DNA from: Gallionella sp.
GTDB lineage: Bacteria; Pseudomonadota; Gammaproteobacteria; Burkholderiales; Gallionellaceae
Assembly: GCA_028707275.1 (NCBI GenBank)
Contig: JAQTUP010000003.1
Coordinates: forward strand, 1-64,000
Length of the DNA: 64,000 nucleotides
Reading direction: 5' to 3'
The notes under the pieces were generated by a model. That model was not told the origin of the DNA. It saw only the letters and a list, made by a program, of their open reading frames with translations, and made no database searches. Positions 1 through 64,000 of this stretch are shown here, one piece after another (positions within the stretch are counted from its first letter, which is position 1; each line of letters starts with the position of its first letter). The translations under genes were made by a program, and so were the position numbers.

Positions 1-124
1 GCCCCTCGCTCCGCTCTCCCCACACTCGGTCGCCCTCATGCAGTTGCGCTTCACTTCGTTCGCTGTGGTCAGCTTACGGGAGGACTTGCACCTCCAAGAT
101 TGCGCCCATGCTGGGCGCACAATG
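1..124. other. Non-coding left edge with two hairpins
   Basis: No supported gene is seen. Two perfect short hairpins are visible: GGAGG(79-83)/CCTCC(91-95), and TGCGCCCA(101-108)/TGGGCGCA(112-119) with a 3-nt loop. The stretch could be the tail of a repeat or of a gene lying left of the window; the sequence does not decide this. Confidence 0.35.
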
Positions 125-154
125 AAACAGGGCGGATTGCTCCGCCCTGTTTTT
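125..154 (+). terminator. Rho-independent terminator (plus strand; possibly bidirectional)
   Basis: A 12-bp perfect stem (125-136 with 141-152) with a 4-nt loop is followed by a T run on the plus strand. It would end a transcript entering from the left of the window. On the minus strand the stem is followed by a weaker T-rich TTTC tail, so it could also serve the convergent gene ending at 174. Confidence 0.75.
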
Positions 155-173
155 ACATCAAATCCCCGGCTGT

Positions 174-854
174 TTAGTGCAGGGTTCTTGCGCCGCCACG
201 GCTAGGAGCCTGACCAGGTGACTGAACGCTGATAGAGAATGCGCTGCTGTTGAGTCCGGCAGCCTTCAGGCAGGCGATCTGTGTGGTGGTCATGCCGATG
301 CTGTAGCCGGTATCGGATGCGGAAATCTTATGATCCTTGTCCTTTTCTGCCTTGGAATCATCTTCATTCTTGGCCGTATCGAAGTCAGCACAGCGGCCGA
401 TTGTATCGAGCGCATGCTTGGAGTGGCCGCTCAAATAACCATCGTTGGCGACGGTGATTGATACTTCAGCTCCGCCCATGCGGTGGCAGATCGAAACCTT
501 GGGTCCGCTCGAACGATCGGCGTGATCCTTGCGGCTGTCCTCGGCGCGTTCGCGGTCGTTCTTGTTGTCCTTGGCGTCCTTGTCTTTAGAATGGTGAGTT
601 TCGTCGTCGCGCTCTTCGCTCTTGGTCGATGAGTCAACGCTGGAACCCGTGCAGGTGGTCTTGACGAGCTTCAGGCCGCAAGCCGAAATCAGCTCGCCTG
701 TGCATCTTTGCGTGCTCACGCTGCGATTGGAGTCCTTCGCATCCTTGGATTCCTTGGAATCCTTATTATCATCGCCAGCAAAGGCTGAAGCCGATACGAC
801 GCTGCCGAGGCTGAACAACAGGGCGAGAATAAGTTTTGCAGGTTGGGTTTTCAT
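174..854 (-). CDS. Secreted Lys/Asp/Ser-rich hypothetical protein
   Basis: 226 aa, function not recognised. Residues 1-26 form a Sec signal peptide ending AFA. The mature part is extremely rich in Asp, Lys, Ser and Glu, with low-complexity runs at about 27-45 and 75-117 and again near 165-180. Between them lies a compact segment (about 119-155) with the pattern ICHR..GHSKH.LD.IGRC, which resembles a short Cys/His motif found in assorted secreted bacterial proteins; this match is from memory. Four to six Cys in the mature part suggest disulfides. It is the next gene after pilX on the same strand, 105 bp downstream, where PilY1 is often encoded, but it has no PilY1 features. A role in the pilus or in metal binding would be speculation. 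Confidence 0.7.
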   Translation of the reverse strand: MKTQPAKLILALLFSLGSVVSASAFAGDDNKDSKESKDAKDSNRSVSTQRCTGELISACGLKLVKTTCTGSSVDSSTKSEERDDETHHSKDKDAKDNKNDRERAEDSRKDHADRSSGPKVSICHRMGGAEVSITVANDGYLSGHSKHALDTIGRCADFDTAKNEDDSKAEKDKDHKISASDTGYSIGMTTTQIACLKAAGLNSSAFSISVQSPGQAPSRGGARTLH

Positions 855-959
855 GATGTTTCCTTTTATATAATTAGACTGTCAGATACGGATTAGGGTA
901 CAAAAGCGGTGTGTATTTTCATGTCATGTCAGGCCCTCCCGATATTTGTGAGTCATTCG

Positions 960-1616
960 CTATTTAACTGTATCAATGATGCCGAAAAAGTATTGAGCCA
1001 GCACCCGTGTGTTTCTGGGCCCTGATACCTGGACCGTGACGCGATAAAACAACTTGCCCTTCTGAGAGATGGGAGCGCCGCTCGTGTCATACAGCGGTGA
1101 TGCCCGGCATTTGCTAAAAGTCGCCGGTTCCTGCAGGTTTGTCGTGTCGTCTGACGCTACCGCTGTCGCACCGGCGGTTCTGATCACCCTGCCGCACATC
1201 CGTTCGATCAGATACTTGTACGAATAACTCGCAGTGGCCAAGGTCTCACCAGGCAGCGTCTTGGGCTGACTGTCGCTCCAGTACATCGGCGCGATGGCCG
1301 GCAGTTTCGTCTCGGCATCGAGCCTTGCGACGTTCGGATACATGTACGAGTCGCCGGCCGCATTTTTCGGGCAGTTCGCAGCCACGTTCTGGCAGCTGAA
1401 CGCATTGTCGGCGGTATTGGCCATCACCTCTGTATAGGCGATCTCGGCACCGACATCGGCAATCTGGTTCGCCGCCTCGTTGAAAGTAACGTTGCCCGAA
1501 ATCACGTTACTGGTATCGACGGTGCGCATCAGCGCCAGACCTGCCAGCGAGATCGCCACCAGGGCGATCAGCGAGATGATCAACACCACCCCCTGCTGTT
1601 TGCTGAACTGTCTCAT
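960..1616 (-). CDS. pilX: Type IV pilus minor pilin PilX
   Basis: 218 aa. The N-terminus has a short basic leader ending in Gly (KQQG), then a hydrophobic helix of about 20 residues (residues 10-30), the class III signal processed by the prepilin peptidase PilD. The Glu normally found at mature position 5 is absent (Ile), as is usual for PilX/GspK-type tip pilins. PilX acts with PilV, PilW and FimT/FimU in the inner membrane to start assembly of the type IV pilus. Its ATG overlaps the pilW stop (ATGA), so the two are translationally coupled. Last gene of the minor pilin operon; no pilY1 follows. Assignment rests on the N-terminus plus operon position. Confidence 0.85.
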   Translation of the reverse strand: MRQFSKQQGVVLIISLIALVAISLAGLALMRTVDTSNVISGNVTFNEAANQIADVGAEIAYTEVMANTADNAFSCQNVAANCPKNAAGDSYMYPNVARLDAETKLPAIAPMYWSDSQPKTLPGETLATASYSYKYLIERMCGRVIRTAGATAVASDDTTNLQEPATFSKCRASPLYDTSGAPISQKGKLFYRVTVQVSGPRNTRVLAQYFFGIIDTVK

Positions 1617-2833
1617 TGAAAATTACCCCATATCACGTTGCGGATCGGTATCACGGTCTGATACACCTTGTAGCGGTAGCAGGTCCAGTCGGCGCCCACG
1701 ATGGTGGCAAGATCAATGGCGACCGGATTGTCGAACCAGATCGGGGCTACCGTCGTCGTCTTGCAGTCGGTCTTTTGCCCGCTACGGGAGACGATCGCGA
1801 CCCGGATGGCCTTGATGCGCTTGATGCCATCAGCCGTTGTCACCGTTACCCGATTGGTGCCGCCGGTGTCATTGCCTGTGGCGTCGACCCAGTATTTTAC
1901 TTTCTGGCAGACCAACGGATTGCCGGCAACTTTGCATGTCGCATCGTTAGGGTCATTGATCCCGTATTGTGCCGAGACGTTGACAATGTTACCGGCCACC
2001 ACGCTGTTGGTATTCCAGTTGTCCGTGGTGCGTTGCAGATCGTACGAGTTATTTGCGGCATTGATGCTGATCCGGTACTTGGTCGATGCAAACGTGGGTG
2101 TGGCAGTCGGGTCAGTTGACCCGAAGGTCGTCGCCGCCACCGCGCTGGCAGGACCAAGATTGATGACGACGGCGCTCACAGGGTCGTAGCTGGGGAACGC
2201 GGCCGGGGTGAGCGTCGTGTCTGCGCCCCCATTGCCGGCTGCCGCAATCGTCACCGTGGCCGGGGCAGCAGAGGTACCGATACTGTTGGAGGAACTGCTG
2301 GCTTTAACCAGGGTACAGTCCTTGCCCGGTTGCGACACCAGAAGGAAGTCGTTCGCGCGTATGGCCTGGCTCGTGTCCAGATTCATCACGCCGACAGCTG
2401 AAAGTGCGGTTTGCAATTTCGCCGTGAGCCCGCCTGTGACAATCCCGCCCGTATCCGAATTGAGCCGGTTGATGGTGATGATGTTGCTGCCCACCGTGGC
2501 GTCGTCGGAGATGACCAGTGGCGCGGCGCTGAATACGCTGTTGGGATTGTAGGCGTTCACCTTCGCGCAGGGCAGCGTGCCGGGGGTCGAGGAGGTGTCG
2601 ATCAGACCGAAGCCTGCCATGCGGATGTCCTGTTCCAGAGAATACAGCGCGAGCAGGCCGTTTTGCTGCATGTCGACGCCCGTGCCTGTGGTGCGGCGCT
2701 GTGCCTCGAAACTGGATAGGGTCGCAAAAATTGCCAGCGATGCGATCATACCCAACACCAGGCCGATCAGTAATTCGATCAGGGTAAAGCCCGGCTGAGA
2801 ACGCATAGTGATGGTTTTCATGGTCTGTCTCAT
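1613..2833 (-). CDS. pilW: Type IV pilus minor pilin PilW
   Basis: 406 aa. The start at 2833 gives MRQTMKTITMRSQPG followed by FTLIELLI, a textbook prepilin cleavage site with Glu at mature position 5. The longer open frame up to 3136 runs antisense-like through pilV and is rejected because it would bury the prepilin signal. ATG 2833 overlaps the pilV stop (TAATG), which indicates coupling; an internal Met at 2821 is an alternative. The remainder is a large Thr/Ala/Asn-rich periplasmic domain typical of PilW. Several Cys pairs are present in the C-terminal half. PilW is a component of the minor-pilin initiation complex. Confidence 0.88.
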   Translation of the reverse strand: MRQTMKTITMRSQPGFTLIELLIGLVLGMIASLAIFATLSSFEAQRRTTGTGVDMQQNGLLALYSLEQDIRMAGFGLIDTSSTPGTLPCAKVNAYNPNSVFSAAPLVISDDATVGSNIITINRLNSDTGGIVTGGLTAKLQTALSAVGVMNLDTSQAIRANDFLLVSQPGKDCTLVKASSSSNSIGTSAAPATVTIAAAGNGGADTTLTPAAFPSYDPVSAVVINLGPASAVAATTFGSTDPTATPTFASTKYRISINAANNSYDLQRTTDNWNTNSVVAGNIVNVSAQYGINDPNDATCKVAGNPLVCQKVKYWVDATGNDTGGTNRVTVTTADGIKRIKAIRVAIVSRSGQKTDCKTTTVAPIWFDNPVAIDLATIVGADWTCYRYKVYQTVIPIRNVIWGNFQ

Positions 2834-3333
2834 TACAGGTTGTATTGCATTTGCGTGACGGTCGCGTAATTGTGTACGACCGATCCGTTTTGTGGCGATA
2901 CCCAGGTCAGGGTGACCGTGACCTGATTGACGCCACTGGGAAGCTGTGTGATGACGATGCTGGGCTGATTCGCCGTATCGGTCACGCCGGGCAAAAAAGG
3001 CAGATGCACATTCGAACCCTGTATTTGCGTGGCCCAGGCCCGTGTGTTTGCATTGCCATTGGTGCTGGAGCAGGCGACGCAGGCATAGGTCGTATCGACA
3101 TCGTATCCGCTCGCCGTGATGATAGGGTCCGTCCACATTTGTGCGATGATCTGGTTAGCTAAAAAGGCGGCATCGGAACGAAAGCGCGCGTCCAGCGTGT
3201 TGTTGATGGCGGTTGCCTGTAAGCCGATCACGCCCAGGATGCCCATGGAAAAAATCAGGAAGGCCACCAGAGCTTCGAGCAATACGGAGCCTTGCTGTGA
3301 GTTTTTTGATGCCATGTTGTGTGCGGTGCTCAT
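2833..3333 (-). CDS. pilV: Type IV pilus minor pilin PilV
   Basis: 166 aa. The leader ends QQG and is followed by SVLLEALVAFLIFSMGILG, the characteristic PilV signature, with Glu at mature position 5. The C-terminal part contains a CVAC motif, probably a disulfide. Located 10 bp downstream of fimT and coupled to pilW by a TAATG overlap. The order fimT-pilV-pilW-pilX matches the conserved minor-pilin operon in Proteobacteria. Confidence 0.9.
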   Translation of the reverse strand: MSTAHNMASKNSQQGSVLLEALVAFLIFSMGILGVIGLQATAINNTLDARFRSDAAFLANQIIAQMWTDPIITASGYDVDTTYACVACSSTNGNANTRAWATQIQGSNVHLPFLPGVTDTANQPSIVITQLPSGVNQVTVTLTWVSPQNGSVVHNYATVTQMQYNL

Positions 3334-3343
3334 TTCATCCTCC

Positions 3344-3949
3344 TCAGCTACAACCGCGCGGGTTAGCGGCCGGCAGACTCGGGTCGCACAATTTAGCCAT
3401 GCCGGAGTCCGATATCGTGATCACCATGCGGCGCGCGTTGGTTGCCACAGCGTTGGTGACATCTATCCGGGTGATATTGGTCGATTTGGAATCCGCGCGA
3501 CCAAAAGCATCAAAAACAACGGATGGACTCCCACTCATTCCCGTACCCGAAGCAATGGCTGTCGTATAGGCAACTGTTCCGGGCGCTGCCGTACTCACGC
3601 CCACGCGTGCATTTGCGCCACCTTCTTTGGCCTGACCGTTTTGCACGTCACAGGGAAACAAATCCGCCCCCGCGTTGCAATCTGTCCGATCCAGCCGCTG
3701 CGTCGTCACCTTCCAGCTGGCCATCCCTGTCGTGCCTGTCAGCTGAAATCTGGCCTTGGCGTTTTGCCTGACGGCTTCCGCGCGAGCCAGTTGCAGCCCG
3801 GTCAGGATTGATTCGGCGGTCGACTTAATCTGGGTGTCCTGCATCCAGGTGGTCAGATTGGGGATGCCGATAGACACGATAATCGCCACGATGGCAATCG
3901 ACACCAGCACTTCGACCAGTGACATGCCGCGCTGTAGGCGCGCTAGCAT
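3344..3949 (-). CDS. fimT: Type IV pilus minor pilin FimT/FimU (GspH family)
   Basis: 201 aa. The leader MLARLQRG precedes MSLVEVLVSIAIVAIIVSIGIPNL..W; Glu5 is present. The pattern IPNLTTWMQDTQIKSTAESILTGLQLARAEAVRQN is typical of GspH/FimT pseudopilins. Two Cys near the C-terminus probably form the disulfide common in this family. Its start overlaps the pilE stop by 7 bp, so it is cotranscribed. FimT versus FimU cannot be separated by sequence reading alone. Confidence 0.88.
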   Translation of the reverse strand: MLARLQRGMSLVEVLVSIAIVAIIVSIGIPNLTTWMQDTQIKSTAESILTGLQLARAEAVRQNAKARFQLTGTTGMASWKVTTQRLDRTDCNAGADLFPCDVQNGQAKEGGANARVGVSTAAPGTVAYTTAIASGTGMSGSPSVVFDAFGRADSKSTNITRIDVTNAVATNARRMVITISDSGMAKLCDPSLPAANPRGCS

Positions 3950-4392
3950 GATTCACCCTTCTTGCTGATCCAGCAGATGGCGGAACTTGTCACGCCTGCA
4001 AATTTGGTCGTTTTCTTGTCAGGAACCTGGTTAATGCTGTATGTATAGTCTCCTGCAGCGCCCAGACCTTGCTTGTTGTCGGCGCGACTGGTGGCGGTGA
4101 TGGTAAAGGTGCTGGCAGTCACTGCGCAGGCGTAGTTAAAATAAGTGGTGGACAAAGGACAGGCGCCGGGTGTTGTGGCGTTGACCGCAGCATCTCCACC
4201 TACATAGGTTCTGTGATCCTGATAATACTGTTCCATCCTGACGCGTGCGGAGGTGAGTGTGGATTGAGCCTCGACGACCTTGCCGCGCACCAGGTAGGCG
4301 CTGTACATGGGCATCGCGACCGACGCCAGAATGGCAACGATACCGACTACGATTAAAAGCTCGATCAGGGAAAATCCTTGTTGCGTTTTCAT
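3943..4392 (-). CDS. pilE: PilE-type pilin
   Basis: 149 aa, normal pilin size. The leader MKTQQG is followed by FSLIELLIVVGIVAILASVAMPMY, an ideal type IVa N-terminal helix with Glu5. The segment ARVRMEQYYQDHRTYV is the conserved PilE signature. There are four Cys; the C-terminal pair (CWISKKGESC) forms the usual D-loop. In the beta/gammaproteobacterial operon PilE generally follows pilY1 at the end; here it comes first. A strong GAGGAG RBS lies immediately upstream. It may be a minor pilin rather than the major subunit. Confidence 0.9.
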   Translation of the reverse strand: MKTQQGFSLIELLIVVGIVAILASVAMPMYSAYLVRGKVVEAQSTLTSARVRMEQYYQDHRTYVGGDAAVNATTPGACPLSTTYFNYACAVTASTFTITATSRADNKQGLGAAGDYTYSINQVPDKKTTKFAGVTSSAICWISKKGESC

Positions 4393-4529
4393 GTTAACTC
4401 CTCGTTGTTGATGATATTAGTGACTACAGGTGCTTGTTTCTACTCAAAACCGACTGGTGGAGAGGCCATCCTGACAGGCGGCCGGTTAATCCGGAAGAGC
4501 GGTCATGTATAGTGTTCATGATATTGATT

Positions 4530-5438
4530 TCAGGGTTGTTCATTAACGGCAGGCTCGGTGTCGAGCAAAAAGTCCTTGAAGGCCAGTGCTGCGCTCGATA
4601 AACGTTTATTGCTGCGATGCACCACAAACCAGTGGCGCAGCAGTGGAAATTTTTCCACATCGAGGACGACCAGCCGGTTCGTTTCCAGCTCCAGCTCAAT
4701 ACTGTGCAGCGACAGTATTCCCAGTCCCATATCGGCGCGCACCGCCTGCTTGATCGCCTCGTTGGTTTCCATTTCCATGCTGATGCGCGGTTGTACGCCA
4801 TGCTGCGCAAATACGCGTTCCATGGCGCTGCGCGTGCCGGAACCCTTTTCCCGGGATAAAAAAGTCTCCGCAGTGAGTTGACTGAATTTTATCTGGCGAA
4901 GTTTTGCCAGCGGATGGTCAGGGGAGGCTATCACCACCAGCGGATTGTCCAGGAAGGATTCGGCGCTCAGATCCAGACCTTCAGGCGGCTGCCCCATGAT
5001 GGCAAGATCGGTGCTGTTGTCGGAGAGCTGTTTGAGCACCGCATCGCGGTTGGCCACTTGCAAGATGACGTTGATGTTGGGGTGGCGCTGACAGAAGGTG
5101 GCCAGCAGTTGCGGGGTAAAGTAATTGGCGGTATTGACCACCGACAGAGTCAGCTTTCCGTGCCCCAGCCCTTTCATCTGGTCGAATACGGCTTCCATTT
5201 CGGCAAGTTGTTGCGCGATGCTGCGTGCGTAGTGAAACAGCTCGGCTCCGGCTTCGGTGAGGAAAATCTTCTTGCCCATTTGTTCGAATAAGGGCAGTCC
5301 GATATGCCCTTCTATCTGCCTGATTTGCATGGACACTGCCGGTTGCGAGAGGTATAGTTCACGTGCAGCGCGCGAGTAGTTTAAATGGCTGGCCACTTTC
5401 TCGAATACCTGTAATTGGCGCAGGGTGAAGTGGAGCAT
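4530..5438 (-). CDS. cbbR: LysR-family regulator CbbR
   Basis: 302 aa, usual LTTR length. N-terminal winged HTH at about residues 3-62 (TLRQLQVFEKVASHLNYSRA, then AARELYLSQPAVSMQIRQIE). The C-terminal effector domain starts near residue 90. It is divergent from cbbM, the classic position of CbbR, which activates cbb operons in response to metabolites such as RuBP or NADPH (family knowledge). The 176-bp gap to cbbM holds LysR-like dyads and mirrored promoter hexamers. Identification is by sequence type plus location. Confidence 0.9.
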   Translation of the reverse strand: MLHFTLRQLQVFEKVASHLNYSRAARELYLSQPAVSMQIRQIEGHIGLPLFEQMGKKIFLTEAGAELFHYARSIAQQLAEMEAVFDQMKGLGHGKLTLSVVNTANYFTPQLLATFCQRHPNINVILQVANRDAVLKQLSDNSTDLAIMGQPPEGLDLSAESFLDNPLVVIASPDHPLAKLRQIKFSQLTAETFLSREKGSGTRSAMERVFAQHGVQPRISMEMETNEAIKQAVRADMGLGILSLHSIELELETNRLVVLDVEKFPLLRHWFVVHRSNKRLSSAALAFKDFLLDTEPAVNEQP

Positions 5439-5481
5439 CGGTCGGGTGTGACTACGGTTGAGAATTTTGCGATTATAACGA

Positions 5482-5550
5482 ACTATAGGTAAAACTTATG
5501 GTTCCGATAAAAATAATTGATTATCGCTTATGCTGCAATCCGCCTATAGT
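5482..5550. promoter_or_regulatory. Divergent cbbR/cbbM promoter-operator with nested dyad symmetry
   Basis: Two inverted pairs share a centre at about 5516: ACTATAGG (5482-5489) with CCTATAGT (5543-5550), and CGATAA (5505-5510) with TTATCG (5521-5526). Read outward they give the same promoter in both directions: TTATCG, 18 bp, TATAGT toward cbbM; TTATCG, 17 bp, TATAGT toward cbbR. A T-N11-A LysR-type box, TTATGGTTCCGATAA, lies at 5496-5510 and overlaps the cbbR -35, compatible with CbbR autorepression and activation of cbbM. Promoter assignment is inference from hexamers and spacing. Confidence 0.65.
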
Positions 5551-5614
5551 CACACCATGTTGTTCGTTGTTGGTAGTTAGTGAATTTATCGTTAACACAC
5601 AGGAGAGGTAAAAC

Positions 5615-6994
5615 ATGGATCAATCTAATCGTTATGCAAATCTGGATCTGAATGAAGATGACCTGCTCAAGGGCGGCAATCACATTCTGGTAGCTTACAC
5701 AATGACCCCGGCAAAGGGTTACGGATATCTGGAAGTAGCAGCACACGTCGCTGCTGAATCTTCAACCGGCACCAACGTTGAAGTGTGCACCACCGATGAT
5801 TTCACCAAGGGCGTAGACGCGCTGGTGTATTTCATCGACGAAGCAAAGGGCATCATGAAGGTCGCGTACCCGAACGATTTGTTCGATCGCAACGTGACCG
5901 ACGGTCGTGCGATGATCGTCTCCTTCCTGACTCTGGCTATCGGTAACAACCAGGGTATGGGCGACGTGGCGGATCTGCAAATGCAGGATTTCTACGTTCC
6001 ACCACGCATGTTGCAGCTGTTCGACGGTCCTGCCAAGGATATCTCGGATCTGTGGCGTATCCTGGGCCGCCCGGTTGTTGACGGCGGTTACATTTCCGGC
6101 ACCATCATCAAGCCTAAGCTGGGGCTGCGTCCTGAGCCATTCGCCAAGGCAGCTTACCAGTTCTGGCTGGGCGGCGACTTCATCAAGAACGATGAACCAC
6201 AGGGCAATCAGGTATTCTGCCCGATCAAGAAAGTGCTGCCACTGGTCTATGATTCGTTGAAGCGCGCGCAGGACGAAACCGGTCAGGCTAAGTTGTTCTC
6301 CATGAACATCACCGCCGACGATCACTATGAAATGTGTGCTCGTGCCGATTACGCGCTGGAAACATTCGGCCCGGATGCGGACAAGCTGGCATTCCTGGTG
6401 GACGGTTATGTGGGCGGTCCTGGCATGATCACGACTGCACGTCGTCAGTATCCTGGCCAATACCTGCACTACCATCGCGCAGGTCACGGTGCTGTGACAT
6501 CCCCTTCATCCCGTCGCGGCTACACAGCGTTTGTTCTGGCCAAGATGTCCCGTCTGCAAGGTGCTTCAGGCATCCACGTAGGCACAATGGGTTTTGGCAA
6601 GATGGAAGGTGGAAAGGACGACCGTATCATCGCCTACATGATCGAGCGCGACAGCTGCACCGGCCCTTACTACCATCAGGAATGGTACGGCATGAAGCCT
6701 ACGACTCCGATTATCTCCGGCGGTATGAATGCTCTGCGTCTGCCAGGTTTCTTCGAAAATCTGGGTCACGGCAACGTCATCAACACAGCGGGCGGCGGCG
6801 CTTACGGCCACATCGATTCTCCTGCTGCCGGTGCTATCTCGTTGCGTCAGGCATACGAATGCTGGAAATCAGGTTCAGATCCGATTGAATACGCGAAGGA
6901 GCATAAGGAATTCGCGCGTGCATTCGAGTCTTTCCCGAAAGATGCAGACAAGATTTTCCCGGGCTGGCGCGACAAGTTGGGCTCACACAAGTAA
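5615..6994 (+). CDS. cbbM: Form II RuBisCO large subunit
   Basis: 459 aa; carboxylates ribulose-1,5-bisphosphate in the Calvin cycle. It is form II: length, lack of a small-subunit gene, and close agreement with the Rhodospirillum rubrum numbering. Active-site Lys166 lies in TIIKPKLGL, carbamylated Lys191 in [10 protein letters not shown], followed by Asp193 and Glu194; the loop-6 Lys is in [21 protein letters not shown] and [12 protein letters not shown] are also intact. A good GGAGAGG RBS precedes ATG. Form II enzymes have low CO2/O2 specificity, which suits a microaerophile. It is followed by a strong terminator, so cbbM may be expressed well above cbbQO. Confidence 0.98.
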
Positions 6995-7021
6995 GTCTTT
7001 CTGACTTGTGTTGTGAAAATG

Positions 7022-7049
7022 CGCCCCCACTTGCTGGGGGCGTTTTTTT
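7022..7049 (+). terminator. Rho-independent terminator after cbbM
   Basis: Perfect 8-bp GC-rich stem CGCCCCCA/TGGGGGCG (7022-7029, 7035-7042), 5-nt loop, seven T. Between cbbM and cbbQ, so it likely attenuates readthrough. Confidence 0.9.
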
Positions 7050-7072
7050 CCAAAAATGAAACACCATTTTAT

Positions 7073-7124
7073 GGAGTGCGCAGACTCGTCTGCGCTTTAA
7101 AGCGGCGACGTGTCGCCGCACTCC
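7073..7124. repeat. 52-bp palindromic dispersed repeat (full unit)
   Basis: Flanked by perfect 8-bp inverted ends GGAGTGCG/CGCACTCC. Internally it holds two hairpins, GCGCAGAC-GTCTGCGC and GCGGCGAC-GTCGCCGC. A half unit with the same GGAGTGC head occurs at 7981-8003. It lies in the cbbM-cbbQ spacer after the terminator; a REP/BIME-like element is the most likely reading. Confidence 0.7.
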
Positions 7125-7172
7125 GAAAACACCACGTCCATTGCCGGGCGAGAGATTGATGGAGAGCAAATC

Positions 7173-7976
7173 ATGACAAACATAGACCAATACAAGGTTC
7201 ATACCGAACCGTTCTACCAGGCGCAGGGCGACGAAGTCGTGCTGTATGAGGCGGCCTATGCTGCGCGCCTGCCGGTGATGGTAAAAGGGCCTACCGGTTG
7301 CGGCAAATCACGCTTTGTCGAATATATGGCGTGGAAGCTGAACAAGCCGCTGATCACCGTGGCCTGTAACGAAGACATGACCGCCAGTGATCTGGTCGGG
7401 CGTTATTTGCTCGATGCAAATGGCACCCGCTGGCTGGACGGCCCGCTGACCACCGCTGCACGCATCGGCGCGATCTGTTATCTGGATGAAATCGTCGAGG
7501 CGCGCCAGGACACGACCGTCGTGATTCATCCGCTGACCGATCACAGGCGCACGCTGCCGCTGGACAAAAAGGGCGAACTGATTCAGGCTCACCCGGATTT
7601 TCAGCTGGTGATTTCCTACAATCCGGGCTATCAAAGCCTGCTGAAGGATCTGAAACAGTCGACCAAGCAGCGTTTCACCGCCTTCGATTTCGATTATCCG
7701 ACAGCGTCAGTCGAGACTGAAATTCTGGCCAGGGAAACCGGCATGGATAAGGAACTGACGGCCAAGCTGGTTAAAATCGGCCAAGCCGCACGCAACCTGA
7801 AGGGGCACGGGCTAGATGAAGGGATCTCGACGCGCCTGCTGGTGTATGCGGCTACCCTGATCAAGGGTGGGGTCGATCCGCGCGCCGCTTGCCGCATGGC
7901 GCTGGTCAGACCGATCACAGACGACGCCGATATCCGCGATACGCTGGATCACGCGATCGATGCGGTGTTTGCTTAG
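7173..7976 (+). CDS. cbbQ: RuBisCO activase AAA+ subunit CbbQ
   Basis: 267 aa, MoxR-class AAA+ ATPase. Start ATG 7173 has a GGAGAG RBS; the frame stays open to 7110 but that part runs through the palindromic repeat. Walker A GPTGCGKS at residues 39-46, Walker B with CYLDEIVEA near 108-114, sensor-type SYNPGYQ near 150. CbbQ forms hexamers that bind the vWA protein CbbO and remodel inhibited RuBisCO in an ATP-dependent way (known for Acidithiobacillus CbbQO). Placed directly after cbbM and before cbbO. Confidence 0.95.
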   Translation: MTNIDQYKVHTEPFYQAQGDEVVLYEAAYAARLPVMVKGPTGCGKSRFVEYMAWKLNKPLITVACNEDMTASDLVGRYLLDANGTRWLDGPLTTAARIGAICYLDEIVEARQDTTVVIHPLTDHRRTLPLDKKGELIQAHPDFQLVISYNPGYQSLLKDLKQSTKQRFTAFDFDYPTASVETEILARETGMDKELTAKLVKIGQAARNLKGHGLDEGISTRLLVYAATLIKGGVDPRAACRMALVRPITDDADIRDTLDHAIDAVFA

Positions 7977-7980
7977 TTTT

Positions 7981-8003
7981 GGAGTGCAGCGACACGTCGC
8001 TGC
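7981..8003. repeat. Half unit of the GGAGTGC palindromic repeat
   Basis: GGAGTGCAGCGAC, 2 nt, GTCGCTGC; perfect 8-bp hairpin arms at 7986-7993 and 7996-8003. It fills the cbbQ-cbbO spacer, just upstream of the cbbO start, and could affect cbbO translation or mRNA stability. Confidence 0.6.
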
Positions 8004-8020
8004 CTCAGAATAGGAAAATC

Positions 8021-10363
8021 ATGACGACCGTAACCATACCTGACGTGCACGCCCGTCCCCCTCGCCTCAACCCTCTCCCGCAAGCGGGCGAGGGGGCAAG
8101 CGAATCGCTGCGCGAAATTCAAGTTAACGAACTTGAACTCTATTGGCAGAAACTCGATTGCGGTTTCCCGCGCGTCGAGCCCGTGTTTGCCGACTGCATG
8201 CGGGAAGCGTGGACGGTGCTCAGCAATGCCGGCATGGATGCTTACATCAGCTATGCTCGCAGTCTGGGAAAAATGGGGCGTGGCGCCGAACCTATCCTGA
8301 TTTTTCTGGAGGAGTGGCCGGCCGTTGCCAGGGCATGGGGTGAAGATGCCTTGCCGGATGTAATCGCCACCATCGGGCGAATGTCAAAGTCGCCCAACGG
8401 GAAGGCGATCGTACCCTTTTTGCAGTCTTTACCGACTGCCGCCCGTCGCCTGCATTCAGACCAGCTGATGCGTGACTACCTGGCGCTGTTGCTGGACTTC
8501 ATGGAACGCACCACGGGTTCGATACACGGCATTCACCAGACTTTTCCGAGTCCCGGTTTGCCGGAATTTTTCAGGCAAATTCCGGTGCTGCTGAGCCAGC
8601 TATCCCTGGTGGGTTTAAAAAACTGGGTCGATTACGGCGTCCGTTTTTATAACGATCATCCTGAACGTCAGGTGGACTATTTCAGCTTGCAATCGGCGGA
8701 CAGTCGCGCGGTATTGCAGCACGAGCGACACGGCACTCTTTTGGTCGACAGCGAACGAAAGCTCGATATGTTTATGCGCGGGTTATGGCGCGATGAAGAT
8801 CTGCTGATCCCCTATTCCAGTGACTTCGATGAACAGCGCCAACCGATCCCCTACTATGACAAGCTTGGCATACGGCTGCCGGACGTATATCAGGACGACA
8901 GAGGGGTTTCTGGTTTGGACAGGTATCGCGCCGCATTGACGCATATCGCGGCACATCGTCGCTGGACGAACGCCATTTTTGCCGACAACCTGAGTCCGTT
9001 TCAACGGATGGCGGTAGAGTTTCTGGAAGACTGCCGTGTGGAATATCTGGCGATGAAAGAGTACCCGGGCTTGCGTCGTATCTTTATGGCGTTGCACCCG
9101 CAACCTGCAGAAGATGCCTGCGACGTTGAGCATGAGTCTGGCGTACGTCACCGGCTGGCGATGTTGTCCCGCGCGATTTTGGATGCCGCGCATCCATACC
9201 AAAATCCGCAGACGGTAGACTTCGCCCGGCGCTTTCACGAAGCCATGCAGGCTAGCGACATGAGCACACAGGAAGTGGTTGACCTGGCCATTTCTTTTAT
9301 TGTCAGAACGCGCCTGCCCAGCGACAATTTTTCCAGGACGCATTTCACGGATACGGTGATCGATTACCGCGACGACAACCGCCAGATGTGGCGTTTCATC
9401 GAAGAGGGCGACGAGGAAGAGGCCTTCGACGAAGAGCGCAAGATCGAGCCGGGTGAAGAGCTCAAAGGCTTGCCGCCACGCCATTACCACGAATGGGATT
9501 ACAACTCTCAGAGCTACAGGCCTGACTGGGTGAGCGTCTATGAAAGCCTGCATCCACAAGGCAATGCAGCCGATATCGACAAACTGCTGGACAAACATGC
9601 GGGGCTCGCCAAACAGCTCAAAAAAATGCTCGATCTGTTAAAACCCCAGGACAAGGTGCGCATCCGCTACCAGGAAGAGGGCAGCGAACTGGATCTGGAT
9701 GTAGCCTTGCGCTCCTTGATCGACTATAAGGGCGGATCATCGCCCGATCCGCGCATCAACATGAGTCACCGGAATGACGGGCGCAACATCGCTGTGACCG
9801 TGCTGCTGGACTTGTCTGAATCGCTCAATGAAAAAGCGGCGGGCAGCGATCAGACCATCCTCGAACTGAGCCAGGAAGCGGTGTCGCTGCTGGCCTGGGC
9901 GGTGCAGCAACTGGGCGACCCGTTCGCCATCGCAGGTTTTCATTCGAACACGCGCCACGATGTGCGCTACATGCATATCAAGGGCTTTGGCGAACGCTGG
10001 GATGACGAGGTGAAGGGCCGGTTAGCCGCGATGGAAGCCAGTTATTCCACCCGGATGGGGGCCGCGATGCGTCACGCGGCGCATTATCTGGACAAACAGC
10101 AGGCGGACAAGAAGCTGATGCTGATCCTGACCGATGGCGAACCGGCGGATATTGACAGCAAGGACGGTCGAATCTTGATCGAAGATGCGCGCCAGGCGGT
10201 CAAGGAGCTGGACGGACAGGGGATCTATGCGTATTGCATCAATCTTGACCCGAAAGCGGATGAATATGTGAAGGATATTTTCGGCAAGCAGTACACGATT
10301 ATCGACAAGGTAGCGCAGTTGCCGGAGAAGCTGCCTCAGCTGTTCATTTCGCTGACCAAATAG
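8021..10363 (+). CDS. cbbO: RuBisCO activation protein CbbO (vWA domain)
   Basis: 780 aa. The start at ATG 8021 is chosen; the open frame back to 7889 overlaps cbbQ. A large alpha-helical N-terminal region is followed by an acidic linker (about 465-485, EEGDEEEAFDEE) and a C-terminal von Willebrand A domain from about residue 580, with the MIDAS motif DLSES (about 598-602) and TDGEP (about 706-710). CbbO recruits the CbbQ hexamer to RuBisCO. Residues about 10-30 (PPRLNPLPQAGEGASESL) are encoded by an inserted dispersed hairpin repeat and look non-native. Confidence 0.94.
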   Translation: MTTVTIPDVHARPPRLNPLPQAGEGASESLREIQVNELELYWQKLDCGFPRVEPVFADCMREAWTVLSNAGMDAYISYARSLGKMGRGAEPILIFLEEWPAVARAWGEDALPDVIATIGRMSKSPNGKAIVPFLQSLPTAARRLHSDQLMRDYLALLLDFMERTTGSIHGIHQTFPSPGLPEFFRQIPVLLSQLSLVGLKNWVDYGVRFYNDHPERQVDYFSLQSADSRAVLQHERHGTLLVDSERKLDMFMRGLWRDEDLLIPYSSDFDEQRQPIPYYDKLGIRLPDVYQDDRGVSGLDRYRAALTHIAAHRRWTNAIFADNLSPFQRMAVEFLEDCRVEYLAMKEYPGLRRIFMALHPQPAEDACDVEHESGVRHRLAMLSRAILDAAHPYQNPQTVDFARRFHEAMQASDMSTQEVVDLAISFIVRTRLPSDNFSRTHFTDTVIDYRDDNRQMWRFIEEGDEEEAFDEERKIEPGEELKGLPPRHYHEWDYNSQSYRPDWVSVYESLHPQGNAADIDKLLDKHAGLAKQLKKMLDLLKPQDKVRIRYQEEGSELDLDVALRSLIDYKGGSSPDPRINMSHRNDGRNIAVTVLLDLSESLNEKAAGSDQTILELSQEAVSLLAWAVQQLGDPFAIAGFHSNTRHDVRYMHIKGFGERWDDEVKGRLAAMEASYSTRMGAAMRHAAHYLDKQQADKKLMLILTDGEPADIDSKDGRILIEDARQAVKELDGQGIYAYCINLDPKADEYVKDIFGKQYTIIDKVAQLPEKLPQLFISLTK
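8071..8094. repeat. CCCTCTCCCGC hairpin repeat inside cbbO
   Basis: CCCTCTCCCGC (8071-8081), AA, GCGGGCGAGGG (8084-8094). Nearly the same hairpin occurs in mpl at 23435-23460, and degenerate or composite copies lie near 27250 and 41125. Here it is read in frame and yields LPQAGEG in the CbbO N-terminus. Confidence 0.75.
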
Positions 10364-10447
10364 AGCACGCAGAAACAGGCCGAAAAGCGGTAGAATCGCA
10401 GGACTATAATTTTATAACGGCTGCAAATTTATAACTGAGGAGAAAAC

Positions 10448-11449
10448 ATGAGTAAAAGTTTGATTCAATTCATCATCGAAGAACAGCGCAACATCCCTAA
10501 CGCCAGTGGCGAATTCACCGGCCTGTTGAGCGATATTATTTCCGCTTGCAAGCAGATCGCTCACGACGTGAACAAGGGTGCGCTGATCGGCGTGCTGGGC
10601 AGTGCTGGCAGCGAAAACGTGCAGGGCGAGACACAAAAGAAGCTGGATATCATCACCAACGAAGTGTTCATCAAAGCCAATGAATGGGGTGGTCACTTAG
10701 CTGCGATGGCATCCGAAGAAATGGATGATATTTATCCGATTCCTGCGCAGTATCCAAAGGGTAAATACCTGATCACCTTCGATCCACTGGACGGATCGTC
10801 CAACATCGACGTGAATATCTCTGTCGGTACGATTTTTTCCATTTTGCGCTGCCCCGAAGGCGTGGAAAATCCAACCGCAGCGGACTTCATGCAGCCAGGA
10901 ACGGAGCAAGTGTGCGCCGGTTATGCACTGTACGGTCCTAACACCATGATGGTCATCACCACAGGTCACGGTGTGAACGGCTTTACGCTGGATCGCGACG
11001 TAGGTGACTTCTTCCTGACTCACCCGGATATGCAAATCCCTGTCGATACACAGGAATTCGCCATCAATATGTCGAATCGCCGCTTCTGGGAAGAGCCCGT
11101 GCAGCGTTACGTGGAAGAATGCATCAAGGGTACAGACGGTGGACGCGAGAAGAATTTCAACATGCGTTGGGTCGCCTCCATGGTTGCCGAAGTGCATCGT
11201 ATTCTGACTCGCGGCGGTATTTTCATGTACCCGTTCGATACCAAGGATCCTGCCAAGGCCGGCAAGCTGCGCCTGATGTACGAAGCTAATCCGATGTCGT
11301 TTATCGTAGAGCAGGCAGGTGGCGTGTGTTCAACAGGTCGCGAGCGCATCATGGAGTTGACCCCTACCGGTCTGCATCAGCGTGTGCCTGTCATTTTGGG
11401 TTCAAAGAACGAAGTCGATCGTCTGGTGGGTTACCACAAGGGCGCGTAA
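10448..11449 (+). CDS. fbp: Class I fructose-1,6-bisphosphatase
   Basis: 333 aa. Hydrolyses fructose-1,6-bisphosphate in the Calvin cycle and gluconeogenesis. Metal/substrate motif [13 protein letters not shown] at about 115-127, class I signature in [21 protein letters not shown] near the C-terminus. Strong GAGGAG RBS. Preceded by an 84-bp gap holding a perfect TATAAT (10405-10410) but no clear -35, so it could have its own promoter. Its own terminator follows. Position after cbbO supports a role in CO2 fixation (cbbF function). Confidence 0.97.
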
Positions 11450-11460
11450 CACCATCGAAT

Positions 11461-11484
11461 GCCCCCGGGTTCGGGGGCGTTTTT
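11461..11484 (+). terminator. Rho-independent terminator after fbp
   Basis: GCCCCCG/CGGGGGC stem (11461-11467, 11472-11478), loop GGTT, then G and five T. Separates fbp from purE. Confidence 0.88.
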
Positions 11485-11506
11485 ACGTCAAATATTTGGA
11501 GTTGCT

Positions 11507-12001
11507 ATGTCAAAACCACTTGTATCCATCATTATGGGCAGCAGCAATGACTGGGAAGTAATGAGTCAGGCCGCACAACAACTGAAGGATTTCGGTGTCG
11601 GCTACGACGCGCGCGTTATCTCCGCGCATCGCGCACCTGATCTGTTGCTTGAATACATCAAAGAGATCAGCGGACAGGGCGTACAATGCTTTATCGCAGG
11701 TGCGGGCGGGGCAGCGCACCTGGCCGGCGTGATTGCCAGCAAGACTACGCTGCCGGTGCTGGCCGTGCCGATTCCGTCCAAGTATCTCAAGGGTATGGAT
11801 TCGCTGTTGTCCACCGTCCAGATGCCAAAAGGCATCCCCGTTGCAACTTTTGCGATTGGTGAAGCCGGGGCTGCGAATGCAGGACTGTTCGCCATTTCCA
11901 TGCTGGCCCTGAATGATCCGCAGTTAGCGCAGCGATTGACAGATTACCGCAAAAAGCAGGCGGTCGCGATTGCCGAGACTGTATTGCCAGAACTACCCTA
12001 G
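11507..12001 (+). CDS. purE: N5-carboxyaminoimidazole ribonucleotide mutase
   Basis: 164 aa. Converts N5-CAIR to CAIR in purine synthesis. Class I PurE motifs: MGSSNDWEVM, SAHRAPD (catalytic His), AGAGGAAHLAG and GIPVATFAIG. ATG 11507 follows a TTGGAG RBS; the frame upstream runs through the fbp terminator and is rejected. Downstream come purC and carbonic anhydrase; PurE/PurK chemistry consumes bicarbonate, which may be why the carbonic anhydrase gene sits here (inference). purK is not next to it. Confidence 0.97.
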   Translation: MSKPLVSIIMGSSNDWEVMSQAAQQLKDFGVGYDARVISAHRAPDLLLEYIKEISGQGVQCFIAGAGGAAHLAGVIASKTTLPVLAVPIPSKYLKGMDSLLSTVQMPKGIPVATFAIGEAGAANAGLFAISMLALNDPQLAQRLTDYRKKQAVAIAETVLPELP

Positions 12002-12060
12002 AGGTTTTCAGTTTTCGGTTTCGGTTTTCCGATTTCCGTTTTCTGTTTTGTTCACCGTTT
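12002..12060. repeat. Degenerate GTTTTC tandem tract between purE and purC
   Basis: Low-complexity run of imperfect TTTTC(A/G)G / TTTTCCG units, strongly T-rich on the plus strand. No gene or hairpin is seen. Similar iterated short motifs occur in other spacers of this window (near 20920, 39690, 61470). Confidence 0.5.
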
Positions 12061-12074
12061 AACAAGGAAGCATC

Positions 12075-12959
12075 ATGTCTGCATTGCACGAATCCAATTT
12101 AACGAGCTTGCCTTTGTTGCATCGCGGCAAGGTGCGCGATCTATATGAAGTGGATGCGCAACATTTGCTGATCGTACAGACCGACAGATTGTCGGCTTTC
12201 GACGTGATCCTGGATGATCCGATTCCGGGCAAGGGCGAGGTGCTCACCACGCTGTCGAATTTCTGGTTCGAGAAATTAGGACACATCATTCCCAATCATC
12301 TCTCCGGCATCAAGCCCGAAGAGGTGGTAAGCGGTGAAGATGACAAAGCGCAGGTGCGTGGCCGTGCTTTCGTGACCAGACGGCTCAAGCCCTTGCCGAT
12401 AGAGGCGATTGTTCGCGGTTATCTGGTCGGTTCCGGCTGGAAGGATTACCAGAAGACCGGCACCATCTGCGGACTCGCGCTCCCCAAAGGATTGCGTGAA
12501 GCCGAAAAGCTGCCAGAACCTTTGTTCACTCCTTCCACCAAGGCGGCAGTGGGCGATCATGACGAAAACATCTCCTATGCGCAGGCTGTAGAGCTGCTGG
12601 GAGAGGCGCGCGCAGCTCAGGTTCGCGATGCAACGATAGCCTTATACGTGGAGGCTGCAAATTATGCGGCAACCAAAGGCATTATCATTGCCGATACCAA
12701 GTTCGAATTCGGCGTGGATGACGAAGGGACGTTGTACCTGATCGATGAAGCGCTGACGCCGGACTCATCGCGTTTCTGGCCGGCTGAAGCTTATCAGATC
12801 GGCAGTAATCCACCCAGCTTTGACAAGCAATTCGTGCGCGACTGGCTCGATGCCTCCGGCTGGGATAAGCAGGCGCCCGCTCCCCGTATTCCTCAGGAGG
12901 TGCTGCAAAAAACTGCTGACAAATACCGTGAAGCACTACAGCGTTTGATGGCTGCATGA
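12075..12959 (+). CDS. purC: SAICAR synthase (PurC)
   Basis: 294 aa, the longer PurC type found in many Betaproteobacteria and yeast Ade1. Catalyses ATP-dependent joining of CAIR and aspartate. Motifs: [10 protein letters not shown] near the N-terminus, [37 protein letters not shown] and [25 protein letters not shown] before ATG. Overlaps the carbonic anhydrase start by 4 bp (ATGA). Confidence 0.97.
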
Positions 12960-13663
12960 GCCATTCTGTGCAAAAGCCCGGGAGTGGTGGATTGACTGTG
13001 CCAGAAACGGAGCGGGCTGCCGCGCGCCAGGAGGGTTGGCCGCAGCCGCTGATAGAAGGATTTCTGCGTTTCCGTGACAATCTCTTTCCAAGCAATGATA
13101 TCGAGTATTTGCGCTTGTTTGCAGAAGGGCAGAAACCTAAGTTTTTGATCGTGGGTTGTTGCGATTCAAGAGTTGATCCCGCGATCATTTTCAATTGTGC
13201 GCCGGGTGAATTGTTTGTTGTCCGTAATGTGGCGAACATCGTGCCGCCCAATGAAGCGCGCATCGGTCATCACGGAACCACAGCGGCGCTTGAATACGGC
13301 GTCTGCAACCTGGGCGTGGAACACATCGTGGTATTAGGCCACCAACATTGCGGCGGCATTCAGACCCTGTTGCAGACGGGTGGAAAATCGAACCCGGACT
13401 CTTTTATTGACGACTGGATGAGACTGGTGGAGTCCGCCAGGGTGAGCGTGGAAGCAGATTATGCGGATGCAGATCCGGACGTGCGTCAGTGTGCCTGTGA
13501 GCAGCGCGCAATTCTTGTTTCTCTGGACAATTTACTGACCTATCCGTGGATCGCTGAACGCGTTATGGCCAAAACGCTCAGGATACACGGCTGGTATTTC
13601 GACATCAAACACGGGCAATTGCTCGGTTATAACACCACAACTACCCGGTTTGAGCCGCTTTAA
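12956..13663 (+). CDS. Beta-carbonic anhydrase
   Basis: 235 aa. Interconverts CO2 and bicarbonate. Zinc-ligand motif CCDSRVD (residues about 68-74, Cys plus the Asp-Arg dyad) and GHQHCGG (about 129-135, His and Cys ligands). Starts within the purC stop (ATGA), so translationally coupled to purC. No signal peptide, so cytosolic; it could supply CO2 to the form II RuBisCO encoded 6 kb upstream and bicarbonate to carboxylases. Confidence 0.95.
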
Positions 13664-13679
13664 CCTGAAACTCACGATT

Positions 13680-13790
13680 CGTTTGTCCCTTCCCCCCGCG
13701 ACGCACAGACAGGTGGGGGAAGGTTGAAAAGGGGGAACGGGCCTGCCTGTGCCGTGCCCGGTATGGCAGACAGGCATGGCGTGTTCTATT
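13680..13790. repeat. Composite inverted repeats downstream of carbonic anhydrase
   Basis: No gene. The tract carries CCTTCCCCC/GGGGGAAGG arms and a second pair GCCTGCCTGT/GACAGGC. The same CCTGCCTGT and GACAGGC pieces appear in the porA-porB spacer (27285-27312), so this is a dispersed composite repeat between convergent genes. Confidence 0.5.
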
Positions 13791-13822
13791 ATCAGGGGCG
13801 ACAACTTTGCCATGCTCGTTAG

Positions 13823-14500
13823 TTATTTTCCGGTCAGTTCCTTGTAGCGCGCTTTATCTGCATCGTAGCGCGCATCGACGGCCTGTTTTTCTGCCTTGTA
13901 TTTGTCCAGATCAATTTGCAGATTATTCACGCGCTGCTGCGTGTCTTTGATGTCATCCTTCAGGGACGGAGGTATCTTGCCACCGGCTTTCCTTCGTGCG
14001 TCCATGTCTGCTTGCAGGCCGAGCAGGCTGTCCATGGCCATTTTGAGTTGCGAACTGATGCTGTTGATACGGGAATCTACCTGCTGGATGCTGCGGGTGC
14101 GGGATAGTTCAATTTCCTTGACGTTGCTGTAGGTGTCGGTCAGCGACTTGTCATGCAGCTTCTGATCCCGGGCAGATGCCTGGTCAGCGCCAATTTTGGC
14201 CTTCTCCAGCTCCCTGGCGCGACGCTCTTCCTGGGTCAGCACTTCCTGAGTCTTGATGATGACGCCGGATTTGTCCAATAAAGTTCTGTCTTTGTTTGCA
14301 TACTCGGCGGGGATGGTCTCGCCGTAATGGGTTGTGCCCTTATCGTCGACCCATTTGTAGGTCTTCGCTGAAACTGGAAGACTGAAGGCAAAGCCTGCAA
14401 TGAACAGAACGGCCAAACCTGGCTTACAGGTCCTGACCGGCTGTGTTGTTTGTCGGCAGCTTACATGGATAGTTGTTTCATCAGTCATTTTCAACTCCAA
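13823..14500 (-). CDS. DUF4124 coiled-coil protein, exported
   Basis: 225 aa, function unknown. Residues 26-45 form a hydrophobic export segment ending VSA; it is preceded by an unusually long polar leader, so an internal start is possible, but ATG 14500 or 14488 overlap pyrE. After cleavage comes [19 protein letters not shown], the DUF4124 motif. Residues about 85-225 are charged and predicted coiled coil (Glu/Lys/Gln heptads). A second DUF4124 protein is encoded at 19405. Overlaps the pyrE 3' end by 20 bp on the same strand. Confidence 0.8.
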
Positions 14501-15128
14501 AAAGATTGCGATAGGCCTCTACCGCGCTTAAATTTTCCATCATCTCGGCTTCTCCTTGCAGGAAATCAAGCAGATCATTCAGCGTGGCTATCGCCACGAC
14601 CGGAATCCCGTAGTTTTGTTGCACTTCCTGTACTGCGGACAAGTCACCCAATCCCCGTTCCATGCGGTCGAGTGCAATTACAACGGCGCAGGGTGTGGCA
14701 CCCGCCGCGCGTATCAATTCGATGGATTCGCGTACCGACGTGCCGGCAGAGATGACATCGTCGATGATCAGCACGCGCCCCCGTAAGGGAGCCCCCACCG
14801 TCGTGCCGCCCTCGCCGTGATCCTTGGCTTCCTTGCGATTGTAGCAATAAGGCACATTGCAACCTTGTTCAGACAGGGCGATGGCCGTTCCCGCCGCCAG
14901 CGGGATGCCTTTGTAGGCAGGGCCATACAGCATGTCGAACGGAATATCGGCCGCCTGTATGGCTTGCGCGTAGAACTGCGACAGATTGCGCAGTGAGTCG
15001 CCATCGTTGAATAAGCCCGCGTTGAAAAAATAGGGCGACGTGCGTCCGGCCTTGGTTTGAAATTCGCCGAAGCGCAGCACGTTCTGTTGAACGGCAAAAC
15101 GTATGAAATCTTGTCTGAAATTGAACAT
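14481..15128 (-). CDS. pyrE: Orotate phosphoribosyltransferase
   Basis: 215 aa. Transfers phosphoribose from PRPP to orotate in pyrimidine synthesis. PRPP-binding loop [13 protein letters not shown] near residues 120-132; K-x-x-[12 protein letters not shown] catalytic loop near 98-109; N-terminal [13 protein letters not shown]. Divergent from xthA across 72 bp, as in several Betaproteobacteria. Confidence 0.97.
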
Positions 15129-15200
15129 GATGGTTGTCCGGATGGGATATGGCAGTGAGAAACATTATAATCTCGCGTTATCAATGATTGGAATTTTTTC

Positions 15201-15968
15201 ATGCGCATCATTTCTGTTAATTTGAACGGCATTCGTTCTGCCGCCAGCAAAGGTTTTTATGAGTGGCTGGCACGCCAGGATGCCGATGTGATCTGTTTGC
15301 AGGAACTCAAGGCTCAAGAGGCCGACATGACCGAGCAGATGCTAAGGCCCGAGGGCTATTACGGTTATTTTCATTATGCCCAAAAAAAAGGCTACAGCGG
15401 CGTGGGTATCTATTGTCGCCAGCAGCCTTTACAGGTGATCGTCGGGCTGGGAATTGATGAGTTCGACGCCGAAGGTCGTTATTTATGCGCGGACTTCGCC
15501 GATTACAGCGTGGTGTCCCTGTACTTGCCATCAGGTTCCAGCGGTGAGGAAAGACAGGCCGTGAAATTTAAATTCATGGGGGCCTTTTTACCTCACTTAA
15601 AGGAACTACGGGCGTCAGGACGCGAAGTGGTGGTGTGCGGTGACTGGAATATTGCTCACAAAGAGATCGACCTGAAAAACTGGCGCGGCAACAAGAAGAA
15701 CTCAGGCTTTTTGCCCGAAGAGCGAGCCTGGTTGACTCATTTATTTGACGAGGCAGGCTTTGTGGACGTATTTCGCAGCGTACATCCCGAGCTCGAAGCC
15801 TATACCTGGTGGTCAAACCGGGGTCAGGCCTGGGCTAAGGATGTGGGCTGGCGCATCGATTATCAGATCGCTACGCCCGGGATGGCGCTGCGGGGATATT
15901 CGGCCAGCATCTACAAGGAGCAGCGCTTTTCCGATCACGCGCCGCTCACCATCGATTACCGGGACTAA
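15201..15968 (+). CDS. xthA: Exodeoxyribonuclease III / AP endonuclease
   Basis: 255 aa. Repairs abasic sites. Motifs: MRIISVNLNGIRSA, CLQELKAQ (metal-binding Glu), CGDWNIAHKEIDLKN, GWRIDYQIATPGM and SDHAPLTIDY (catalytic His). Full family length. Ends in a 4-bp convergent overlap with the rhodanese gene. Confidence 0.96.
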   Translation: MRIISVNLNGIRSAASKGFYEWLARQDADVICLQELKAQEADMTEQMLRPEGYYGYFHYAQKKGYSGVGIYCRQQPLQVIVGLGIDEFDAEGRYLCADFADYSVVSLYLPSGSSGEERQAVKFKFMGAFLPHLKELRASGREVVVCGDWNIAHKEIDLKNWRGNKKNSGFLPEERAWLTHLFDEAGFVDVFRSVHPELEAYTWWSNRGQAWAKDVGWRIDYQIATPGMALRGYSASIYKEQRFSDHAPLTIDYRD

Positions 15969-16417
15969 CTTTGTACCCAGGGCAGACCGGCTGCGCGCCA
16001 GCCATCCGTGGTGTTGCGGTGTTCCTTGCCGTCCTTTTCGCCTTCAAACCCTTCCAGTACATTGTAGCTGTCGCTGTAACCGGTTTGTGTGGCGGCGATG
16101 GCCGCTGCATTTGAGCGTGCGCCACTGCGACAGATAAACAGCACCAGCGCTTCCTTGTCGACCCGCTGTTCCAGCGCCGCGATAAAATTTGGATTGGCCT
16201 TCATGCCAGGGTAGGTCATCCACTCGATTTCGACCGCATCAGGAATGCGCCCTACCCAATCGAGTTCCGCGCGGCAACGCACATCGACCAGCCGGGCGCC
16301 GGGCGCCAGCTGCAGAATCTCGAAGGCTTCGTCCGGATACAGCGCTCCCTCATAAGGCAAATTCTTGTCGCGGGCGCGTTGTTGGGCGGCTTGCAGAATG
16401 GATGTTATTTTTCCCAT
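15965..16417 (-). CDS. Rhodanese-like sulfurtransferase
   Basis: 150 aa, single rhodanese domain. Active-site loop CRSGARS (Cys near residue 110) and N-terminal region LVDVRCRAELDWVGRIPDAVEIEW are conserved. The C-terminal GFEGEKDGKEHRNTTDGWRAAGLPW is typical of a proteobacterial subfamily. No signal peptide, so cytosolic; physiological sulfur donor unknown. Confidence 0.92.
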   Translation of the reverse strand: MGKITSILQAAQQRARDKNLPYEGALYPDEAFEILQLAPGARLVDVRCRAELDWVGRIPDAVEIEWMTYPGMKANPNFIAALEQRVDKEALVLFICRSGARSNAAAIAATQTGYSDSYNVLEGFEGEKDGKEHRNTTDGWRAAGLPWVQS

Positions 16418-16517
16418 GGTATTTATTCCAGTGTTATTTTCAAGTATGGATTCAGGTTTAACGAATCATGTGCAGATGTTATCCTGCACAACATAGTCGC
16501 ATACTAGCTCAACCGAT

Positions 16518-17699
16518 ATGAAAAATCACACCGATTCACCATCGACCAGCAAGCTGGCCTTTGAACCCGCCAATCCGGAGCGATTTGCCGCAGCGCAAAA
16601 AAGCACCTGGGTGAGTATCTGTATCAATCTGATGCTGACCTTTTTTCAGGTAGTGGGAGGCTTTTTTGCGCATTCACAGGCATTGATGGCCGATGGGCTG
16701 CATTCGCTGTCAGATCTGTTGTCCGATGTGCTGGTGCTGTATGCTAACCGGCACGGCAATCGCCACGCGGACGCCAATCATCCTTATGGCCATGCGCGGG
16801 TTGAAACTGCTGCAACCCTGATACTGGGGGGCTTTTTGGCCGCACTGGGTGTCGGTCTGCTGGTCGCCGCAGCACTCCGCCTGCAAGATCCCGGGGCGGG
16901 ACAGACGATCAGCCCGGCGGGTCTTGTCATCGCGCTATTGGCACTGGCGGCCAAGGAAGGCATGTTTCGCTACATGATGGCGGTGGCGCTCAGGGTGCGC
17001 TCGCAGATGCTGGTGGCCAATGCCTGGCATGCCCGCTCTGATGCTGCATCCTCTTTGGTGGTGGTAGTCGGCATCGTCGGCAACCTGATGGGCTACACCT
17101 TTCTGGATCTCGTCGCCGCAGCCGTGGTGGGGGTGATGATCGCACACATGGGCGGCAAACTTGCGCTTGAGGCGCTGTCGGAGCTCATAGACACGGGACT
17201 TGATGCCGAAGAAGTGGAGGCGATCCGGCAAACCTTACTCAACGTACACGGCGTTTTGGGTTTGCATGATTTGCGCACCCGCAAGATGGCTGACAATGCG
17301 CTGGTGGACGCGCATATTCTGGTCGACCCGAAAATCAGCGTTTCAGAAGGGCATTACATCGCCGAATCGGCGCGCAATGCCGTGCTGAAACATCACCACG
17401 TACTCGATGTCATGGTGCACATTGATCCCGAAGACGACATGCAGGCCCGGCACAATACCAAACTTCCCGGCCGCCCCCGGTTGCTGGCTGAACTGGCCGA
17501 ACGACTGGACGAACCCTGTGTACAGGACTATCGTGTGGTGTTTCATTACCTGGAAGGTCGTGTGGATGTCGAGCTGTATCTGCCGGATGCAGATCAGGCT
17601 GCCGGGAGTGCCTTGCAGGCGCGTTGCGACGAGTTGCTGCGTGATGATCCCTTGTTCCGCAGTATTCATGTGCACACCACGCACAATAATAGTGCGTAA
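16518..17699 (+). CDS. Cation diffusion facilitator transporter
   Basis: 393 aa, about 90 aa longer than FieF because of an extended C-terminal domain. Five to six membrane segments between residues 30 and 210. The two metal-site motifs HSLSD (in MADGLHSLSDLLSD) and HARSD (in NAWHARSDAASS) are intact. Exports Fe2+, Zn2+ or Mn2+ in exchange for protons (family knowledge); the first site begins with D-x4-HxxxD as in zinc/iron carriers, but substrate is not resolvable here. An iron role would suit an iron oxidiser. Confidence 0.93.
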   Translation: MKNHTDSPSTSKLAFEPANPERFAAAQKSTWVSICINLMLTFFQVVGGFFAHSQALMADGLHSLSDLLSDVLVLYANRHGNRHADANHPYGHARVETAATLILGGFLAALGVGLLVAAALRLQDPGAGQTISPAGLVIALLALAAKEGMFRYMMAVALRVRSQMLVANAWHARSDAASSLVVVVGIVGNLMGYTFLDLVAAAVVGVMIAHMGGKLALEALSELIDTGLDAEEVEAIRQTLLNVHGVLGLHDLRTRKMADNALVDAHILVDPKISVSEGHYIAESARNAVLKHHHVLDVMVHIDPEDDMQARHNTKLPGRPRLLAELAERLDEPCVQDYRVVFHYLEGRVDVELYLPDADQAAGSALQARCDELLRDDPLFRSIHVHTTHNNSA

Positions 17700-17711
17700 T
17701 CGCGCCCTTGC

Positions 17712-17728
17712 CGCACATTTATGGTGCG
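17712..17728. promoter_or_regulatory. NtrC-type binding palindrome upstream of glnA
   Basis: CGCACATTTATGGTGCG: GCAC-N7-GTGC with an intact TGGTGC half, matching the NtrC consensus TGCACCA-N3-TGGTGCA. Located 134 bp upstream of the glnA ATG; ntrBC follow in the same cluster. A -24-like TGGCAC lies at 17758-17763, but no GC doublet stands at the right distance, so the promoter type is not settled. Confidence 0.65.
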
Positions 17729-17861
17729 ATTTATTTTTGTGTTACGTCGCAGGCTTATGGCACAATGCCGACTTGGTACGCAGAAAAAAAAGCGGGTGCG
17801 CTTTATGCGTCTTGATTTTTGGTTGTAATTCACTGTTTGATTGATACTTTGGGAGAGATTT

Positions 17862-19277
17862 ATGTCGTTGTCGGCAAATGATGTATTGCAAATGATTAAA
17901 GACCACGACGTCAAGTTCGTGGATTTCCGTTTTACCGATACACGCGGCAAAGAGCAGCATGTTTCCGTGCCTGCCAAATACGTCGGTATGGACAAGTTTG
18001 AAGAAGGTCATGCGTTCGACGGCTCTTCCATCGCCGGATGGAAAGGTATTCAGGCATCCGATATGCTGTTGATGCCGGATCCTGCCGCAGCTTACCTCGA
18101 TCCGTTCACGGACGACGCGACGCTGATCATCACTTGCGACGTGGTAGAACCTACCGACGGCAAGGGCTATGACCGTGATCCTCGCTCCATCGCGAAGCGC
18201 GCTGAAGCCTATCTGCAATCCTCTGGCGTGGGCGATACCGCCTACTTCGGTCCTGAGCCTGAATTTTTCATCTTTGATTCGGTTAACTGGAAAATCGACA
18301 TGTCCGGTTGTTCGGTCAAGATCAACTCCGAAGAGGCTGCCTGGTCATCCGATGAAAAGTATGACAGCGGCAACACCGGCCACCGTCCTGTGGTAAAAGG
18401 CGGTTACTTCCCGGTTCCGCCCGTTGACAGCCTGAACGACATTCGCGCTGCGATGTGTCTGATTCTGGACGATATCGGCATCGAAGTCGAAGTTCATCAC
18501 CATGAAGTTGCAACGGCCGGCCAATGCGAAATCGGTACCAAGTTTGATACCCTGGTGCGTCGCGCGGATCAGACCCAGGCTTTGAAATACGTTGTGCACA
18601 ACGTAGCTCACCAGCATGGCAAGACCGCGACTTTCATGCCCAAGCCTATCGTTGGCGACAACGGTTCCGGTATGCACGTTCATCAATCCATCTGGAAAGA
18701 TGGCAAGAATTTGTTCGCAGGGAATGGCTATGCAGGCTTGTCCGAAACCGCGCTGTATTACATCGGCGGTATCATCAAGCACGCCAAGGCACTGAACGCG
18801 ATCACGAATCCTGGCACGAACTCCTACAAGCGTCTGGTTCCTCACTACGAGGCACCAACCAAGTTGGCCTATTCTGCCAAGAATCGTTCTGCTTCGATCC
18901 GTATTCCTCACGTTGCCAGCGACAAGGCACGCCGTATCGAAACGCGTTTCCCGGACCCTACAGCCAATCCATACCTGTGCTTCGCCGCTCTGATGATGGC
19001 GGGGCTCGATGGTATCGCCAACAAGATTCACCCCGGCGACCCGGCTGACAAGAATCTGTATGACTTGCCGCCTGAAGAAGACGCATTGATCCCGACCGTA
19101 TGCACTTCGCTGGATGAAGCGCTCGAAGCTCTGGACAAGGATCGCGAATTCTTAACTCGCGGCGGTGTGTTCTCCAACGACTTCCTGGATGCTTACATCA
19201 CCTTGAAGATGGAAGAAGTGACGCGCCTGCGCATGACGACTCATCCTGTTGAGTTTGAAATGTATTACAGCATCTAA
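17862..19277 (+). CDS. glnA: Glutamine synthetase type I
   Basis: 471 aa. Condenses ammonium and glutamate. GS-beta features: [12 protein letters not shown], the metal ligand region [25 protein letters not shown], the adenylylation site NLYDLPPEE with Tyr400, and C-terminal FEMYYSI. ATG 17862 with GGGAGAG RBS; the 7-codon upstream extension is rejected. Expected to be controlled by NtrC, PII and adenylylation (family knowledge); an NtrC palindrome is upstream and a terminator follows. Confidence 0.98.
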
Positions 19278-19302
19278 GCTGCACGGCAGAGCCATAAATG
19301 AG

Positions 19303-19326
19303 ACGGGGCCTTGTGCCCCGTTTTTT
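19303..19326 (+). terminator. Rho-independent terminator after glnA
   Basis: ACGGGGC/GCCCCGT (19303-19309, 19315-19321), 5-nt loop, six T. Separates glnA from the ntrBC unit. Confidence 0.9.
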
Positions 19327-19404
19327 CATTTAATACATTAAACGCAAAAAGTTTGTCACAGACAGACGCTTGCCCTATACTCATTCAGCCTTTTTTGCAG
19401 GGGA

Positions 19405-19833
19405 ATGAATATGAAGTTAGCGTACTTGCTGTTATGCCTGATTCCATCATTGGCCGTGGCCGATATATACAAAAAAGTTGACGCCGATGGTCATGTCACT
19501 TATTCCAGCGCGCCCATCAAAGGCGGGAAAGTCGTGATTCTGACGCCTCCCGCGCCTGAGACACGCGCACGCGCCTCATCGAATCCTTCTCCCGGCGATT
19601 TTCCCAAGGTCAATCAGGAAACGCAAAGAGGCAGGGATAGCACACGGCGCAATATCCTGGAAGAAGAGTTGAAAACGGAAGAGGGGCTGCTCAATATTGC
19701 CCGGCAAGCCCAGCAGCTGGCCGAGACGGCCAAGCCCAGGGATGAGGCAAAAGTCAAATCGCTGTCCAAACAGGTCGAATTGCATCAGGGCAACATCGAC
19801 GCCCTCAAAGTCGAAATTTCAAAATTGAAATAG
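19405..19833 (+). CDS. DUF4124 exported protein in the gln-ntr cluster
   Basis: 142 aa. Signal peptide at residues 1-19 (MKLAYLLLCLIPSLAVA, with a possible MNM extension), then the DUF4124 core DIYKKVDADGHVTYSSAPIKGGKVV. Residues 75-142 are charged and probably coiled coil. GGGGAATG RBS. A DUF4124 gene between glnA and ntrB is a recurrent betaproteobacterial arrangement (from memory). Function unknown. Confidence 0.85.
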   Translation: MNMKLAYLLLCLIPSLAVADIYKKVDADGHVTYSSAPIKGGKVVILTPPAPETRARASSNPSPGDFPKVNQETQRGRDSTRRNILEEELKTEEGLLNIARQAQQLAETAKPRDEAKVKSLSKQVELHQGNIDALKVEISKLK

Positions 19834-19868
19834 CCGCCATTTGGCATGCTTATTGCTTGCTTAATGGT

Positions 19869-20912
19869 ATGCCTGATTATCCATACATTACGCCAGACCA
19901 TCTCTCCACCGCAGTGATTCTGCTGGACGAGGGGGAGCGCGTCATTTACCTGAATCCTGCGGCGGAAAATCTGTTCGAAGTGAGCGGAAAAAACCTGCTC
20001 GGGCAGCCGCTGCCGCTGGTATTCACCGATAACGGGCAACTGGCGAGCGCGATGGCTCGCGCGGCAGACAATAACGCCAGTTATATCGAACATGATTTAA
20101 TGCTCACCACCAATGCGCACAGCAAGCTGCATGTGCGCTGCACCGTCACGCCGCTGTCAACGGGCCGCCTGCTGCTGGAATTTCATCCCATGGACAGGCC
20201 GCTCAAGCTGGCGCGGGAAGAGCAGATGCTGGATCAGACTCAGGCCAATCGCCTGCTGCTGCGCAACCTGGCACATGAAATCAAGAATCCGCTGGGAGGC
20301 ATACGGGGCGCGGCTCAACTGCTGGAGCAGGAACTGGATAAGCCAGGTCTCAGGGAATATACCCAGGTCATCATTCAGGAAGCGGACAGACTGCGCGGTT
20401 TGATGGAAAAGCTGCTCACTCCGCAGAGCAATACGCGCCACAGTGCACTTAATATCCACGAAGTTCTGGAACGGGTGCGTTCGGTCGTGCTGGCCGAGAT
20501 GCCCGAAGGGCTGGAAATCAGGCGAGATTACGACACCAGCCTGCCCGCGCTGACGGGCGACAAGGAACAACTGATCCAGGTGATACTCAATATCGTCCGG
20601 AACGGGGCGCAGGCGATGCACGGACAGGGGCGCATCATTCTGCGTACCCGGATCGCGCGTCAGGTGACGCTGTTCAAAAAGCGGCATCGACTGGCGGTGA
20701 TGGTGCAGATTATCGACAACGGGCCTGGCATTGCACCCGAATTGCGCGACAAGATTTTTTATCCTCTGGTGTCCGGACGCGCCGATGGGCACGGACTCGG
20801 GCTGACACTGGCTCAGGATTTTGTCAGCCAGCACCACGGAACCATAGAGTTCGACAGCGAACCCGGATGCACGCGCTTCACCGTGATGCTGCCGTTGCAG
20901 GCCGCTGGTTAG
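19869..20912 (+). CDS. ntrB: Nitrogen regulation sensor kinase NtrB
   Basis: 347 aa from ATG 19869; a TTG at 19857 would add four residues. N-terminal PAS domain (about 10-115), H-box LAHEIKNPLGGIRGAAQL with the phosphorylated His near residue 136, N-box LNIVRNGAQAM, and ATP-lid motifs DNGPGIAPE and GHGLGL. NtrB is soluble, binds PII and phosphorylates or dephosphorylates NtrC according to nitrogen supply. No clear RBS before either start. Confidence 0.95.
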   Translation: MPDYPYITPDHLSTAVILLDEGERVIYLNPAAENLFEVSGKNLLGQPLPLVFTDNGQLASAMARAADNNASYIEHDLMLTTNAHSKLHVRCTVTPLSTGRLLLEFHPMDRPLKLAREEQMLDQTQANRLLLRNLAHEIKNPLGGIRGAAQLLEQELDKPGLREYTQVIIQEADRLRGLMEKLLTPQSNTRHSALNIHEVLERVRSVVLAEMPEGLEIRRDYDTSLPALTGDKEQLIQVILNIVRNGAQAMHGQGRIILRTRIARQVTLFKKRHRLAVMVQIIDNGPGIAPELRDKIFYPLVSGRADGHGLGLTLAQDFVSQHHGTIEFDSEPGCTRFTVMLPLQAAG

Positions 20913-20913
20913 T

Positions 20914-20948
20914 GGAGAGTGGTGAGTGGTGAGTGGTGAGTGGTAAGC
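20914..20948. repeat. GGTGAGT heptamer tandem repeat between ntrB and ntrC
   Basis: Three exact GGTGAGT units (20921-20941) with degenerate units on both sides. Comparable to the AAGTGGC array at 61468-61501. Confidence 0.7.
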
Positions 20949-21003
20949 GGGTAGTGACTACCGGCTTTTTATGCATAACCTCAAGTAGATAATCGAGCAC
21001 ACT

Positions 21004-22398
21004 ATGAAACCAGTCTGGATAATTGACGACGACCGCTCTATACGCTGGGTGCTGGAAAAATCCCTGGCGCGCGCAGACATTGAATTTGAGAGCTTCTCCA
21101 CGGCAGACGATGCGTTGCGCGCATTGAGTCATGCCTTGCCGCAGGTGGTGGTGAGCGACATTCGTATGCCGGGGCGTTCCGGTCTGGAGTTCTTGCAGCT
21201 GCTGCACGAACGTCACCCGCTGATTCCGGTCATCATCATGACGGCGTATTCCGATCTGGAAAGTGCCGTTTCGGCATTTCAGGGCGGGGCATTTGAATAT
21301 CTGCCCAAGCCGTTCGACATCAACCATGCGGTCGACCTGATCCGTCGCGCGATGGAGCAGAGCCGTCGCAAATTGCATGAGGTGGGTCAGTTGGAGGTTG
21401 CGGCCGATATTCTGGGGCACGCCCCGGCCATGCAGGATGTTTTTCGCGCCATAGGACGCCTGTCGCAGTCCCATGCGACGGTGCTCATCAACGGCGAATC
21501 AGGAACCGGCAAGGAGTTGGTGGCGCGCGCGCTGCACCGGCATAGTCCGCGCTCGGAAAAGCCTTTTATCGCGATCAACACGGCGGCCATCCCGAAAGAT
21601 CTGCTCGAATCCGAACTGTTCGGGCATGAGCGTGGCGCATTTACGGGGGCTGCTGCCACAAGGCACGGTCGCTTCGAGCAGGCCGAAGGCGGCACGCTGT
21701 TTCTCGATGAAATCGGCGATATGCCCTCCGAGTTGCAGACCCGCTTGTTGCGCGTGCTCTCGGATGGTAATTTTTATCGCGTAGGCGGACATCAACCCAT
21801 CAAAGCCAACGTGCGCATCATCACGGCAACCCATCAAAATCTGGAGGAGCGGGTCCGGCTGGGGTTGTTTCGTGAGGATTTATTTCACAGGCTGAACGTG
21901 ATACGGCTGCGCCTGCCGCCTTTGCGCGAGCGGCGTGAAGATATTCCGCTGCTGGCTAAATATTTTTTGCAAAAAAGCGCCGTTGAGCTGGCTGTCGAGC
22001 AGAAGCAATTTGGCGAGGCTACCTTGCAGCATCTGGGCACACAGGAATTTCCCGGCAACGTGAGGCAGCTGGAAAACCTGTGTCACTGGCTGACGGTGAT
22101 GACCCCCTCGCAGCTGATCGAAGTGGCCGATCTGCCGCCAGAATGGCGCACCAGCGGGGCGGCACCTGTCGCTGACTGGAGCAGTGCGCTGGCCGCTCAT
22201 GTGGCGGCGGCCTTGCAGCGCGGTGACGAGGGGATCATGGACGAGCTTGTCGCACAGTTTGAACGCACCCTGATCCTGCAAGCTTTGCACCACACCAATG
22301 GACGGCGCATTGAAGCTGCCATGCTGCTCGGTATCGGCCGCAACACGCTCACCCGCAAGATCCAGGAACTGGGGCTGGAGGACAGCCCGGCAACTTAA
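21004..22398 (+). CDS. ntrC: Nitrogen response regulator NtrC
   Basis: 464 aa. Receiver domain (1-120) with acidic pocket DDD and phosphoacceptor Asp in VVVSDIRMPG; sigma54-activating AAA+ domain (about 137-375) with Walker A GESGTGKE and the sigma54-contact loop GAFTGA near residue 213; C-terminal Fis-type HTH (AAMLLGIGRNTLTRKI). Activates sigma54 promoters under nitrogen limitation. Likely targets visible in this window: glnA, torF-glnK-amtB and the gene at 43113. Stop overlaps the convergent small membrane gene by 4 bp. Confidence 0.97.
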   Translation: MKPVWIIDDDRSIRWVLEKSLARADIEFESFSTADDALRALSHALPQVVVSDIRMPGRSGLEFLQLLHERHPLIPVIIMTAYSDLESAVSAFQGGAFEYLPKPFDINHAVDLIRRAMEQSRRKLHEVGQLEVAADILGHAPAMQDVFRAIGRLSQSHATVLINGESGTGKELVARALHRHSPRSEKPFIAINTAAIPKDLLESELFGHERGAFTGAAATRHGRFEQAEGGTLFLDEIGDMPSELQTRLLRVLSDGNFYRVGGHQPIKANVRIITATHQNLEERVRLGLFREDLFHRLNVIRLRLPPLRERREDIPLLAKYFLQKSAVELAVEQKQFGEATLQHLGTQEFPGNVRQLENLCHWLTVMTPSQLIEVADLPPEWRTSGAAPVADWSSALAAHVAAALQRGDEGIMDELVAQFERTLILQALHHTNGRRIEAAMLLGIGRNTLTRKIQELGLEDSPAT

Positions 22399-22658
22399 TT
22401 GGCCGGAACCAGCTCTTTCTTGCTTGAAAGCAACCAGCGGTAGATGCCTATCAGGCTGGTGGTGGTGAAAATGATCTGCATGACGATCAGGCCGGGCGCG
22501 TGTATGGCTAAGCCATACGCCGTCCAAAATCCGTTGGAGATAAGGAAAAAAACAAAGCCCCAGCCTGAATGCCGGGTGTTGAGCGCCAGGAGCAGGGAGC
22601 CTAAAGCGCCCGTGCCGCATCCTAGCCATTGAAGGGTGTCAGGGGTAAACATTACCAT
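22395..22658 (-). CDS. Small three-helix membrane protein
   Basis: 87 aa. Three hydrophobic segments (about 11-28, 32-52, 56-76) with GWGFVFFLISNGFWTAYG and a conserved-looking W/G-rich pattern. It somewhat resembles half-size PnuC- or SWEET-type transport proteins, but this is a loose impression. Function not assigned. Confidence 0.65.
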   Translation of the reverse strand: MVMFTPDTLQWLGCGTGALGSLLLALNTRHSGWGFVFFLISNGFWTAYGLAIHAPGLIVMQIIFTTTSLIGIYRWLLSSKKELVPAN

Positions 22659-22792
22659 CCTCGTGTGATTTTATTGGAAGGAGCCGCAGTGTTCTCGTTT
22701 TTCGATAGTATCGGAACAGCCTCGGCCCGTGATTTTGGGGGAAGCGTAGCGCAGCATGACAGGGTCGTCCACTGATATGTTGAACCGTGTTG

Positions 22793-24211
22793 TCAGGCGG
22801 CGTCCGGGTCGGACTCATGGCGCCCGAGTTTGTCGATTTGCCTGAGCAGTTTGTCGTGTATCCCGCCGAATCCGCCGTTGCTCATGATCAGGATATGGTC
22901 ACCGGGCTGCGCGGCAGCACTGATGGCTCTGATCAGAACGTCGAGGTCGTCGATAACAATGCCCTTGTCACCCAGCGATGCCAGGGCGCCCTTCGCATCC
23001 CAGCCCAGGTTGCCCGAGTAGCAGAACACATGATCTGCGTCTTTCAAGCTGCCGGGCAGCGCCTCTTTCATCACGCCCAGCTTCATGGTGTTGGAGCGCG
23101 GCTCCAGTACCGCGAGAATGCGCGCGTCTCCTACCTTGCGGCGCAATCCGGCAACCGTGGTGTCGATCGCCGTGGGGTGATGGGCGAAATCGTCGTAGAC
23201 GGTAATTCCGTTCACTACCCCGCGAACTTCCATGCGCCGCTTCACATTCTTGAATTCGAGAAGTGCGGCCAGACCCAGAGCCGTCGGTACGCCGACGTGG
23301 CGCGCTGCCGCGAGGGCGGCGAGGGCGTTCATGCGGTTGTGTTCACCCAGCAAGTCCCAGTTGAGTATGCCTTGTAGTTCACCGTCCAAGGTGACGCGAT
23401 TATCGCCGTCGATGTTCCATCCCCTCTCCCCCAGCCCCTCTCCCGCTTGCGGGAGAGGGGTGCCAAACAATTCAACAGGCGTCCAGCAACCGCGCTGCAA
23501 CACGCGTTCGAGCGCCGCCTCGCGGCCATTGGCCACGATCAGGCCGTTGCCCGGCACTGTGCGCACCAGATGATGGAACTGGGTTTCGATGGCAGTCAAA
23601 TCCGAAAAAATATCGGCGTGGTCAAATTCCAGATTATTGAGTATCGCGGTGCGCGGGTGGTAATGCACGAACTTGGAGCGTTTGTCGAAGAAGGCGGTGT
23701 CGTATTCGTCGGCCTCAATCACGAAAAACGGCGATTCGGTGATTCTTGCCGAAATGTCAAAGTTTTGCGGTACGCCGCCGATTAAAAAGCCGGGATTGAG
23801 TCCCGCATGTTCCAGTATCCAGGCCAGCATCGACGCTGTACTGGTCTTGCCGTGCGTGCCCGCCACGCCCAGTACCCAGCGATCGCGCAGCAGGGTGTCG
23901 GACAGCCACTGCGGGCCCGAGACGTAGGCCAAATTGCGGTTCATGATTTCTTCCATCAGCGGGTTGCCGCGCGTAATCACGTTGCCGATCACGAAAACAT
24001 CCGGGTTGAGCTCAAGCTGCCCTGTCCCGTACCCTTCGATGAGTTCGATGCCTTGCGCCTGCAGCTGCGTGCTCATCGGCGGATAGACGTTGGCGTCGCA
24101 CCCCGTGACGCGGTAGCCGGCCTGTCTTGCGATGGCGGCAATCCCGCCCATAAAGGTGCCGCAGATGCCGAGGATGTGTATGTGTATGTGTATGTGTTTG
24201 CTCATTGTCAT
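22793..24211 (-). CDS. mpl: UDP-N-acetylmuramate:murein tripeptide ligase Mpl
   Basis: 472 aa. Murein-recycling ligase that reattaches L-Ala-gamma-D-Glu-meso-DAP to UDP-MurNAc. Motifs: HILGICGTFMGG at the N-terminus, ATP loop AGTHGKTSTASM (about 115-126), DEYDTAFFDKRSKFVHY, and YDDFAHHPTAI. Two oddities: the N-terminus carries HIHIHIH from an ATGTGT microsatellite, and an in-frame hairpin repeat adds LPQAGEGLGERG near residues 251-265. Both may be tolerated insertions. Starts 24211 or 24205 are possible. Confidence 0.95.
   Translation of the reverse strand: MTMSKHIHIHIHILGICGTFMGGIAAIARQAGYRVTGCDANVYPPMSTQLQAQGIELIEGYGTGQLELNPDVFVIGNVITRGNPLMEEIMNRNLAYVSGPQWLSDTLLRDRWVLGVAGTHGKTSTASMLAWILEHAGLNPGFLIGGVPQNFDISARITESPFFVIEADEYDTAFFDKRSKFVHYHPRTAILNNLEFDHADIFSDLTAIETQFHHLVRTVPGNGLIVANGREAALERVLQRGCWTPVELFGTPLPQAGEGLGERGWNIDGDNRVTLDGELQGILNWDLLGEHNRMNALAALAAARHVGVPTALGLAALLEFKNVKRRMEVRGVVNGITVYDDFAHHPTAIDTTVAGLRRKVGDARILAVLEPRSNTMKLGVMKEALPGSLKDADHVFCYSGNLGWDAKGALASLGDKGIVIDDLDVLIRAISAAAQPGDHILIMSNGGFGGIHDKLLRQIDKLGRHESDPDAA
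23435..23460. repeat. CCCCTCTCCCGC hairpin repeat inside mpl
   Basis: CCCCTCTCCCGC (23435-23446), TT, GCGGGAGAGGGG (23449-23460): a perfect 12-bp inverted repeat read in frame within mpl. Same family as the copy in cbbO. Confidence 0.8.
24174..24197. repeat. ATGTGT microsatellite, four units, in the mpl start region
   Basis: Four exact ATGTGT hexamers encode alternating His-Ile on the minus strand at residues 5-11 of Mpl. Unit gain or loss would keep the frame. Confidence 0.85.
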
Positions 24212-24212
24212 T

Positions 24213-24566
24213 TTAAGTTCTAAAAATAAAATACACCGCGCCCATCATGCACAGCGCGGCATACAGATAATCCCACTTCAAAGGCTGGTTCATGTAGATC
24301 ACCGCAAACGGCACGAACACCAGCAGCGTGATGACTTCTTGCAGGATTTTTAGTTGTCCCAGATCGAGTATGGTGTAGCCGATGCGGTTCGCGGGCACCT
24401 GAATCAGATACTCGAACAAGGCGATGCCCCAGCTGGCCAGCGCGGCCAGATACCAGGGGGATGACGCCATGTTCTTCAGGTGACCGTACCATGCGAAAGT
24501 CATGAACAAGTTGGAGATGGCCAGCATTAGCGCCGTGACCAGCAGAGGCTGCGAAATCAGCCCCAT
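24213..24566 (-). CDS. DUF486 (DMT-like) membrane protein
   Basis: 117 aa from ATG 24566, the usual size of the DUF486 family; a longer frame to 24620 is rejected. Four membrane helices; typical motifs FMTFAWYGHL and DYLYAALCMMGAVYFIF. Substrate unknown. Its ATG overlaps the stop of the oxidoreductase upstream (TGATG), so it is cotranscribed with the 2-oxoacid oxidoreductase operon. Confidence 0.85.
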   Translation of the reverse strand: MGLISQPLLVTALMLAISNLFMTFAWYGHLKNMASSPWYLAALASWGIALFEYLIQVPANRIGYTILDLGQLKILQEVITLLVFVPFAVIYMNQPLKWDYLYAALCMMGAVYFIFRT

Positions 24567-26188
24567 CAGGTTTGTTCGGGCACCATCTTGATGGCGCCGC
24601 ACGGGCATTCGGCAACGCACAGGCCGCAGCCTTTGCAGTAGTCATAATTGAACTGAAAACCTTTGCCCGCACCCAGCTTGATCACCGCGTTGTCCGGGCA
24701 TACGCCATAGCAGTTGTCGCACTCGAAGCAGTTGCCGCAGGACAGACAGCGGCGCGCCTCGAACAGGGCGTTAGTCTCGTTGAGCCCGCCTTGCACCTCG
24801 TCGAAACTGGTCTGGCGGCGAATGATGTCGAGCATCGGGCGCACCGTCTTGTCCGCATCCGAGTAATACCAAGGGTTGAGTTTGTCGAAGGTGGCAATCT
24901 CATGTTTCGCGACAGGCTCACAGCTTGTGCCATGCAACCAGGCGTCGATATTGCGCGCAGCCCGCTTGCCGTGACCTATCGCCACCGTGACCGTGCGCTC
25001 GGAGGGCACCATGTCGCCACCGGCAAAAATGCCAGGATGTCCTGTCATCATGTTGGCCGAGACCTGCACCGTGCCGTTGCTGATTTTCAGCTCCGATACG
25101 CCGTCGAGCAGCGATAAATCCACGTCCTGACCCAGCGCCAATACCAGCGAGTCGGCCTCTATGGTCTCGAATTCGCCGGTCGGCTGAGGCACGCCTTTTT
25201 CGTCCAGCACCATTTTTTCAACCGTGAGATTGCCTTCTTCGGCCTGTTTGATGGTGGACAGCCATTTGATCATCACGCCTTCTTGCAGCGCTTCCTCCAC
25301 CTCGAAATCATGGGCGGGCATCTTCTCCCGCGTGCGGCGGTAGACGATGACAGCATCGGTCGCCCCCAGACGTTTGGCGGTTCGCGCCACATCGATCGCG
25401 GTATTGCCGCCGCCATACACCACCACACGGCGACCCAGCATAGGCTGATCCTCGCCTTCCATGGAGCGCAGCACCGACACCGCGTCGACGATATGCGCCG
25501 CGTCCCCTGCCGGGATGAACGCGCGTTTTGCGATATGCGCGCCGACGGCCAGAAAAGCCGCATCGAAGCCCTTCATGCTCTGCTCAATGAGATCGACACG
25601 AGTGTTCAGCCTGAGGGTCACGCCCATTTCGAGGATGCGTGCAATCTCGGCGTCCAATACCTCGCGAGGCAGACGATATTTAGGGATGCCGAAGCGCATC
25701 ATGCCGCCCGCCTGCGATCCGGCTTCGTGTATTTCTACCTGATGTCCTGCCCGCGCCAGATGGTAGGCGGCGGAGAGCCCTGAGGGGCCGGCGCCCACGA
25801 CTAAAACCCGTTTGCCGGTGGACGTCGCAGGGGCTGCAAATTTCCATCCCTGTTTGATCGCCTCGTCACCCAAGAAGCGTTCGACTGAATTGATGCCGAC
25901 CGATTCATCGAGTTGTCCGCGATTGCACGCCCCTTCGCAGGGGTGATAGCACACGCGACCCATCACGGCCGGCAGCGGATTGTTTTCCACCAGTACGCGC
26001 CAAGCCTGCTCGTAATCGCCGGATTCGGCGTGGAACAGCCAGCCCTGAATGTTCTCGCCGGCAGGACAGGCGTTGTTGCACGGTGGCAGGCGGTTGAGAT
26101 ACACCGGACGCTCGGTCCGCCAGGTGCCGGTCAGGTTGGCCAGTGACGTGCCGGGTTTGAGGGTAATTGCGAATGGTTTATTCGGCAT
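24566..26188 (-). CDS. GltD-like FAD/NAD(P) oxidoreductase fused to a 2[4Fe-4S] ferredoxin domain
   Basis: 540 aa. An N-terminal Fe-S domain (CNNACPAGENIQGW near 37-49; CYHPCEGACNRG near 80-91) precedes a GltD-type flavoprotein with FAD site GAGPSGLSAAYHLARAG (about 128-144) and NAD(P) site GGGNTAIDVARTA (about 255). The C-terminus (about 480-535) is a bacterial ferredoxin with CLSCGNCFECDNC and CKGCGLCVAECPCGA. It takes the place of PorD and could pass electrons between the thiamine oxidoreductase and NAD(P)H directly. Start overlaps the porB stop by 11 bp. Confidence 0.9.
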   Translation of the reverse strand: MPNKPFAITLKPGTSLANLTGTWRTERPVYLNRLPPCNNACPAGENIQGWLFHAESGDYEQAWRVLVENNPLPAVMGRVCYHPCEGACNRGQLDESVGINSVERFLGDEAIKQGWKFAAPATSTGKRVLVVGAGPSGLSAAYHLARAGHQVEIHEAGSQAGGMMRFGIPKYRLPREVLDAEIARILEMGVTLRLNTRVDLIEQSMKGFDAAFLAVGAHIAKRAFIPAGDAAHIVDAVSVLRSMEGEDQPMLGRRVVVYGGGNTAIDVARTAKRLGATDAVIVYRRTREKMPAHDFEVEEALQEGVMIKWLSTIKQAEEGNLTVEKMVLDEKGVPQPTGEFETIEADSLVLALGQDVDLSLLDGVSELKISNGTVQVSANMMTGHPGIFAGGDMVPSERTVTVAIGHGKRAARNIDAWLHGTSCEPVAKHEIATFDKLNPWYYSDADKTVRPMLDIIRRQTSFDEVQGGLNETNALFEARRCLSCGNCFECDNCYGVCPDNAVIKLGAGKGFQFNYDYCKGCGLCVAECPCGAIKMVPEQT

Positions 26189-27191
26189 TTGAGTTGGCTC
26201 CTTGTTCGAGCAGGCCGTATTTGCGGATATTCCGGTCGGCGATGGCCTGGATACGCGCCACCATGTCGGGGCGAGCGTGCTTGCCGAAGAGGTGAGCGAA
26301 ACGCTTCTGCGGCTTGAGATAGTCCTCCACTGGAATCTGGCGGCGAATTTTCAGCACGCCGGTGACTTCTCCATACTCGGCCTCGAATACCGGAAAAGTT
26401 CCGCTCTCCTTGGCCAGTCTCGCCATCAGGATGGTGTCGTGCGGTGCTGTACCCCAGCCCAGTGGGCAGGGCACGAACAGATGGATGTAGCGCGCACCGC
26501 GTATCCCCATCGCTTTTCTGACCTTGTATTCCAGGTCGCGCAGGTCGGCAACCGTCGCCGTGGCAACGTAAGGTATGTTGTGCGCCATGGCGATTTCCGG
26601 CAGATTTTTCCCCTGACCGAACGCATTGCCGGGTTCGGCGCCGACGGGCATGGTGGTCGCGGTGCGAGCCGCAGGCGGCGTGGCGGAAGACCTTTGCACG
26701 CCGGTATTCATGTAAGCTTCGTTGTCGTAGCAGATATACAGCACATCGTCGTTGCGTTCGAACATGCCGGAGAGACAACCGAAGCCTATATCGGTGGTGC
26801 TGCCATCTCCCCCTTGCGCGACGATGCGCACATCCGTTTTTCCCTTTACCTTCATCGCTGCCGCGACCCCTGTGGCGACCGCCGGGGCATTGCCGAACAA
26901 AGAATGGATCCACGGCACCTGCCAGGATGATTCCGGATAAGGGGTGGAGAAGACTTCCAGGCAGCCGGTGGCATTCACGGCGATCAACTGGCCGTGGCTT
27001 TCAGCCATTGCCGCGTCGATGGCGTAACGTGCGCCGAGCGCCTCGCCGCAGCCTTGACAGGCGCGGTGTCCGGAGTTGATCGAGTTGCTGCGCAACGGGT
27101 CGGCCTGCACGCTGTGATCAACGGCCGCGAGCAGCCGGTTGCCAACGGTATAAGTGCCGGTCTGGTAGAACTTTACGGGTTGAAAACTCAT
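26178..27191 (-). CDS. porB: 2-oxoacid:acceptor oxidoreductase beta subunit
   Basis: 337 aa. TPP-binding subunit: Cys motif ACQGCGEALG near residues 44-53, TPP/Mg motif GGDGSTTDIG with later CYDNEAYMNTG. The segment VPCPLGWG and the overall sequence are of the pyruvate synthase (PorB) type; substrate (pyruvate versus 2-oxoglutarate or other) is not certain. Forms a complex with alpha and gamma subunits encoded just upstream. The 157-bp gap to porA contains a repeat, unlike the tight spacing of the other operon genes. Confidence 0.9.
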   Translation of the reverse strand: MSFQPVKFYQTGTYTVGNRLLAAVDHSVQADPLRSNSINSGHRACQGCGEALGARYAIDAAMAESHGQLIAVNATGCLEVFSTPYPESSWQVPWIHSLFGNAPAVATGVAAAMKVKGKTDVRIVAQGGDGSTTDIGFGCLSGMFERNDDVLYICYDNEAYMNTGVQRSSATPPAARTATTMPVGAEPGNAFGQGKNLPEIAMAHNIPYVATATVADLRDLEYKVRKAMGIRGARYIHLFVPCPLGWGTAPHDTILMARLAKESGTFPVFEAEYGEVTGVLKIRRQIPVEDYLKPQKRFAHLFGKHARPDMVARIQAIADRNIRKYGLLEQGANSNAE

Positions 27192-27249
27192 GATGATCTC
27201 CTAACGGGCACGGCAAACAGGCCGTCCCTGATAATGAAACAAGCCGCGC

Positions 27250-27330
27250 CCGTTCCCCTCTCTTCTAACTTTCTCCCGCAAGCCTGCCTGTGTGTTGCAC
27301 GCAGACAGGCGGGCGAGAGGGACGCGGTCT
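27250..27330. repeat. Composite hairpin repeat between porA and porB
   Basis: CCCCTCTC...CTCCCGC and GCGGGCGAGAGGG arms of the cbbO/mpl repeat family enclose a second inverted pair CCTGCCTGTGTG/CACGCAGACAGGC. Looks like one repeat nested inside another. Confidence 0.6.
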
Positions 27331-27348
27331 CGCTGTGCGAATCTCATG

Positions 27349-28602
27349 TTAGCCAAACTTCGCCGAAACGATGCCCTTGTCGTGCAGCATGTTTTCGGCA
27401 GCAGGGCCGGAACGGCGTGTCAGCCGCTCGCGTTCCAGTTGTTTGTTGACGGCCTCCCAGTCAAGATCGAGGAAGGTGACCGGGGGTAAATCTTCCTTCT
27501 CTGCCTGCCGGAACAGCTTGTGCAGCGAGGACTTCGGGATGGCACGGCCACCCAGGCCTGCGATGGCGGTGTAACCCTTGAGCCCCGTTCCTGTGACCGC
27601 CATGCGCACGTCGGTCGCCACGATGCCGCCCATGCCGACGGCCAGGCTTTTTTCCAGTACCAAAAAGCGACGGCAGTGGAGCAGGGCTGCACGCACCTGT
27701 TCCAACGGGAAGGGGCGGTAACTGATGATGCCGAGTACGCCTATCTTGTGCCCCTCCTCGCGCATTTCGTCCACCGTGTCCTTGATGGTGCCCAGCACCG
27801 AACCCATTGCGATGATGATGGTTTCAGCGTCCTCAGCGCGGTAGGTGCGAATCAAACCGCCGCTGTCGCGTCCGAATGTCTGTTTGAATTCGGCGGCCAG
27901 TTGCGGAATCCGTTCAATGGCCTGCATCTGTTTGGCATGCGCCAGATACTTTACTTCCATGAAGGCTTCAGGCCCTACCATGGCACCGATCGAGACAGGA
28001 TCGGCCGGATCCAGCACCTGGCGCGGGTCAAACGGCGGCAAGTAGCTATCGACCTGTTGTTGCGACGGAATATCCACGCGTTCGAAGGCGTGAGTGAGGA
28101 TAAAGCCGTCCATGCACACCATAATGGGCATGGACAATTCTTCGGCAAGGCGAAATGCCTGAATGTGCAGATCGACCGCTTCCTGATTGGTTTCTGCGAA
28201 CAGTTGCATCCAGCCGGAATCGCGTTGCGAGAGTGAGTCGGAATGATCGTTCCAGATGTTGATCGGCGCGCCGATGGCACGGTTGGCCACCGTCATGACG
28301 ATGGGCAGGCCTAAGCCTGATGCGTTATATACCGCCTCGACCATGAACAGCAGGCCTTGCGAGGCGGTCGCAGTATAGGCGCGCGCACCGGCAGCGGAGG
28401 CGCCGATGGCTACCGACATGGCGGCGAATTCACTCTCGACGTTGATGAACTCGCACGGCGTCAATTCGCCTGCTTTGACCATCTCGCCCAGCGCCTCGAC
28501 GATATGGGTCTGCGGCGAGATAGGGTAGGCGCAGATGACTTCGGGTCGACACAGCGCGATGGCTTCGGCAACGGCTTTTGAGCCTTCGGTCTGTTTAAGC
28601 AT
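27349..28602 (-). CDS. porA: 2-oxoacid:acceptor oxidoreductase alpha subunit
   Basis: 417 aa. PorA type: N-terminal GSKAVAEAIALCRPEVICAYPISPQTHIVE, then FINVESEFAAMSVAIGASAAGARAYTATASQGLLFM, typical for the pyrimidine-binding domain. C-terminal domain with YRPFPLEQVRAAL. Catalyses, with beta and gamma, reversible CoA-dependent oxidative decarboxylation of a 2-oxoacid using an external electron acceptor. Overlaps porG by 8 bp. Confidence 0.92.
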   Translation of the reverse strand: MLKQTEGSKAVAEAIALCRPEVICAYPISPQTHIVEALGEMVKAGELTPCEFINVESEFAAMSVAIGASAAGARAYTATASQGLLFMVEAVYNASGLGLPIVMTVANRAIGAPINIWNDHSDSLSQRDSGWMQLFAETNQEAVDLHIQAFRLAEELSMPIMVCMDGFILTHAFERVDIPSQQQVDSYLPPFDPRQVLDPADPVSIGAMVGPEAFMEVKYLAHAKQMQAIERIPQLAAEFKQTFGRDSGGLIRTYRAEDAETIIIAMGSVLGTIKDTVDEMREEGHKIGVLGIISYRPFPLEQVRAALLHCRRFLVLEKSLAVGMGGIVATDVRMAVTGTGLKGYTAIAGLGGRAIPKSSLHKLFRQAEKEDLPPVTFLDLDWEAVNKQLERERLTRRSGPAAENMLHDKGIVSAKFG

Positions 28603-29200
28603 GCTCTTCCTCCTTCAAGGGGGAAGTTGGATGGGGGTTCATCATCTCTTTCACCAGCTCGTAGGCTTCGGTTGCTGCGGCAATATTGCCATCGGCGACT
28701 TTGCCCTTGAATTTTTCGTTGATCGCCATGATCACCGATTCCAGACGGATGGTGCCCGACAGCGCGGCGAAACCGGCGATCAGGGGAACGTTGGGTATCG
28801 GGCGTCCTACATGCTTGAGCCCAAGTTCAGTGGCTGGCAGTGTGCAAAACCTGGTTGAGTCGAAATTTTTAGCCAGATCGCCCAGGCCGAGTTCTTCAAT
28901 GCTGTGGCGCGAGTTGAGCAAGACGTAACCGCCCGGTTTCAGACCTGCAAATACATCGATCTGGTGCAACAGCGTGGGATCCTGAATGATGATGGCATCA
29001 GGTTCCACAACAGGTTCGCGCAAGCGAATCTCGCGATCCGATATGCGGCAAAACGCCACAACCGGTGCGCCGGTGCGTTCCGAACCGAAACTGGGGAAGG
29101 CCTGCGCGTGGCGTCCTTCCTCGAACGCGGCGACGGATAACATCTCTGACGCCGTTACCACGCCCTGACCGCCACGACCATGAACACGAATCTGGAACAT
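28595..29200 (-). CDS. porG: 2-oxoacid:acceptor oxidoreductase gamma subunit
   Basis: 201 aa. MFQIRVHGRGGQGVVTASEMLSVAAF and FGSERTGAPVVAF are hallmark gamma-subunit motifs. First gene of the porG-porA-porB-flavoprotein-DUF486 operon. The last residues (about 188-199, PHPTSPLKEEE) look like the translation of a dispersed repeat at the gene end rather than of the conserved fold. Confidence 0.92.
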   Translation of the reverse strand: MFQIRVHGRGGQGVVTASEMLSVAAFEEGRHAQAFPSFGSERTGAPVVAFCRISDREIRLREPVVEPDAIIIQDPTLLHQIDVFAGLKPGGYVLLNSRHSIEELGLGDLAKNFDSTRFCTLPATELGLKHVGRPIPNVPLIAGFAALSGTIRLESVIMAINEKFKGKVADGNIAAATEAYELVKEMMNPHPTSPLKEEEHA

Positions 29201-29262
29201 ATGACCTTCCCCCGTTATGTGTTGACTGGCGCAGAATTCTACGCCAATTCAGGCCGCAAGGT

Positions 29263-29733
29263 TCAGTTTACGCCCAGTAATTCCACGTCAAATACCAGCG
29301 TTGCATTCGGAGGAATCACGCCACCCGCGCCGCGTGCGCCGTAGCCCATGCCGGAGGGGATGATCAGCGTGCGTTGACCGCCGACTTTCATGCCTTCCAC
29401 GCCCACATCCCATCCCTTGATCACGTGCCCGGCACCGAGCGGGAATTCAAAAGGCTGACCGCGATCGCGTGAGCTGTCGAATTTCTTGCCCTTATGGTCG
29501 GCTGCGGCTTCGTCGTACAGCCAGCCTGTGTAATGTACCGATACGTTTTGGCCGGGGGCGGCCAGTTTACCTTCGCCCAGCTTAATGTCAGTCTTGATCA
29601 GTTCGCTCATGTTGCTCTTCTCCATTTCGGTTGTGGGTGTGGCGGCTTGTTCAGAGCACGCTGTGGACGCAAACGCAGCTGCCAGCAGCAGGGCGAATGA
29701 CAGTTTAGGGATCAGGTTCATTTTTGTCTTCAT
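29263..29733 (-). CDS. FKBP-type peptidyl-prolyl isomerase, lipoprotein
   Basis: 156 aa. The N-terminus is a lipoprotein signal with lipobox FASTAC (Cys near residue 26), followed by a linker and one FKBP domain (about 50-155) with [43 protein letters not shown] and [23 protein letters not shown]. Probably outer-membrane anchored and acts on periplasmic proteins. A start at the second Met (residue 5) is possible. Confidence 0.92.
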
Positions 29734-29761
29734 GGTTCGGAAATAAAAAGGTGCCGGAGGT

Positions 29762-30448
29762 TTATCGCACGCACAACAACTCTACATCAAACAAAAGCGT
29801 GGCGTTCGCCGGTATCACGCCGCCCGCGCCTCGACGGCCGTAACCCATTTCAGGCGGAATGGTCAGCGTGCGGCGGCCGCCCACTTTCATGCCCGCAACA
29901 CCCACATCCCAGCCGGGAATGACACGGCCCATGCCCAGCGGGAAATCGAACGGTTCGTTGCGATCACGCGAGCTGTCGAATTTTACACCCTTGTTTTCCG
30001 GAGATTTTTTGTCATACAGCCAGCCTGTGTAATGCACGGTCACCGTTTGTCCTGCCTGTGCCTCACGGCCTTCGCCGACCGTGGTATCTGCTATCTCGGT
30101 TCTGATTACCTTGAGCAGTTTCACGTCGAACACCAGTCGGGCGTTGGGCGGGATGTCGCTGCCGGCTCCTTGTGCGCCGTAGCCCATTTCAGACGGGATC
30201 ACCAGCGTGCGGGTTCCGCCTTCCTTCATCCCTGCCACGCCCTCGTCCCAGCCTTGAATGACGTGACCCGCTCCGAGCGGGAAGTCGAACGGGTCATTGC
30301 GGTCGAGCGAGCTGTCGAATTTCGCGCCCTTGTTGTCCGGTGCGGCATCGTCATACAGCCAACCGGTGTAATGCACGATCACGGTTTGTCCTGCCTGCGC
30401 TTCTGCGCCTTCGCCCAATTTGGTGTCGGTTTTGATGAGGGTGGTCAT
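29762..30448 (-). CDS. Tandem double-domain FKBP isomerase
   Basis: 228 aa made of two consecutive FKBP domains (about 1-115 and 116-228), each with [23 protein letters not shown] and GYG..GAG. Each is clearly related to the single domain encoded 28 bp downstream, suggesting local duplication and fusion. No signal peptide, so probably cytosolic. ATG start with AAGGAAC RBS. Confidence 0.92.
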
Positions 30449-30540
30449 GGTGTTCCTTTTTTCGTTATTGTAGGGTGCGCGGCGTTTATTGCGCCTGGTT
30501 GTTACATCCGGCGCGATGCCCGTTGCCTCTCGCGCTTGTG

Positions 30541-31095
30541 CTATTCACTCGCAAATAGAGAGGATAGTTTGTTTTTCAATTCGTCAAAATGCGGGTGTGC
30601 AAAATCATAGGGGGTATTGGGGTAAGCCGTCTTATAGATGCTATTCAAAATGGTTTTGTGATTTTCTTTTGACTTGAATTCAGAGCACTCCAAGAAAGAC
30701 TGAATGCAGTTTTTTTGATGCTCTGGGATGGTCGATAAAATCAACGACTCCAAATAGCCTATTTTCGTCATCGGATCACACATGATATATGTATTGGACA
30801 CCTCCCCAAGTTCTAATTCGGCAATGACTTGATTTAACGTTTGTTGTGTATTTTCAAAGCCACCATGACGGGTATCATTTTTTACATCGTCGGCATCCAC
30901 CACAAATAGCAATTTATGCGGTTCGGCAGCAACGACAATTTTTAGCTCTTGATATTTTGTATGCGTGGGATCAAGAAGATTGCTCTTGCCGCTCAAGGTA
31001 TAAAAATTAGGTTTGGTTTCGATCTTGAGGTGTTTAATAAATTCTTCAAGAAATCCCCTGTCGCCTTTCCCCTCGCAAATAATGGCAACTTTCAT
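30541..31095 (-). CDS. TOPRIM-type (DUF3226/DUF4435-like) protein, candidate defence nuclease
   Basis: 184 aa. [20 protein letters not shown] gives the TOPRIM Glu (CEGKGD) after the first strand, and [13 protein letters not shown] gives the DxD motif near residue 70. The fold matches small TOPRIM proteins paired with ATPases in abortive-infection systems (OLD, RloB, PARIS AriB); which family is uncertain. Its ATG overlaps the upstream ATPase stop (TAATG), so the pair is coupled. Base composition is clearly AT-richer than neighbours, indicating transfer. Confidence 0.75.
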
Positions 31096-32069
31096 TATCT
31101 GACCTCGCGCTCATCTTCCATGCTGTCCAACAGCATCGCGAAATCACGCGTAATGGTCTTGATTTCCTGATCTTTGTTTTTCACCAGCAGCGTATAGGAA
31201 ATATCCTGCTCCTTCAGCCGCTTCGCGGTGCGGACGAATGAATCTATCATTTCCTTTGAGTGAGTGCTGGCAAAGACCTGGCAATTGGTTTGTCTGGAAA
31301 GCGTGAGGATAATTTCCCACAAGCGGTCCAGTTGCGTGTAATGGATGCCGTTATCTATTTCGTCCACGAACAAATAGCCGTTTTCACAGGCATACAGCGC
31401 GCAAATCATCGAAATATAGCTTTTTAAGCCGTCGCCGAATTCCGATATATCACGATACTCGCCATTGGTTTCACACTGAGGAATATTTCCGATTACTTTA
31501 AATCTTTCGATACCACCATCAAACTCTTTAATAAATATATTTAAGTCGTCTTCTTTATTTTTTCTTTGAATAATTTGAAACAACTGTGATAAAACCGAAT
31601 CTTGTTTGATTTGAGAAAAATATGTAATGTTCTCCGCTTTATTCTCAATTAAGAAACTTGCCATATTTATGTCACTTGCATTTACGACAATGTTTTTTTC
31701 ATCTACGGAAAAAGAATACTGCTTATTAATCTCTTCAAACAAAACATGAAAATCCTGTTTTATCAAATTAGATTTAACGCTATACCTTTTGTAAAAATCC
31801 AAGAAAACAAGCAAGTCTTTTACTTCTAATGGTCGTCCTAACGTCACAAGATTAGGGAGTTCTCTCGTTATTTTTACATTAAGTATCGCATTAACTAAAC
31901 GTGAGACATCTTTTGCGCGAACATTGATATACATCGCCTCCAACAACGCTGTTTTGCCGATGTTGTTTTTGCCGCCTAGCAAATTGACGCGCCTGAACCC
32001 TGAAGTCTTGAATCCTTTGAAGCACTTGAATTCTTCAATCTCAATTTCAGTTAAAAAATGGCTATCCAT
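31095..32069 (-). CDS. OLD/AAA_15-like ATPase, candidate defence component
   Basis: 324 aa from ATG 32069 (GAGG RBS); the frame to 32129 is rejected. SMC/ABC-type ATPase: LTEIEIEEFKCFKGF, Walker A GGKNNIGKTALLEA (about 33-46), D-loop/Walker B region YLFVDEIDNGIH (about 232-243) and H-loop ASTHSKEMIDSF. The signature-like segment ISEFGDGLKSYISMICAL precedes Walker B. Architecture and the following TOPRIM gene match ATPase/nuclease defence pairs. AT-rich middle part (31500-31950) stands out from the GC-rich surroundings. Confidence 0.8.
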   Translation of the reverse strand: MDSHFLTEIEIEEFKCFKGFKTSGFRRVNLLGGKNNIGKTALLEAMYINVRAKDVSRLVNAILNVKITRELPNLVTLGRPLEVKDLLVFLDFYKRYSVKSNLIKQDFHVLFEEINKQYSFSVDEKNIVVNASDINMASFLIENKAENITYFSQIKQDSVLSQLFQIIQRKNKEDDLNIFIKEFDGGIERFKVIGNIPQCETNGEYRDISEFGDGLKSYISMICALYACENGYLFVDEIDNGIHYTQLDRLWEIILTLSRQTNCQVFASTHSKEMIDSFVRTAKRLKEQDISYTLLVKNKDQEIKTITRDFAMLLDSMEDEREVR

Positions 32070-32174
32070 TGCGTCCTCGGCTATCGAAACAAACAACGGG
32101 CGGGATTCACCCGTAAAACCAGCATGCACTCACATAATCAAAGGGAAGATCGCAGTTTCGCTTATCCCTTACCG

Positions 32175-35870
<3,696 letters not shown>

Positions 35871-36136
35871 GGTGGCAGCCTTAATGTAAAACTCGCGTAG
35901 CGATTCGGGATTGATTATTGCTTTTTTCCCCCTCCTGCCATGAGAGGTCGGGAGTCAGGGAAATGAGCCCGGGGATTGCCAGACTCGTTAAAAAATAGTC
36001 GTCGATTTTACCATGTGATTAAATCCAAGTTGATACAATTGAAATTAATCAATACTATCCGTATGTTTAGATTTGATCTGTCCTGCGGTTTCGCCGGATG
36101 GTCGTGTACAATGCGCAGAAGCTTTGGGAGTATTTA
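35871..36136. other. metH/bacteriohemerythrin divergent spacer
   Basis: 266 bp without a gene. Toward the plus strand a TACAAT (36107-36112) may be the -10 of the bacteriohemerythrin gene, without a convincing -35. Toward metH there is a purine-rich leader but no recognised riboswitch element. Confidence 0.4.
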
Positions 36137-36604
36137 ATGAGTAAGATCGAATGGAACGAGCAATTCGACACGGGTATCGACGTGATCGATCAGCAGCACC
36201 GCAGGATAGTGGAATATATCAACCAGCTGGATGATTTGCGCTTAAAAGATAATTCGCGCGATGAAATCGCCATGTTGATCAATAATCTGGTGGATTACAC
36301 CATGACTCATTTCGCTTTTGAAGAAAGTTTGCAAGAAGAAGCGAATTATCCTTACATCGCGGCACACAAGAAGGTTCACGACCAGTTTCGTGAACGTGTC
36401 GCTGAATATCAGGCAAGATTCAACAAGGGCGAAAATGTTACCCGTCTATTGAACAGCATGCTGGTTACCTGGCTGTTGAATCACATCAAGCGCGACGATG
36501 CCGACTTTGCCGAGGTTGTGAGGAATCATCTGAAACAGAAAAACGCCCAGCCTGCCAGCGCGTTTGACGAAATGAAGAAAATACTCTTCAAGCCTCTGTT
36601 CTAG
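36137..36604 (+). CDS. Bacteriohemerythrin
   Basis: 155 aa, single hemerythrin domain; binds O2 at a di-iron centre. Ligand pattern visible: His in DQQHRR (about 21), HFAFEE (about 58, 62), AAHKKVHDQF (about 73, 77) and NHIKRDD (about 117, 122). ATG 36137 follows GGGAG; the upstream 13-codon extension is rejected. In microaerophiles these proteins buffer or deliver O2 (family inference). Confidence 0.93.
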   Translation: MSKIEWNEQFDTGIDVIDQQHRRIVEYINQLDDLRLKDNSRDEIAMLINNLVDYTMTHFAFEESLQEEANYPYIAAHKKVHDQFRERVAEYQARFNKGENVTRLLNSMLVTWLLNHIKRDDADFAEVVRNHLKQKNAQPASAFDEMKKILFKPLF

Positions 36605-36732
36605 CCAGTCAGGACGCAGACGTATCCCCGGCAATTTGTTGGCCGGGTACGATTAAATCGCCATCGCAGGAATCTGGCGCGTTTATAATCACACTTTTTT
36701 GTCGGAATCGACAATCCAACAAGGGGACTCAT

Positions 36733-37185
36733 TTGGCCAGTTTAGTTTGGAGCCGGGATCTTAATACCGGCATAGAGGTGATTGACAAGCAGCATCAGAG
36801 AATAGTTAAGTATATTAATGAGTTAGATGATGCGCGCAGCAGCGGCCGCAAGATGGAAGAGCTGGGGCGTATCATAGACGAGATGGTGGAGTACACCTTG
36901 TCTCATTTCAGCTTTGAAGAAAGTATGATCGAAGAGGCGCAGTACCCCTTTATCAAGGCGCATAAAAGAGTGCATGAGACATTCACGATCAAGGTGTCCG
37001 GTCTGCAACACCGTTTTGCCCAAGGTGAAGATGTTTCAGAAGAATTGCACAAGATGCTGTTCAGCTGGCTGTACAACCACATCAAGCGAGACGATGCGGA
37101 TTATGTCGAGTTTGTAGCGCAAAATGTCCAGCAGGCAAATTTTATAGCGAAGAAGAAGGGTTTCTTCAGCAGGCTGTTTGGCTGA
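36733..37185 (+). CDS. Bacteriohemerythrin, second copy (TTG start)
   Basis: 150 aa, about half identical to the copy 128 bp upstream, so a tandem duplication. All iron ligands are kept: DKQHQR, HFSFEE, KAHKRVHETF, NHIKRDD. TTG at 36733 is used after a good AAGGGGAC RBS; no ATG is available before the conserved W.RDLNTGI segment. The C-terminus is Lys-rich (KKKGFFSRLFG), an amphipathic tail like that of copy one. Confidence 0.92.
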   Translation: MASLVWSRDLNTGIEVIDKQHQRIVKYINELDDARSSGRKMEELGRIIDEMVEYTLSHFSFEESMIEEAQYPFIKAHKRVHETFTIKVSGLQHRFAQGEDVSEELHKMLFSWLYNHIKRDDADYVEFVAQNVQQANFIAKKKGFFSRLFG

Positions 37186-37221
37186 TCCGAACAGGGATCT
37201 GATTGAACCGCAGCGGTGACT

Positions 37222-37369
37222 TTAACAGGCTGCTGAAAAATGTTATGAGCGAAGCCCAGGCAAGAAAAAAAGCGACGAAAAAGCGGAGTTTACATGTAGT
37301 AAATGAGTATTTTGAGTCGCTTTTTGACGCAGTATCGACGAGGGTAATAGTTTTGCAGCAGCCTGTTAA
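37222..37369. mobile_element. 148-bp MITE-like element with 14-bp inverted ends
   Basis: Perfect terminal inverted repeats TTAACAGGCTGCTG (37222-37235) and CAGCAGCCTGTTAA (37356-37369). An internal inverted pair (AAAAAGCGAC and GTCGCTTTTT) adds secondary structure. No transposase. The open frame crossing it (37203-37481) is not a gene. Its right end supplies the stop codon of the PsiE-like gene. Confidence 0.8.
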
Positions 37370-37830
37370 GGCTTCTTTGCCTCAGTCACCGTTTCATCTT
37401 GCCGCGAATCACTCACCAGCCTGTAAACGACGCCGATCACCAGCAGCGCTGCGAGCAATAGTCCGTAGTGGAGCGGGCTGAAGCCGGCGTCATGGCCGCC
37501 GGGGGTACTGACAACCTGGACGGGTTGCACGATCATTTCCCGGATGACCGAAATCATCGCGACCTCGACGAACACGCGGACGGAAGTGCGCCCCGTCAGC
37601 AAGTAGTTCATCTCTGCCGAAATCAGCGTCGACAGTGTCCACAGGATGAACAGCGAGGCGAGCGCATGAAAAAAACCGCTGGTTGCATTCCCCGCATTCC
37701 ATGCATCAGTGGCCCTCACCCCGAAGTCCCAGATCACCATCACGCAGGCAACCCCCAGCGCCAACGCCAGCAACACGTGGATGAACTGGTTGAAGTTCTT
37801 CATGCCGGAAATCAGTTTTTGTTCAAACAT
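37366..37830 (-). CDS. PsiE-like membrane protein
   Basis: 154 aa, four membrane helices (about 15-37, 55-75, 85-105, 120-140). VFVEVAMISVIREMIVQPVQV resembles phosphate-starvation-inducible PsiE family proteins. Function unknown. The TAA stop lies in the terminal repeat of the neighbouring MITE, so the last codons may have been altered by its insertion. Confidence 0.75.
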   Translation of the reverse strand: MFEQKLISGMKNFNQFIHVLLALALGVACVMVIWDFGVRATDAWNAGNATSGFFHALASLFILWTLSTLISAEMNYLLTGRTSVRVFVEVAMISVIREMIVQPVQVVSTPGGHDAGFSPLHYGLLLAALLVIGVVYRLVSDSRQDETVTEAKKP

Positions 37831-37845
37831 GGTTGACGAGCCTCT

Positions 37846-39342
37846 TTAAAATTGTTTGTCCATGCGCCGGTATTGTACCGCTTCGGCAATGTGCGCGGTG
37901 TCGACAGCTTCGCTGCCAGCAAGATCGGCGATGGTGCGCGCCATTTTGAGTATGCGGTGGTATGCCCGGGCGGACAGATCCATACGGGTGATGGCCTGCC
38001 GTAACAGCGCCTCACCTGATGTGTCGGGCGCGCAGTAAGTGTCAATTTCCGTAACGGACAATTGTGCGTTGGGCTTGCCCTGTCTTTTAATCTGGCGTCG
38101 GCGTGCCGCGTCCACTCTGGCCTGAATGATGCTGCTGCGCTCTCCATCGGCCTGTCTGAGTAAATCCTGTTGCGCGACAGCGGGTACTTCAATCCGGATA
38201 TCAATCCGATCGAGCAGCGGACCTGAAATCTTGTCGCGATAACGCGCAATTTGATTCGGCGTGCAGTGGCATCTGCCGTTGTAGTGGCCAAGATAGCCGC
38301 AAGGGCAGGGGTTCATCGCAGCGATGAGTTGAAACTGCGCAGGAAACTCTGCGCGACGGGCGGCACGCGAGATGGTGATGTGGCCCGATTCGAGCGGTTC
38401 GCGCAACACTTCCAGAACGCTGCGATCAAATTCGGGCAATTCGTCGAGAAATAATACGCCGTGCATCGCCATGGAAATCTCCCCCGGACGGGGATTGCTG
38501 CCGCCACCGACCAGCGCCACGCCGGAGGCGGTATGGTGAGGTGCGCGATACGGGCGGGTCTTCCAGTGATTCACATCAAAGCTGCCATCGAGCGATTGCA
38601 ATGCCGCGCTCTCCAGAGCTTCGGCGTCGGTCATCTGCGGCAGGATGCCCGGAAAACGTGCGGCCAGCATGGATTTTCCCGTTCCGGGCGGGCCTATCAT
38701 CAGCACGCTGTGCGCGCCTGCGGCTGCAATCTCCAGTGCCCGTTTTACCTGCTCCTGACCTTTTACCTCAAGCATGTCAGGATAGTGGGGCACTATCGTT
38801 TTCGGATCACTGACCTGTGGTTTGATAAGGTCACGGCCCGCCAGATGGGCTGCGACCTGTAAAAGGGATCTGGCAGGATAGACCACTGCGTCCGCAACCA
38901 GAGCCGCTTCTGCCGCATTGGCTGCGGGTAAAATGAAGGCGCGACCGGAGCCTGCTGCGCGGTAAGTCATCGCCAGTGCGCCGCGTATCGGACGCAGTTC
39001 CCCTGTCAATGCAAGCTCGCCGGCATATTCATAGTCGGCAAGATGATCGGCGGGCAATTGTCCGGTTGCAACCAGTATCCCCAGGGCGATCGGCAGATCA
39101 TAGCGCCCGCTTTCCTTAGGCAAGTCAGCTGGTGCCAGATTGACGGTAATCCGGCGTGCAGGGAAATCGAACTGACAGTTTTGCAGTGCTGCACGGACGC
39201 GCTCACGGCTTTCCTTGACCTCCATCTCCGGAAGCCCGACGATGGTAAAGCTGGGCAGACCGTTGCCCAGATGCACCTCGACGGTGACCTGTTCTGCGTC
39301 CATGCCGGACAACGCGCGGCTGTACAGCACCGCGAGAGTCAT
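37846..39342 (-). CDS. comM: ComM/YifB Mg-chelatase-like AAA+ helicase
   Basis: 498 aa. N-terminal Lon-protease-like domain (GLPSFTIVGLPEMEVKESRERVRAAL), Walker A GPPGTGKSMLAARFPGILP (about 217-235), Walker B VLFLDELPEF, and zinc-like CPCGYLG motif. ComM is a hexameric branch-migration helicase that helps integrate transforming DNA (family knowledge). Its presence with a type IV pilus operon in the same window is compatible with natural competence. Confidence 0.95.
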   Translation of the reverse strand: MTLAVLYSRALSGMDAEQVTVEVHLGNGLPSFTIVGLPEMEVKESRERVRAALQNCQFDFPARRITVNLAPADLPKESGRYDLPIALGILVATGQLPADHLADYEYAGELALTGELRPIRGALAMTYRAAGSGRAFILPAANAAEAALVADAVVYPARSLLQVAAHLAGRDLIKPQVSDPKTIVPHYPDMLEVKGQEQVKRALEIAAAGAHSVLMIGPPGTGKSMLAARFPGILPQMTDAEALESAALQSLDGSFDVNHWKTRPYRAPHHTASGVALVGGGSNPRPGEISMAMHGVLFLDELPEFDRSVLEVLREPLESGHITISRAARRAEFPAQFQLIAAMNPCPCGYLGHYNGRCHCTPNQIARYRDKISGPLLDRIDIRIEVPAVAQQDLLRQADGERSSIIQARVDAARRRQIKRQGKPNAQLSVTEIDTYCAPDTSGEALLRQAITRMDLSARAYHRILKMARTIADLAGSEAVDTAHIAEAVQYRRMDKQF

Positions 39343-39368
39343 ATCGTCATTCCCGCCCCCTGACTAAT

Positions 39369-39647
39369 TCATTCGAGGTCTGGCTTCGGCGGAGATCCAG
39401 CAGTTTGAAGGGCGTCGCGTTTTGCTTCCAGCTCGGCAACGCGCGCCTCCATCGCTGTGAGCTGTTCGCGGGCGCGTAACAACACTTGCGTCTGTATGTC
39501 GAACTCTTCGCGAGTGACCAGATCAAGTTTGCTGAAGCCCTGGGTGAGCAGGGCGCGCATGTTTTTCTCGATGTCTTTGGCCGGACTGTTTTCGACGGCC
39601 GCGCTCAGTTTGGCGGACAGGTCTTCAAAAATTTTCGGGTTCAACAA
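39369..39647 (-). CDS. ubiK: Ubiquinone biosynthesis accessory factor UbiK
   Basis: 92 aa starting at TTG 39647, seven bases after AGGAGA; this gives MLNPKIFEDL, matching the MIDPKK-type start of UbiK (YqiC). The signature LDLVTREEFDIQTQVLLRAREQL and a C-terminal coiled coil AMEARVAELEAK are intact. UbiK binds UbiJ and supports aerobic ubiquinone synthesis. The longer frame to 39764 runs into the NtrC site region and is rejected. Confidence 0.9.
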   Translation of the reverse strand: MLNPKIFEDLSAKLSAAVENSPAKDIEKNMRALLTQGFSKLDLVTREEFDIQTQVLLRAREQLTAMEARVAELEAKRDALQTAGSPPKPDLE

Positions 39648-39746
39648 TGGAATATCTCCTTCAGTATAGGTGAATTGATTTCTTGAACTGTAAACGGTAA
39701 ACCGTAAACTTGTTTTTATGTCAGTGTAGCAAAACTGTTGCGGTGA

Positions 39747-39763
39747 CGCACATAACTGGTGCA
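39747..39763. promoter_or_regulatory. NtrC-type site upstream of torF-glnK-amtB
   Basis: CGCACATAACTGGTGCA: GCAC-N7-GTGC with an intact TGGTGCA half. Lies about 128 bp upstream of the predicted sigma54 start site, a normal enhancer distance. Confidence 0.75.
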
Positions 39764-39856
39764 TTTAATTGGCGTGTTGCGTACCTGTAGTGCGCGCATT
39801 GAGATGCTGAGCAGACCTGCATTTCTAACCTTTTGTTTGTTATTGAAAAATTATTG

Positions 39857-39872
39857 TGGCACGCAAACTGCT
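39857..39872 (+). promoter_or_regulatory. Sigma54 promoter of torF-glnK-amtB
   Basis: TGGCACGCAAACTGCT: perfect -24 TGGCACG and -12 CTGCT with the GG-N10-GC spacing. Start site expected near 39883, about 38 bp before the torF ATG. Confidence 0.88.
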
Positions 39873-39920
39873 TATGAGTTTGTGCGTAAATTTTTTATTT
39901 ATCTCAAGAAAGGAAGCATC

Positions 39921-40706
39921 ATGTCACACATATTGAACACTCTTATCCTGGCAGCTTTGGCTGTACCTTGCGTCGCAATGGCGGCTGATGCACCCGCATC
40001 GCCACACACCTTTACCGCAAACGTGGGCCTTACCACCGATTATATTTTCCGGGGTATTGCGCAAACTTCGCACAACCCGGCGATACAAGGCGGGCTCGAT
40101 TACGCACACAGCAGCGGTTTTTATGCGGGCGTGTGGGGATCTAATGTGAGCTGGATCGCCGACAGCGGCGCCGTGGCGACTGGCAGTGTCACGATGGAAC
40201 TGGATACGTATCTGGGCTTCAAAAATACCTTTGCCGAAGACTTCAGCTACGACGTGGGCTTCGTTCGCTACAACTACCTGGGCAACTACACTCCTGCAGC
40301 CGGATTCGCCAAGGCGGACACAGACGAAATCTACGGCGCAATCGGTTACAAGTGGCTGACAGCCAAGTATTCCTACGGTCTTGGGCAGTTCCTGACCGTG
40401 CCGGGCGCGAAGGGCACGAACTACCTGGAATTGAACGCCAGTGTGCCCGTCGCGGACAGCGGATTCACGGTTACAGCTCACGTAGGCAAGCAAACGTATA
40501 AGGGCACAACGGCAAACCTGGCAGCAGCGGCTGGCAATACGCCAACCTATACAGACTACAAGGTTGGCGTAACCAAGGACATCAGCGGATATGTGCTCGG
40601 TCTGGCTTACACCAGCACCAATGCCAGCCCGTTCTACACATGGCCTGCAAATGGCGGTAACTGGGGCAAGGGTACTGCCGCGCTGTCTTTGACTCATTCG
40701 TTTTAA
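39921..40706 (+). CDS. TorF-family putative porin (Gcw_chp)
   Basis: 261 aa from ATG 39921 (AGGAAG RBS). Signal peptide 1-22 ending AMA. The mature start TFTANVGLTTDYIFRGIAQTSHNPAIQGGLDY is the hallmark of the TIGR02001 family; Gly/aromatic alternation and C-terminal Phe (SLTHSF) indicate an outer-membrane beta barrel. These genes often precede glnK-amtB in Proteobacteria, suggesting passage of nitrogen compounds across the outer membrane (inference). Confidence 0.9.
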   Translation: MSHILNTLILAALAVPCVAMAADAPASPHTFTANVGLTTDYIFRGIAQTSHNPAIQGGLDYAHSSGFYAGVWGSNVSWIADSGAVATGSVTMELDTYLGFKNTFAEDFSYDVGFVRYNYLGNYTPAAGFAKADTDEIYGAIGYKWLTAKYSYGLGQFLTVPGAKGTNYLELNASVPVADSGFTVTAHVGKQTYKGTTANLAAAAGNTPTYTDYKVGVTKDISGYVLGLAYTSTNASPFYTWPANGGNWGKGTAALSLTHSF

Positions 40707-40723
40707 CAGAACAGGGAGCGTGA

Positions 40724-41092
<369 letters not shown>

Positions 41093-41200
41093 CGGGCATG
41101 GCAAAAATACACACCCATGCCCGTCTCCCTCACCAAACCCTATCCAGAGGGCGAGGGATTGAGCGAACGCTTGTGCGGGTTTCAATTTAAGGAGAATGAA

Positions 41201-42712
41201 ATGAAAAAAATCATCGCTTCACTGCTGTTGCTGGCCGCACTATGCGGTCTGTCAGCCCCTGCTTTTGCTCAAGACGCCGTAGCTCCGGCCGCAACAGTTG
41301 CCGCGTCAGCTACCGAAGCTGCTGCCGTATCAGCTCCTGAAGCTGCCGCAGTCGCAGCACCCGTTGCAGCAGCGCCAGTTGCCGCTCCCGTGCCGAACAA
41401 GGGCGATACGTCCTGGATGCTGGTTGCGACCTTGCTGGTCATCATGATGTCTATCCCGGGGCTCGCCTTGTTCTACGGCGGTCTGGTGCGCAGCAAGAAT
41501 ATGCTGTCTATTCTGATGCAGGTATTCAGTATCTTCGCACTGATTACCGTGCTGTGGGCAATTTACGGCTACTCGCTGGCGTTCACCGAAGGCAATGCCT
41601 TTATTGGCGGATTCGACAGGTTATTCCTCAAGGGAATCTTCGATCCTGCTACAGGTAGTGTTGCCAATGCCGCGACTTTCAGCAAAGGGGTGTACATCCC
41701 CGAGTTCATCTTCGCCGCGTTTCAGGCTACTTTCGCCGCCATTACCGTGGCGCTGATTGTGGGTGCCTTCGCCGAACGGATGAAGTTCGCTGCCGTACTG
41801 TTGTTCTCTGCGCTGTGGTTTACCTTTGCCTACTTGCCGATCGCTCATATGGTCTGGTTCTGGACCGGCCCCGACGCTATCAAGGATGCGGCTACACTCG
41901 CCAGTGAAACTGTAAAGGCGGGCTGGTTGTTCCAGAAGGGTGCGCTGGACTTTGCCGGTGGGACTGTGGTGCACATCAACGCGGCAGTTGCAGGTTTAGT
42001 CGGCGCGTTCCTGGTGGGGCGTCGTATCGGTTACGGTCGTGAGGCGATGGCGCCGCACAATCTGGTGATGACCATGATAGGCGCGTCGCTCTTGTGGGTG
42101 GGCTGGTTCGGTTTCAACGCAGGTTCTGCGCTCGAAGCCGGCGGTACCGCAACACTGGCCTTCGCTAACACCCTGATTGCAACAGCGGCTGCTGTGCTGA
42201 CCTGGCTGGCTGCGGAATGGATGCTGAAGGGCAAACCCAGCTTGTTGGGCGCCGCTTCCGGTGCGGTGGCAGGACTGGTAGCTATCACACCGGCTTGCGG
42301 TTGGGTCGGTATCGGTGGCGGTCTGGTCATCGGCGCACTGTCGGGTGTCACCTGCTTCTGGGGTGTCACGGGTCTGAAGAAACTGCTGGGGGCTGATGAT
42401 GCGCTCGATGTGTTCGGCATACACGGCATCGGCGGTATTCTGGGCGCTCTGCTCACCGGTGTGTTCAACACCTGGAGCATGGGCGGCACCGGCATCGTCG
42501 ATTACGTGAACAACACGATCGTTGACACCAGTATCGGTAGTCAGGTGTGGATACAGGCGCAGGCCGTGTTGACTACGGTCATCTGGTCGGGTGTGGTCGC
42601 CTTCATTTGCTACAAGATCGTGGACTTTACCATCGGCCTGCGTGTGAAAGAAGAAGATGAGCGCGAAGGTCTGGATACGACCGCTCACGGCGAGCGTGCT
42701 TACAACTACTAA
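41201..42712 (+). CDS. amtB: Ammonium transporter AmtB
   Basis: 503 aa from ATG 41201 (AAGGAGA RBS). Signal peptide 1-24 (ending AFA) is followed by an Ala/Pro/Val linker (about 25-68, repeated APVAA units) before the first channel helix DTSWMLVATLLVIMM. Conserved features: ALFYGGLVRSKN, FAYLPIAHMVW, DFAGGTVVHINAAVAGLVGA (pore His), DVFGIHGIGGILGALLTGVF (second His). Eleven channel helices expected. Part of an NtrC/sigma54 operon with torF and glnK. Confidence 0.97.
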   Translation: MKKIIASLLLLAALCGLSAPAFAQDAVAPAATVAASATEAAAVSAPEAAAVAAPVAAAPVAAPVPNKGDTSWMLVATLLVIMMSIPGLALFYGGLVRSKNMLSILMQVFSIFALITVLWAIYGYSLAFTEGNAFIGGFDRLFLKGIFDPATGSVANAATFSKGVYIPEFIFAAFQATFAAITVALIVGAFAERMKFAAVLLFSALWFTFAYLPIAHMVWFWTGPDAIKDAATLASETVKAGWLFQKGALDFAGGTVVHINAAVAGLVGAFLVGRRIGYGREAMAPHNLVMTMIGASLLWVGWFGFNAGSALEAGGTATLAFANTLIATAAAVLTWLAAEWMLKGKPSLLGAASGAVAGLVAITPACGWVGIGGGLVIGALSGVTCFWGVTGLKKLLGADDALDVFGIHGIGGILGALLTGVFNTWSMGGTGIVDYVNNTIVDTSIGSQVWIQAQAVLTTVIWSGVVAFICYKIVDFTIGLRVKEEDEREGLDTTAHGERAYNY

Positions 42713-42755
42713 CCGTTAAACTTCTCCTCCCGGAGCCTCTCTGGCTCCATTTTTG

Positions 42756-42781
42756 GGGCGCCGTCAGGCGCCCTTTTTTTA
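42756..42781 (+). terminator. Rho-independent terminator after amtB
   Basis: GGGCGCC/GGCGCCC (42756-42762, 42767-42773), loop GTCA, followed by seven to eight T. A weaker GGAGCC/GGCTCC hairpin lies just before it. Confidence 0.9.
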
Positions 42782-42917
42782 TCCTACGCCACCTCGCCCT
42801 GAAGGGCGAGGTTTAATTGCGTGGAGGAGAGGGGATACAAATCCCTCTACGTTTAAATTCACCAACATGAAGGTTGGTGACAAATTGTTGGCGCAGTACC
42901 GATGAGGGATGCGCGCG
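42782..42917. other. Hairpin-rich spacer after amtB
   Basis: No gene. Hairpins: ACCTCGCCCT/AGGGCGAGGT (42791-42812) and a TCACCAAC/GTTGGTGA dyad near 42859-42880. Leads into the NtrC/sigma54 regulatory region. Confidence 0.5.
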
Positions 42918-42932
42918 GCACCATTATGGTGC
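42918..42932. promoter_or_regulatory. Near-perfect NtrC site upstream of the 91-aa gene
   Basis: GCACCATTATGGTGC is a perfect palindrome of the NtrC core GCACCA-N3-TGGTGC. Centre about 88 bp upstream of the predicted sigma54 start site. Confidence 0.82.
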
Positions 42933-42986
42933 TGCCTACGTGGTGAATATTATTCATATAATTGATTATATTGCTATTTATTGTTG

Positions 42987-43002
42987 TGGCATTATTGTTG
43001 CT
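42987..43002 (+). promoter_or_regulatory. Sigma54 promoter of the 91-aa gene
   Basis: TGGCATTATTGTTGCT: -24 TGGCAT and -12 TTGCT with exact GG-N10-GC spacing. Expected start near 43013, leaving a 5' leader of about 100 nt before the ATG at 43113. Confidence 0.85.
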
Positions 43003-43112
43003 TGTACAGAGTCAGGTACGGGATGAGTTGTAAAATCCCGTGCTGAAGCATCGAGCAGGCGTGACTCGCTGCTGTTTGCCGGAAGTATAACGATTGAAGG
43101 AGGGGTGGAAAA

Positions 43113-43388
43113 ATGTCGGGCGAAATGGAAATACTGTTTTCTTTGACCGGGCGCATGCATGTGCTTTTGCGGCGTGAGACCAATCGCATTATCGACGTCG
43201 AGTGGATGTGCGCGGATGCCGCCTACGCGCGTGAAGTTCTCCGTCTGGTAAGTTTTACCCAGTCTGACGAATTGCACAAACTGGCAGAGCGTATCCTCCA
43301 GGTACATCCTGAACTCATCAAGGAGGAATATCACCCAGCGTACCGGATGGCGCCGAAAGATTCGAAATATATGAGTTCGCTCAGATAG
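43113..43388 (+). CDS. Unknown 91-aa protein under NtrC/sigma54 control
   Basis: No family recognised. GGAGGGG RBS supports the ATG at 43113. No signal peptide or membrane segment. The N-terminal half is beta-like (MEILFSLTGRMHVLLRRETNRIIDVEWM), the middle is helical (REVLRLVSF, ELHKLAERILQVHPELI) and the C-terminus is basic and polar. The upstream NtrC palindrome and -24/-12 promoter are the main clue: a nitrogen-starvation protein, possibly a regulator or adaptor. Monocistronic. Confidence 0.8.
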   Translation: MSGEMEILFSLTGRMHVLLRRETNRIIDVEWMCADAAYAREVLRLVSFTQSDELHKLAERILQVHPELIKEEYHPAYRMAPKDSKYMSSLR

Positions 43389-43478
43389 TTGTTCTCGCTG
43401 TTTTGATCAAGCTGAAAACCCGGGTTCAATCCACAGCGGAGTCGACAAAGGTTTTCAGATCGTCGCAACATCAGACCA

Positions 43479-44090
43479 TCAAATTCCGGGCTGTTTCTCC
43501 CCGTCATTTTCCCTGGCAAGTTCGCTGCGGAATTTTTCGATTTTCTGATGCAGGTTATCTGCATCGCCGTAGTCCAGGAAATGCTCATAGCGCGCGTGTG
43601 AGCTGATGACTTTTTGTGCGTGTTTGATCGGGCAAAAATACTGTTCGGTGCGAGCCGTGATCTCGCGGGCATAAGCTAACATGCCGACGGCATAGGAACA
43701 GTACATGCAATGTACTTTTTCGATACCATTCAGATAGGCCAAATGTTGGTGGTCCAGCACGATGTAGTCTGCGCGATGCACGCGGGCTATCCTGTAAACC
43801 GGAAAACAGATCGTCTGGTATAAGGTGACACACAGGTCGAGCAAAGCCAGCGGAATTGCCATGCCGTAGATGATGGGCATGGTGAGGAAGTTCTGCGGGC
43901 GAACCGTCAGAAACCAGCGAAATACATCCATCTTGAGTCGCCGGTGCGCCGTTTTCAGGGTTTGTTCGAAAATGACGCGACGACCCTTGATTTCGTAATT
44001 TAAGCGACACTGCCGCTCTTCCACGACTTCTTCCAACTCTTTTTCGAGCGCGCTTATCTGGTCGAGAATTTGGCGGATCCGGTTATTCAT
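43479..44090 (-). CDS. Conserved-looking membrane protein with CxYC motif
   Basis: 203 aa from ATG 44090 (GAGG RBS). N-terminal coiled coil (1-30, Glu-rich), two hydrophobic segments (about 58-100, PQNFLTMPIIYGMAIPLALLDLCVTLYQTICFPVYRI), then HCMYCSYAVGMLAYAREITARTEQYFCPIKHA, a Cys-rich patch that could bind metal. C-terminus charged. Function not recognised. Its leader overlaps nothing; 90 bp separates it from the convergent 91-aa gene. Confidence 0.78.
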   Translation of the reverse strand: MNNRIRQILDQISALEKELEEVVEERQCRLNYEIKGRRVIFEQTLKTAHRRLKMDVFRWFLTVRPQNFLTMPIIYGMAIPLALLDLCVTLYQTICFPVYRIARVHRADYIVLDHQHLAYLNGIEKVHCMYCSYAVGMLAYAREITARTEQYFCPIKHAQKVISSHARYEHFLDYGDADNLHQKIEKFRSELARENDGEKQPGI

Positions 44091-44364
44091 GGCGGCCTCT
44101 GTGGTGTCGTTTGTATCTGCGGGAGTGCAGTATAGGTGCAAATTTGTATTGAGGGGTTTAACTTTATTATGGGGTGAATTTTGTGCTTTTCGTGAATAGA
44201 ACGAGGCTTTAAGGATAAGGCGCTAAACTTGCGGATGCGGGTTAATATATGCCGCCCGCCGTTTAACAGGATGGGCTTTGTGTACAATCAGCCGCCGGAT
44301 ACAGATATCCGGTGCGAGCCTGACTCAATGCGAGCCCGGCGCCTTTTAACGAACCTTGTATGCC

Positions 44365-47300
44365 ATGTCCTATTTTCGTTCTGTCAAACTGTGGATTTTG
44401 CTCGTTTTATTGATTCTGACCGCCGCAATTGCCTGGCTGTCCATTCATGAAATGCGCACATCGAAGTATCAGGCGCGCTATTTTTCCCGTATCGCGAGTC
44501 AACTGAGCTATAAACTGGCCGACGGCGTCAGCCCTTCGATACGTTTTCCGACAGCCGGCCCTTATGACGAGCGGCTAGGTTATACCCGGATCGCTGAATT
44601 TACCGATCTGCTGAAGTCGCACGGTTTTGTCGTCACGCAGCAGGCGCGCATGTCACCCGCTTTGCTGAATTTAAAGCTGCCACCGATTTACCCGGAGAAA
44701 GATCAGGCAGGACTCGATCTGCGGGACCGAAATCAGCAGATGCTCTATTCGGATCGTTCGCCAGAACGGGTGTATGCAAATTTCGAGGCCATTCCGAAGC
44801 TGTTGACGGACACGCTGCTGTTTATCGAAGACCGGGAATTGCTCGACACACGCTATCCTATGCGCAATCCTGCCGTCAACTGGAGTCGCCTGGGGCTTGC
44901 CGTGGCCGATCAGGCGGTACATGTCTTCGATTCTTCCCACGATGCCCCGGGAGCCAGCACTCTGGTGACGCAGATAGAGAAATACCGCCACTCTCCTGAC
45001 GGACGCACCTCGTCGGCTCATGAGAAATTATTGCAGATGAAATCGGCGTCTATCCGCGCCTACCTGAACGGACAGAACAACATCGACAGCCGCCGCCGCG
45101 CGGTGAGAGCCTATCTCAACACGGTCCCTTTAACCGCCAAGGCCGGATACGGCGAAATCAACGGTTTGGGCGACGGCATGTGGGCCTGGTACGGGCGTGA
45201 CTTTGCCGATGTCAATGCGCAGCTTAACAGCCGGGAGCGGGGAGCCGAACAGCGCATGGCCAAAACCTATAAACAGGCCTTATCGCTGATGATCTCCCAG
45301 CGCCGCCCTTCCTACTTTTTACGCAAGGGTGCGCCAGCGCTGATGCAGATGACCGATAATCACCTGCGATTACTGCGTGCCGCCGGCATTATCTCGCCCG
45401 CTTTGCTGGATGCGGCCTTGCCAATCAAGCTGGAATTGAATCAGGGACAGGTGGCCGAAGCGGACACTTCCTTCGTGTCGCGCAAGGCGGTCAATTCGCT
45501 GCGCGGAGAACTGTCAGGATTGCTGCATGTCCCCCGCCTGTACGATCTGGACAGGATGGATCTGAGCGTCAAATCCACCCTGGACGGCGAGGCGCAACAG
45601 CTCGTCACGGCCATGCTCCATCAGGTACAGAGCACGGCGGGTGCTCAGGCGGCCGGATTGTACGGTCATAACATGCTGAGTGCGGGCGATGATCCTGGCC
45701 GTCTGTCTTTCAGTTTTACCTTGTTCGAACGGGTGAGGGACGCCAATTTACTGCGCGTGCAGACGGACAATCTGAATCAGCCTTTCGACATTAACAGCGG
45801 CGCACGGCTCAATCTGGGATCAACCGCCAAGTTGCGCACCTTGATCACTTATCTGGACATCATCGCCCGCCTGCACGCCTCCCACGGGGGACAGAGCCGG
45901 GATGAACTGTTACAGCTGGCGCCCGACCGGCATGATGCGTTAAGTGCCTGGACTTTTGCCTATCTTGCCGCGCATCCGGGTTGCAGCCTGGCCGACATAT
46001 TGGAGGCGGCCATGCTCAGGACGTATTCGGGCAATCCTTCCGAGCGGTTTTTTACCGGCGGCGGCCTGCAGCAGTTCACGAACTTTGATCCTGAGGAAAA
46101 TGGCCGGATGCTGACGGTGCGCGAGGGGTTTAAACACTCGGTCAATCTGGTTTTCGTGCGCCTGATGCGTGACATCGTGCGCTTTTATGAATTCAATTCG
46201 CAAGGCTCTGACATACAGCCGCTGGCGCAGGGCATCTCGCCTGACATCACGGCAGACCCGGAAGCCTCGATCACCTCGGCCGATGCGGTCAGGCAGGCCG
46301 CGCTGTCGCGCTTTGCCGACAAGGAAGGACGTGAATTTCTGAACCGTTTTTATAATAAGTACAAGGGAAAAACGGGGCAGGAGGCCGCTCAGGTGTTGAT
46401 CGATGGCGCGCGCGCACGTCCCCGGCACCTGAGCCTGTTGTTCCGCAGTCTGGAGCCTCGTGCCGATTTCAATCAGTTCGCCAGCTTCATGCGCGAACAG
46501 TTGGCGGCACCGCCCGGCGAGTCGTCCTTGCAGGCGCTGTATGAGCAGTTTGGCATTGATAAGTATTCCCTGACGGACAGAGGTTATCTGATCGGGATTC
46601 ATCCGCTGGAACTATGGCTGGTGGCTTTTTTGCAGCACAACCCGGATGCGACCCGCGCGCAGATCATGGAGGCCAGTCGTGACCAGCGTCAGGAAGTCTA
46701 CGGCTGGCTGTTCAATACGCGCAACAAGAGAACGCAGGAATCGCGCATTCACCAGATGCTGGAGCTGGATGCATTTGTTGAGATTGCGGCAAACTGGCGT
46801 CATATGGGCTACCCGTTTGACAACCTGACGCCCTCCTATGCCACTGCGCTGGGCGCGTCCGGCGACCGTCCGTCATCCCTCGCGCAATTGATGGGCATCA
46901 TCGTCAACAAAGGCATGCTGCTGCCGGGGAGAAAATTGCAAAATTTGCAGTTTGCACGAGGCACCCCCTATGAGACCCGCTTTGCGCCGGCGCCAGCCAA
47001 GGCGGAGCGGGTGTTGCCCGAAGAAGTGGCCCAAATCGTGCGTCGTTCGCTGATCGACGTCGTGCAGGCCGGCACCGGTGTTCGCCTGAAAAATGGCTTT
47101 ACGCAAAAAGAGGGGGAAGGCATCGAGATGGGTGGAAAAACCGGCACGGGCGATCAGCGCTTCGTAAGCTATGCCGCCAACGGGCGCCTGATCGAGTCGC
47201 GTTCGGTGAATCGCTCTGCGACCTTCGTGTTTTTGATCGGCGAGCGGTTCTTCGGCACAGTGACAGCCTATGTCCACGAACCTTATGCGGCCGACTACGC

Positions 47301-47394
47301 CTTCACCAGTGCGCTGACCGTGCAATTGCTCAAGTCCATGATCCCGGCCTTGCAGCCTCTGGTCGCGGGATCCGCAGATGGTCAGATTCCGTAG
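44365..47394 (+). CDS. Divergent class A penicillin-binding protein
   Basis: 1009 aa from ATG 44365 (TTG 44356 possible). One N-terminal membrane anchor (about 7-27). A glycosyltransferase-51-like region (about 145-290) has changed motifs: EDRELLD in place of EDxxFxxH and GASTLVTQIEKY in place of GGSTITQQ, followed by YLNTVPL. The transpeptidase domain has the serine motif STAK (in LNLGSTAKLRT, about 490) and KTGTG near residue 927. Probably periplasmic peptidoglycan synthase or a specialised relative. Overlaps the convergent kinase by 13 bp. Confidence 0.85.
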   Translation: MSYFRSVKLWILLVLLILTAAIAWLSIHEMRTSKYQARYFSRIASQLSYKLADGVSPSIRFPTAGPYDERLGYTRIAEFTDLLKSHGFVVTQQARMSPALLNLKLPPIYPEKDQAGLDLRDRNQQMLYSDRSPERVYANFEAIPKLLTDTLLFIEDRELLDTRYPMRNPAVNWSRLGLAVADQAVHVFDSSHDAPGASTLVTQIEKYRHSPDGRTSSAHEKLLQMKSASIRAYLNGQNNIDSRRRAVRAYLNTVPLTAKAGYGEINGLGDGMWAWYGRDFADVNAQLNSRERGAEQRMAKTYKQALSLMISQRRPSYFLRKGAPALMQMTDNHLRLLRAAGIISPALLDAALPIKLELNQGQVAEADTSFVSRKAVNSLRGELSGLLHVPRLYDLDRMDLSVKSTLDGEAQQLVTAMLHQVQSTAGAQAAGLYGHNMLSAGDDPGRLSFSFTLFERVRDANLLRVQTDNLNQPFDINSGARLNLGSTAKLRTLITYLDIIARLHASHGGQSRDELLQLAPDRHDALSAWTFAYLAAHPGCSLADILEAAMLRTYSGNPSERFFTGGGLQQFTNFDPEENGRMLTVREGFKHSVNLVFVRLMRDIVRFYEFNSQGSDIQPLAQGISPDITADPEASITSADAVRQAALSRFADKEGREFLNRFYNKYKGKTGQEAAQVLIDGARARPRHLSLLFRSLEPRADFNQFASFMREQLAAPPGESSLQALYEQFGIDKYSLTDRGYLIGIHPLELWLVAFLQHNPDATRAQIMEASRDQRQEVYGWLFNTRNKRTQESRIHQMLELDAFVEIAANWRHMGYPFDNLTPSYATALGASGDRPSSLAQLMGIIVNKGMLLPGRKLQNLQFARGTPYETRFAPAPAKAERVLPEEVAQIVRRSLIDVVQAGTGVRLKNGFTQKEGEGIEMGGKTGTGDQRFVSYAANGRLIESRSVNRSATFVFLIGERFFGTVTAYVHEPYAADYAFTSALTVQLLKSMIPALQPLVAGSADGQIP

Positions 47395-48350
47395 GATTCG
47401 GGCATGGTGCTGCGCGAGAAGCCGCTTTTGGAATATTCGCTTCTGGAAAAGGCGCGGTCGGCCGCCATATAGCTCGACAGCACCGACTGGGTGGACATGC
47501 TGAAGCCGCGATACAAGTCCATGTCGTAGTCGGACATGCGGATCTTGTGCGCGGCATTGCCAAAGTCACGTATGAATTCGTCCCAGCTGGCATAGCGCCT
47601 GTCCTTGTCCTTTTCGAGCGCGCGGTTGATGACGTGAATCAGTTCCTGCGGCAGCTTCTTGCGGTAGGTTTCAACCGGGATGACAGGGTAGTTGAGGATC
47701 GCAATCCTTGCATCGAAGGTGTTGTCCGCGTCAAAGGTGTGTCGGCCCGTCAGCAGGCGGTAAATCACCGCGCCCAAGGCATAGATGTCGGCGCGCTGAT
47801 CGAGCGCTTCCCCGTCCAGCTGTTCGGGCGACATATAAGCCAGACTGCCGGCGACGACCGCGCCCATCTCGCTTGCCGGAATCGCGCAGCCGAAATCGCT
47901 TAACTTGGCCACTCCGTTGGGCATCAGGATGATGTTCCCCGGCTTGACGTCGCGATGCACGACGCCCAGACTCGCCGCATAGCGCAAGGCATGGGCGACC
48001 TGCTCGATAACCGACATCACCGTCTGTATCGTCGGCAGCGTATTTTCCCTGTCGTGGTGATCGAGCGCCGTCCCGTTGATGTATTCCATGACCAGGTAGG
48101 GGCCGCCGGGATCTGTCAGATCGGCATCGAGCACGCGGACGATGTTCCTGTGCCGCATCTTTTTTCCCAGATCCACCTCGGTCGTGAACATGCTGCGATA
48201 GATTTCGGACTGGCGGCGCAGCTGCTTGATGGCGACCGACGCGAGCGATTTGACGTGCTGCGCGTGATACACATTGGAGGTCGCGCCCTCGCCGATGAGC
48301 TCGATGATGGAATAATTGCCTATGCGATTGGGTGCTTGAGAAAGCGACAT
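47382..48350 (-). CDS. Ser/Thr protein kinase (Hanks type)
   Basis: 322 aa. Kinase domain about 10-275: Gly loop IGEGATSNVYHA, catalytic Lys in VAIKQL, HRDVKPGNI, DFGCA (DFG) and MSPEQ. The C-terminal 45 residues are Ser/Tyr-rich without a membrane helix, unlike PASTA kinases, so it is cytosolic. Targets unknown; it lies between the PBP-like gene and the polyamine cluster, and may control either. Confidence 0.93.
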   Translation of the reverse strand: MSLSQAPNRIGNYSIIELIGEGATSNVYHAQHVKSLASVAIKQLRRQSEIYRSMFTTEVDLGKKMRHRNIVRVLDADLTDPGGPYLVMEYINGTALDHHDRENTLPTIQTVMSVIEQVAHALRYAASLGVVHRDVKPGNIILMPNGVAKLSDFGCAIPASEMGAVVAGSLAYMSPEQLDGEALDQRADIYALGAVIYRLLTGRHTFDADNTFDARIAILNYPVIPVETYRKKLPQELIHVINRALEKDKDRRYASWDEFIRDFGNAAHKIRMSDYDMDLYRGFSMSTQSVLSSYMAADRAFSRSEYSKSGFSRSTMPESYGI

Positions 48351-48493
48351 TTAGCAGGCCGGTGGGTGGAGAGTAAGTCAGTCAGATAACTGCCGCAACA
48401 TAGAGTGTTCCCGGAAAGAATAGTTTCCGGCCGTCTTTAATAGCACAGGATTGTTGCAATCTGAATCCGGCCTGGCGGACCATCAGCGCATCC

Positions 48494-48865
48494 TCAGCTG
48501 ATGCACATCGCAACCAATAGTCCTGTGGACAGCGACAGGCAGGCCAACAGCAGACCGGCGGCCACATTGCCGGTCTGTATGTCCTTGGCCTGGCTGCGCA
48601 TCAGATAAAACAGCGCGAGTTGCATGATGCAGCCGATAGCCGCCCACTCCGCCATTTCCATCAATTGGTGCGTGAAAAAAATCGCCGAGCCGATGGGCAA
48701 TGTCAGGCCGATCACCGCGCCGCCCAGTGAGAGCGCCGCCGCCACGTTGCCTTCTCTCACCAGCGCCAGCTCCCGGTACGGCGTCGCCCACAGATACAGC
48801 GTAATGCAGAACGCCAGCAGGACAAGGGCGGTCGCCAGATAGCTCAAAGACATCAATATGGGCAT
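48494..48865 (-). CDS. DUF350 (YjfL-type) membrane protein
   Basis: 123 aa, four membrane helices. SLGGAVIGLTLPIGSAIFF and GNVAAGLLLACLSLSTGLL are DUF350 features. Lies 9 bp downstream of the glutathionylspermidine-synthase-like gene, reproducing the YjfL-YjfC-YjfM set of enterobacteria (from memory). Function unknown. Confidence 0.85.
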   Translation of the reverse strand: MPILMSLSYLATALVLLAFCITLYLWATPYRELALVREGNVAAALSLGGAVIGLTLPIGSAIFFTHQLMEMAEWAAIGCIMQLALFYLMRSQAKDIQTGNVAAGLLLACLSLSTGLLVAMCIS

Positions 48866-48874
48866 GAAAAACTC

Positions 48875-49996
48875 CTATCGAAATACATGGGGAACAAAAT
48901 AACTCATGTTGGTGGTGATCGGTGAAACATCTTCGCGTATGCACATGCCGACCGCTTCCTCGCCCACCACCCAGGCGCCGATAACCGGATACATACCCCG
49001 ATAACAGGGCAGGGGAAACAGCGCCTGGCAGACGTAGCCCTCGTCGCCATAAGGCCCGCCGCTTTGGTGTTGAGTCGGCATGCCCAGACGATGCAGTTCG
49101 ATGTTGGCGCCTTCTCTGGAGAAAAGCGGCTTTCTGGCATATGAAATCATGGCGCCTGAATGATCGAAATGCGCTTCGAGCAGGTTAGGGTGGCCAGGAT
49201 ACAATTCCCAAAGCAGCGGCAGGATGCCCTTGCAGGACAGCACGGACTTCCACACAGGCTCGATGAAGCGCGTGCCCGACTCGACAATGTGCGCGGCAAA
49301 GGACTCCTGCATCATCCATTCCCAGGGATACAGTTTGAACAGGCACCGGATGGGTTCACCCCGCAGATCGACAAAGGTTTTCTGCGCCGCATCCCAGCCT
49401 ATCTGATCGAGCGTGATGTGCGCGACCTGACGGCCCGCCTGAACAGCGGTCTCCATCAGATAGGTGATGGCGACCCAGTCTTCCTCGTTGTCGGCGATGG
49501 ACGCAAAATGGATCAGCCCCTCGTCCGGCAAGGCATCCCAGCGTGCAACCAGCTTCTCGTGCAGGGAATTGAACTGATCGTCCGCCGGGAATACTTCCTC
49601 CAGCCAGTACCATTGCGCGACGGCGGATTCCAGAATCGAGGTGGGCGTATCCGCGTTGTATTCGAGCATCTTAGGCGGATTGATCCCGTCATAGGCCAGA
49701 TCGAAGCGACCATACAGGCTGAAATCATCGGCTTCGAAGGAAGCCTTGATTGCCGCGTGAAAAGCTTCGGGAATTTTTAAATCACCCAGGCGCTTGTGTT
49801 CGATGGCATGAGCCACCGCCTGAAGACACAGGCCGTGCAGTGTTTGTGTCGCGGCTTCTATCTCGTCGACTTGAGCTGCCGTGAAGCGATAGCATACGTC
49901 TTCCTTCCAGTAGTTGTCCCAGTTCCAGAACGACAAACCGATGGCTTCGAGCTTTTTTCCGTGATCCGGGCGCACGGTGCTGCATAAACGTTCCAT
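48875..49996 (-). CDS. Glutathionylspermidine-synthase-like ATP-grasp enzyme (YgiC/YjfC)
   Basis: 373 aa from ATG 49996; the longer frame through the Gly-rich gene upstream is rejected. ATP-grasp family: PPKMLEYNADTPTSILESAVAQWYWLEE, CLFKLYPWEWMMQESF, SCKGILPLLWELYPGHPNLLEAHFD, YVCQALFPLP. Only the synthetase domain is present (no amidase), as in YgiC/YjfC, which ligate peptides rather than proven spermidine. Next to homospermidine synthase, so a polyamine substrate is plausible here. Confidence 0.9.
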   Translation of the reverse strand: MERLCSTVRPDHGKKLEAIGLSFWNWDNYWKEDVCYRFTAAQVDEIEAATQTLHGLCLQAVAHAIEHKRLGDLKIPEAFHAAIKASFEADDFSLYGRFDLAYDGINPPKMLEYNADTPTSILESAVAQWYWLEEVFPADDQFNSLHEKLVARWDALPDEGLIHFASIADNEEDWVAITYLMETAVQAGRQVAHITLDQIGWDAAQKTFVDLRGEPIRCLFKLYPWEWMMQESFAAHIVESGTRFIEPVWKSVLSCKGILPLLWELYPGHPNLLEAHFDHSGAMISYARKPLFSREGANIELHRLGMPTQHQSGGPYGDEGYVCQALFPLPCYRGMYPVIGAWVVGEEAVGMCIREDVSPITTNMSYFVPHVFR

Positions 49997-50012
49997 GTCT
50001 GTTCTCCCGGCT

Positions 50013-50417
50013 TTAACCGCCGCCGCTATGAAAGCCGAAATGTCCGAAACCGCCACGGCTGACCGTCCCCGCATCGACGCTGGCATGCGACAGGCCGCCA
50101 GGATGAGCTGCGGGCATGAGCTGGTGCGCGCCTGAATCCGACACGGTGACCGGCTGACCGGCTGACCTGTCCCAATAGTAGCGTGGGCCGTGGTAGCCAC
50201 CGCCGCTGCCGCCGCCACTTCCCCCTCCACCGCTTCCCCCGCCACTCCCCGGCGCGTCTTCCTCGCATTGAGATTCCGCTCCCCAGTCTTTCACGCAGTC
50301 AGTCCGGCTCGCGTATTTGTCCTGTTTTAGCTGCTCGGTGGTTCGGGTCTCGGAGAGCAGGGAAATCCCGAGTCCGGCGCCCAGCATCCACAGCACTACC
50401 TCATGAGATCGCTTCAT
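50013..50417 (-). CDS. Gly-rich exported protein, DUF1190 (YgiB/YjfM)-like
   Basis: 134 aa. N-terminal hydrophobic segment (about 8-21), then a Cys-containing segment YASRTDCVKDWGAESQCE as in YgiB-type proteins, a long Gly/Ser run (about 57-75), and a Gly/His-rich C-terminus (GGFGHFGFHSGGG). Overlaps the end of hss by 17 bp and precedes the ATP-grasp gene by 16 bp, matching the ygiB-ygiC pairing. Probably envelope-located. Confidence 0.75.
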   Translation of the reverse strand: MKRSHEVVLWMLGAGLGISLLSETRTTEQLKQDKYASRTDCVKDWGAESQCEEDAPGSGGGSGGGGSGGGSGGGYHGPRYYWDRSAGQPVTVSDSGAHQLMPAAHPGGLSHASVDAGTVSRGGFGHFGFHSGGG

Positions 50418-51756
50418 AAAGGAAATCCTTTTCGTTTCTGAACTTGTCGAAGGTGAGCGGCGCGCCCGGCTGCCAGTCGGTCTCGACCGTGGAAATCAAT
50501 CCCAGGTAGGGGCGGGCAACGGCCAGCACCTGCGCGCTGTCCATGGCCTCGGCCTCGACTACTCCGGCACGCGGATGATCCAGCATCCACGCCAGCGCAC
50601 CTAATATGCCCGCCACCACTTGCAACGAGGTCGCGCTGTTGTACGACGCCAGAGCGCGCGCTTCATCGCAACTCAAAGTGGAGCCATGCCACAGGCTGCC
50701 CGTATCGTGAACAAGCAACACGCCGACTTCATCGAAACCCTGCGCCGCGTCGCCGTCCAACACGCAAAATTTGCTGACGGCATGCCCTGCTTGCAACTGT
50801 AGCAGACTTTTTTGAGCCTTGGGGCAGGGGGTGTAGACATAACAGACCGTGGGCTGGTAATCCTCGGTTTCCAGCAGCCGGGCGATCGAAATGACTTCAT
50901 GATGCGTCAGCAGCATGCCCGTCTGTTCGCCACCCGACGGCAGCCATGAGCGCAGCCTGACCTTCGCCCCCGCATCGATCAGCCGCAGCGCCCGGCTTTC
51001 CGGCAATAATTTAGCGCCTGCCGGTATCGTGTGTTCGTGAGTGCCCCAGCCCAGCTCCGCGCGTTGCAGCCATGCCTCGCTGTACAGGCCTTCTGCCGAC
51101 CAGGTGTTGGCAAATTCACCGCGCGCCAGGGGCTGGTCATTGTCCTGGGTATCTCGCTCGACGACGTGTACCACTTTTACGCCCAAAGTTTGCGCCAGCC
51201 GGCCCCAGGCAGGTACGGACGCCACCGCGATGCCTTTGCGCCCGGCCAGTGCCAGCAGCGCCTCCTTGAGCAAGTGGCTGACCAGACCGGGATTCATGCC
51301 GTGCGCGATCACCGCCGTGGCTGCCCCAGGCTTGTGCAATTCCAGCGCCTTTTGGCGAAGACGGGCATTCGTCGTCTCGATGGAGTCGGCGTCCTGGCTG
51401 ATATAGCCGCCAGCCCAGGGTTCCACGCAGGTGTCCAGATACAGCACGTCATGCGTTCTGCACCAGCGTATCAAGGCCTGCGATGAGACATTCACCGACA
51501 GATTGAGCAGCAAGTCGCCCGCCCGCAGACAGGAGGCCAACAAGGACTCATGATTTTCGGGCGTCAGCGGTTCGACCAGATAGCGGATGCCATAGCGTGC
51601 GGCGACATGCCGTCCCTTTTCGTCGGCTGTCATGACGGTGATCTGCGAGGGATCGGCGAAACGGGTGGACAGCAGCAGCGGCAGCAATCCCTGGCCGATT
51701 GAGCCGCAACCTGCCATCAGAATGCGTCGTGAGAATCGGGGCTGCGGGCAGGTCAT
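50401..51756 (-). CDS. hss: Homospermidine synthase
   Basis: 451 aa from ATG 51756 (the frame to 52218 is a purU shadow). Saccharopine-dehydrogenase-like Rossmann enzyme making homospermidine from putrescine (and spermidine) with NAD. NAD loop MAGCGSIGQGLLPLL (about 14-28); hallmark stretches LYLDTCVEPWAGGY, HGMNPGLVSHLLKEAL, WGTHEHTIP, ATSLQVVAGILGALAWML and ARPYLG agree with bacterial HSS from memory. 8 bp after purU. Implies homospermidine as a main polyamine. Confidence 0.9.
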   Translation of the reverse strand: MTCPQPRFSRRILMAGCGSIGQGLLPLLLSTRFADPSQITVMTADEKGRHVAARYGIRYLVEPLTPENHESLLASCLRAGDLLLNLSVNVSSQALIRWCRTHDVLYLDTCVEPWAGGYISQDADSIETTNARLRQKALELHKPGAATAVIAHGMNPGLVSHLLKEALLALAGRKGIAVASVPAWGRLAQTLGVKVVHVVERDTQDNDQPLARGEFANTWSAEGLYSEAWLQRAELGWGTHEHTIPAGAKLLPESRALRLIDAGAKVRLRSWLPSGGEQTGMLLTHHEVISIARLLETEDYQPTVCYVYTPCPKAQKSLLQLQAGHAVSKFCVLDGDAAQGFDEVGVLLVHDTGSLWHGSTLSCDEARALASYNSATSLQVVAGILGALAWMLDHPRAGVVEAEAMDSAQVLAVARPYLGLISTVETDWQPGAPLTFDKFRNEKDFLYEAIS

Positions 51757-51764
51757 GGCGTATC

Positions 51765-52613
51765 TCAGCGGAACACGATGGTCTTGTTGCCGCACACCAG
51801 CACGCGATCCTCGATGTGGTAACGCAACCCTCTGGATAGTACCGATTTCTCGATGTCGCGCCCGTAGCGCACCAGATCCTCCACCGTGTCGCCATGGTCG
51901 ATGCGCACTGTGTCCTGTTCGATGATAGGCCCCGCATCCAGCTCTTCTGTGACGTAATGGCAGGTAGCGCCGATCAGCTTCACGCCGCGCAGATGTGCCT
52001 GATGATAAGGCTTCGCGCCGACGAAGGAGGGCAAAAAGCTGTGGTGGATGTTGATGATGCGACCGGGGTAACGCCGGCAAAGAGATGGCGGCAGAATCTG
52101 CATGAAACGCGCCAGCACCAGCGTGTCGCCGCGATATTCGTCGAACAAGGCGGCGATCTGCTCGAATGCGGCAGCCTTGTCCTGCATGTCTACACGGATG
52201 AACGGGATGCCGTGCCACTCGACGAAGCTTCGCAAGTCCTCATGATTGGAGATCACGCAGGGGATGTCCACCGCCAGTTCGCCGCTGCGCCAGCGATGCA
52301 GCAGGTCGTCCAGACAATGATCCTGACGGCTCACCAGGATCACCAAGCGTTTTTTCTGTGCGGAATCGGCTAACTGCCAGCGCATCAAAAATTCATCCGC
52401 CAGCGGCGCAAAGCGGCGTCCAAATTCGTCCGCATCGAAGGGGAGGGAGTCGGCGCGTATCTCCTGGCGCATGAAGAAGCGCTGTTCCTCCTGCTCGGTG
52501 TGATAACTCGCCTCGACGATGAAGCCGCCATGCTGCGCGATGAATCCTGTCACCGCCGCGATGATCCCCGCGCGGTCGGGACAGGAAATGGTCAGGGTGT
52601 AGTGGCGGGTCAT
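51765..52613 (-). CDS. purU: Formyltetrahydrofolate deformylase
   Basis: 282 aa. N-terminal ACT domain (1-85, SCPDRAGIIAAVTGFIAQHGG), C-terminal formyltransferase-fold hydrolase with INIHHSFLPSFVGAKPYHQAHLRGVKLIGAT, the catalytic Asn-His-Asp set (His in IHHSFLP, Asp in DAGPIIEQD). Releases formate from 10-formyl-THF. A 90-bp internal piece (52430-52519) is duplicated at 53394-53483. Confidence 0.96.
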   Translation of the reverse strand: MTRHYTLTISCPDRAGIIAAVTGFIAQHGGFIVEASYHTEQEEQRFFMRQEIRADSLPFDADEFGRRFAPLADEFLMRWQLADSAQKKRLVILVSRQDHCLDDLLHRWRSGELAVDIPCVISNHEDLRSFVEWHGIPFIRVDMQDKAAAFEQIAALFDEYRGDTLVLARFMQILPPSLCRRYPGRIINIHHSFLPSFVGAKPYHQAHLRGVKLIGATCHYVTEELDAGPIIEQDTVRIDHGDTVEDLVRYGRDIEKSVLSRGLRYHIEDRVLVCGNKTIVFR

Positions 52614-52682
52614 GCAATGATTCCTGAAATACGGTCGGGGATTTTAACTGATGTGACGCAGTAACATCAGTTCCAATATTTG

Positions 52683-52976
52683 TTATGCAGCCAGCCTTTC
52701 AAGCGGCCTGATATTTGGGCTTGGCTGTTGTTCAGCTTGCCATAAGTCCCATTGCGTTTGCATTCCCAGCCAAACATCAGGGGATGTACTAAGCCATGTA
52801 GCGAGGCGTAGCGCCATTCCCGCAGTTACTCCGGACTTGCCGTTCAGCACCTTGGATAGCGTGACACGGGAAACTTGCAGCGCCTTGGCTGCATCCGTTA
52901 CCGTCATGCCTTCGGGCAACCATTCTCGCAAAACTTCACCGGGGTGTGCCGGATTGTGCATTCTGCTCATTTTCAA
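52683..52976 (-). CDS. higA: HigA-type antitoxin
   Basis: 97 aa. XRE helix-turn-helix: HPGEVLREWLPEGMTVTDAAKALQVSRVTLSKVLNGKSGVT is diagnostic for HigA/VapI. Second gene of the pair, 6 bp after higB, toxin-first order as in higBA loci. Neutralises HigB and represses the operon. Confidence 0.93.
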   Translation of the reverse strand: MKMSRMHNPAHPGEVLREWLPEGMTVTDAAKALQVSRVTLSKVLNGKSGVTAGMALRLATWLSTSPDVWLGMQTQWDLWQAEQQPSPNIRPLERLAA

Positions 52977-52982
52977 TTTCTC

Positions 52983-53261
52983 CTAGCGATAGTCCAGATA
53001 ATCAACCAGCTCGGCATTCCCGCCATCAAAGGCGAAGGTCATGCGCCAGTTACCATTTACCGTGACGGCATAAAGCCCGGCAAGGTCGCCAGTCAAAGGG
53101 TGTAATCTCCAGCCCGGCGCGCTCATGTCTTCCGGGCGTTTTGCATTGTCCAACGTGGTCAGCAGTATGCGTAGCTTCACGGCGTGGTGCGGCTGTATGC
53201 CCGCTTTACTGCCTGTACGAAAAAAGGTTTCAAGCCCTTTGTGACGAAAGGTTTTAATCAT
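52983..53261 (-). CDS. higB: HigB-type mRNA endonuclease toxin
   Basis: 92 aa RelE/HigB fold: MIKTFRHKGLETFFRTGS, LDNAKRPEDMSAPGWRLHPLTGDLAGLYAV and NWRMTFAFDGGNAELVDYLDY are typical. Ribosome-dependent mRNA cleavage is family knowledge. Intact; forms a TA pair with the downstream higA. Confidence 0.93.
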   Translation of the reverse strand: MIKTFRHKGLETFFRTGSKAGIQPHHAVKLRILLTTLDNAKRPEDMSAPGWRLHPLTGDLAGLYAVTVNGNWRMTFAFDGGNAELVDYLDYR

Positions 53262-53393
53262 GGTCGGATTGTATTCTGTTAATTAACGCTTATCAACACG
53301 GGCGAATGTAACACGTATTTAAATCACAGCTATCGGTTAGCTGCACGAAAATCCGCTAGCACCGGTACACATTCAATCCCGGTCGGCTCCCGG
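53262..53393. other. Spacer upstream of higB
   Basis: No gene. AT-rich near 53275-53300 (TTAATTAA-type), where the higBA promoter would be. Confidence 0.3.
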
Positions 53394-53483
53394 CCGCATC
53401 GAAGGGGAGGGAGTCGGCGCGTATCTCCTGCCGCATGAAGAAGCGCTGTTCCTCCTGCTCGGTGTGATAACTCGCCTCGACGA
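53394..53483. repeat. Duplicated 90-bp fragment of purU
   Basis: Matches 52430-52519 in purU at 89 of 90 positions, same orientation; the one difference is G to C at 52467/53431. Contains no complete gene. Marks a duplication on the far side of the higBA genes. Confidence 0.92.
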
Positions 53484-53521
53484 CAGAGCCAAAAAATTCA
53501 CATTTATGCTAATATCTGCGC

Positions 53522-53902
53522 ATGAACTGGCGGATAATTTACTTCTCTGAACGTGTGCGACTGATGTACGGGCCTTGCCTCCCGGCATTCGTGCTGACTA
53601 TCTGCGCCTGGCTGAGCTGATGGAAGAGCATGGTGCTGACTTGAGATTGCCACACTCCAAAGCAATGGGGGGATGGTTTATTCGAGTTGCGTCCCAAAGG
53701 GCGGGAGGGAATTGGGCGTGTGTTCTACTGCACTCAGGTGGGGCAAGTGATCGTGGTACTTCACTCGGTCGTCAAGAAAACACAAAAAACACCGAATAAT
53801 GAATTGGAAATTGCGATTCGTCGCCAGAAGGAGGTTAAAAAATGCAAAATGAACGATTCAATCCGGTTGCTCACGATGATGCATTTGTTGCTCAGATGTT
53901 GA
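53522..53902 (+). pseudogene. Frameshifted HigB/Gp49-like toxin
   Basis: The pieces read, in order, MNWRIIYFSERVRL (frame from 53522), ALPPGIRADYLRLAELMEEHGADLRLPHSKAMGG (frame of 53575), and LFELRPKGREGIGRVFYCTQ...VVLHSVVKKTQKTPNNELEIAI (frame of 53687, same as the first). Together they reconstruct a phage-derived Gp49-like toxin. One indel near 53563 and one near 53671 break it; an in-frame stop ends the first piece at 53620. The cognate antitoxin downstream is intact. Confidence 0.8.
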
Positions 53903-54150
53903 GCGATTCCGAAACCAAACATGCTTATGATGAGTTGGAGGAAGAATATGCCGCGCTCAATGCTGTGCTAAATGCCCGGCGTGAAGCTGGATTAACCCAA
54001 TCCCAGATTGCTCAGCGCATGGGCACAACAACCAGTGCCGTATCTCGTCTGGAGTCTTCCCTGATCAGTCAGAAGCACTCACCCAGTTTTGCTACGCTGA
54101 AAAAATACGCCCATGCTTGCGGAAAAAAATTGGTGGTTAGTTTAGCGTGA
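53842..54150 (+). CDS. XRE-family antitoxin of the broken toxin
   Basis: 102 aa. C-terminal HTH (about 48-75): RREAGLTQSQIAQRMGTTTSAVSRLESSL, followed by HSPSFATLKKYAHACGKKLVVSL, typical for antitoxins paired with Gp49-like HigB. AGGAGGT RBS lies inside the end of the toxin remnant. Now probably an orphan antitoxin. Confidence 0.9.
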   Translation: MQNERFNPVAHDDAFVAQMLSDSETKHAYDELEEEYAALNAVLNARREAGLTQSQIAQRMGTTTSAVSRLESSLISQKHSPSFATLKKYAHACGKKLVVSLA

Positions 54151-54588
54151 GTTGTGTTCGATGCAGTGAGGGTGTAGCGCGACGGGTTGCCTCTGGATGC
54201 GTGGCGGAGCTTCTGATATGGCACGCTTGAGGGGTTCTGACCGGGATTTAGCAAGACCGATGACAAGCGTTACCGGGTTTCTCCCTGTGCAAATTCCAGC
54301 GGTAGCTGCCGCGCGTCGACAGTGCGACCCCACAACACCGACATGATGCTGGACGCCTGAGCGGCGTCGCTGCTGGTGAAAAATGGGGCAGATCCTGCAG
54401 GTCGGGTTTCAACCCGACTTCTGATATTAATCGATGTCGCAGATGGCGCACGGCGGCCTCGCCCGTGTCGGTCAGTGCCGCCCCGCGACTTCGCGGGTCG
54501 GGGCGCCCAAAAGGGATCATACTGAACACTTCTGTCGCATCAGCGAAGAAGTATGGGCTCTGTGTGAATTTCAGCGGCGCGATTGCAC
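54151..54588. other. Gene-free stretch after the toxin-antitoxin patch
   Basis: 438 bp without a supported gene. Holds a perfect hairpin GTCGGGTT-TC-AACCCGAC (54401-54418). Open frames here lack RBS and recognisable protein character; probably decayed DNA from the accessory patch. Confidence 0.5.
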
Positions 54589-57432
54589 CTACCACTTCGC
54601 CTGCGACTTGTTCAGCTCATATTGGGCATCAGCGTTATCCGGATTCAACTTCAGCAGCGCCTGATAGATCGCAATCGCCTCATTTTGCTGCCCGGAATCT
54701 TGCAGTATTTTCGCCTTGAGGGACAAAATATCTTCGCTCTGCGGATTCGCCTGCGCAATATAGGCCAGCGCCTGATCCTGGTTGCCCAGTTTCACATTGA
54801 GCCTCGCCTTTCTGTAGAGCACATCCATGTCGGACGGATTTTGTTCTCCCGCACGAGAAAAAGACTCCAGGGCTTCAGTCAGCATCCCCAGATATTCCTG
54901 GCAGGCGCCGATATTGAACAGGGTGTCCTTGTGTTTCGGGTCGAGTTGCAAGGCTCGTCGATATTCGGCAATGGCCTCATCGTAGCGCTGACGCAGGCGA
55001 TACTGGTCTCCTAACTGATGATAGGCCTCTGCATCATTGGCGGATTTGGCGATGGTTTCATAGATGCCTAGCGTCGCTTCATCCACCCTGAAATCCATAT
55101 CCCTGACATAGATGTGCCCCAGTTGCTCAAAACGCTCCGTGATAGTTGAGTTTCTCAATGCCAGCTTCAGGTGGGCCAGATGCTCGATCGGATCGTACTT
55201 CATCGCAGGCTCGATGGCCTTCGCGATATCATCAAGACTGAAGGTGGCAAACAATTCCCTCTGAAAATCGCCAAACTCCTTCTTTTTCAGACTCGCCATC
55301 TCGAATTCCAGCACCGGTTTGTCGATGGTGTTGATCGGCGCGGTAAACTTCATTTTGTCCGTAAAGACTTCCGAGGTCAGCACGTTATACGCCAGCTGAC
55401 GGGGAATAATCCTGTTTTTCAGCAGATTAGCCTTGAGTTCGGCTGATTTGTCGACCAGGTCAGGATGCCGCAACCTGACCGGATCATCCGAGGCCAGCAA
55501 CAGGTAATAACCCGATTTGATAAAAATCACCGAGCAGTGTTTGAAACGCTGCCTGACCGTGTTGAGCACGATGCGCGCCCCTGCACTGCCGATCCGGGAG
55601 TCCATCCACGTCACATACATGCCATCCGGGCGCAGACGGCGCTTGATCTTATCGAAAAAATCCAGCGTGTAAAGTTTGGATGAACTGAAATACAGAGGGG
55701 AAGTCACCGTATTGAGTATCATGTCGTAGGTGTCGGGCACGGACTGGATGTAGTGTATCGCATCGTCCACCACGATATTCACGCGCGGGTTGTTCTCGAT
55801 ATCGAAGTTCCACGGCTTCATGCGGAACTGGTTGTCTCGCACCACAGGATTGATCTCGACCACATCGGTGTGATCGAACAACAGGCCGACCACCGACGCG
55901 GTTGCGCCACTGCCCAGGCCCAGCACCAGCGCATCGCCTGTTTTAGGCGAATACATCGAACCTACCGCGCCGACAATTTTCTCGGACGGATTGTTCATCG
56001 GAATACTGATGTATCCGTTGATAAAGAAGTAGGGATTGCCACCGGACCAGTTGATCGAAAACACATCCTGGTAGCCCTTGAACTTTTCCGGAAAATTGAA
56101 GGACTTGCGATCATCCGTCATATCCTTGGCGGTATGAAAAGAGGTATAGCTCAAATACAGCAGATCCTCGTCCCATTTCCAGTGATGAATCCCGGCGGAA
56201 CTGATCAGCACCACGGCGGCGGCAGCCGACATGCGGACACCTTTAAAGCGTTTGATGCTCTCCCACTGGTAGGCGAACAATGAGGCGGTCACCAGCGCTG
56301 AAATCGCCAGCAACTGTACGCCGTAATCCAGAAACTGATGCAACAGCAGCGCCATCAACAAGAATCCTGCCACATTGGCCAGTGAACTGATATACAGCAG
56401 GACGCCGGATTCTTTCGCCACCTCGCGGCTGGCATTTAACAGGGCTGGGATGGTCGCCCCGAAGGTGATGGCGGGCAGCCCCATCAACAGAAGCAGCACC
56501 CCTCCCTTCAGAAACAGGATGGTCTTGCCGTGCTCCACGGCCTTTTCGTAAAGGTCGGCATAGATATACAACAAGTCGCGGTACAGGACGAGGAACAACA
56601 ACAGTCCGACAACATTGAGCAACAGCAACCTGGGGAAATTGATATTGAGCCGTTTGACCAGGTATGAACCGAAGGCAATGCCGAACAGGATGATTGCCAA
56701 TACCAGCGCGAAGGACTCCCTGAACGGGCCGAACATCAGCTCGGACATCTTCACCATGAATAATTGAAACACCGCAGAGGCGATGCTGACCAGCACCAGA
56801 GCAACCATGTAATTGCGCGGAAACTTTACATCCGGTTCAAGCGTCGGCGGCACATCGGCGATCGGTCGGCCTGCAAAGAACAACAAGCCAGCCGCCAACA
56901 AATTGACCAGGCCGAACACCAGCACGGTGCCGGTAACGCCAAACTCGCGGATCAGCCAGAATTCAATCAGCAAGGCAGTCGCCGCAGCCCCCATGTTATA
57001 GATTGAATAAACGCGTTCAAACACGGGACCTTCGTTCATGCGGCCCAGATAGCCGGCGAACAGCGGTACGCTACAGCCCAACATCAGGGCAGGGAACAAC
57101 AACAGCGCTGTGCCGAGCAGAATCGGCCCGGCTAAGCCTGGCAAAAATCCCATGCCATTGTAGAGCAGATGCTCTATGCCATTTCGGGACAGGACAAAGA
57201 CGATGCCGTAGACGCCTATCATCCCCTCGACGGCCCATAGCCAACGCCATAGCCGGTGTGCGAACCTGGCGCCCAGGCCTATACCCAACAGGAAAGTAAT
57301 GAGCACTGCGGATGAGACCGCAAACTGGTCGCCCAGGATGCCACCCAGGATACGGCCATAGAGGATTTCATATGAAATACCGCTCAGACCTGACAGCATC
57401 AACACCAGAGTAAGCAAGAGTTTACGGCTCAT
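54589..57432 (-). CDS. Spermidine-synthase-like membrane protein with TPR tail
   Basis: 947 aa. Residues 1-420 contain about 10-12 membrane helices in two halves (GLSGISYEILYGRILGGILG; PAITFGATIPALL), as in SpeE-like MFS fusions. Residues about 490-690 are the aminopropyltransferase/methyltransferase fold: ALVLGLGSGATASVVGLLF, VVEINPVVRD, DDAIHYIQSVPDTYDMILN. Residues about 800-940 are TPRs (AEAYHQLGDQYRLRQRYDEAIAEYRRALQLDP). The usual catalytic Asp region is changed (NTVTSPLYFSS), so polyamine synthesis is not assured. May act on envelope substrates. Confidence 0.85.
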   Translation of the reverse strand: MSRKLLLTLVLMLSGLSGISYEILYGRILGGILGDQFAVSSAVLITFLLGIGLGARFAHRLWRWLWAVEGMIGVYGIVFVLSRNGIEHLLYNGMGFLPGLAGPILLGTALLLFPALMLGCSVPLFAGYLGRMNEGPVFERVYSIYNMGAAATALLIEFWLIREFGVTGTVLVFGLVNLLAAGLLFFAGRPIADVPPTLEPDVKFPRNYMVALVLVSIASAVFQLFMVKMSELMFGPFRESFALVLAIILFGIAFGSYLVKRLNINFPRLLLLNVVGLLLFLVLYRDLLYIYADLYEKAVEHGKTILFLKGGVLLLLMGLPAITFGATIPALLNASREVAKESGVLLYISSLANVAGFLLMALLLHQFLDYGVQLLAISALVTASLFAYQWESIKRFKGVRMSAAAAVVLISSAGIHHWKWDEDLLYLSYTSFHTAKDMTDDRKSFNFPEKFKGYQDVFSINWSGGNPYFFINGYISIPMNNPSEKIVGAVGSMYSPKTGDALVLGLGSGATASVVGLLFDHTDVVEINPVVRDNQFRMKPWNFDIENNPRVNIVVDDAIHYIQSVPDTYDMILNTVTSPLYFSSSKLYTLDFFDKIKRRLRPDGMYVTWMDSRIGSAGARIVLNTVRQRFKHCSVIFIKSGYYLLLASDDPVRLRHPDLVDKSAELKANLLKNRIIPRQLAYNVLTSEVFTDKMKFTAPINTIDKPVLEFEMASLKKKEFGDFQRELFATFSLDDIAKAIEPAMKYDPIEHLAHLKLALRNSTITERFEQLGHIYVRDMDFRVDEATLGIYETIAKSANDAEAYHQLGDQYRLRQRYDEAIAEYRRALQLDPKHKDTLFNIGACQEYLGMLTEALESFSRAGEQNPSDMDVLYRKARLNVKLGNQDQALAYIAQANPQSEDILSLKAKILQDSGQQNEAIAIYQALLKLNPDNADAQYELNKSQAKW

Positions 57433-57552
57433 TTAAAACCTTTAATCATTCAGAATTATTGAGCTGAAGTTTACCCCGAAAGAACTTTGATATCCAATGC
57501 TTTCACTCAGGAAAATAGCAAGCATCATCCATCAAGCCGCCTCCCGCACCAA

Positions 57553-57580
57553 AAAAAAGCGACCCGAAGGTCGCTTTTTT
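57553..57580 (-). terminator. Bidirectional rho-independent terminator after fba
   Basis: AAAAAAGCGACC/GGTCGCTTTTTT 12-bp stem with CGAA loop; A run and T run give termination in both directions. On the minus strand it ends the tkt-gap-pgk-pyk-fba unit. Confidence 0.9.
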
Positions 57581-57594
57581 TACAACTCAAACAC

Positions 57595-58659
57595 CTACTT
57601 GATGATGGCGTTCAATTCACCCCTGGCATAACGGTTTGCCATTGCATCCAGTGAGATAGGCTTGATCTTGCCGGCCATACCAGCACAACCGAATGCTTCG
57701 TAACGCGCCTTGCAAATACCCTTCATGGCCTTGGTTGTTTCTGCCATGAACTTGCGAGGATCGAAGTCCTTGGTGTTTTGTGCCAGGTAACGACGGGTAG
57801 CACCTGTCGATGCCATGCGCAGATCGGTGTCGATGTTGACTTTACGAACGCCGTTCTTGATCCCTTCAACGATTTCTTCAACTGGAACGCCGTAGGTTTC
57901 GCCCATGGTGCCGCCGAATTCGTTGATGATCTTCAGCCATTCTTGTGGCACGGAGGAAGAACCGTGCATCACCAGATGCGTGTTAGGAATTCGCGCATGG
58001 ATTTCCTTGATGCGGTCGATACGCAATACGGCGCCGGTAGGAGGGCGTGTGAACTTGTACGCGCCGTGTGAGGTGCCGATGGCGATTGCCAGTGCATCAA
58101 CACCGGTCAGACGTACAAATTCAGCCGCTTCTTCAGGATCCGTCAGCAACTGGTCGTGGCTCAGAACGCCGACTGCGCCCTGACCGTCTTCCTGTTCGCC
58201 TTCGCCTGATTCCAAAGAACCTAAGCAACCCAATTCGCCTTCAACGGAAACACCGACCGCGTGTGACATTTCAACGACACGGCGGGAGATATTCACGTTG
58301 TATTCGAAGGAAGAAGGTGTCTTTGCATCGGCGAGCAAGGAGCCGTCCATCATCACGCTGGAGAAGCCGGAACGAATCGCATTGATGCAAACGCCTTCAG
58401 ACGCGCCGTGGTCCTGGTGCATGACGACCGGGATGTGCGGGTACATTTCAACTGCGGCTTCGATCAGGTGACGCAAGAACGGTTCGCCTGCGTATTTACG
58501 CGCGCCGGCCGAGCCTTGCATGATGACCGGGCTGTTGGTTTCGTCAGCCGCTTCCATGATCGCCTTGACCTGTTCGAGGTTGTTGACGTTGAATGCAGGT
58601 AGGCCGTAGCCGTTTTCTGCCGCGTGATCGAGAAGTTGACGCAATGATACTAATGCCAT
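57595..58659 (-). CDS. fba: Class II fructose-1,6-bisphosphate aldolase (CBB type)
   Basis: 354 aa. Zinc/active-site motifs: [38 protein letters not shown] and VMHGSSSVP. The 350-aa form with GEGEQEDG insert is the Calvin-cycle subtype (CbbA). Reversibly joins DHAP and GAP. Last gene of the carbon-metabolism cluster. Confidence 0.97.
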
Positions 58660-58725
58660 TTTTATCTCCTGATGGGTTAGATTGCTAACTCGTACTACCC
58701 CGCCCGAAAGAGCGGGGTAAATTGA

Positions 58726-60174
58726 TTAAAGGATATTTTTCTGGTGATCGCCAATACGCACGATCTTCATGGTGTTGGTATGCCCCGATTTTCCTACGGA
58801 TTCTCCGACGGTCACCACCACCAGATCGCCGTCCTGAACATAGCCCATTTCCAGCAGCTGTTGTTCGGCGTCGATCAGTTCCTGAGCTGGTTGCTTCGCA
58901 TTGCGGCTGGCAAACAGGACAGGGTGCACACCACTGAACAGGGTCACCTTGGTCAGAGTTTCCTGAACCGGCGTCAGGGCGAAAATAGGGACACCCGCAT
59001 TGACACGCGACATCCACAAAGCCGTGGAACCCGACTGTGTCAGTGCCACGATGGCCCGAACCTTGAAGTGTGATGCCGCAAACAGCGCGGACATCGCGAT
59101 GGATTGATCGATACGCGTAAATTTATGCATGGCCGCGCGGCAATCGTTATCGCGATCTTCGGCCTGATGTTCCGCGTTAAGACAGATACGCGCCATCGCT
59201 TCGATGGTTTCCACCGGGTAATCGCCGACAGCCGTTTCGGCAGACAACATCACCGCATCCGTACCATCCAATACCGCATTGGCCACGTCGGAGACTTCGG
59301 CGCGGGTCGGGATAGGATTGGTAATCATCGATTCCATCATCTGCGTAGCGGTAATCACCAGCCGATTCTTGGCGCGAGCCATCTTGATCATGCGCTTTTG
59401 CAATCCCGGAACTGCCGCATCACCCACCTCAACGCTCAAATCGCCGCGAGCCACCATGATGGCGTCAGAGGCTTCGATGATGTCAGCTAACGCCGGAATG
59501 GCTTCTGCACGCTCGATCTTGGCCATCAACAGGCTCTTGCCGCCCGCTTCGTGCATCAACTTGCGCGCAAAACGCATGTCATCGCCGCTGCGGGGGAAGG
59601 AAATCGCCAGATAGTCGGCCTTAATCAGCGCCGCCGTCTTGATGTCTTCCATGTCCTTTTCGGTCAGAGCAGGAGCCGTCAAGCCTCCGCCCTTACGATT
59701 GATACCCTTGTTGTTGGATAACACGCCGCCGCGCACAACCCGGCAAATGACTCTGGAACCGTCGACTTCGACCACGTCGAATTCCAGCATGCCATCGTTG
59801 AGCAGCAAGACCGAGCCACAGCTGACATCGTTGGGTAATTCCTTGTAATCGAGACCCACGCACTGCTGATTGCCCAATCCTTCGAGCTCGGCATCGAGAA
59901 CAAACGTATCGCCCTTGTTCAGGATGATCTTGTCATTTTCGAACTTGCCGACGCGAATCTTGGGGCCTTGCAGATCAGCCAGAATGCCCACGGTGCGACC
60001 GACAGCCTGGGCTGCCGCCCGGACGACTTCCGCACGCTTGACGTGATCGGCCGCGCTGCCGTGCGAGAAGTTCATGCGCACCAGATCGACCCCGGCACGG
60101 ATCATTTGCTCCAGAACTTTTTGATCGTTGGAGGCCGGCCCCAGTGTTGCAACTATTTTGGTTCTACGAAGCAT
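58726..60174 (-). CDS. pyk: Pyruvate kinase
   Basis: 482 aa. RRTKIVATLGPAS, DLVRMNFSHGS, ILADLQGPKIRVG, MAKIERAEAIP, MVARGDLSVEVG and TATQMMESMI are intact, covering substrate, Mg and K sites. Sits between pgk and fba, a common betaproteobacterial cbb-like order. A hairpin TACCCCGC/GCGGGGTA (58696-58719) lies between it and fba. Confidence 0.97.
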   Translation of the reverse strand: MLRRTKIVATLGPASNDQKVLEQMIRAGVDLVRMNFSHGSAADHVKRAEVVRAAAQAVGRTVGILADLQGPKIRVGKFENDKIILNKGDTFVLDAELEGLGNQQCVGLDYKELPNDVSCGSVLLLNDGMLEFDVVEVDGSRVICRVVRGGVLSNNKGINRKGGGLTAPALTEKDMEDIKTAALIKADYLAISFPRSGDDMRFARKLMHEAGGKSLLMAKIERAEAIPALADIIEASDAIMVARGDLSVEVGDAAVPGLQKRMIKMARAKNRLVITATQMMESMITNPIPTRAEVSDVANAVLDGTDAVMLSAETAVGDYPVETIEAMARICLNAEHQAEDRDNDCRAAMHKFTRIDQSIAMSALFAASHFKVRAIVALTQSGSTALWMSRVNAGVPIFALTPVQETLTKVTLFSGVHPVLFASRNAKQPAQELIDAEQQLLEMGYVQDGDLVVVTVGESVGKSGHTNTMKIVRIGDHQKNIL

Positions 60175-60249
60175 ATGTACCTTATATTGTATGGCTTGCA
60201 GCCTGTAGCTTGCGGCAAATCGTTTTCGCTGCCCGCTACTAGCTACTGG

Positions 60250-61446
60250 CTATTTTTTAGCGCGTTCTTCGAGAATCGCCACCGCCGGCAAAGTTTTGCC
60301 TTCGAGGAATTCAAGGAATGCGCCGCCTGCGGTTGAGATGTAGGACACCTTGTCAAAAATGTCGTACTTCTGGATCGCCGCAATCGTGTCGCCGCCGCCA
60401 GCCAGAGTAAAGGCTTTTGTTTCGGCAATCGCGCGGGCAATGGTTTTAGTGCCTTCACCGAACTGGTCATATTCAAACACGCCGACCGGACCGTTCCATA
60501 CCACCGTTCCGGCATTCATGATGATGTCGGCAATTTCCTGTGCAGACTGGGGGCCTATGTCGAAAATCATTTCGTCATCGGCCACATCGTCGGCATTCTT
60601 CAGGATCGCGGGGGTATTCTCATTGCCCGGCAGGAAGGGTGCTGCCGTACCTACCACGACATCGGTTGCGATAGGAATGATGGCGCCTCGCGCTGTCATC
60701 TTAGCGATCAACGCCTGTGCGGTTGGCACCAGATCGTTTTCGCACAAAGACTTGCCGACCGGATGACCTGTCGCCTTCAGGAAGGTGTTGGCGATACCGC
60801 CGCCGACCACCAGCTGTTCGCATTTTTCAGACAGGGATTCCAGAACGGTGAGCTTGGTGGAAACCTTGGAGCCGCCGACAATGGCCACCATGGGACGCGC
60901 AGGATTGAGCAACGCCTTGGTCAGGGCTTCGAGTTCACCTGTCAGCAGAATGCCTGCTGCGGCAACCGGCGCATACTTGGCCACGCCGTGTGTCGAGGCC
61001 TGAGCACGATGTGCCGTGCCGAAAGCATCCATGACAAAAACATCGCACAGCGCAGCATATTTCCTGGCGAGTTCGTCATTGTTTTTCTTTTCGCCCACAT
61101 TGAAGCGGCAATTTTCCAGCAAGACCAGTTCACCTTCGGCAACGTCAAACCCGCCATCGGTCCAGTCGCGGATTAAGCGGACCGGTTTTTCCAGCTTGTC
61201 AGCGATACAGTCGGCAACAGGTTGCAGTGAATTTTCCGCAGAATATTCGCCTTCAGTCGGACGCCCCAGGTGAGAGGTTACCATCACGCGTGCGCCGGCC
61301 TTCAGCGCAGCGTTAATGGTAGACATGGAGGCGGTGATACGGGCATCGGATGTAACTTTGCCGTCTTTGACAGGTACATTCAAATCAGAACGGATCAGGA
61401 CGCGAAGACCCTTGAGATCCAGATCAATCATTTTGATTACAGACAT
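60250..61446 (-). CDS. pgk: Phosphoglycerate kinase
   Basis: 398 aa. [41 protein letters not shown], and the ATP-site WNGPVGVFE with GGGDTIAA are all present. Works in the Calvin cycle and glycolysis. The 75-bp gap to pyk carries degenerate GCTTGCGGC/CTACTGGCT iterations and no gene. Confidence 0.97.
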
Positions 61447-61467
61447 TTTCTACTCCAAAAAAACTGT

Positions 61468-61501
61468 AAGTGGCAAGTGGCAAGTGGCAAGTGGCAAGTG
61501 G
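61468..61501. repeat. AAGTGGC heptamer array upstream of pgk
   Basis: Four exact AAGTGGC units plus six bases, followed by the inverse motif CCACTTACTACTCGCCACT. Located between the gap stop and pgk start, 22 bp before the pgk ATG, where copy number could affect expression. Confidence 0.9.
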
Positions 61502-61541
61502 ATTTACCCACTTACTACTCGCCACTCACTACTCCCTGCTT

Positions 61542-62555
<1,014 letters not shown>

Positions 62556-62582
62556 TTAGTTATTAAAAACTTTGTCATTGCC

Positions 62583-64000
62583 TTACAGCACGCCCTTTAC
62601 AGCTTTCACCACATTTTCCACGGTGAAACCGAAATGCTTGAACAACTCAGGTGCAGGGGCTGATTCACCGAAGCAATCCATACCGACTACCGCGCCTTCC
62701 AGTCCGACATACTTGTACCATCCGCCTGTCACGCCGGCTTCGACCGCAACACGGTTTACACCGCGCGGCAACACGCTGTCCTTGTAGGCCTGGTCCTGCT
62801 TATCGAACACATTGGTCGAAGGCATGGATACCACGCGCACGTTGATGCCTTCGGCTGCCAGTGCTTTTTGTGCATCCAGAGCCAGAGTCACTTCCGAACC
62901 TGTAGCGATAATCACAGCTTTTGCAGCACCGTCTGCCGCGTCCGACAATACATAAGCACCCTTGCGGATGTTCGCGATCTGTTCTGCATCGCGCTTCTGG
63001 AATTGCAGGTTCTGGCGACTGAAAATCAGACTGGAAGGACCATCGGAACGCTCAACTGCCGCCACCCAGCAAACGATGGATTCTACGGTGTCGCAAGGAC
63101 GCCATGTTTCCATGTTGGGGATGTGACGCAAGGTCGCGGTTTGTTCGACAGGCTGGTGAGTAGGACCGTCTTCGCCCAGACCGATAGAGTCATGGGTGTA
63201 GACAAAAATCACGCGCTGCTTCATCAGGGCTGCCATGCGCAAGGCATTGCGGGCATATTCGGAGAACATCAGGAAGGTGCCGCCGAATGGCAGAAGACCG
63301 CCATGCAAAGCCATACCGTTCATGATGTGCGACATGCCGAATTCGCGCACGCCGTAGCTGATGTAGTTACCTGTGCTCTTGCCGTGAACATGCTTGCAGC
63401 CTGTCCAGTTGGTCAGGTTGGAACCTGTCAGATCGGCTGAACCGCCCAAAAATTCAGGCAGGGCAGGGGCCAGTGCGTTAATCGCATTTTGTGAAGCCTT
63501 GCGCGTTGCAATGGTTTCGCCTTTTGCATCGGTCGCAGCAATCGCGGCGGCGGCGTGTTCTGCCCAGTTAGTCGGCAATTCGCTGTTGGTGCGGCGAGTG
63601 AACTCGGCCGCCAGCTCAGGATAAGCTGCGGCGTATTCGGCGAACTTGTTGTTCCACAGCTTTTCCAGGCCTTCGCCGCGCGTACGCGCATCCCATGCTT
63701 CGTACACATGTGTCGGGATCTCAAACGGAGCATAAGGCCAGTTGATATGCGCGCGGGTTGCCGCCACTTCAGCATCGCCCAGGGCAGCGCCGTGCACGTC
63801 GTGCGTACCTTCCTTGTTAGGAGAGCCGGCACCGATGACTGTTTTGCAGCAGATCAGGGTAGGTTTGTCGGTAACGGCCTTGCCTTCTTCGATCGCGGCG
63901 TTGATCGCTTCAGGATCGTGACCTTCCACATTGGCTACAACGTGCCAGCCGTAAGCCTCAAAACGTTTTGCCGTGTCGTCTGTAAACCAGCCATTTGTAT
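62583..64000 (-). CDS. tkt: Transketolase (partial, N-terminus outside window)
   Basis: 471 codons of the C-terminal two-thirds are present; reading continues past position 64000 ([18 protein letters not shown] is in frame), so the GTG-initiated open frame at 63929 is not the true start. TPP-site acid region [14 protein letters not shown], and sugar-phosphate site motifs FSRQNL and GSEV are conserved. Transfers two-carbon units in the Calvin cycle and pentose phosphate pathway. First gene of the cluster on the minus strand in this window. Confidence 0.97.

Follow-up and report, generated by a model that had tools for sequence, protein, structure and literature searches.

The small gene behind amtB and its control region

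The DNA analyzed here, referred to as the window, is a stretch of 64,000 nucleotides from a Gallionella sp. genome. It encodes glnA, ntrB, ntrC and a torF-glnK-amtB operon, and 400 nt behind amtB a gene for a small protein of 91 amino acids (Table 1). An earlier note, made from the letters of the window, had placed ntrBC, glnA and glnK-amtB together in it; all are present, and amtB and glnK also match their relatives. We take the first gene of the operon to encode a TorF/NlmA-like outer-membrane protein, from its family type and from the nlmA-glnK-amtB gene order of Herbaspirillum.

Table 1. Positions in the window of the genes and sequence features discussed in the text.
Feature	Position	Strand	Basis or remark
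glnA	17841-19277 (frame)		named by reading the sequence
ntrB	19857-20912 (frame)		named by reading the sequence
ntrC	21004-22398		named by reading the sequence
NtrC-like site upstream of the torF-glnK-amtB operon	39747-39763	+	3 mismatches to TGCACCANNNTGGTGCA
sigma54-type -24/-12 site TGGCACGCAAACTGCT of the torF-glnK-amtB operon	39857-39872	+	11/12 scored positions
TorF/NlmA-like outer-membrane gene, first in the operon	39921-40706	+	presumed from sequence type and gene order
glnK (PII)	40754-41092	+	frame opens at 40751; tblastn to relatives
amtB	41201-42712	+	likely start MKKIIAS; frame opens at 41117; tblastn to relatives
terminator-like hairpin and T run behind amtB	42756-42780	+	counterpart between amtB and the small gene in most same-family relatives
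dispersed repeat of ~104 bp between terminator and NtrC-type site	42789-42892	.	genome copies at 71-86% identity
NtrC-type palindrome GCACCATTATGGTGC	42918-42932	.	sequence reading; lone exact copy in the genome
sigma54-type -24/-12 promoter TGGCATTATTGTTGCT	42987-43002	+	exact pattern match
ribosome-binding site AAGGAGGGG	43097-43105	+	sequence reading
91-aa gene	43113-43388	+	ATG at 43113; predicted helical core (residues 3-64), disordered linker (~65-84), tail KYMSSLR

Ahead of the small gene, the palindrome, the -24/-12 site, the ribosome-binding site and the 91-aa frame are all found where the earlier note had put them. The -24/-12 site has its GG at 42988-42989 and its GC at 43000-43001, a spacing of 10 nt, and starts 55 bp beyond the end of the palindrome. 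If transcription begins 12-13 nt after the GC, the center of the palindrome (42925) is about 88 bp upstream of the predicted start, in agreement with the distance given earlier. Compared with the longer consensus for NtrC sites, TGCACCANNNTGGTGCA, the palindrome has two mismatches, one at either end of the 17-mer. Between the palindrome and the -24/-12 site, the AT-rich sequence includes a weak IHF-like match with one mismatch to the IHF consensus.

A pattern search of the whole genome (3,166,950 bases) found the exact palindrome only once. Near-matches to it are common in this genome because 27 sites fit with one mismatch, compared with 3 for the control pattern read backward. The sigma54-type pattern TGGCAYN5TTGCW has 18 matches in the genome and its control 6. 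With one mismatch allowed, the window holds about as many -24/-12 matches (14) as shuffles do (12.75), and therefore only the exact site was counted. By arithmetic from these genome counts, the chance that an exact palindrome would precede one of the 18 sites by at most 200 bp is roughly 2e-4 to 1e-3. The window has one other exact site, matching TGGCAN6TTGCW, at 19842-19857, the very start of the ntrB frame.

The ~104-bp repeat lies between the amtB terminator and the NtrC-type site, so part of the 400 bp separating amtB from the small gene is an inserted repeat. The control region is located between this repeat and the gene. The repeat has a palindromic end, CCTCGCCCTGAAGGGCGAGG, and several further copies in the genome, and is perhaps a miniature mobile element. 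Just before the amtB terminator, at 42724-42748 and in relatives (alignment A6), is a conserved CTCCTCCCGGAGCC-GGCTCC stretch for which alternative hairpins are possible; none of them appears in the consensus fold. A regulatory RNA behind amtB was considered and is not claimed, because the conserved stretch has the fold of an ordinary terminator hairpin, in which one of eight pairs is compensatory. No match to Rfam was found at gathering cut-offs in the window and three relatives.

The 91-aa protein belongs to a new family

The protein had been described as unrecognized, and no convincing match was found for it in Pfam, NCBIfam, PHROGs, the PDB or fold searches. Neither Pfam nor NCBIfam matches the window protein, and the best values among 44 members of the family, 0.0083 and 0.0044 respectively, are scattered. 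In PHROGs, scanned with nine members, only two families of unknown function came up, both as weak matches (best 0.0025 and 0.00065). The best hits of a PDB profile search were designed helical repeats (E 1.2e-4 over 38 residues), which are not convincing, and no structure in the Foldseek searches reached E 0.001. No catalytic motif was recognized in the protein, and no description of the gene was recognized in searches of an open-access collection, from which most subscription papers and preprints are missing. The small protein represents a new family without a name that is associated with a well-known system.

Homologs of the same length, encoded in five genome contigs, are 63-69% identical to the window protein. 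The dN/dS ratio is 0.05-0.28 in 11 pairs, with dS near saturation in the three pairs that include the window. The protein is under purifying selection.

For structure and conservation we used an alignment of 44 hand-chosen sequences (A3). It leaves out further close relatives, the distant member L044, several members with the tail described below (L084, L094, L099, L121) and others lacking it (L088, L098/L129, L120). With these 44 sequences AlphaFold2 predicts helices at residues 3-23, 29-34, 36-47 and 52-64, mostly at a confidence near 90, and then a disordered stretch and the tail; the mean pLDDT for the 91-aa protein is 80.4. As the first helix carries arginines, the protein probably does not span the membrane. 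A distant subfamily, modeled from its own 13 sequences, is predicted to have a helix order identical to that of the close members, and its profile compared with alignment A1, which holds no distant members, gave a probability of 97.9.

Four residues (D28, Y38, Y86 and R91) are invariant in the 44 sequences, and the RR pair (R20, R21), A39 and L54 are nearly so. The core is 60-65 residues long in every one of the 44, and 19-75 residues separate it from the tail tyrosine. All 44 hand-chosen members end in the C-terminal tail (KYxxxLR; Y-x4-R), which comes in two forms (36 and 8 sequences). Members with no tail, all outside the alignment, are the amtB-linked L088 and the unlinked L098/L129 and L120. 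Judged from the sequences, a constant tail held by a linker that varies in length has the look of a docking peptide.

The family is rare in the class. Only 11 of 369 genomes matched in a class search, namely the window's own, one true relative and nine with CRP-like proteins, four of which were read. These last matches bear on a different origin, in which the small protein would be a mini-protein made from the dimerization helix of a CRP-type regulator and would serve as a decoy partner for that regulator. Residues 1-50 of the close members align with the helix-hinge-helix stretch of the CRP-type proteins (L066-L074), presumably helix C, the hinge and helix D, at an hhalign probability of 91.6 with A1. 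However, the distant subfamily does not align (probability 1.5, alignment A4), the PDB sequence searches and the fold search returned no CRP chain, and just one of the 44 members touches a CRP model (E 0.055). Only the close members show the CRP similarity (91.6 with A1, 1.5 with A4). A CRP-derived origin was set aside, and the decoy role is very unlikely.

Distribution of the family and linkage to amtB

To see how widespread the gene is, we searched genomes of the same bacterial family and of the order. A search with the first alignment matched 38 out of 158 genomes of the family: 28 from genus g54, five from the window's genus, three from g45 and two from g42. The gene is patchy: in the window's genus, five genomes carry it and at least 20 lack it. 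A wider alignment matched 33 of 300 genomes sampled from the order. In phage and plasmid collections the matches were confined to Acinetobacter records. One distant member (L044), with the tail HHYIGALR, is encoded directly before pyrB on an Acinetobacter contig that is filed as phage and has neighbors that look chromosomal.

The gene is closely tied to amtB. In 35 of the 38 same-family genomes the gene follows amtB on the same strand at a distance of at most 0.8 kb. The remaining three comprise one with the gene at a contig edge and two that carry the distant subfamily. Another 30 genes were examined, most of them from other families of the order and one a second member in a same-family genome (G164). 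Among them, 18 are amtB-linked, a count that takes in both copies of a genome with two amtB genes (G580), and 12 have no amtB in the 1.5 kb upstream. The linkage persists down to about 25-30% protein identity. Across 52 linked loci, amtB and the gene are 7-281 nt apart in 45, 400 nt apart in the window and 723-761 nt apart in three, while in L045, L046 and L080 the amtB frame reaches or enters the small gene. In near relatives the gene is usually 74-95 bp behind amtB, past a terminator-like hairpin. One copy behind amtB, L089 (G195:C28:215315-215577), is split into two frames.

Two arrangements go beyond simple adjacency. The three genomes with gaps of 723-761 nt (G182, G185 and G186; loci L060, L061 and L037) have, in order, amtB, a sigma54-type site, a second glnK and the small gene. 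Genome G580 has two amtB genes with a family member of its own behind each (L121, L130).

Not all members adjoin amtB. A subfamily with G(A/T)R and one or two more residues at the end of the tail (L076, L082, L092, L095-L097, L118, L119, L122) is mostly encoded elsewhere, with no consistent neighbor seen. The second member in G164 (L123; G164:C2:228363-228611) is also unlinked to amtB and is about 5 kb from nifH (G164:C2:233491).

We also considered whether the protein could be part of the nitrogen fixation machinery, for instance in the ammonium switch-off of nitrogenase, and not of the general control of ammonium. A nifH match is present in 26 of the 38 same-family genomes with the gene, including the window's genome, and in the order sample nifH exceeds the cut-off in 13 of 33 member genomes versus 33 of the 267 others, a comparison uncorrected for shared ancestry. 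Yet such a nifH is lacking from 12 of the 38 member genomes in the family and from 20 of the 33 in the order sample. In the window's genus, nifH accompanies the gene in only one of five genomes, and 10 further genomes have nifH without the gene. The overlap within the family, also uncorrected for shared ancestry, comes mainly from one genus that mostly has both. A role in nitrogen fixation is therefore improbable in our judgment.

Regulation of the gene in relatives

The control region that the earlier note described is not conserved: most of the near relatives with the gene lack these sites in front of it. Taken literally, this is an outcome that the note had named as refuting its reading. 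Relatives with short gaps have neither an NtrC-type site nor a strong sigma54-type site between amtB and the gene. We do not take the missing sites as a refutation of nitrogen control, because the gene there follows amtB at a short distance and, in the five such genomes for which DNA upstream of the operon was covered, the operon carries sigma54-type and NtrC-like sites. Both kinds of site precede torF-glnK-amtB in the window and in G174, G176, G162, G001 and G024, with the sigma54-type sites scoring 11-12 out of 12 and the NtrC-like sites having 2-3 mismatches; this count of five genomes omits L049, L051, L056 and L059, which have less than 80 nt above the torF match, and L052 and L061, in which torF is cut. 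In G101 and G102 the gene overlaps or abuts amtB. Neither torF nor glnK was matched before amtB in the DNA covered for these two genomes, and no sigma54-type site of at least 10 was present in the upstream stretch scanned, which is short for G102. As the sites are absent in relatives where the gene is near amtB, the control region in the window is a local addition to an older association.

In the short-gap relatives the small gene is assumed to be on the transcript of the operon. A terminator-like hairpin, counted by eye, is present in 31 of the 49 measured gaps between amtB and the gene. Since most near relatives have such a hairpin and little room for a promoter, co-expression with amtB rests there on assumed read-through. 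Read-through of the amtB terminator, in most relatives of the family, could result in a lower level of the small protein than of AmtB.

Where the gene is farther from amtB the picture differs. Of 44 gaps between amtB and the gene that measure at least 40 nt, 8 contain a sigma54-type site scoring at least 11 of 12, a cut-off chosen after the window's score was known; in 500 shuffles, preserving base composition only, the mean was 0.044 and the maximum 1. The eight sites are from four genera: the window, G182/G185/G186, G570/G612 and G678/G713. Both G570 and G612 also have an NtrC-like site with two mismatches that starts 89-90 bp above the sigma54-type site. G722 has a weaker sigma54-type site (10/12) between amtB and the gene. 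Ten gaps are longer than 200 nt, and eight of them have a site of at least 11, one a site at 10 and one (L032) none.

It is conceivable that the gene is a neutral hitch-hiker behind amtB and that the pairing of palindrome and -24/-12 site is a chance arrangement, as might be read from the patchiness of the gene and the absence of the sites in most near relatives. The low dN/dS ratios, a linkage to amtB kept down to about 25-30% protein identity, the fact that the one exact palindrome in the genome closely precedes one of its 18 exact sigma54-type sites, and the sigma54-type sites before the gene in four genera all argue against this, and we consider it very improbable.

A more serious alternative accepts co-regulation with amtB and has the protein act elsewhere in nitrogen starvation, for example on NtrB, on the glutamine synthetase adenylyltransferase or on another enzyme, with the locus only buying expression. 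Genes more than about 200 nt from amtB usually have a sigma54-type site of their own, so the timing of expression seems to be what is kept, and the subfamily found mostly without amtB is also in line with an action elsewhere. However, the one member per amtB in G580 and the second PII gene in three genomes fit a physical link to AmtB or PII better than timing alone. We regard action elsewhere as unlikely, though deserving of attention.

A possible partner of AmtB and GlnK

The earlier note had suggested that the gene is probably a member of the nitrogen-starvation regulon with a role near PII and AmtB. Linkage to amtB across several bacterial families, the second glnK in three genomes and sigma54-type sites in four genera lend support to this suggestion. 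From the position of the gene behind amtB, its pairing with a second glnK, the presence of one member per amtB and the recurring sigma54-type sites, we infer a partner of AmtB/GlnK that is made at nitrogen limitation. Against such a partner weigh the patchy occurrence of the gene, a promoter that is not conserved nearby, and the location of one subfamily and of the Acinetobacter member elsewhere. On balance, the 91-aa protein may well be a small cytoplasmic protein accessory to the ammonium channel AmtB and the PII regulator GlnK, a reading that we hold with modest confidence from sequence and gene order.

As such a partner, the protein could work as follows. During nitrogen starvation, phosphorylated NtrC and sigma54 RNA polymerase would transcribe the operon and the small gene together. 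The product would be an adaptor with a folded core that binds one partner and a tethered tail that docks on AmtB and GlnK together or on only one of them. Docking might help the channel to close, open or reset once ammonium is available again; the direction in which the protein acts and the partner it binds are guesses.

An archaeal protein provides the nearest parallel. In Methanosarcina mazei, according to the available part of the report, the 61-aa sP36 is induced by nitrogen limitation, binds GlnK1 and AmtB1, and is needed for the AmtB1-GlnK1 association after an ammonium upshift (PMC10714827). By analogy, the 91-aa protein is proposed to act on AmtB and GlnK as sP36 does. It differs from sP36, which we compared by its description in that part of the report, in being larger and in being encoded behind amtB. 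Homologs of sP36 are found in archaea and some bacterial families, in hosts that, as far as that part of the report goes, mostly lack GlnD (PMC10714827), whereas the genome of the window has a full glnD (786.3 bits compared with a cut-off of 519.4).

A similar operon is known in Herbaspirillum seropedicae. There, in the part of the report that is available, nlmA-glnK-amtB is NtrC-dependent and induced by nitrogen limitation, and the activity of an amtB fusion is 21 times as high under nitrogen limitation as in high ammonium (PMC3023670). The window shows the same order ahead of the small gene: a gene labeled TorF/NlmA-like from its sequence type and gene order, then glnK and amtB. The available text on the Herbaspirillum operon, however, names nlmA, glnK and amtB and no small gene behind amtB (PMC3023670). 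GlnK itself is encoded at the same locus as the 91-aa protein and acts on the channel that is the proposed target of the latter, but the 91-aa protein is predicted to be all-helical, with no PII fold.

Going further, the small proteins could be an undescribed bacterial family of AmtB/GlnK adaptors, a more specific proposal that we put forward tentatively. In these adaptors a helical head would sit on one partner and the tethered KYxxxLR peptide would dock on the channel or on PII. They would form a third component in bacteria that have GlnD as well, and would be independent of the archaeal sP36. GlnK and AmtB are the best-known pair controlling bacterial ammonium uptake. A third conserved gene at their locus, belonging to neither a Pfam nor an NCBIfam family, would mean that this well-studied system has a component that went unnoticed.
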